DNA of 23,241 nucleotides from a virus, in IMG/VR virus record IMGVR_UViG_3300046005_001560, positions 1-23,241 of that record; one strand, 5' to 3'. Positions 1-23,241 of this stretch are shown one piece after another. A model generated the notes under the pieces. The model did not search any database. It saw only the letters and a program-made list of their open reading frames with translations, and was not told the DNA's origin. How positions within the stretch are numbered: the first letter of the stretch is position 1; each line of letters begins with the position of its first letter. Position numbers and translations under genes: made by a program.

Positions 1-3000
1 CCATGTTCCGCAATGTAATTGGCTTTTTTAATTTCAGCATCAGTAGACTGATTTCTAAACGCGACATACTTAGGATCGTTCTCATTAAACGGCGTTCTCC
101 CATCAGTTCTAGTTAACTTAGACTGGCTTTCAGCTTGGCTTATATCCGCATCTTGCTTTGCTTGTTGCGCTTTAGCAATAGCTGCTGCCCTTGCCTTATG
201 TCCTACTTTGGTTTTTGGAAAATCCTGAGTGTTCTCTGCCCAATCAATAGCACCGTTTAAATCAACTAACTGTTTTTCATACAACTTTGCACTAAACTCA
301 GCTCTTGCTGCATCATTATCGTCATTCTTTTTATCATTCTTAAAATCAAGCTGCATCTGTGTCATTTCGAGTCTTCTTGCCTCGATTTCTACACTGTTAG
401 CTTCCGTGTACACCTGCTTTTTCCTAGCGTCTTCTGCTGCTTTAGTATTTTTAAGAATTGTAGACGAGTGGGCTACATTCGGGGATGCTTTTAAATCAAC
501 AGTCTTTTCGGCATCAGGTAAATCTAATTTTCCCTGAGTTTGATTTTGACGAATCAAATCAGCCTTCATCGCATTGTATTCTTTTAATGCAGAATTGAAC
601 GGCTCAGGTAATTTGTTGAAATCACCACCTGTAGTTTTTATCAACTCCCGAGCTAACGCTGGTCCTGCATGATACGCAAGCTGGCGCTGTTGTTCATCTT
701 TGAAGCCTTCTTTCTCAGTTAAGCCCTTGATGATTGAAGCACCACCGAAAATACTATCCCTAGCATTAAACGGATCCATACCAAAACCAAACTGCTTATC
801 ATATCCCCACTGTTTAACTTGTTCTCTTGAGATGTTTAGCTGCTGCATTACCCCCCGTGCAGACGAACCAGGTTCTGGGTTCTGGGCTTTTTCATTCCCA
901 TTACTTTCATGCTGTCCTCTCGCAGCAATCTCAAACGGATCAACACCCAAGGTACTTGCCGCTTCATTTACGATGTCTTGGTGTTTTTTCATCCCTCCAC
1001 TAAGACGTTTAACTTCCGTAAACATAACACCAGCTGCACGTTGTTGCTCAGGCTCCCTTTTCTCAATAGGGATTAAATCTAAATTGGAAATCTGATCAGT
1101 ATAAGCAACAATCAATGCTTCAGCTTTTTCTGAAACAGTTTTATTCAACTCTTGTAATACTGTTTCTATCTGATTATTCGCATCAAGAAGAAGCGCAGAT
1201 TCCACAGCAGGAGAAAATTTATAGTCCTTAACCTGATTTGTGATTTGAGTTTTTAAAACACCTGCAAATTCTTTTCCATTCGCTTCCAACGCAGAACGTA
1301 TGTTGTCATTCCGAGTAGCTGTGAACACATTCTTTTCATCAGGGTTTTCGCTGTTTCCAACTTCTAATGTTTGTTGCCCGATGTTTAGTGCAGCTTTAGT
1401 CTTTAAATCTTCTTGTGCTTGTCTCGCAACAGGCGCAACTTTCTCCTGTACCGCCTTAATAAATTCTTCAGCTTGAGCAGGGGTTAGTGCCTTGTTGTCA
1501 ACAATCGCCCCTTTAAAAACAGGATTTTTAATGAGTTCAGATATTGCTTCAAGCTCTAATTTTCCCGATTTAGAAAGCTCTTCTTCTGAAGTAACGAGAC
1601 TCATATAAAGGTCGCGTAAACCTTTAACTGTGCCTGTTAGTGGTTCTGTTATTTCTTTTGCACCCAGTACAAGTTTACTAAAACTCTCAGAAGAAACACT
1701 ATTTGTACCTCGGAATTGTGTCTTGATTTGTTCAATCAAATCACTGTTATCTTTCGATGGGTCTGCTTTCGATAACTGTTGTAATAACTGTTCACTTAGC
1801 TTCTGGCTATTATCACCTCCAACTGTATCAACGATTGTGGCGTTAAGTACGTCCTTTTTAGCCTGTGAATCCTTGAAGTATGTCAAAAGTGAATCAGGTG
1901 AATCAGTATAATTCTTTAGGGATTCCAACTCTTTAGTCGGTTTCTCCATACCTTTTGTTTGCTGTGCAAGCAAGTCCGCCATACCTGCACCAATCACTAC
2001 ACCTGTTTTTCTAAAATAATCTTCTTCTTTTGAATTCTTTACTCGCGCAGCATCTCTTGAGTGGTTGGGGTTATTTGCATCGCCTGGTAATTCCTTGAAA
2101 TTCCTAGCGTTACGCTTATCCTTAGAATTCTCAATGGTTAAATCAGACGCAGCATCACCTGCATATTCTTTCAGCTTGTTGATAACAGCTGTAAGCGGTT
2201 TTAAGAAAGGCTCACCAATAGCATCAGCAAGAACTTCAACTTGATCACCTAAGTTTTCAAATGCTTTTTTAGTAGTGTGTGACGCTGTTGCAGCACCAGC
2301 CGCAGCAGTTGCTCCTGCTCTCATCTGAGCTTCAAGCCCTGCAAGACTTTCTTTACTGTTCAAGAGCGGTTTAAACACATTTAATGCACGTGAATCTAAA
2401 GCCCTTTCCATCTCTGCAATAGACTTGTAGTCACCAACACCAATACGTTTTAACTCAGCAACAGCTTGAATAAGTGGGTTTTCTGAATTTCGGTAATCTG
2501 AGAATTTTTTAGATGCTTGTTCCGCAGTTACATCTTCACCTTTTTTCGCATACTGGCTCGATAAGAAGTCAGAAAATTTCTTATCAGGTGAGAACAACTC
2601 ACGATACATCTGTGTTGAACCAGTTGCAATTGTACTTGCTTTAACACCTGAGTTTCTTAACAAAGCATCAAGTGATAATGACTGTTCAAGTGATACATTT
2701 GCAGACTTTGCAGCAGCAGCATTCAAAGACAAGATGGTTTTCAAATCTTCAATCTGTAACTTGGATATGTTTACAGCCTGAGTAATCCTGTCACCAATCG
2801 TACTTACATCAATTCCATCCCAAACTTCTTTTACTGTGGTGATGATGTCAGCAGCCGTTTGTAACTGACTCCCAGTTGCAGTAGCTACATCTGCAATCGC
2901 TTGTACAGTTTTCGGAATGTCTTTCATCTCGACACCCGCTTGCGCTACTGTTTTCACCGCCCCAGCAATTTCTTTTATACTGAATGCTGTTGTTACAGCC

Positions 3001-5057
3001 GTGTCTTTTATTGACTGGTTAATCACAGCCATTTGTGTATCGGATGAAGAAGTAATCGCTTGGATATTCTTCATTTCATCTTCAAGCGCTATCACTGAAG
3101 ACACTACTTCTTTAATAGCATTTGCTACGTTGTATACAATAGCCCCAACTGCCCCGTAGCGCGTTAAAGTGTCAAAGGCATGTCCTACTTTACCTAAAAC
3201 CCCTCTGTACTCCTTAGCTGCGTGTGAAGCCTTATTCCAACCAGCTTCATGCTCTTTCATATTCCGTGACAACTCGGTATGCTTATCTGAGCCTGGTTGT
3301 TCCTGTGAAAGAGCTACAGATGTCTCATCCATCCGATTACGATAAGCAGCCTTGATAAAACGCATATCTTCTCTTGGACGAGAAGTAAATCTAGTCCCTT
3401 CAGCGATAAATTGTTCACCAAGTTTAACCTCAGCAGCTTTTACCTGCTCCCCACGCGATGCTGATCTTCCTTCCGTTGGTGATAAAAACTTTAATCTGTT
3501 TTGAGCCAACGTTTGAATAGATTTGAATTCACCTTGTAAATCAATTACTTTATCCGCTAAATGTCTATCATTCATGTCACCCAAATTGGCAGGTGATAAT
3601 TTGATTTTATGCTGAATCTCGTTATACCTCTTGCCGAGGTTTTTCAAATCCTCAAGTGGCATATCCGTGATTTCTTTTCTTAGACGCTTTAAGCTATCTG
3701 TTTCTTGCAGTATGCTCGTAGCACGTGACGTTAGCTTATCCTGCTTTACACTTTCCCGTAACTGGGCTGATTCGGATGTGCCGCGTAGATTCGATTCTAA
3801 GTTGCTTAAACTGTTTCGTTTTCTAGCCTCTTCAGATGCACGTTTATTCGCAAGTTTCTGCTGAACACCTTCTGTGATGCCAGCTGAATCCCGCATCTGC
3901 TTATCAAAATCTGTACCTATTTTACTCTCGTGTTTAACCTCATGTAGCCGATCTGTGTATGATGATATTAAACCTTCTTTTTTCGTCAGTTGATCTGCAA
4001 GCTTCGTCTTTTGGTCGTCCGTGACATTGGCATTAGTCATTAAGCGCGATATGCGACCATTTAACGCTTGTGCTTCTTTTATCCCAGATTCAAGGACTTT
4101 CGCATCTTGTGTTTTAGAATCATTCCGTAACGCTTGGGCATCCATCAACACTTTCGTGTAAGAGTCTTGAGCCTTGATTACACTTGCGGGTACTTGACTT
4201 CTAAAACTAGTTATTTCCGCCGCTGTTGTACGTTGTATCGCGTTAAGACGCTGTGTTGATAATACTGCATCAGAGTTCTTTAGTTTTAAATTTACTTGGT
4301 CAAGATCTTTTACTAATTGTCTGGCACTGGCTAATCTTTTTTGGGCTGCGGTAATCTCAGCCATATCAAGGTTAGGGTTATTTTTTGCTGCGTCAAACGC
4401 TTTGCCTGCGCTTGTTCTTTCACCTCGTGCATACACAAGGTTCTGCACGTTATTCTGTCTTGCTGCTAAATCGTGTAATGTTTTAGACGCAGTTACTGCC
4501 TGACGCTCAAGTTCGTTTAAATTTTCTTTGTATTTTTGGACTTGTAGCGCACCAACTTGTAACTCATGATTAAATTTCTTGTAGTCAGCACCGTTTGACA
4601 TTTCAGAGTGCGCTTGGAAAAACTCTGGTTTTAGTTTATCTGACTCTTTGCGTAAGTTGTGAATCTTCCCGTATGTAGACTCAAGGCTTTTGACCTCTGA
4701 CTCCATTTCCTTACTTGCAAGTTTAACCCCATCAATACCTAACGCTTTACGGATTGTCTTGACGGAGCCATCATGATTTACTGTTTTAAACTTTGGGGCT
4801 ACAGTTATAAGCGGTGAAAACGTTTGGGATTGAGGCACACCTCCAATAACTTCGTGCATGTTTACACGATTATGCTTATACGTGAACTTAGCCGCTACGG
4901 ATACAGGGACGTTCATTTGACCAGATACAGCTGCCTGTTTTAAGGACTGCTCAATGCCATTGTGCATCGTCTGAATCTTGCTCGTAATACCCGTGTAGTC
5001 AACTTTGCCAAGCCCTACTTCTACGTCAATTGTTTGTTTAACTTTCGCGTTAGCCAT
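1..5057 (-). CDS. Tail tape measure protein with lytic transglycosylase domain (partial, 3' end outside window)
   Basis: The frame is open from the ATG to the window edge, giving at least 1,685 codons. The start has a good ribosome binding site (AAGGATAAAA before ATG). The first ~600 residues are charged, helical and coiled-coil-like. Residues ~640-830 resemble the TP901-type tape measure core, with a hydrophobic stretch (YGAVGAIVYNVANAI) just before it. Residues ~1355-1470 form a soluble lytic transglycosylase domain: catalytic Glu1384 in QHESNGN, then ARGVMQQL and AYHAGP (Tyr1462). The codon phase of E1384 matches the start, so no frameshift separates the two ends. Tape measures set tail length and line the tail lumen; the transglycosylase domain would open peptidoglycan during DNA entry. 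It follows the chaperone-position gene, as is usual. The identification is secure; the C-terminus is not visible. Confidence 0.93.
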   Translation of the reverse strand, partial: MANAKVKQTIDVEVGLGKVDYTGITSKIQTMHNGIEQSLKQAAVSGQMNVPVSVAAKFTYKHNRVNMHEVIGGVPQSQTFSPLITVAPKFKTVNHDGSVKTIRKALGIDGVKLASKEMESEVKSLESTYGKIHNLRKESDKLKPEFFQAHSEMSNGADYKKFNHELQVGALQVQKYKENLNELERQAVTASKTLHDLAARQNNVQNLVYARGERTSAGKAFDAAKNNPNLDMAEITAAQKRLASARQLVKDLDQVNLKLKNSDAVLSTQRLNAIQRTTAAEITSFRSQVPASVIKAQDSYTKVLMDAQALRNDSKTQDAKVLESGIKEAQALNGRISRLMTNANVTDDQKTKLADQLTKKEGLISSYTDRLHEVKHESKIGTDFDKQMRDSAGITEGVQQKLANKRASEEARKRNSLSNLESNLRGTSESAQLRESVKQDKLTSRATSILQETDSLKRLRKEITDMPLEDLKNLGKRYNEIQHKIKLSPANLGDMNDRHLADKVIDLQGEFKSIQTLAQNRLKFLSPTEGRSASRGEQVKAAEVKLGEQFIAEGTRFTSRPREDMRFIKAAYRNRMDETSVALSQEQPGSDKHTELSRNMKEHEAGWNKASHAAKEYRGVLGKVGHAFDTLTRYGAVGAIVYNVANAIKEVVSSVIALEDEMKNIQAITSSSDTQMAVINQSIKDTAVTTAFSIKEIAGAVKTVAQAGVEMKDIPKTVQAIADVATATGSQLQTAADIITTVKEVWDGIDVSTIGDRITQAVNISKLQIEDLKTILSLNAAAAKSANVSLEQSLSLDALLRNSGVKASTIATGSTQMYRELFSPDKKFSDFLSSQYAKKGEDVTAEQASKKFSDYRNSENPLIQAVAELKRIGVGDYKSIAEMERALDSRALNVFKPLLNSKESLAGLEAQMRAGATAAAGAATASHTTKKAFENLGDQVEVLADAIGEPFLKPLTAVINKLKEYAGDAASDLTIENSKDKRNARNFKELPGDANNPNHSRDAARVKNSKEEDYFRKTGVVIGAGMADLLAQQTKGMEKPTKELESLKNYTDSPDSLLTYFKDSQAKKDVLNATIVDTVGGDNSQKLSEQLLQQLSKADPSKDNSDLIEQIKTQFRGTNSVSSESFSKLVLGAKEITEPLTGTVKGLRDLYMSLVTSEEELSKSGKLELEAISELIKNPVFKGAIVDNKALTPAQAEEFIKAVQEKVAPVARQAQEDLKTKAALNIGQQTLEVGNSENPDEKNVFTATRNDNIRSALEANGKEFAGVLKTQITNQVKDYKFSPAVESALLLDANNQIETVLQELNKTVSEKAEALIVAYTDQISNLDLIPIEKREPEQQRAAGVMFTEVKRLSGGMKKHQDIVNEAASTLGVDPFEIAARGQHESNGNEKAQNPEPGSSARGVMQQLNISREQVKQWGYDKQFGFGMDPFNARDSIFGGASIIKGLTEKEGFKDEQQRQLAYHAGPALARELIKTTGGDFNKLPEPFNSALKEYNAMKADLIRQNQTQGKLDLPDAEKTVDLKASPNVAHSSTILKNTKAAEDARKKQVYTEANSVEIEARRLEMTQMQLDFKNDKKNDDNDAARAEFSAKLYEKQLVDLNGAIDWAENTQDFPKTKVGHKARAAAIAKAQQAKQDADISQAESQSKLTRTDGRTPFNENDPKYVAFRNQSTDAEIKKANYIAEH

Positions 5058-5066
5058 TTTTATCCT

Positions 5067-5618
5067 TTAAAACCCAAATGCCTCAAGTGCTGCTTTAGCA
5101 CTTGGGTCTGATAAATCAATTATATTTTCACCCGCTTGGTCATCTGCATACTTCCCACCAAACCCGTACATACTTGCTTCTAATGCAATTAACGATAACT
5201 GGCTGTCACAAGCTGACTTTACTCGGATAGCCTCCTGTACAAGGAGAAAATCCTCTTTCCAGTAATAATTCAAAGCCTTCTCTATATCGTAATCAGCTAG
5301 ATAGAGGCAAGACTCTGTAGCAGATAAACCACTGAACCATGCAGAAAAACTCGAACCAAATGATTTACCTTGACGAGTGTGCAATGTTGGTTGGACTTCT
5401 GTTATTTGCAGCTCATTGATACGCTCTATCACCCTTTGTACTAAGCCATACGCCGTTGCTTTTATAACATCAATAGGGTAGACAAGCGCATAACTGTTTA
5501 GCACAATATTTTCAAACTGTTCGTGAGTTACTTCTTCTTTTAACTCATTGAGAATGGCTCTTTCAATACCAAACGATAGACATACACGGGGGGTATTACT
5601 TGGGTAGTCCTGAAACAT
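5067..5618 (-). CDS. Probable tail assembly chaperone (by position)
   Basis: A 183-residue protein with an excellent ribosome binding site (AGGAGG just before ATG). It lies between the tail tube gene and the tape measure gene, 9 bases before the latter, which is where siphophages encode the tail assembly chaperone that coats the tape measure before tube polymerisation. It is mostly helical with no motif I recognise. The usual gpG/gpGT programmed frameshift is not apparent: the GGGTTTT near the stop is in the wrong phase and no second frame follows. The role rests on position only; an unrelated minor tail protein is possible. Confidence 0.6.
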   Translation of the reverse strand: MFQDYPSNTPRVCLSFGIERAILNELKEEVTHEQFENIVLNSYALVYPIDVIKATAYGLVQRVIERINELQITEVQPTLHTRQGKSFGSSFSAWFSGLSATESCLYLADYDIEKALNYYWKEDFLLVQEAIRVKSACDSQLSLIALEASMYGFGGKYADDQAGENIIDLSDPSAKAALEAFGF

Positions 5619-5648
5619 TTTTCCTCCTAATTTTCAATGTATTATACA

Positions 5649-5687
5649 TGAAAAAGCCCACAAGTTTTTAACGACTTGCAGGCTTAG
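5649..5687 (-). terminator. Rho-independent terminator after tail tube gene
   Basis: On the minus strand a 12-bp stem (AAGCCTGCAAGT with ACTTGTGGGCTT, two G-T pairs) closes an 8-base loop and runs into five T. It lies just after the tail tube stop codon. It would limit transcription of the lower-expressed chaperone and tape measure genes relative to the abundant tube protein. Confidence 0.85.
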
Positions 5688-5702
5688 TTTAAAAGTTACA
5701 GC

Positions 5703-6893
5703 CTAGTTGCCTGAAAGGAAACGACCATATGGGTTTTTAGAATTGAAAGTTCCAGTATGCGCTAGTTTACCACTGGCTGCTACATCATCAGCAGTTGGTA
5801 ACATCGCTTTAAATGCCATACTCGTAGTACCCCAAGAATCGCCAGAGAACGAGAAATCCAAACCTGAAGTTACTGCAACTTTCCATAATTGGAAGCCAAC
5901 TGGTTTACCTGTAGACTGATCTTTTGAAATAATATCCATAGCGAAATAGTTGGTTGTAGTGTTACCACCAATACCAGCATTATCTGCTTTGTAAATTGTA
6001 TCACCCGCTGTCAACGCAAATAACAATGGTGTGTTTGCAAAATTCAATGTTTGACCTGAAGCATCAGCTGACAATACCAATACTGTCATTTGTTCTGGTT
6101 TGCCAGCAGGATAAGCGACTAACACGTCATCTTTTTTCAAACCAGCACCATTAACCTGCACATCTAAGGTCAATGCACCAGCAGCTGGAGAAGTTGCTGT
6201 TTTAACAACATCTGTCCATGCTTGGGCACCAACTGAACTCGCAACGTCAATGCCTGTAAGAGCAGTTACCAACGCTGTTGTGCCTAACGCAATTGACGAC
6301 ACACTACCTGCAGTGAATGTCAGAGCAATACTATTTAAAGTATAAGTTGTTGCTGAATCATTGTTTAATTTGAATGAACTGCCAACTTTCAACGTATGCA
6401 CAACTTGACCAGCTGTGTTCAACAATTTGTAACTAACACCAGCTGTTGAATCCGCCGCTACAGTTGCTGTTACATAAGTTGCAATACCAGCAGCTGTAAC
6501 TTTTTCAACTGAGTAAGTACCCGCTGGAATAGCTGTTGTAGGAAGTGAAGTCGCAGCTGCTGAAGCTGCAGCCATGTTTAATGAAAAACCAGCTGAAGTT
6601 ACATCAGTGAATGCCGATGCATCGTTCATCATGATTTTCATGTTTTTCAACGTGTACTCGTAAGCACTTGCTGAAACAGTCAAACCTGTCTTGGTAATAA
6701 CCGTTGCAATAGTCGCTTTAGGTAATCCACCTTCCAAATCTGTCGATTCTTGTGTGTAATTTACTGAAGCTGATTGCAATAAACCAATAGAATCATCTTG
6801 AGTCAAACGACCCGCACGCTCTAAAGGTCCAATTCGGATTTCTGATGCACCAATTTGAAATTTACTTGATTTTGCTGAACCTAATACTGCCAT
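5703..6893 (-). CDS. Major tail tube protein
   Basis: 396 residues with ribosome binding site CGGAG before ATG. The beta-rich, Ala/Thr/Ser-rich composition, the position directly upstream of the chaperone and tape measure genes, the private leader and the strong terminator downstream all fit a highly expressed tail tube subunit. Residues ~1-100 and ~310-396 look like the tube core (C-terminal part has FQLWKVAVTSGLDFSFSG). Residues ~100-250 are a low-complexity Ala/Thr/Val-rich stretch that could be an inserted surface-exposed Ig-like domain. The length exceeds that of simple tube proteins (about 150-250 residues), consistent with an insertion. No sheath gene is seen. The call is from composition and context rather than a diagnostic motif. 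Confidence 0.8.
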   Translation of the reverse strand: MAVLGSAKSSKFQIGASEIRIGPLERAGRLTQDDSIGLLQSASVNYTQESTDLEGGLPKATIATVITKTGLTVSASAYEYTLKNMKIMMNDASAFTDVTSAGFSLNMAAASAAATSLPTTAIPAGTYSVEKVTAAGIATYVTATVAADSTAGVSYKLLNTAGQVVHTLKVGSSFKLNNDSATTYTLNSIALTFTAGSVSSIALGTTALVTALTGIDVASSVGAQAWTDVVKTATSPAAGALTLDVQVNGAGLKKDDVLVAYPAGKPEQMTVLVLSADASGQTLNFANTPLLFALTAGDTIYKADNAGIGGNTTTNYFAMDIISKDQSTGKPVGFQLWKVAVTSGLDFSFSGDSWGTTSMAFKAMLPTADDVAASGKLAHTGTFNSKNPYGRFLSGN

Positions 6894-6919
6894 TTTAAAA
6901 CTCCGTTTATAGAAAAATT

Positions 6920-6992
6920 ATGTCATCACGACATGGTTGTTGCCTCTAGGGCTTGCGACATCATCTCGACGTGGCGTGTCGTCTCTCGACGA
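6920..6992 (-). repeat. Three related hairpins in the tail tube gene leader
   Basis: The 104-base gap before the tail tube gene holds three similar stem-loops at 6979-6992 (TCGTC-GAGA-GACGA), 6958-6972 (ACGTC-GAGAT-GATGT) and 6920-6934 (ATGTC-GTGAT-GACAT). All have 5-bp stems, GTC on the 5' side and a purine-rich loop. The last is followed by AATTTTT and may be a weak terminator. They could be mRNA 5' stabilisers, processing sites or a protein-binding array. Confidence 0.6.
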
Positions 6993-6997
6993 GGTTT

Positions 6998-8677
6998 TTA
7001 ATCCAGCAAGTCTCTGATGGATTTTCTTGCTTCATTCCCAGCTGCATGTGAAAGCTGCTGAATAAAAGGTCTGCGGAATTCAGGGTTTAGTAACCTCCGA
7101 ACTCCTACTTCTTTCCCACCCACATTGCGGATGTTATAGAAGGCACTGCGTAATTCTGCTGTTGTCAGTGGTGCGTTTTTAGCATCCATTTTTGCTTCAA
7201 TTTCTTTTTGTTCTTTGTACATCTTCTTGGCATATGCTTTAGCCTTTTCGGATTGACCGATGTAGCGATTATGCTCGGTTTGCCGAATGAATCTATTCTG
7301 TTCATTTCTCTGATACGGAGATGCTTGAACCTTAGCCATAAACTCTTCGTAATACTCTTTCTGTTTTTTTAACACTCGGAAATGTTTAGACACTTTTCCT
7401 GCGATACCACCTGAAGTATTGCGGTGTGAACCTGCATGATTATACGGATTGTTGTAAGGTCCTGTTATCAGGTCATCCATTAACGCGCCATTAGATGCTC
7501 TCCATTTAGGAATAGCCAAGTCAATAGAGAATGTTACAGGTGTGGTTCTTTCACCATACACCTTCTTTTCCGAAGCAAAAGTTACAGCATTAGATCTCCA
7601 TTCATTCATGTCTTTTACGAGCTTTTTCGCATCATAAAAATCAGTACGTTTAACTTTGCTTAAATGCTGGCGTAAATTATTCTGGTAAGCTTTACTCGTC
7701 TTATCTTGGTGCTGCCAAAAAGATGGTTTTGATTTTCCTGCTTTTACTTCATCTAATTTTCGTTTGCGTAAAGCATCCCATTGTACTGTGACATTCGGAG
7801 TGTACACCTGATGCCCAGAATCAACTCGTACAGAAATTTTTCTAGTAACCTGCTGACCTATTTCTTTTTCGCTGTTAACTTTTAAATTTGGGCTGTTTAA
7901 GAACCCACCAAGAGCCTTAACATAAGATGTATAAACCTTTTCTTGTGCGCTTATTAGCCTTTCAACACGACCAAAAATTGAGGACTTTCCAACGGGAGAC
8001 AACCCCTTTATATTCTCGTGCAATCCTTGCTTTTCCATTGTTCTAAAGAAATCAGTGGCAACAATTGCTTTTAAATTGAGTGATCTTGCAACCTTGTCTT
8101 TTAAATCTTGTGTAAGGTCATGGCGCGAGAAATTACCATTTGTCAATCTTGTGGAATGTGGAGCTTTTTTAATGTACGTATTTGCTCTAGCGTTACTAGT
8201 CTTATTCGTACCTACTTCACCGCCACTTTCAGTAGATAAACTTATTGACCCAACTTGGTTTTCTTTTCTGTTCTCAACACGCGACTTAATTTTACTTACA
8301 ATAACCGTTGGGTTATCCAACATAAACTTATTGTGTTTGTCTATCAGTTCCTGCTCTACCCGCGCACCACGTTCCTTCATGGTTTCGCCGTTGTTACTAT
8401 TCCTTTCTTGCTGCTCCTTCATGAGCTTAGTGCGATCAGCTATTAAGTCAGCGGCAGACTTAACCTTCGCCGCTTCAGCAGCTTCAATCTCTCTAGCCCA
8501 ATCAGCTGTTGATTTTTTATGCCCTTTAAACTTAGCATCCGCAGCATCTGCTTTTGAAGCACCATCATCAAGGTAGTGATCTTCAATGCCATGGAAATCA
8601 TCGTGACTATCTAATCTACTATTACTAGATTTAAACCCATCATCAGAACCATAATCGTAGTCCCAATCACCCGACAT
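6998..8677 (-). CDS. Virion protein of unknown function, neck/tail region
   Basis: 559 residues, highly hydrophilic. The first ~50 residues are rich in Asp, Ser, Gly and Tyr. Residues ~55-140 are a charged helix likely to form a coiled coil. The middle and C-terminal parts are Lys/Arg-rich, ending in NPEFRRPFIQQLSHAAGNEA. That ending recalls the C-terminal helices of gp10-like neck/tail-completion proteins, but the protein is several times longer than that family. It overlaps the upstream gene by 11 bases, with AAGG as ribosome binding site. It sits between the tail-terminator-like gene and the tail tube gene, so a neck or tail role is likely. I do not recognise the family. Confidence 0.6.
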   Translation of the reverse strand: MSGDWDYDYGSDDGFKSSNSRLDSHDDFHGIEDHYLDDGASKADAADAKFKGHKKSTADWAREIEAAEAAKVKSAADLIADRTKLMKEQQERNSNNGETMKERGARVEQELIDKHNKFMLDNPTVIVSKIKSRVENRKENQVGSISLSTESGGEVGTNKTSNARANTYIKKAPHSTRLTNGNFSRHDLTQDLKDKVARSLNLKAIVATDFFRTMEKQGLHENIKGLSPVGKSSIFGRVERLISAQEKVYTSYVKALGGFLNSPNLKVNSEKEIGQQVTRKISVRVDSGHQVYTPNVTVQWDALRKRKLDEVKAGKSKPSFWQHQDKTSKAYQNNLRQHLSKVKRTDFYDAKKLVKDMNEWRSNAVTFASEKKVYGERTTPVTFSIDLAIPKWRASNGALMDDLITGPYNNPYNHAGSHRNTSGGIAGKVSKHFRVLKKQKEYYEEFMAKVQASPYQRNEQNRFIRQTEHNRYIGQSEKAKAYAKKMYKEQKEIEAKMDAKNAPLTTAELRSAFYNIRNVGGKEVGVRRLLNPEFRRPFIQQLSHAAGNEARKSIRDLLD

Positions 8678-9122
8678 TTCTAAGCACCTTTATGACCACA
8701 GAAACACTGCGTACATTAGTAGATTGGTCTTGCTGAGATGGTGATAAACCACACGATACAATATGAAATCTTCCTTCAAAAACATTAGAGGCAACATCAC
8801 CACTGTAATCGTAAATATCGTGACTCGTGCCTACTCTGAATTTTTCGGATATAGCACCAATGATGTCTAAGGATATGTATTGGCTTGGGTCTAACATTGT
8901 CATGGCACCCACATCAAAACTCGCTGTGTAAAGCGGGTCAAATGGGGTTTCGTCTAAGCCTGTGAAATCCCAAAAGATTGCAGGCTTTTCAGGCGCAACT
9001 AACGTCATGTCAAATTCAGGTGAGGCGAAGTCAAAGAACGGTAACGATTTCCCATCCGCAACTTCTTTCGTTAAGAAATCTATCGTCGATTTTAATGCAA
9101 CAGAAAATGTAGCATAACTCAT
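8667..9122 (-). CDS. Probable tail terminator / tail completion protein
   Basis: 151 residues, start overlapping the previous stop (ATGA), so probably translationally coupled. It starts with a helix (ATFSVALKSTIDFLTKEV) followed by beta strands, and ends with strands running to SVSVVIKVLRNVG. This size, helix-then-sheet pattern and order (after adaptor and head-closure genes, before the tube gene) fit the tail terminator family, whose hexamer caps the tail tube for joining to the head. No diagnostic motif is visible, so the assignment is from order and fold impression. Confidence 0.5.
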   Translation of the reverse strand: MSYATFSVALKSTIDFLTKEVADGKSLPFFDFASPEFDMTLVAPEKPAIFWDFTGLDETPFDPLYTASFDVGAMTMLDPSQYISLDIIGAISEKFRVGTSHDIYDYSGDVASNVFEGRFHIVSCGLSPSQQDQSTNVRSVSVVIKVLRNVG

Positions 9123-9730
9123 ACCTGTTTCTTCCCTATGGCTCTACACACCTTAAACCCTGAACTGGCATACACATCCCGAACTTCGTAAAACATATCA
9201 CCTATTCTAATTTCATTAGACGTGTCAAAAACACTATCGGAAGGCATGAAAATTAGACTATCAGAATATTTACTTGTCTTGACCATTGATGACGTGGCAG
9301 ATGTGACGTGTTCAACATCACAGTAGTACAACCCCACACTTTGGCGTGTTGCACCGTTAACCACTCCAGAGGCAGCATACGTTTTTAATTGAGAGAGTAA
9401 TTCACCCTGAGAATCAGCACGGCGTAATAAGTAAAACTTACTGTACTGATCGCCATTTACGTCACTGGTCTTAAATCCTACAAGGAAAACTTGGTCAGTA
9501 ACATCAACTCGGACTATTGAATAATCGTCTAAAGCCGTTGAAGATACTTCAGTTAATGCGTATTGGCAGTTCGTATCGAACTCATGGAATGAAACAAATC
9601 GATCAGAGGGGAGTATTGCAATTGTGCCTACGTTTGGAACCCATGAGGTTCCGTTCCAGCCACTAATGGTTGTATTTGTAAAGTATGAGGCAGCTGTGGA
9701 TAAGTCCAAACTACCCGACCACTGAGTCAC
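9119..9730 (-). CDS. Probable head closure (stopper) protein
   Basis: 203 residues, predicted beta-rich. The C-terminal part (EIRIGDMFYEVRDVYASSGFKVCRAIGKK) resembles the beta-barrel end of head-closure proteins that plug the connector after packaging. The start is GTG: no ATG occurs in frame until late in the protein, and a weak GGA lies upstream. The gene overlaps the previous one by 20 bases and the next by 4, so this connector cluster is tightly coupled. Confidence 0.5.
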   Translation of the reverse strand: MTQWSGSLDLSTAASYFTNTTISGWNGTSWVPNVGTIAILPSDRFVSFHEFDTNCQYALTEVSSTALDDYSIVRVDVTDQVFLVGFKTSDVNGDQYSKFYLLRRADSQGELLSQLKTYAASGVVNGATRQSVGLYYCDVEHVTSATSSMVKTSKYSDSLIFMPSDSVFDTSNEIRIGDMFYEVRDVYASSGFKVCRAIGKKQV

Positions 9731-10208
9731 GCTCAGATCCAGCTAAGGAGAATCTTGGATAGGCTACAACTGCGACTGAACTGTTATTGTCCATAGCCAA
9801 TTTTTTGTAAAAAGCAACTCGCTCAGATAACTGGTTGTATAAACTATCCCAGTTAATGCTGCTGAATCTATCCATTGAATTTTTGCCATCAGAAATACTT
9901 TGTATTGCTGACATTTGAAGCGAAGGTATGACAAGTTTTGCACAAAAGTAAGTTGAGTATAATCCGATAGCGTCAACAATATTTAGCTCTGCAGGTATAG
10001 TTGACCCATAACTAACAGAATCTACAATCGTCTGAATACCACTAATCCAACTTGATAAATCAAGATTTAACTCTTTCTCCAAGTCTCTCACAACTAAACG
10101 TGAATCTGGACTATCTTTTTCTGATAAACCTAATACTGAGCGGATTTTATCTGTATCGGTAAAACCTACGGGTAACATAAATGCATCCTTCAACTTTGAT
10201 GGATGCAT
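9711..10208 (-). CDS. Probable head-tail adaptor (connector) protein
   Basis: 165 residues, mainly helical. It ends with YPRFSLAGSERDSVVG, a tail seen in small connector proteins that bind under the portal. It is the first connector gene after the capsid block. Two starts are possible: ATG at 10208 (GAGG four bases upstream) and ATG at 10178, residue 11, preceded by AAGGA at 7-base spacing. A perfect 9-bp inverted repeat covers the first start and the second start's ribosome binding site, so start choice may be regulated. The role is inferred from position. Confidence 0.5.
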   Translation of the reverse strand: MHPSKLKDAFMLPVGFTDTDKIRSVLGLSEKDSPDSRLVVRDLEKELNLDLSSWISGIQTIVDSVSYGSTIPAELNIVDAIGLYSTYFCAKLVIPSLQMSAIQSISDGKNSMDRFSSINWDSLYNQLSERVAFYKKLAMDNNSSVAVVAYPRFSLAGSERDSVVG

Positions 10209-10209
10209 T
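10180..10209 (-). promoter_or_regulatory. Hairpin over the start codon of the adaptor gene
   Basis: AATGCATCC and GGATGCATT form a perfect 9-bp inverted repeat with a 12-base loop. In the mRNA the 5' arm contains the first start codon (10208) and the 3' arm contains the AAGGA-type ribosome binding site of the second start (10178). Folding would hide both. Confidence 0.6.
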
Positions 10210-10218
10210 ATACCTCAA

Positions 10219-10932
10219 CTAGACATTATTTATAATCTTTTCTTCCAAGATTTCTTTACAACGCTCAATAATTCTCAACTGTTCGTATATATCATAATCT
10301 TTTATTGTGTAAATTAACTTGTCTTCAACCGTGAGTATCTCAACCGCTGAATTTTTAGGCTCTTCAGGTGCTGGTCGAGGTGGCGTAGTAACAGGTGTGG
10401 TTGCAAAAGATTCTTGTTGAACCCTTACAGAGCTACCTTCATAAGTCGCTCCCTCTTTTTGTTTAGCTACAGGGACAGGCTTACCCTTAAACTCCGCAAT
10501 CTTAGCTAGTATTTCATTTTTAGTTAATCCACGTCCTAGTGCGTACTGGTATGCTTTATTTCCAACTTCCCTATCCTGGTTCATCACCATCGCAATTTCC
10601 GCGCATACTGACATAGACATACCTGTCATTTCCCGTTCTGAGAAATGTTTTGCTAATTGCATGTATCTGTATCTGGTTTGTTGCGTAAATTCATCAATTC
10701 CGTTGTCTCTCAACCAGCATCCAAACTCAACATCATTGATAAATTTCTTTCTCGCAGCTAATAATATTCTTCCTTTCGCCAGTGCTACTACACCCTCAAT
10801 TCTACCGTAGGCTAAAGCCAACTCGCCTAACGAATACTTATCAAGCTTTTCCTTGCCTGTTATAATTTTTAACTCGTTTTCTTTTTGAATCTCATTTAAC
10901 GTCATATCATTGACATCAATTAAATCGTTCAT
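10219..10932 (-). CDS. DUF3102-like protein (putative DNA-binding)
   Basis: 237 residues. Residues ~41-100 (YGRIEGVVALAKGRILLAA, then FGCWLRDNG, then QTRYRYMQLAKHF) match the DUF3102 pattern: a helix, a WL motif, then a helix-turn-helix-like YMQLAKHF segment. Relatives are found in plasmids and phages near partition or replication functions. Residues ~170-195 are Pro/Thr-rich, and a C-terminal helical segment (~205-235) may be a coiled coil. It interrupts the virion gene series and is insulated: a terminator lies upstream (11033-11063), then a promoter-like site and three tandem 9-bp repeats immediately before its ribosome binding site (TAAGG). This is a moron-like arrangement and suggests self-regulation. 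The exact function is unknown. Confidence 0.7.
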   Translation of the reverse strand: MNDLIDVNDMTLNEIQKENELKIITGKEKLDKYSLGELALAYGRIEGVVALAKGRILLAARKKFINDVEFGCWLRDNGIDEFTQQTRYRYMQLAKHFSEREMTGMSMSVCAEIAMVMNQDREVGNKAYQYALGRGLTKNEILAKIAEFKGKPVPVAKQKEGATYEGSSVRVQQESFATTPVTTPPRPAPEEPKNSAVEILTVEDKLIYTIKDYDIYEQLRIIERCKEILEEKIINNV

Positions 10933-10945
10933 AACCTTACCCTTA

Positions 10946-10972
10946 AAGTAACTAAAATAACTAAATTAACTA
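10946..10972. repeat. Three tandem 9-bp repeats (iteron-like)
   Basis: AAGTAACTA, AAATAACTA and AATTAACTA are contiguous and differ at one or two positions. They lie 14 bases upstream of the DUF3102-like start codon, next to its ribosome binding site. This is a plausible operator for the adjacent DNA-binding-type protein. Chance is unlikely because the phase is exact. Confidence 0.7.
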
Positions 10973-10988
10973 TAAAACTTACAATTTA

Positions 10989-11018
10989 AGCCTACTCCCT
11001 ACGCTTAGTTGTTGTCAA
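10989..11018 (-). promoter_or_regulatory. Promoter-like site for DUF3102-like gene
   Basis: A perfect -35 box TTGACA (11018-11013) is followed after 18 bases by a poor -10 (TAGGCT, 10994-10989). The spacer carries CGTAGGG exactly 9 bases after TTGACA, the same spacing and heptamer as in the packaging promoter near 20.79 kb. The weak -10 may mean that activation is needed; a TATAGT further downstream is an alternative. Confidence 0.45.
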
Positions 11019-11032
11019 TGTTTTTTTTTATG

Positions 11033-11063
11033 CCAAAAAGAAGCCCCGCCGAAGCGAGGCTCT
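11033..11063 (-). terminator. Rho-independent terminator after capsid genes
   Basis: An 8-bp GC-rich stem (AGCCTCGC with GCGGGGCT) closed by a TTCG tetraloop is followed by TCTTTTT on the minus strand. It lies 15 bases after the stop codon of the 57-residue gene and ends the capsid transcript before the DUF3102-like gene. Confidence 0.9.
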
Positions 11064-11077
11064 TTAAGCTAACTAGT

Positions 11078-11251
11078 CTAAACTAATTTTGCCGCGCCCA
11101 ACTCAACCTGCACTTGCAAGAAAGGTGGGACTACTTCAAATGTATCACCTGAACGATACCAGGTTGCTACGCCTTCTGTTGAGTCATAAATATCAAACTC
11201 TGTAACTAAAGTTACTGTTTTTGCTGATTTTAATGCTGGTGCTTCTGCCAT
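11078..11251 (-). CDS. Small protein of unknown function following the capsid gene
   Basis: 57 residues (MAEAPALKSAKTVT to VELGAAKLV), 14 bases after the capsid stop, with a strong ribosome binding site (AGGAGAATAAC before ATG). It is followed directly by a terminator. The sequence is beta-prone (TVTLVTEFDIYDS, then ATWYRSGDTFEVV). A small gene right behind the capsid gene with such a ribosome binding site is likely real and well expressed. It may be a capsid accessory or a short decoration protein, but no family is recognised. Confidence 0.75.
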   Translation of the reverse strand: MAEAPALKSAKTVTLVTEFDIYDSTEGVATWYRSGDTFEVVPPFLQVQVELGAAKLV

Positions 11252-11265
11252 GTTATTCTCCTAAA

Positions 11266-12465
11266 TTAAGCAAATGTCATTACTCTCCAGCCTTCGCCAG
11301 AGTTCAACATACGGTTGTAAGTTTCGCTGAAATCAAATCTCAACGCAGTTGATTTACGCAATACAAATTCCTCAATTGCGCTGTAATTCGCAGATGAATT
11401 GATAACTCGTGTAATCGCACGTTTGCTATCAATACCAACAATTTTACCAGCACCACCTAAAACTGCATCATCAACGATGAAGAAGTTCATTGAACCTGGG
11501 ATGTTAGTGTTTGCAGCAACGATTAAAGAATTTAAACGACCATCAGTACCTTCGTTACCCGTCCAAATCGGCTTACCTACGCGACCTTCGATTGCTAAGT
11601 ATGTATCTAATGAACACATAACCCAATCAATTGATAATTTCTTCCAATCTGCACGAAGGTACTGGAGCCAAGCACGTTGAGTAAACGTAGCAGCACTGTT
11701 TGGTGATGCAACAGTATCATACTGAGCAGCAGTTTTACTTGTCAAAGCAGAGATGCCTAAGTCAACATCACCCGTAATCATTTTAGTTAAACCACCATCA
11801 ATGATACGAATACGTTCACCAAGTGCTTGTTCGCGTAATGCAATAGAAACTAAGTCCAACGTAGTTGCAGCTTGTGCTTCTTTTGTGATACTCAAACCGA
11901 TAGAGTACGTAGGTAATCTAAATGATTTTTCAGACAAGCTGATTGAAACCATAGATTTCGGTTCAGAATTCTGCGAGATCGGAGCCATTGCTGATGCTGC
12001 GCCACGTGGGGCTGTTACATCAATCATAGGAACGTCATAACGGCTTGATGATACAGAAATCGTGTTTGCTACCATACGGTTAAATAACGCAGTGTAGCTT
12101 GTATTATCTTCCACCAAGTTAGCATTCATGATTTCTAAAATAACACTTGGGAACATCATACGCCCAGTGATACCGTTACGAGCATCACCTTCGTTACGAG
12201 TAATCGCACCCATGTTGATTTCAGACGAGCCATCTAAAATAGATGCCATCGTAGGTGGTTTGATGCCATACTGCGAATCCTGCTTAACATACATACCCGC
12301 TGAAGCCAAGATTTGCTCATAAGCTGTACCGTGTTCACCGTCTGTGTCAAACTTGTTATTCAAATGCTGTGCAAGTGACATACCTTTTGCATCTGCATCT
12401 GCATAATCAGACATCGCAATGTCTACTTCATAACTTGCGCCATTTTTACCAATAATTTGTGTCAT
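11266..12465 (-). CDS. Major capsid protein
   Basis: 399 residues, strong ribosome binding site (AAGGAG before ATG). It lies downstream of the protease/scaffold and decoration genes and upstream of the connectors, where the HK97-fold capsid gene belongs. Residues ~95-165 (from NGITGRMMFPSVILEIMNAN onward) and the C-terminal LRFDFSETYNRMLNSGEGWRV are in the style of HK97-fold capsid proteins. The N-terminal ~90 residues may be a scaffold-like region, perhaps removed by the head protease. The terminator after the next small gene ends its transcript. No catalytic motif is expected in this family; the call rests on size, order and composition. Confidence 0.85.
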   Translation of the reverse strand: MTQIIGKNGASYEVDIAMSDYADADAKGMSLAQHLNNKFDTDGEHGTAYEQILASAGMYVKQDSQYGIKPPTMASILDGSSEINMGAITRNEGDARNGITGRMMFPSVILEIMNANLVEDNTSYTALFNRMVANTISVSSSRYDVPMIDVTAPRGAASAMAPISQNSEPKSMVSISLSEKSFRLPTYSIGLSITKEAQAATTLDLVSIALREQALGERIRIIDGGLTKMITGDVDLGISALTSKTAAQYDTVASPNSAATFTQRAWLQYLRADWKKLSIDWVMCSLDTYLAIEGRVGKPIWTGNEGTDGRLNSLIVAANTNIPGSMNFFIVDDAVLGGAGKIVGIDSKRAITRVINSSANYSAIEEFVLRKSTALRFDFSETYNRMLNSGEGWRVMTFA

Positions 12466-12475
12466 CGAATTCTCC

Positions 12476-12958
12476 TTAGATTCTTTCGATTAAGATAACG
12501 TCATTCAACGCCGCAGCAGCTGATGGGTTTGAGTTTGTGAAATTGCGGATATATCGCCAGCTTGCACGTGTCGTTGTATGTGTGTCTGTAATAACTACGC
12601 CTAATGTTTCAGTCGTGCCGACAGCAGGAGCTGTACCAGCCATAACGTAGGCACCATAGGCAATTGCAGCGCCTGCTTTAACTGCACGGCGACCTTCACG
12701 TTGGATTGACGCTAGTGTCATCCCACCATTTACTGGAAATGGCTCAATTGCGGCTAAGAAACCATCAATCTCGTCACCTGAAGCGCACTCAACGAAACCG
12801 TTAGTACCACTGACCAAGCCTAATTTCATAGCACGACCTAAGTCTTTACCTGTGTATTGACCTGCACCTTTACCTGCTGCATCCAAAGTAACTACACCAA
12901 CTGCTGCGGTTTCCCACGAACTGGTGACAATTAACTCTTCAAAATATGCTGTTGACAT
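12476..12958 (-). CDS. Head decoration (capsid cement) protein
   Basis: 160 residues between the protease and capsid genes, the usual place for decoration proteins. The sequence is beta-rich and Ala/Gly/Thr-rich. It has the segment RRAVKAGAAIAYGAYVMAGT, characteristic of DUF2190-type capsid cement proteins that bind the outside of the shell and stabilise it. Ribosome binding site AAGGGG upstream of ATG. It lies 10 bases before the capsid gene and is presumably co-transcribed with it. Confidence 0.7.
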   Translation of the reverse strand: MSTAYFEELIVTSSWETAAVGVVTLDAAGKGAGQYTGKDLGRAMKLGLVSGTNGFVECASGDEIDGFLAAIEPFPVNGGMTLASIQREGRRAVKAGAAIAYGAYVMAGTAPAVGTTETLGVVITDTHTTTRASWRYIRNFTNSNPSAAAALNDVILIERI

Positions 12959-12972
12959 CTATTTCCCCTTGA

Positions 12973-13491
12973 TTAAATTTTGGTTGCGCCAACCGCTCTC
13001 TTTTGAGCCGCTGACATTGTTACTTTTTCTTTTTCAGTAGAAGCTAATTCAGTTAAGCTACCGACTGCGAAAGTGTTGTTGAACTCTTTACTAATGTTGC
13101 TGTACGTAGACAAAATCACTTCGTCACTCGCAGTAGCGAGATCCACACGACCACGCCCAAGACCCACGTTTCGTAAATTGATTGAATCTGCTGCAATTGC
13201 GCGTAACTGAGTGTGCGTAACATCGATTGTTTCCAATTTTGATTTCATCTCACGGTTATCTAACATCAAGGAAATCATCTTTTCGTTAGATTCTGCTAAT
13301 TGCGCCTTGAAGAAATCTGATGCTTCTACAGGCGCTGGAGCTGGAGCTTCAGGTTCTGGATCTTGCACATCTTCTGGTTCAACTACATCTTGTTCTATTA
13401 CTTCATCTTCTGCATCAAGTGCAGCTTCCAACGACACACCTGCAGCTAATAAAGCTGCGGATTTATCGCTTAAAACATTTTTACGTGCCAT
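12973..13491 (-). CDS. Nested scaffolding protein (internal in-frame start)
   Basis: ATG at codon 281 of the protease gene is preceded by AGAAGGAAATTGT, a strong Shine-Dalgarno with suitable spacing. The 172-residue product (MARKNVLSDKSAALLAAG onward) begins just after the peptidase domain. It contains an acidic Pro-rich linker (EVIEQDVVEPEDVQDPEPE) and a helical segment (LAESNEKMISLMLDNREMKS) suited to a scaffold. This is the lambda C/Nu3 layout, where the scaffold is made from an internal start. Expression from this start is inferred. Confidence 0.7.
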   Translation of the reverse strand: MARKNVLSDKSAALLAAGVSLEAALDAEDEVIEQDVVEPEDVQDPEPEAPAPAPVEASDFFKAQLAESNEKMISLMLDNREMKSKLETIDVTHTQLRAIAADSINLRNVGLGRGRVDLATASDEVILSTYSNISKEFNNTFAVGSLTELASTEKEKVTMSAAQKRAVGATKI

Positions 13492-14331
13492 ACAATTTCC
13501 TTCTGTTGATAAATTCATTCGACCAGAATCTTTACTAGACGCTGAAACCTTTTTTACTAAACTTGATGTTAATTCCTCGAAGGTCGTGATTTTATCTACT
13601 AGACCTAAAGGAAGGGCTTCAAAGCCCAGCTGGGTTGAGCCATTTCCCCATATATCTGCCGTGTCCATAGACAAGCCTCTAAGTTGAGAAATGTTCGTTT
13701 TAAATTCCATGTAAAGTGTGTCAATCTTACTTTGGATTTCTGCTTTAGCTTCTGCAGATAATACCTCGTATGGAGAGCCCATTGCCTTCCGCGAGGTGCT
13801 GCGAATCACGGTTGCAGTGACCCCATCCTGTTCCATTCGACCCACATACTGCATCGAAATTGCTATGCAGCCAATGCTTCCGACTGTTGCAAGCCTTTCA
13901 GCATGAACAGTATCAGTTGAGCTTAATAACCAATACCCTGCTGAACACGCCTGGTTTTCTACAAACCCTGTGATGGGCTTATGCTCGCTTGAAATCTTCT
14001 GGATTAAAGCGGCTACAGAAGAAATTCCCATAGCCGAGCCGCCAGGAGAATCCACGTTAAGCAGGATTTGTTTAATCTCAGGATCTTGCGCGGCTGTAAT
14101 CAGGGTGTCCTTAATTACGTTATAGCCAATCACCCCAAACATGGCTGCGAAAGCTGGGGCTTCTGTTACAAGTGACCCTGAGATGGATATAACCCCCACC
14201 CCTTCATGTACAGATAAAAGACCATAGTCTGCGGGGTCAAAGTTACTCGCACTTGCCAGTTCAATCTTTGCAAGGTTTATTTCTACTTCGCGGTAGTTGT
14301 TTTCACTACCCAACCAAATCTCTGTGTTCAT
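12973..14331 (-). CDS. Head maturation protease (S49/ClpP-like) with scaffold C-terminus
   Basis: 452 residues. Residues ~40-255 are an S49/SppA-type serine peptidase: LNVDSPGGSAMG (91-102), catalytic Ser130 in ENQACSAGYW, and probable general-base Lys182 in STSRKAMGS. Residues ~281-452 are acidic, Pro/Glu-rich and coiled-coil-like, as in a scaffold. This matches the lambda C arrangement, in which the protease cleaves scaffold and itself during head maturation. The start overlaps the HNH gene stop (ATGA), so translation may be coupled. A second start inside the gene at 13491 would make the scaffold alone. Confidence 0.9.
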   Translation of the reverse strand: MNTEIWLGSENNYREVEINLAKIELASASNFDPADYGLLSVHEGVGVISISGSLVTEAPAFAAMFGVIGYNVIKDTLITAAQDPEIKQILLNVDSPGGSAMGISSVAALIQKISSEHKPITGFVENQACSAGYWLLSSTDTVHAERLATVGSIGCIAISMQYVGRMEQDGVTATVIRSTSRKAMGSPYEVLSAEAKAEIQSKIDTLYMEFKTNISQLRGLSMDTADIWGNGSTQLGFEALPLGLVDKITTFEELTSSLVKKVSASSKDSGRMNLSTEGNCMARKNVLSDKSAALLAAGVSLEAALDAEDEVIEQDVVEPEDVQDPEPEAPAPAPVEASDFFKAQLAESNEKMISLMLDNREMKSKLETIDVTHTQLRAIAADSINLRNVGLGRGRVDLATASDEVILSTYSNISKEFNNTFAVGSLTELASTEKEKVTMSAAQKRAVGATKI

Positions 14332-15350
14332 TCTTTTCCTTTATAAACTTCTGGCATCTTTGATCCTTTTCGTAAATTATCTTTAGCCCAAAGTGGCTGT
14401 AAATTTGTGTAATGGTTTAGTCTGATTACATCTTCTTCTGTTTTAGCTGAAGCTAAGGGTATTTTATGATCAATGTGCCATTCTGACCGATTTTCCCATG
14501 ACATCCCTTGTTGAAAACTGACCTCTAAATGCTGCATCAGCTCTTGATAACTACAACCAAGAATTTGTTCCGTACTGCTTCCCTTTGCGACCACGCTCCG
14601 TCTAAGAGCGTCATGTATGAAAGACCTAGTCTGGAGTTTAAACTTGAACAAGGGGTCACTCTCTTTGCGTTTCTTCCTGTATTCACTATCGTACTTTAGT
14701 CTTGCATCTTTAGTGGCTAGAACCCATTTCTTGCGAGTTTCCTCAGTCCGTTCTTTAGTGTTAGCCATGTAAGTTTTTCTACAGATTTTACATTCGCTGT
14801 TCACTCCCAGTGGTTTTGTCCTGTTCCGTTGGAAATTACTTAACAGTTGCTCGACGTTACATACAGTACAGAATTTATGCCCTTCTGCTGGTTTAGGTGT
14901 GATCTTATCCTTTTCTTTTCTAGCAGCATCTCTCTTAGCTTTTACTTTTTCGGATGAGCGGTCTCGGATGGTTTTTAGTTTTTCTGGGTTTTCTTGATAA
15001 TACTTCTTCTTTCTTTCTGCGATTTTTGAGGCACTATTCTTTGTATAATCCCGTTTTTCTGCAAGAATATCTTCTCGGTGTTCTGCGTAGTACTCTTTTC
15101 GCTGGGATTGAATGCGCTCTTTATTATCTTTGTTATACTGTTGACAGCAAGATACACACTTTGGTTGTCTACCGTCCCTATATTTCTTTGCTCTATAAAA
15201 CATAGCTTCAGGTTTAACTTCTTTACACGTTGTACAAACTTTTGTCATTTCAGATTCTCCAGAACCAAATCTACCAGAATAAAAAGATAGCACAGCAAGG
15301 TAATCTGGTTTACCTGTTCGGGTTGCATTCCCTAGCTGTACTGTGTTCAT
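14328..15350 (-). CDS. HNH endonuclease with two Cys4 zinc-binding repeats
   Basis: 340 residues from the first ATG. Two similar zinc-binding units (Cys39, 42, 65, 68 and Cys161, 164, 187, 190) flank a long Lys/Arg/Glu-rich helix. The C-terminal nuclease has WHIDHKIPLA (His292, Asp294, His295), Asn316 in HYTNLQPLW and Asn325. This is a free-standing HNH enzyme, probably a homing endonuclease inserted between the lysis cassette and the head protease. A better start may be ATG at 15248 (residue 35), just before the first Cys pair, with GGAG 8 bases upstream. The first 34 residues have no zinc-finger or nuclease features, and TATAAT overlaps the first start codon. The stop overlaps the protease start. 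Confidence 0.85.
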   Translation of the reverse strand: MNTVQLGNATRTGKPDYLAVLSFYSGRFGSGESEMTKVCTTCKEVKPEAMFYRAKKYRDGRQPKCVSCCQQYNKDNKERIQSQRKEYYAEHREDILAEKRDYTKNSASKIAERKKKYYQENPEKLKTIRDRSSEKVKAKRDAARKEKDKITPKPAEGHKFCTVCNVEQLLSNFQRNRTKPLGVNSECKICRKTYMANTKERTEETRKKWVLATKDARLKYDSEYRKKRKESDPLFKFKLQTRSFIHDALRRSVVAKGSSTEQILGCSYQELMQHLEVSFQQGMSWENRSEWHIDHKIPLASAKTEEDVIRLNHYTNLQPLWAKDNLRKGSKMPEVYKGKE

Positions 15351-15383
15351 TATATCACAAATCCTTGACTTAACATCCAGTGC

Positions 15384-15788
15384 TTAACTCTCGTCTCTTG
15401 CAACAAGTCTTCTTTCAACTTGTGAATTATGTGGTGCATCATTAGACCTTCCTGCCATATATAAATTGTCCATGCGTTCATGAACTCGTGTGAATAAGCA
15501 GTCAATGTCTTCCTTTAATTCTTCACGCAACCCATTGAATACTTTGTCTAAATCTTCTCGTTTGATACTAGTTGTTTTAAGAATCTCCAAGTCCGTCTTC
15601 ATCTCTTGGATTTTCTCACCCTGCTTATCAATCCGTGAGGAATTATCTTTATGCTTACGGTCTAAGTCCCCGATTTTATCCGTAGCCATTGACTTAACCG
15701 TATTGATAAACCAGGCTAAAATTGCTACAACTGTTCCGATTGCTAGTTCTGACATAAATTCTGTGTCTAGTGAGAATCCATCGTGCAT
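15384..15788 (-). CDS. Membrane-anchored coiled-coil lysis protein (spanin- or XhlA-like)
   Basis: 134 residues. One membrane segment near the N-terminus (residues ~12-31, SELAIGTVVAILAWFINTV) is followed by ~80 residues of charged heptad-like sequence (DLDRKHKDNSSRIDKQGEKI onward). It is the third gene of the lysis cassette, 3 bases after the holin-like gene, with AGAGGG as ribosome binding site. The architecture fits an inner-membrane spanin or an XhlA-type lysis accessory. No partner outer-membrane lipoprotein was found within it, so the precise role is open. Confidence 0.6.
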   Translation of the reverse strand: MHDGFSLDTEFMSELAIGTVVAILAWFINTVKSMATDKIGDLDRKHKDNSSRIDKQGEKIQEMKTDLEILKTTSIKREDLDKVFNGLREELKEDIDCLFTRVHERMDNLYMAGRSNDAPHNSQVERRLVARDES

Positions 15789-15791
15789 GGG

Positions 15792-16037
15792 TTAACCCTC
15801 TGTAATGAAATTGTGAACACCCATTACACCTAAAAAGAACGTGAGTATTGCTACCATGTCTTCTGCAGGAAAGTGTAATTGGGTGGCGATGAACGGGATA
15901 ATAGCAAATATGCCTCTCTGCGATCCCTGCTCTGAAAGTTTATTTTTGATCTTTTCCCACACGCTAGGCTGTGGGACTGGTTGCTGTTCCGCCAGAATGT
16001 CTTTGATCAAACTTTCCAAAACGATTCTGTCTACCAT
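15792..16037 (-). CDS. Holin-like small membrane protein
   Basis: 81 residues. A hydrophilic N-terminal half (to ~residue 41) is followed by two hydrophobic stretches (~42-56 GIFAIIPFIATQLHF and ~60-77 MVAILTFFLGVMGVHNFI) separated by a short PAED turn. The start overlaps the endolysin stop (ATGGTAG) without a clear ribosome binding site, so translation is probably coupled. A small membrane protein beside an endolysin fits a holin that triggers inner-membrane permeabilisation. Confidence 0.6.
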   Translation of the reverse strand: MVDRIVLESLIKDILAEQQPVPQPSVWEKIKNKLSEQGSQRGIFAIIPFIATQLHFPAEDMVAILTFFLGVMGVHNFITEG

Positions 16038-16378
16038 CGGATGGGTTTGGAGCTGAATTTTCTAACGTCAACATGGACGAAAGTGGGGTAGATTCCCATA
16101 CCGCCGATTTTAAAGTTCTTCTCTAAAAACGCAGCAAGTTGTTTGGGGGATTTTGACTTTATGTGGATGTCAGCGGCTTTACCTAATAGGTGTTGTGACT
16201 TAGGTTTTCCACCGCATTTTTTATTATGGACTTCACAACGGTATGCTGATGTAAGGAAAATCGGTTCCCCTAGCTTCTCTCTGATTGATTCGAGAAGGAC
16301 TAATAACTCTTGTGTTACCCTATTAGCTCCACAGTGGTGACAGGATAACTCTTTTGTTTTGAAGTGTTTACTTTCCAT
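16031..16378 (-). CDS. Endolysin, M15-family peptidase
   Basis: About 115 residues (117 from a GTG at 16384). It carries the zinc peptidase signature of the M15_3 group: SQHLLGKAADIHI (His and Asp ligands, residues 65 and 72 counted from the GTG) and FVHVDVR (His104 with Asp106). TSAYRCEVHNKKCGG precedes it, and a CHHCG pair lies near the N-terminus. Such enzymes cut the peptide part of peptidoglycan. No signal peptide is visible, so release probably needs the holin-like protein next door. A promoter with extended -10 lies so close upstream that the mRNA would begin within a few bases of the ATG, and there is no ribosome binding site. Confidence 0.85.
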   Translation of the reverse strand: MESKHFKTKELSCHHCGANRVTQELLVLLESIREKLGEPIFLTSAYRCEVHNKKCGGKPKSQHLLGKAADIHIKSKSPKQLAAFLEKNFKIGGMGIYPTFVHVDVRKFSSKPIRW

Positions 16379-16386
16379 TTGCACGC

Positions 16387-16413
16387 ATTATACCAGAAGT
16401 TTCGTCAAGTCAA
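16387..16413 (-). promoter_or_regulatory. Promoter of the lysis cassette
   Basis: On the minus strand an extended -10 (TGGTATAAT) has its TATAAT at 16392-16387. A TTGACT -35 (16413-16408) lies 15 bases upstream. The predicted transcript start is near 16380, practically at the endolysin ATG (16378), giving a leaderless or nearly leaderless message. Confidence 0.6.
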
Positions 16414-16421
16414 CAGGGTAA

Positions 16422-17879
16422 TTAAGGCTTAACCTTATTATTTCCACCCGCCGACTTAGGTGCTTTATTCGTACTCGATTGTTTCGTAGCAGGATTAGCA
16501 TCTGTGTTAGTTTTAAGAATGTCTTGTGTTTGGTTGTTCAAGAATTGCGTACCTGATAAAGGCTTGAATCCTGCTGACAGTTCACCCGTACCTAAAATAG
16601 CTGCTGCTTCACTATCAGAAATAAACCCGTAGCTTAACTGCTCGAGTATCCGTGTTTGAGCCATCATCTTAAAACTTTCAAGCTCTTCTTTCGGACGTAG
16701 CGCAATTGAATTAAACTTGGCTACTACGTACCCCTCAAACCCAATTAGTCGGCATGCTAGAGTCAAAGCTCTTGATAAAACCGTCTCAACAGGTTGCTGC
16801 ATTCCAGCCGCTTGCTGGATAAATAATAAGCTTTCAGTTGATGCGGTATTCTGCGTGCCTGTGCCCTTGCCTATGACTGATTGTGGTACTTTCAATGCAG
16901 TTGCAAGGATAGAGTCAATAATACCCACCAAGCCCGTGTAATCGCCTGACGCACCTATCTGTGAATTCAAGTAATCCGTCTCAATGTTAGAGAACGTGAC
17001 AATTGCACTTTCAGGAGATAGTTTCTCAATCTCACTAATCACACTTTGGCGTACTGATTCAACCCATGCCTCTAATTTATCCGCATCACCTCGCACTGCT
17101 GCAGGTGCTGATTTGATAATGTCTTCATAGTTAATTTTAACTGTTAACCGACTATGACCTGAGCGTTCAACAGATCTGCGAATGTCCTGCACAACTTCAG
17201 CATGGAATATCGCTGAGTTGATTGCTGGCTCGATTGGGGAATATGTGTACGCCGTTGTGGGGTCAAAGTCTAACGCAGCATAAAAGAAAGTCGGAACATC
17301 AAGGTCGATGTTTCCTTTCTGTGATGAGTATCTGGGAATCAAGTTTTGTGTAATTCCGTCCGCTTTGGTTGATACTACAAACTGCATCTTTTCAGTAGAT
17401 GCTGGCTTTAGTGAGTAAGGCAACCTTGCTTTGTCCAAGACTAACTCAGCAGCACATGACCCTGTCAGTACCACTCCTCGTAGTAACGTTTCCAAAACAC
17501 CTGCGATTGACTGTCTACCGTCATACCCCGTAGTGTAATCAAACTGGGTTTCTAGTCGGTTGAGAATAGAGCGTAATAGCGTTGACCCTTCTGGGGATAA
17601 CTGATGCGTTGCATCGTAGACCCTATAACTTAGTCCCGAGTTTGCAATCCGTACCATCGCTGAAACAGTTGCGGATACGTCAGGATTCGTCCGTGCCAGT
17701 TGTCTAATAGCCTCAAGCTCATTTCCAGAAGCCCTTAACTGAGACACATCCTTGTTAAAATAACTCGTATTCGTATTTGTTAACTTTGCTCCACCAGTTT
17801 TACCTGTTGTTACATCTGGTGTTTGTACACCTACTACTAACTTTTTTACTTTAACCGTTGTATCTATTGTATTTGCCAT
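16422..17879 (-). CDS. Portal protein
   Basis: 485 residues, directly after the large terminase with a 1-base stop/start overlap (TAATG). Features typical of portals: a central SPIEPAINSAIFHAEVVQDI segment with following helices, LATALKVPQSVIGKGTGT, and a C-terminal segment with LEQLSYGFISDSEAAAILGT and FKPLSGTQFLNN. The last ~40 residues are disordered and Thr/Asn/Lys-rich. The portal dodecamer forms the DNA entry channel at one capsid vertex and docks the terminase. Only the lysis cassette and HNH gene separate it from the head protease. Confidence 0.88.
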   Translation of the reverse strand: MANTIDTTVKVKKLVVGVQTPDVTTGKTGGAKLTNTNTSYFNKDVSQLRASGNELEAIRQLARTNPDVSATVSAMVRIANSGLSYRVYDATHQLSPEGSTLLRSILNRLETQFDYTTGYDGRQSIAGVLETLLRGVVLTGSCAAELVLDKARLPYSLKPASTEKMQFVVSTKADGITQNLIPRYSSQKGNIDLDVPTFFYAALDFDPTTAYTYSPIEPAINSAIFHAEVVQDIRRSVERSGHSRLTVKINYEDIIKSAPAAVRGDADKLEAWVESVRQSVISEIEKLSPESAIVTFSNIETDYLNSQIGASGDYTGLVGIIDSILATALKVPQSVIGKGTGTQNTASTESLLFIQQAAGMQQPVETVLSRALTLACRLIGFEGYVVAKFNSIALRPKEELESFKMMAQTRILEQLSYGFISDSEAAAILGTGELSAGFKPLSGTQFLNNQTQDILKTNTDANPATKQSSTNKAPKSAGGNNKVKP

Positions 17880-19627
17880 TAACTTCTACCATCCTGATTT
17901 TTATACTGTTTACCCACAAACGCTTGCGCTATTGTAGCACGGGGACTGAAATTTGTGTAGGCTCCAGTTTCCACCATGCTGCCTGCAATTTGTAAATAGT
18001 TCAATGCGTGGAAATAATGATCAGCTGAAATCTTTTGCCACTTCTCCGTTAACTTTCCTTCCGTATCCGTTCTCTCAACACGCTTCATACCTTGTAAGTG
18101 TTTTGATAATGTTTCATTCTCTGGGAAAGAAGCAAACTTAACCTTACCTGTATTCACCTGCTTCACAAGAAAGTCTAGGGACTTAGTCCGATTAAGACTA
18201 ACTATCCAGTCACTCTCATTCACCTTGTGTGATGGCATGTTTCTATCTGTTAACGTGTACATAGCAGGCATTACCATACCGTCAGGAAACTGGTGCTGAA
18301 TCTTAATCACGGTATCCCAGAAAGGCGCACTATCTATTATCGCTTGTACCACATTAAACTGCTTAAACCGCTCAACCACTGTGAGAAACAAGTTATCTAC
18401 ATTGTTACCGTCTACACGTATTTGCTCCGCCCATATCACATGAAGTTCTTCAACACCATTCACATTCATAGGCTTGCCAATTAACAGCCATGACGTTTTA
18501 CCTATATCAAGCCCAGCTACACAACCATTTACATTACTTCCTGGCATTACAGGATTAAGCGTTGTGTTGTCCCGAACAGCACTTGGTAAAATTGAGTTAC
18601 TCGAAGAATCATGCGGTAAGCCAAGGACGAAGTTGTAAAAATGCCCTTGCTCCTCCATAAAGTTAATCCTTTTTCTCAGGATTGACTCTGCACTATGGTA
18701 CTCAGGCAAATCAAATGGGTTTACAGAAAAGCCCTCAGTGTGCTTAACGCTTGGGTTTTCTGCTACCCACTCACGGTAATCAGGCTGTAGGTTTTCTTTC
18801 GTTATGACATTTTTACAACTAGGGCATAGTAACTGGGCAGTAGATAAAAGACCTCTCTCATCCAAATCAAGTACGTCTACATACGAAATTTCGTGCATGC
18901 TTCTGTCATACCCCTGCACGACCACGTTATCAAGGAATGATGGGTTTGACCATTCACCACAATGCTTACATTTGACTAAACGATACTGTTTATTCGACTG
19001 CTCAAACATAGCAGAAATCCCCACCCCTATTAAGGAAGGTGTTGATAACTGTCTACGTATTCCACGCACGTTTAATTCCTCATTCTTGAACTTTGAGTGA
19101 GTTAATCGAGATTCCGCAGTAACTAAATTTTCAGCATTACAGAAATCGATCTCATCAATCACAAGAAAATCCGTGGCAACCGAAATAACTGCCTTTTGTG
19201 ACCCACTCATGTGTAATTGGGACGTACCAAGCATCTTAAACGCCGCGTTATCATTACCTGCCTGCATAATTCCAGACAAATACTTACTATCTCGGATAAT
19301 TGGCTCAATTCTGGACTTAGAAAACCTCAATGCTTCACTTACCGTAGGTAGTATGTACATTGCAGTCGTATCTGATTGCACAGCTAAGAACGCTAGTACA
19401 AGACGTGCAGACATTTCAGATAATCCACACTGGGAGGGCTTAATTACCGCTTGATTGGGACTTTTCGAGTTTATGATGGGTATTTGGTACTCATGCTCTA
19501 AAAATGAGAACTTTGAGCCATTTAATGACGTATTTTGGACTAACCAGTCAGATAATCGCCCTAAAGAGGACGTTCTTGCTACAGTATCACGTAATCTGCT
19601 TAAAAACTCACGGCTTATCTTATCCAT
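17879..19627 (-). CDS. terL: Large terminase subunit (GpA-type)
   Basis: 582 residues from the ATG; numbers here count from an in-frame GTG 11 codons earlier. ATPase: Walker A-like KPSQCGLSE (74-82) and Walker B LVIDEID (166-172). A zinc-ribbon pair CKHC (231-234) and CPSC (279-282) is typical of GpA-type terminases. Nuclease acidic residues: Asp385 (AGLDIGKTS), Asp443 (IIDSAPFW) and Asp547 (SADHYFHALNY). It drives DNA into proheads and cuts concatemers. The ATG at 19627 was chosen because AAGG lies 8 bases upstream; the GTG at 19660 has no such site. It overlaps the TraR-like gene by 13 bases. Confidence 0.92.
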   Translation of the reverse strand: MDKISREFLSRLRDTVARTSSLGRLSDWLVQNTSLNGSKFSFLEHEYQIPIINSKSPNQAVIKPSQCGLSEMSARLVLAFLAVQSDTTAMYILPTVSEALRFSKSRIEPIIRDSKYLSGIMQAGNDNAAFKMLGTSQLHMSGSQKAVISVATDFLVIDEIDFCNAENLVTAESRLTHSKFKNEELNVRGIRRQLSTPSLIGVGISAMFEQSNKQYRLVKCKHCGEWSNPSFLDNVVVQGYDRSMHEISYVDVLDLDERGLLSTAQLLCPSCKNVITKENLQPDYREWVAENPSVKHTEGFSVNPFDLPEYHSAESILRKRINFMEEQGHFYNFVLGLPHDSSSNSILPSAVRDNTTLNPVMPGSNVNGCVAGLDIGKTSWLLIGKPMNVNGVEELHVIWAEQIRVDGNNVDNLFLTVVERFKQFNVVQAIIDSAPFWDTVIKIQHQFPDGMVMPAMYTLTDRNMPSHKVNESDWIVSLNRTKSLDFLVKQVNTGKVKFASFPENETLSKHLQGMKRVERTDTEGKLTEKWQKISADHYFHALNYLQIAGSMVETGAYTNFSPRATIAQAFVGKQYKNQDGRS

Positions 19628-19830
19628 TTCCGCATCCTTGCCTCTTCCAGCTTCGCACACTCAATACACATTGATGCGTTAATGGCTTTCACACGCTCAG
19701 GAGGTATCGTTTCACCACAGTCCTCACAGATTCCATCAGACAATACGTAACGCGCATTCCCTAACTGGACACGTATCGCTATTTCTGTGTCGCGTAACTG
19801 CGCCTCTTGAGATTTTTCGATGTCATCCAT
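19615..19830 (-). CDS. TraR/DksA-type zinc-finger protein
   Basis: 71 residues. Cys35, Cys38, Cys55 and Cys58 give C-x2-C-x16-C-x2-C in ICEDCGETIPPERVKAI and MCIECAKLEE, the TraR/DksA C4 zinc finger. A short N-terminal helix is present, as in TraR-size members. Known relatives bind the secondary channel of RNA polymerase and alter promoter choice. The ATG at 19830 overlaps the upstream gene by 8 bases, and the stop overlaps the terminase start. Small TraR-like genes are common in phages, but this one is embedded in the packaging operon. Confidence 0.85.
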   Translation of the reverse strand: MDDIEKSQEAQLRDTEIAIRVQLGNARYVLSDGICEDCGETIPPERVKAINASMCIECAKLEEARMRKWIR

Positions 19831-20362
19831 AACGTACTCTATACATATCAGCGTAAGGCGAAGGTGTTTCAAGCTCTGGTACAAACGGTGGGTTCATATC
19901 AAGTACAACCTGAATCAGCCCATTCATCGTTTTCATCCACTCAGGTGAGATCGCCGCCCCACCAAAAATTCTATAAAAAGATACCGCAATCCCATCCCGA
20001 GCCTCGTCAGTGAATAAGAATATGGCTGGAACTAATTCGCCATCCTCCAATATGAGGAGCCAACGACTCTTCAAGTTGACAAGGAACACAGGTTGTTCTA
20101 CCTCTAGCGTATGCCTAAGTAATGAATTTGCGCCGCATTTGGCTATTTCATACCAGGGATGTGTACCATCTCGTAAAACAACCCACGTCTCGGGTTGGCT
20201 CTTCAAATAACCCATCACTTGCTCAGTTTCCCAAGGTGTGGATTTCACTAACTCTAATAAGTCAGCATGCTTCTTGATTGCAGTAACGTCAATTCCCCTC
20301 ATCAGGAACGAAGATACTTGCGTTACTAGTCTACTCGGAGAGTAAACGCTCAAGGTTGTCAA
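19823..20362 (-). CDS. Unknown packaging-operon protein with TTG start
   Basis: 179 residues, family not recognised. The start is TTG: it has a perfect AGGAGG 6 bases upstream, whereas the first in-frame ATG (20302) has no ribosome binding site. It overlaps the upstream gene by 32 bases and the TraR-like gene by 8. The N-terminal half is helical; residues ~75-130 (YEIAKCGANSLLRHTLEVEQ, then VNLKSRWLLILEDGELVPAIF) look like an alpha/beta fold with a beta hairpin. The last 30 residues are Pro-rich. Position between small and large terminase suggests a role in packaging or DNA recognition. Confidence 0.6.
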   Translation of the reverse strand: MTTLSVYSPSRLVTQVSSFLMRGIDVTAIKKHADLLELVKSTPWETEQVMGYLKSQPETWVVLRDGTHPWYEIAKCGANSLLRHTLEVEQPVFLVNLKSRWLLILEDGELVPAIFLFTDEARDGIAVSFYRIFGGAAISPEWMKTMNGLIQVVLDMNPPFVPELETPSPYADMYRVRYG

Positions 20363-20765
20363 AATAAGCCTCCTGTACTTCTAAATCCAACGTCTTAATA
20401 GCTGCTGCCACAGACAACTCAATCTTCTTAATCCGTTCCTGGTTGATCATCTGGTCTGAATACTTCGTCAACATAGCAAACAATGACGTAGACGTAGACA
20501 CCAACGCCTGTAAATCCTTCGGATTCGCGTTTGCACCCAATGATGTAATCTGTGCACGTAACAAACGAACCATCTGCATCTGCTCCTGTACCTCAACCAA
20601 CATATCAATAGGCTGTCCCAACTCAAATCCTGGTGGCTTTTCAGACTCACCATACGGGACATTGATTAAATCAGCCAATCGCTTACGGTCTGCATGCTCC
20701 GCATATTTGAAATGGAGCGCAAGGTAATCAATTACATCAGGTATAGACAGTTGGAGGTTCTTCAT
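20331..20765 (-). CDS. Probable small terminase subunit
   Basis: 144 residues, mostly helical. It is the first gene of the packaging operon, upstream of the large terminase. The N-terminal 35 residues (SIPDVIDYLALHFKYAEHAD) could form a small DNA-binding bundle. Residues ~55-140 are long amphipathic helices (LVEVQEQMQMVRLLRAQITS and on) suited to oligomerisation, as in small terminases. Its promoter's -10 box ends 10 bases before the ATG, so the mRNA is almost leaderless and has no ribosome binding site. The assignment rests on position and architecture, not on a motif. Confidence 0.5.
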   Translation of the reverse strand: MKNLQLSIPDVIDYLALHFKYAEHADRKRLADLINVPYGESEKPPGFELGQPIDMLVEVQEQMQMVRLLRAQITSLGANANPKDLQALVSTSTSLFAMLTKYSDQMINQERIKKIELSVAAAIKTLDLEVQEAYFDNLERLLSE

Positions 20766-20769
20766 AAGT

Positions 20770-20802
20770 GTAGGATTATACCCTACGTTTTAAGTATGTC
20801 AA
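20770..20802 (-). promoter_or_regulatory. Packaging operon promoter with operator-like inverted repeat
   Basis: The minus strand has TTGACA (20802-20797), a 16-base spacer and TATAAT (20780-20775), both consensus. An inverted repeat GTAGG / CCTAC with 7 bases between arms exactly brackets the -10 box and would suit a dimeric repressor or activator. The transcript should begin near 20768-20769, 3-4 bases before the ATG at 20765. Confidence 0.85.
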
Positions 20803-20869
20803 CCAACAAGCTAGAGTGTGGGTATAACCACTCAGGTTGTAAGGTTGAAAAGTGAGATTTGGAAAATTT

Positions 20870-20881
20870 TGTTGATCAACA
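20870..20881. promoter_or_regulatory. Palindrome TGTTGATCAACA in the divergent region
   Basis: A perfect 12-bp palindrome between the minus-strand packaging promoter and the plus-strand TATAAT near 20.93 kb. It could be an operator serving one or both directions. It is a single copy, so chance cannot be excluded. Confidence 0.4.
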
Positions 20882-20909
20882 TAATAATGCCTAACAACAG
20901 GTCAGTAGG

Positions 20910-20938
20910 TATATTGTATGCACCCGTAAAGCTATAAT
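20910..20938 (+). promoter_or_regulatory. Candidate promoter of the long noncoding region
   Basis: A perfect TATAAT lies at 20933-20938. The hexamer 17 bases upstream (TATATT) is a poor -35, so the promoter may be weak, activated, or used by a modified polymerase. The transcript would start near 20945 and enter a long gene-free, hairpin-rich region. Confidence 0.4.
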
Positions 20939-21067
20939 GATTACAAGTTAAACGAAACGGCAAGCAGAACAAGCCTTAGTCATTTTTCCCTTTGTCAAAA
21001 ATCGAGCAAAAGTTGCGACCTTATAAAATGGAAAGGCACGCATAAAATCTTTTTGGCAAGTCATAAA

Positions 21068-21079
21068 CGCTCTTTAAAA
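21068..21079 (+). promoter_or_regulatory. boxA-like antitermination element
   Basis: CGCTCTTTAAAA matches the bacterial rrn boxA (TGCTCTTTAACA) at 10 of 12 positions and is followed by ATTTGG. In rRNA operons boxA recruits NusB/S10 so that polymerase reads through long structured RNA. Here it lies ~125 bases after the candidate transcription start and ~85 bases before a terminator-like hairpin. Confidence 0.6.
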
Positions 21080-21163
21080 ATTTGGATAGCTACGCCCTGA
21101 ATCGTCCGCTGTGAAGCGTGATAAGCACGATGTTGTCAAGGCAAGCGAACAAGTACCGTCTTG

Positions 21164-21185
21164 AAAGTACCCTTTGGGGTACTTT
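21164..21185 (+). repeat. Punctuation hairpin, copy 1
   Basis: AAAGTACCC-TTTG-GGGTACTTT forms a perfect 9-bp stem, followed by GTAAAACGG with no long T run. It is one of five related hairpins in the plus-strand region and lies inside the candidate noncoding RNA. Confidence 0.8.
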
Positions 21186-21779
21186 GTAAAACGGGTTAAT
21201 CAAGTCACAGAATACTTGTCTTTGCATCAAACGCAGGCAATCTGAAAGTGCTAGGGTTGAACTGACTGAAAAACGGCTTTAATGGTAAGTTATGCGTAAC
21301 GAACCAGCTTTTAAGGCTTATAAAATCTGCTGGGTAATTAGTCGTCAGGACAGCCACGAGTACCTCTTTGAGAGAGCATGAATGCGTGGAATCGCCTAAT
21401 ACGGAATGGGTGGTAACAGTCACAAAGGTCAAGTAATGCCTAGAATATATTGAATAGGGCATAGAGTGGTGTATCGGATACGTCATAGAATAATGATTGA
21501 AATTTAGCGGGAGAGCTACGCCTATAGAATTAAACTTCGTGGGCGGGTTCGACAACAAACCGTTTTAAAGTAGATAAACATTTTGAAGGCTTGGTTATCG
21601 TGAGAGTGTGGAAGAGTGTGCCTGTTGATTTATCGCAGTAAAATTGAAAGTTCCCGCGTCAATGTTGTACGACTTTGGTAGAAGTACCAGTTAGGAATTA
21701 GTAAAGGTAAAAACCCACGATTTAGAATCACCCGACCTCGGTAGTAAGGCGGACTCTAATGCTCACAACTTCACTTTGG

Positions 21780-21801
21780 CAAGTCCCCCCTGGGGTACTT
21801 G
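21780..21801 (+). repeat. Punctuation hairpin, copy 2 (degenerate)
   Basis: CAAGT-CCCC pairs with GGGG-(T)-ACTTG, with one bulged T and a 3-base loop. It is related to the other AAGTACCC/GGGTACTT hairpins and marks the probable 3' end of the structured region before the AT-rich stretch at 21810-21840. Confidence 0.6.
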
Positions 21802-21843
21802 GTGACACTTAGTGATTATAGATTTTAAATTTTAAATTACGTT

Positions 21844-21897
21844 ATAACCTTGCTAGGAACAAGGTTATTGCGTCAAGCGTGCATTCCGTATGCTTGA
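21844..21897 (+). promoter_or_regulatory. Two leader hairpins before the 219-residue gene
   Basis: ATAACCTTG and CAAGGTTAT make a perfect 9-bp stem with loop CTAGGAA (21844-21868). Four bases later TCAAGC and GCTTGA make a 6-bp stem (21873-21897). No T run follows, so these look like 5' leader structures rather than a terminator. The preceding 21810-21840 is strongly AT-rich and may hold a promoter, but no clear -35/-10 pair is seen. Confidence 0.55.
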
Positions 21898-21924
21898 TTC
21901 AATAACTTTATTAAGGAATTTAAA

Positions 21925-22584
21925 ATGTCAACTCTAAATTTAACTAAAACATCTACAATCATCAAATTAGCTCAAGCTGTAAAATCTGAGTTTAACACTC
22001 ACAGCTTAGAGTCTGACGGCGTAGAGTTTAAACAAGTTACAGCAACAACCCAAAACATCGGCAACATTGTCAACGCCTCAATCATGGGCAACAGCGCGGG
22101 TATTGTTTTAGCCTCTTTTATTCGTGGTGCGTCAAAAGCTGACGTTAGCGAATACTTCAACTCGTTAGAAGCGCAAGCCTTAATTTTAGGCTTCGATGCT
22201 ACTTTTGTCAGTGACTGTTCAAAACGCTTTTTTCATGAAGTTTCAAAACAACGCGCAACTTTTGGCAAAGACTTAACATTTTTGCCTTTTGAAGACGCGG
22301 CTTCTTGCTTACAACGTGAAAAAGGAACAGCTTCAGGTATCAAATGGGGTGACTGGGTTGATAATAGCTGGGTAATGAAAGCAATCTATGCTTCAGCTAA
22401 ATCTGAAAAAGAAACCGAAACCGAAACCGCTCAAGGTGGTGAAGGTGAAGTGAATAAAACGCAAGAAGTCTCTATGGTTGATAGAGTGTTCAACGCGGCG
22501 GCAACTCTTGAAATCAACGATTTGATTGAATTACAAAATAGAATTAACGCTCTTGTATCAGAAAAACAATCTGCTACAGCGTAA
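21925..22584 (+). CDS. Unknown protein, first plus-strand gene
   Basis: 219 residues, ribosome binding site AAGGAA before ATG. Family not recognised. The first ~155 residues look like a globular alpha-rich domain, with Trp-rich IKWGDWVDNSWVMKAIYA at its end. A Glu/Thr linker follows (KETETETAQGGEGEVNK, ~162-178). The last ~35 residues (MVDRVFNAAATLEINDLIEL and on) form an amphipathic helix that could be an oligomerisation module. It is soluble, with no signal peptide or membrane segment. It opens the plus-strand region, which reads away from the late genes, so an early or replication-stage role is possible. Confidence 0.8.
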   Translation: MSTLNLTKTSTIIKLAQAVKSEFNTHSLESDGVEFKQVTATTQNIGNIVNASIMGNSAGIVLASFIRGASKADVSEYFNSLEAQALILGFDATFVSDCSKRFFHEVSKQRATFGKDLTFLPFEDAASCLQREKGTASGIKWGDWVDNSWVMKAIYASAKSEKETETETAQGGEGEVNKTQEVSMVDRVFNAAATLEINDLIELQNRINALVSEKQSATA

Positions 22585-22601
22585 GCGTAAGGATTAAAAC
22601 G

Positions 22602-22621
22602 AAGTACCCTTCGGGGTACTT
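22602..22621 (+). repeat. Punctuation hairpin, copy 3
   Basis: AAGTACCC-TTCG-GGGTACTT, an 8-bp stem with a UUCG-type loop, then TTGTGTTG. It lies 17 bases after the 219-residue gene and directly before the first hammerhead. It may act as a weak terminator or a 3'-end protector. Confidence 0.8.
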
Positions 22622-22623
22622 TG

Positions 22624-22679
22624 TGTTGTCTGCTGATTTAAACAGCACTGATGAGCCTTCAGTTCAAGGCGAAACAACA
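22624..22679 (+). ncRNA. Type III hammerhead self-cleaving ribozyme, copy A
   Basis: All core elements are present in order. Stem III 5' strand TGTTGT (22624-22629) is followed by cleavage base C at 22630. Stem I is TGCTG/CAGCA with loop ATTTAAA (22631-22647). Core CTGATGA is at 22648-22654. Stem II is GCCTT/AAGGC with loop CAGTTC (22655-22670). GAAA (22671-22674) and stem III 3' strand CAACA (22675-22679) complete it; the last A of GAAA pairs with T22629. Stem III is the open helix, hence type III. Predicted cleavage is between 22630 and 22631. It leaves a downstream 5'-hydroxyl mRNA starting 59 bases before the 43-residue gene. Confidence 0.92.
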
Positions 22680-22689
22680 GGAATTATTT

Positions 22690-22821
22690 ATGCAAGTAAA
22701 AACAGTTTATCCTTTCGAGTGGGCAGTAACTCGTAAAACATACTTCACAGGTTACATTTATCAAAATGATTTCCAAAGAAAACTAGGTCTTAGATTGCAA
22801 AATGGGGTTTTAGGACTTTGA
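22690..22821 (+). CDS. Very small protein downstream of hammerhead A
   Basis: 43 residues (MQVKTVYPFEWAVTRKTYF to LQNGVLGL), aromatic and basic, family not recognised. CAGGA lies 7 bases upstream of ATG, in the leader left after ribozyme cleavage. The frame is also open upstream through the 3' half of the ribozyme to an ATG inside its CTGATGA core (22651), but that start lacks a ribosome binding site. The conserved leader module shared with the next gene supports it as a real gene despite its size. Confidence 0.65.
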   Translation: MQVKTVYPFEWAVTRKTYFTGYIYQNDFQRKLGLRLQNGVLGL

Positions 22822-22827
22822 TTAAAT

Positions 22828-22849
22828 GAAGTACCCTTCGGGGTACTTC
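22828..22849 (+). repeat. Punctuation hairpin, copy 4
   Basis: GAAGTACCC-TTCG-GGGTACTTC, a perfect 9-bp stem. It begins 7 bases after the stop of the 43-residue gene and directly precedes hammerhead B. The only base that differs from copy A's module turns the closing G-T pair into G-C. Confidence 0.8.
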
Positions 22850-22850
22850 G

Positions 22851-22906
22851 TGTTGTCTGCTGATTTAAACAGCACTGATGAGCCTTCAGTTCAAGGCGAA
22901 ACAACA
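22851..22906 (+). ncRNA. Type III hammerhead self-cleaving ribozyme, copy B
   Basis: Identical to copy A across the whole ribozyme: stem III TGTTGT (22851-22856), cleavage C22857, stem I with loop (22858-22874), CTGATGA (22875-22881), stem II (22882-22897), GAAA (22898-22901), CAACA (22902-22906). Predicted cleavage is between 22857 and 22858, 59 bases before the 87-residue gene. Confidence 0.92.
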
Positions 22907-22916
22907 GGAATTATTT

Positions 22917-23180
22917 ATGCAAAAATTATCAGTAGTATATCAGCAGTATGAAGAGTTTTCAGCAACAGCGGCTGACGTAGTACAAGCCGCACTCGTGGAG
23001 GGGCATCCTATCATGGAAGCTCTAGCAATGGTCGGCGCAAAAGGTCTAAACGACCTGCACCTGATTGATACTGAAAGAGCTGTGGCTTTTCTTGGCTGGG
23101 ACACATACGCCCAATCTCACGAAATCATGTATCAGGAAAGATTCCCAGAAGCACCAGAAACAAAGTGTTACGTTTTATAA
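22917..23180 (+). CDS. Small acidic protein downstream of hammerhead B
   Basis: 87 residues, helical, Ala/Glu-rich (YEEFSATAADVVQAALVEGH, then DTERAVAFLGWDTYAQSHEI), soluble, family not recognised. The start at 22917 has CAGGA 7 bases upstream. An in-frame ATG at 22878 lies inside the hammerhead core and lacks a ribosome binding site, so the shorter form is preferred. The stop is followed directly by another punctuation hairpin. Confidence 0.8.
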   Translation: MQKLSVVYQQYEEFSATAADVVQAALVEGHPIMEALAMVGAKGLNDLHLIDTERAVAFLGWDTYAQSHEIMYQERFPEAPETKCYVL

Positions 23181-23198
23181 GTACCCCAAAGGGTACTT
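23179..23198 (+). repeat. Punctuation hairpin, copy 5
   Basis: AAGTACCC-CAAA-GGGTACTT, an 8-bp stem overlapping the stop codon of the 87-residue gene (TAA at 23178-23180), then TGTTGG. The loop sequence differs from the other copies while the stem is kept, as expected if the stem is what matters. Confidence 0.8.
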
Positions 23199-23241
23199 GT
23201 TGGTTCCACACAACAGGATTCCCTTTAAAGATACAAATGGG

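Follow-up and report, generated by a model that had tools for sequence, protein, structure and literature searches.

What might two copies of a hammerhead ribozyme motif do in the leaders of two small, neighbouring phage genes? We analysed a virus record of 23,241 bases, called the window below. It contains late-type phage genes; those for terminase, portal, protease and major head protein, which serve packaging and the head, are on its minus strand. The relatives of its terminase and portal are mostly distant phages, the top ones, at about 33% identity, coming from Pseudomonas and Vibrio phages. The features that concern us lie on the plus strand:

21925–22584, plus strand: upstream gene, 219 amino acids, no family above the cut-off
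22602–22621, plus strand: hairpin 1, AAGTACCC-TTCG-GGGTACTT, closed by a cUUCGg tetraloop and separated by 2 nt from hammerhead 1
22624–22679, plus strand: type III hammerhead 1, 56 nt, predicted cleavage at 22630/22631
22679–22683, plus strand: Shine-Dalgarno sequence AGGAA, its first base being the last base of stem III
22690–22821, plus strand: small gene 1, 43 amino acids, ATG at 22690
22829–22848, plus strand: hairpin 2, a second copy of hairpin 1, 2 nt before hammerhead 2
22851–22906, plus strand: type III hammerhead 2, predicted cleavage at 22857/22858
22917–23180, plus strand: small gene 2, 87 amino acids, ATG at 22917
22631–22857, plus strand: 227-nt RNA expected from the predicted double cleavage, containing gene 1

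The 219-residue gene has a sub-threshold match to Pfam PF10036 (E = 0.0024; 18.2 bits, with 24.6 required) and no PHROGs match. Small gene 1 has no Pfam or PHROG match, and small gene 2, which is unrelated to it, has no Pfam match and a single weak PHROG match (phrog_33588, E = 0.016). No plus-strand promoter-like site was found within window positions 21925–23241. Elsewhere in the window, a minus-strand gene at 14331–15350, flanked by portal-side genes and by the gene for the head protease, resembles Endonuclease VII/HNH proteins (phrog_1035, E = 3.4e-32) and is perhaps a free-standing homing nuclease.

Two copies of one hammerhead leader

Each leader is built in the order hairpin, 2 nt, hammerhead, AGGAA and ATG, and the start codon of the small gene lies 10 nt downstream of the ribozyme. 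In hammerhead 1, stem III pairs 22624–22629 with 22674–22679 (6 bp), stem I pairs 22631–22635 with 22643–22647 (5 bp) and stem II pairs 22655–22659 with 22666–22670 (5 bp), around a core made of C17 at 22630, CTGATGA at 22648–22654 and GAA at 22671–22673. CTGATGA, GAA plus A15.1, and C17 are all present in both copies, and in both of them stems I and II are closed by loops (AUUUAAA and CAGUUC, respectively) and stem III is open, which is the type III layout. Fast cleavage at cellular magnesium requires contacts between loops I and II. Hammerhead 2 is identical in every letter to hammerhead 1, at an offset of 227 nt; the 94-nt units that run from the hairpin through ATGCAA differ at one base, and the duplicated stretch around the leaders is 110 nt long and 94% identical. 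As both copies belong to that single duplicated stretch, they do not count as two separate pieces of evidence.

The original prediction had placed two complete hammerheads here, with cleavage at 22630/22631 and 22857/22858. Every conserved element could be read, both copies matched two covariance models, and the position of C17 gives the same predicted sites. It had also set each ribozyme just upstream of a ribosome-binding site and start codon, and AGGAA and ATG 22690 do follow the first copy, as ATG 22917 follows the second.

Two further readings of the leader were considered and dropped. For the hairpin of either leader no intrinsic terminator is called on the plus strand (hairpin 1 is called as one on the minus strand), and on the plus strand upstream of the hammerheads the hairpins have no terminator-like U-tract. 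The AUG within the ribozyme core is in frame and open in both window copies, but in the survey described below it is in frame about as often as the one-third that chance predicts (28 of 78 hammerheads among the matches listed, with 19 open).

Evidence that the motifs are hammerheads

Both copies hold up as complete type III hammerheads, and on their sequence self-cleavage is predicted. Searching Rfam at gathering thresholds listed nothing within the window. In E-value mode, RF00008 matched each copy at 40.5 bits (E = 3.2e-7 in 842 bases searched), below its cut-off of 48.5, with both matches spanning model positions 1–54 of 54. The hit to the Rfam type III model that had been anticipated was therefore borne out as a full-length match to each copy and failed as a listing at gathering thresholds. 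The copies resemble RF00008 in core, three helices, helix order and open stem III, and score below its cut-off. The cut-off appears too strict for viral hammerheads, since 24 of 26 other viral records matched RF00008 at E ≤ 0.001 and just one exceeded it; in another search, none of 12 records did so. A hammerhead of phage PaP3, known from the literature, reached only E = 0.018, which again indicates that RF00008 is a blunt instrument for variants.

We also used a covariance model from which the present phage was held out, built from 29 other phage hammerheads of the 88 available; its alignment, A3, is A2 minus L130 (wrong strand) and the near-duplicates L074 and L088. This model gave 52.1 bits and E = 1.6e-12 for each copy (35,898 bases searched). 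A pairing-based finder returned two matches in the window, compared with one in 200 dinucleotide shuffles (4.65 Mb, both strands) and none in a single mononucleotide shuffle of 1.09 Mb of loci. A loose regular expression requiring only CTGATGA..GAAA was not significant, as it found two matches and 9 of 100 shuffles reached two.

The predicted fold gives a similar picture. The minimum-energy structure of each 89-nt leader consists of the hairpin and the entire hammerhead (z = −2.87 and −3.88), and the upstream hairpin, right after which the original prediction had placed the 3′ end of the cleaved transcript, is borne out; the 56-nt ribozyme by itself is not unusually stable (z = −1.02). In an alignment of the 29 viral sequences, 98.4% of 448 cells were paired, 145 of them with changes on both sides, a level of pairing and covariation reached by none of 500 shuffles, although these rows had been preselected by a finder that demands pairing. 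The cleaner covariation figure, for that reason, comes from a pattern limited to the core and its immediate neighbours: all seven further pairs were present in 77 of 106 distinct viral matches listed, where chance would give about 0.1%. With the same pattern, 10 of 30 matches in cellular genome contigs had all seven pairs, so most cellular matches, unlike the viral ones, are due to chance.

A third, diverged hammerhead in this phage

Two other contigs extend the locus. Contig L004 is 99.88% identical to the window over 7,317 nt (9 mismatches), and the first 127 nt of L013, a 70,383-base record, equal window positions 23115–23241 exactly. Because L013 shares the terminal 127 nt of the window, the phage genome is likely divided between two records, with a total of about 93 kb. 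On L004 and L013, about 1.1 kb beyond the window pair and on the same strand, lies a third hammerhead that scores 52.4 bits with the held-out model. Its loops are altered and its stem I is altered yet paired, and every helix is kept. No Shine-Dalgarno sequence with a start codon was found within 60 nt of it; the closest candidate start, an ATG preceded by GGA, is at L004 8245, 121 nt away, and opens a gene with a weak match to a cell-wall hydrolase (E = 0.001, below the cut-off). No additional hammerhead was found in the 70-kb record.

Long tracts of little coding potential occur at window 20766–21924, which contains AGTACCC..GGGTACT hairpins at 21165–21188 and 21781–21804, and at L004 7300–8240, with a direct repeat around CATAGGGCATAGGATTAACTTAATCCTCC at L004 8120–8200.

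Outside this phage, the leader had no blastn match in named phages, and neither did two other leader regions. The named relatives, judged by terminase, share at most 33% identity. When the nearest ones were searched for a hammerhead, PMBT3 and Lana gave no match and SHOU24 gave one at E = 0.81, so the element is not conserved in these phages.

Viral hammerheads are mostly gene leaders

A scan of viral contigs, drawn from one collection, with this core pattern returned at least 119 stretches. The pattern fixes one base pair beside each side of the core as well as a GUC site, and is narrow enough that other hammerheads are left unsampled. The pairing finder recovered 88 distinct viral hammerheads among the matches listed, after removal of repeats sharing the ribozyme and 30 nt; three had too short a flank for the start-codon count, leaving 85. 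A start was counted if its open frame had 40 codons or more, or at least 25 where it ran up to the contig end.

Among the matches listed, 69 of 85 hammerheads had a Shine-Dalgarno sequence and start codon within 60 nt downstream on the same strand, at a median distance of 19 nt (range 7–46) from ribozyme to start; nine of the others had an ATG without a Shine-Dalgarno sequence, and seven had neither. The comparison figures at random positions were 14.4% and 18.5%, and on the opposite strand a Shine-Dalgarno sequence with a start was found in 2 of 87 listed matches. Related phages recur in the survey, and the 85 collapse into 37 similarity groups; with each group counted once, 28 of 37 contained a member led by a Shine-Dalgarno sequence and 32 a member with any start, again among the matches listed. 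Motif and fold, position and strand bias recur in unrelated phages, and most type III hammerheads in viral contigs serve as gene leaders, lying on the coding strand next to a ribosome site. The original proposal that self-cleavage would split a plus-strand transcript gains support here, as it fits the same-strand excess.

Viral hammerheads also frequently abut an upstream hairpin. In 34 of 88 listed matches, spread over 16 of the 37 groups, no more than 2 nt separated the ribozyme from the end of a hairpin of at least 5 bp, compared with a mean of 6.7 and a maximum of 9 hairpins adjoining the 5′ edge across 20 shuffles. A looser criterion gave a small excess (44 of 88 among the matches listed, versus 28 of 88 after shuffling and 27% for ordinary leaders). 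For 46 of 86 listed hammerheads, the end of a same-strand gene lay no more than 150 nt upstream, versus 30.7% of random positions.

Nine further neighbouring pairs or triples, no more than 3 kb apart, were present among the matches listed at eight viral loci besides the window; the loci with neighbouring hammerheads are L037, L045, L060, L068, L081, L107, L115 and L139, plus L049. The expectation that a tandem pair serving as gene leaders would be much less usual gives too little weight to what is known, in view of these nine sets and those described in portions of Perreault et al. 2011 (PMC3088659).

In cellular contigs, two assigned to Candidatus Magasanikbacteria MAGs (L161 and L164) carry three type III hammerheads each, in arrays spanning about 2.3 and 1.7 kb with a strong hairpin before every hammerhead, and other Patescibacteria contigs (L149, L150, L167 and L169) carry single ones. 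In bacteria with genomes as small as these, such arrays seem to merit separate study.

A proposed processing element between genes

We propose that each hammerhead is an intercistronic processing element that yields separate 5′-hydroxyl messages with defined ends, and we put the probability of this reading at roughly 0.7. The plus-strand transcript, if transcription runs through the element, would fold into hairpin and hammerhead while being made, and would cut itself in the cell after C22630 and C22857. Hammerhead cleavage leaves a 5′-hydroxyl and a 2′,3′-cyclic phosphate. By analogy, the upstream piece would end shortly after the hairpin with a cyclic phosphate, and the downstream piece would begin with a 5′-hydroxyl in stem I and then carry stem II, the Shine-Dalgarno sequence and the start codon in that order. 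Each small gene would in this way obtain its own message with defined ends, and the gain may lie in stability or in separation.

How much stability might be gained probably depends on the host. If the host relies on RNase E, the paired 5′ end should resist attack from the 5′ side; such shielding by stem I is extrapolated from known 5′-stem-loop effects, the subject of papers that PMC3997798 cites. This cap may fray, since the new 5′-terminal base is paired with a probability of 0.72 in copy 1 and 0.80 in copy 2, and among the matches listed only 2 of 69 leaders exceed 0.8. In the best fold of the copy-2 message, the 5′ end pairs with coding sequence and stem I is not closed. In hosts with RNase J, the ribozyme-made 5′-hydroxyl end of glmS hastens decay, according to parts of the same source (PMC3997798), which counts against stabilization there.

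We also considered whether cleavage unmasks the ribosome site as a general function, and rejected this. In the window, the unpaired probability of the site before and after the cut is 0.54 and 0.52 for one copy and 0.81 and 0.80 for the other. Across the 69 listed leaders the shift is small, with 0.502 before the cut and 0.557 after it, a rise in 20 leaders and a fall in 10 (p = 0.03), and the Shine-Dalgarno sequence overlaps stem III in 5 of 69 leaders among the matches listed.

Other readings of the pair are less probable than intercistronic processing. The leader cut might destroy or uncouple the message, keeping the small genes low, or might trim the upstream message; attack by RNase J1 on the 5′-hydroxyl left by glmS self-cleavage, as reported in passages of PMC3997798, shows how such down-regulation could work. 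In both copies here and in 69 of 85 listed hammerheads, though, the predicted cut falls upstream of an intact Shine-Dalgarno sequence and start codon, so a translatable message would remain, and no ligand-binding part was seen; we consider down-regulation unlikely. Less likely still, in our estimate, is that the 227-nt RNA is closed into a circular mRNA for the 43-residue protein, either through the reverse of cleavage or through a host RtcB-type ligase. As the two hammerhead copies are identical, the ends of this RNA are predicted to come together, and the predicted best fold of 22631–22857 does rebuild a hammerhead across both of them, the 3′ end pairing with the stem III strand near the 5′ end. 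Compatible stem III pairs also number six to seven in 4 of 9 neighbouring viral pairs among the matches listed, compared with at least five in 11.9% of random pairs. The other 5 of these 9, which come from related phages, have just three compatible pairs, so stem III compatibility does not seem to be a property that is kept, and in the window duplication by itself accounts for it. Excerpts of Perreault et al. (PMC3088659) moreover describe a search for circular or spliced products in which none was found.

The duplication before unrelated genes, together with the lack of a convincing match in the nearest named relatives, could also come from a passenger, that is, a remnant of a mobile element or a duplicated leader with no present use in the phage. 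We judge this highly improbable: pairing is kept across unrelated phages with a strong start and strand bias, and the third copy has diverged in sequence with its structure retained.

Reuse of the leader before unrelated genes

Beyond intercistronic processing, the combination of hairpin, hammerhead and Shine-Dalgarno sequence might constitute a portable gene start that phages copy, swapping unrelated accessory genes behind it. We offer this tentatively, and hold it to be doubtful, if clearly less so than the alternatives above. A single leader type fronts two unrelated genes in the present phage. Among the matches listed, 94 of 130 pairs of similar leaders carry non-homologous genes, the similarity being in part that of the shared ribozyme core, and one family of 13 leaders has nine gene groups behind it.

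Contigs of this 13-leader family are homologous to one another only as far as the start codon. One alignment of 96.4% identity over 4,753 nt ends 6 nt beyond the start codon, and another of 95.8% over 1,294 nt ends at the start codon, with a whole gene put in between. Such breaks occurred at 16 of 38 hammerhead-led starts with informative partners among the matches listed, versus 20 of 92 other starts, a modest excess (Fisher p = 0.03, relatedness uncorrected) to which two phage families contribute all 16. At one gene start (L067 compared with L074, +270), a whole gene seems to have been inserted between the Shine-Dalgarno sequence and the next gene; the Shine-Dalgarno stretch is repeated on either side, as with start-associated repeats acting as exchange points.

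Relation to known systems

Tandem phage hammerheads and the idea that they process mRNA were already published in 2011: portions of Perreault et al. (PMC3088659) describe many phage and prophage hammerheads, several of them flanking single genes, and propose processing into single-gene mRNAs. Three tandem sets were tested there in vitro, where tandem sets were seen to cut, as one also did in E. coli, and the hammerhead HHphage is followed 13 nt downstream by the start codon of a helicase (PMC3088659, in part). The present locus resembles those sets in having several same-strand hammerheads around a single phage gene; it differs from what the same portions describe in that the whole unit through ATGCAA is duplicated before two unrelated small genes (PMC3088659). 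Within the open-licence literature searched, this reuse of a start-associated unit before unrelated genes is the fresher part.

Three other systems invite comparison. Like glmS, the element is a self-cleaving RNA in a bacterial mRNA leader with a 5′-hydroxyl product (predicted here), whereas glmS has another fold, is driven by a ligand and lowers expression (excerpts of PMC3997798). Like the SAS/ESAS of Cluster K mycobacteriophages, it is a repeated element before the starts of genes from different families; those, as described in sections of PMC3203893, are 13-bp motifs, some with 17-bp inverted repeats, and not ribozymes. Retrozymes and other circular RNAs with hammerheads likewise have these in pairs from which an RNA of unit length could be released, but the unit here holds a protein gene in a DNA phage, with no sign of an RNA element.

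Passages of a 2017 review (PMC6155905) describe the roles of prokaryotic hammerheads as open. For phage hammerheads, our survey turns that open role into a testable statement, namely that they are mostly gene leaders, and the present phage is a compact case of it, with two identical leaders and one diverged copy. If the portable-start idea is true, any gene placed behind the unit would need no promoter to acquire a 5′ end of its own, made by self-cleavage.
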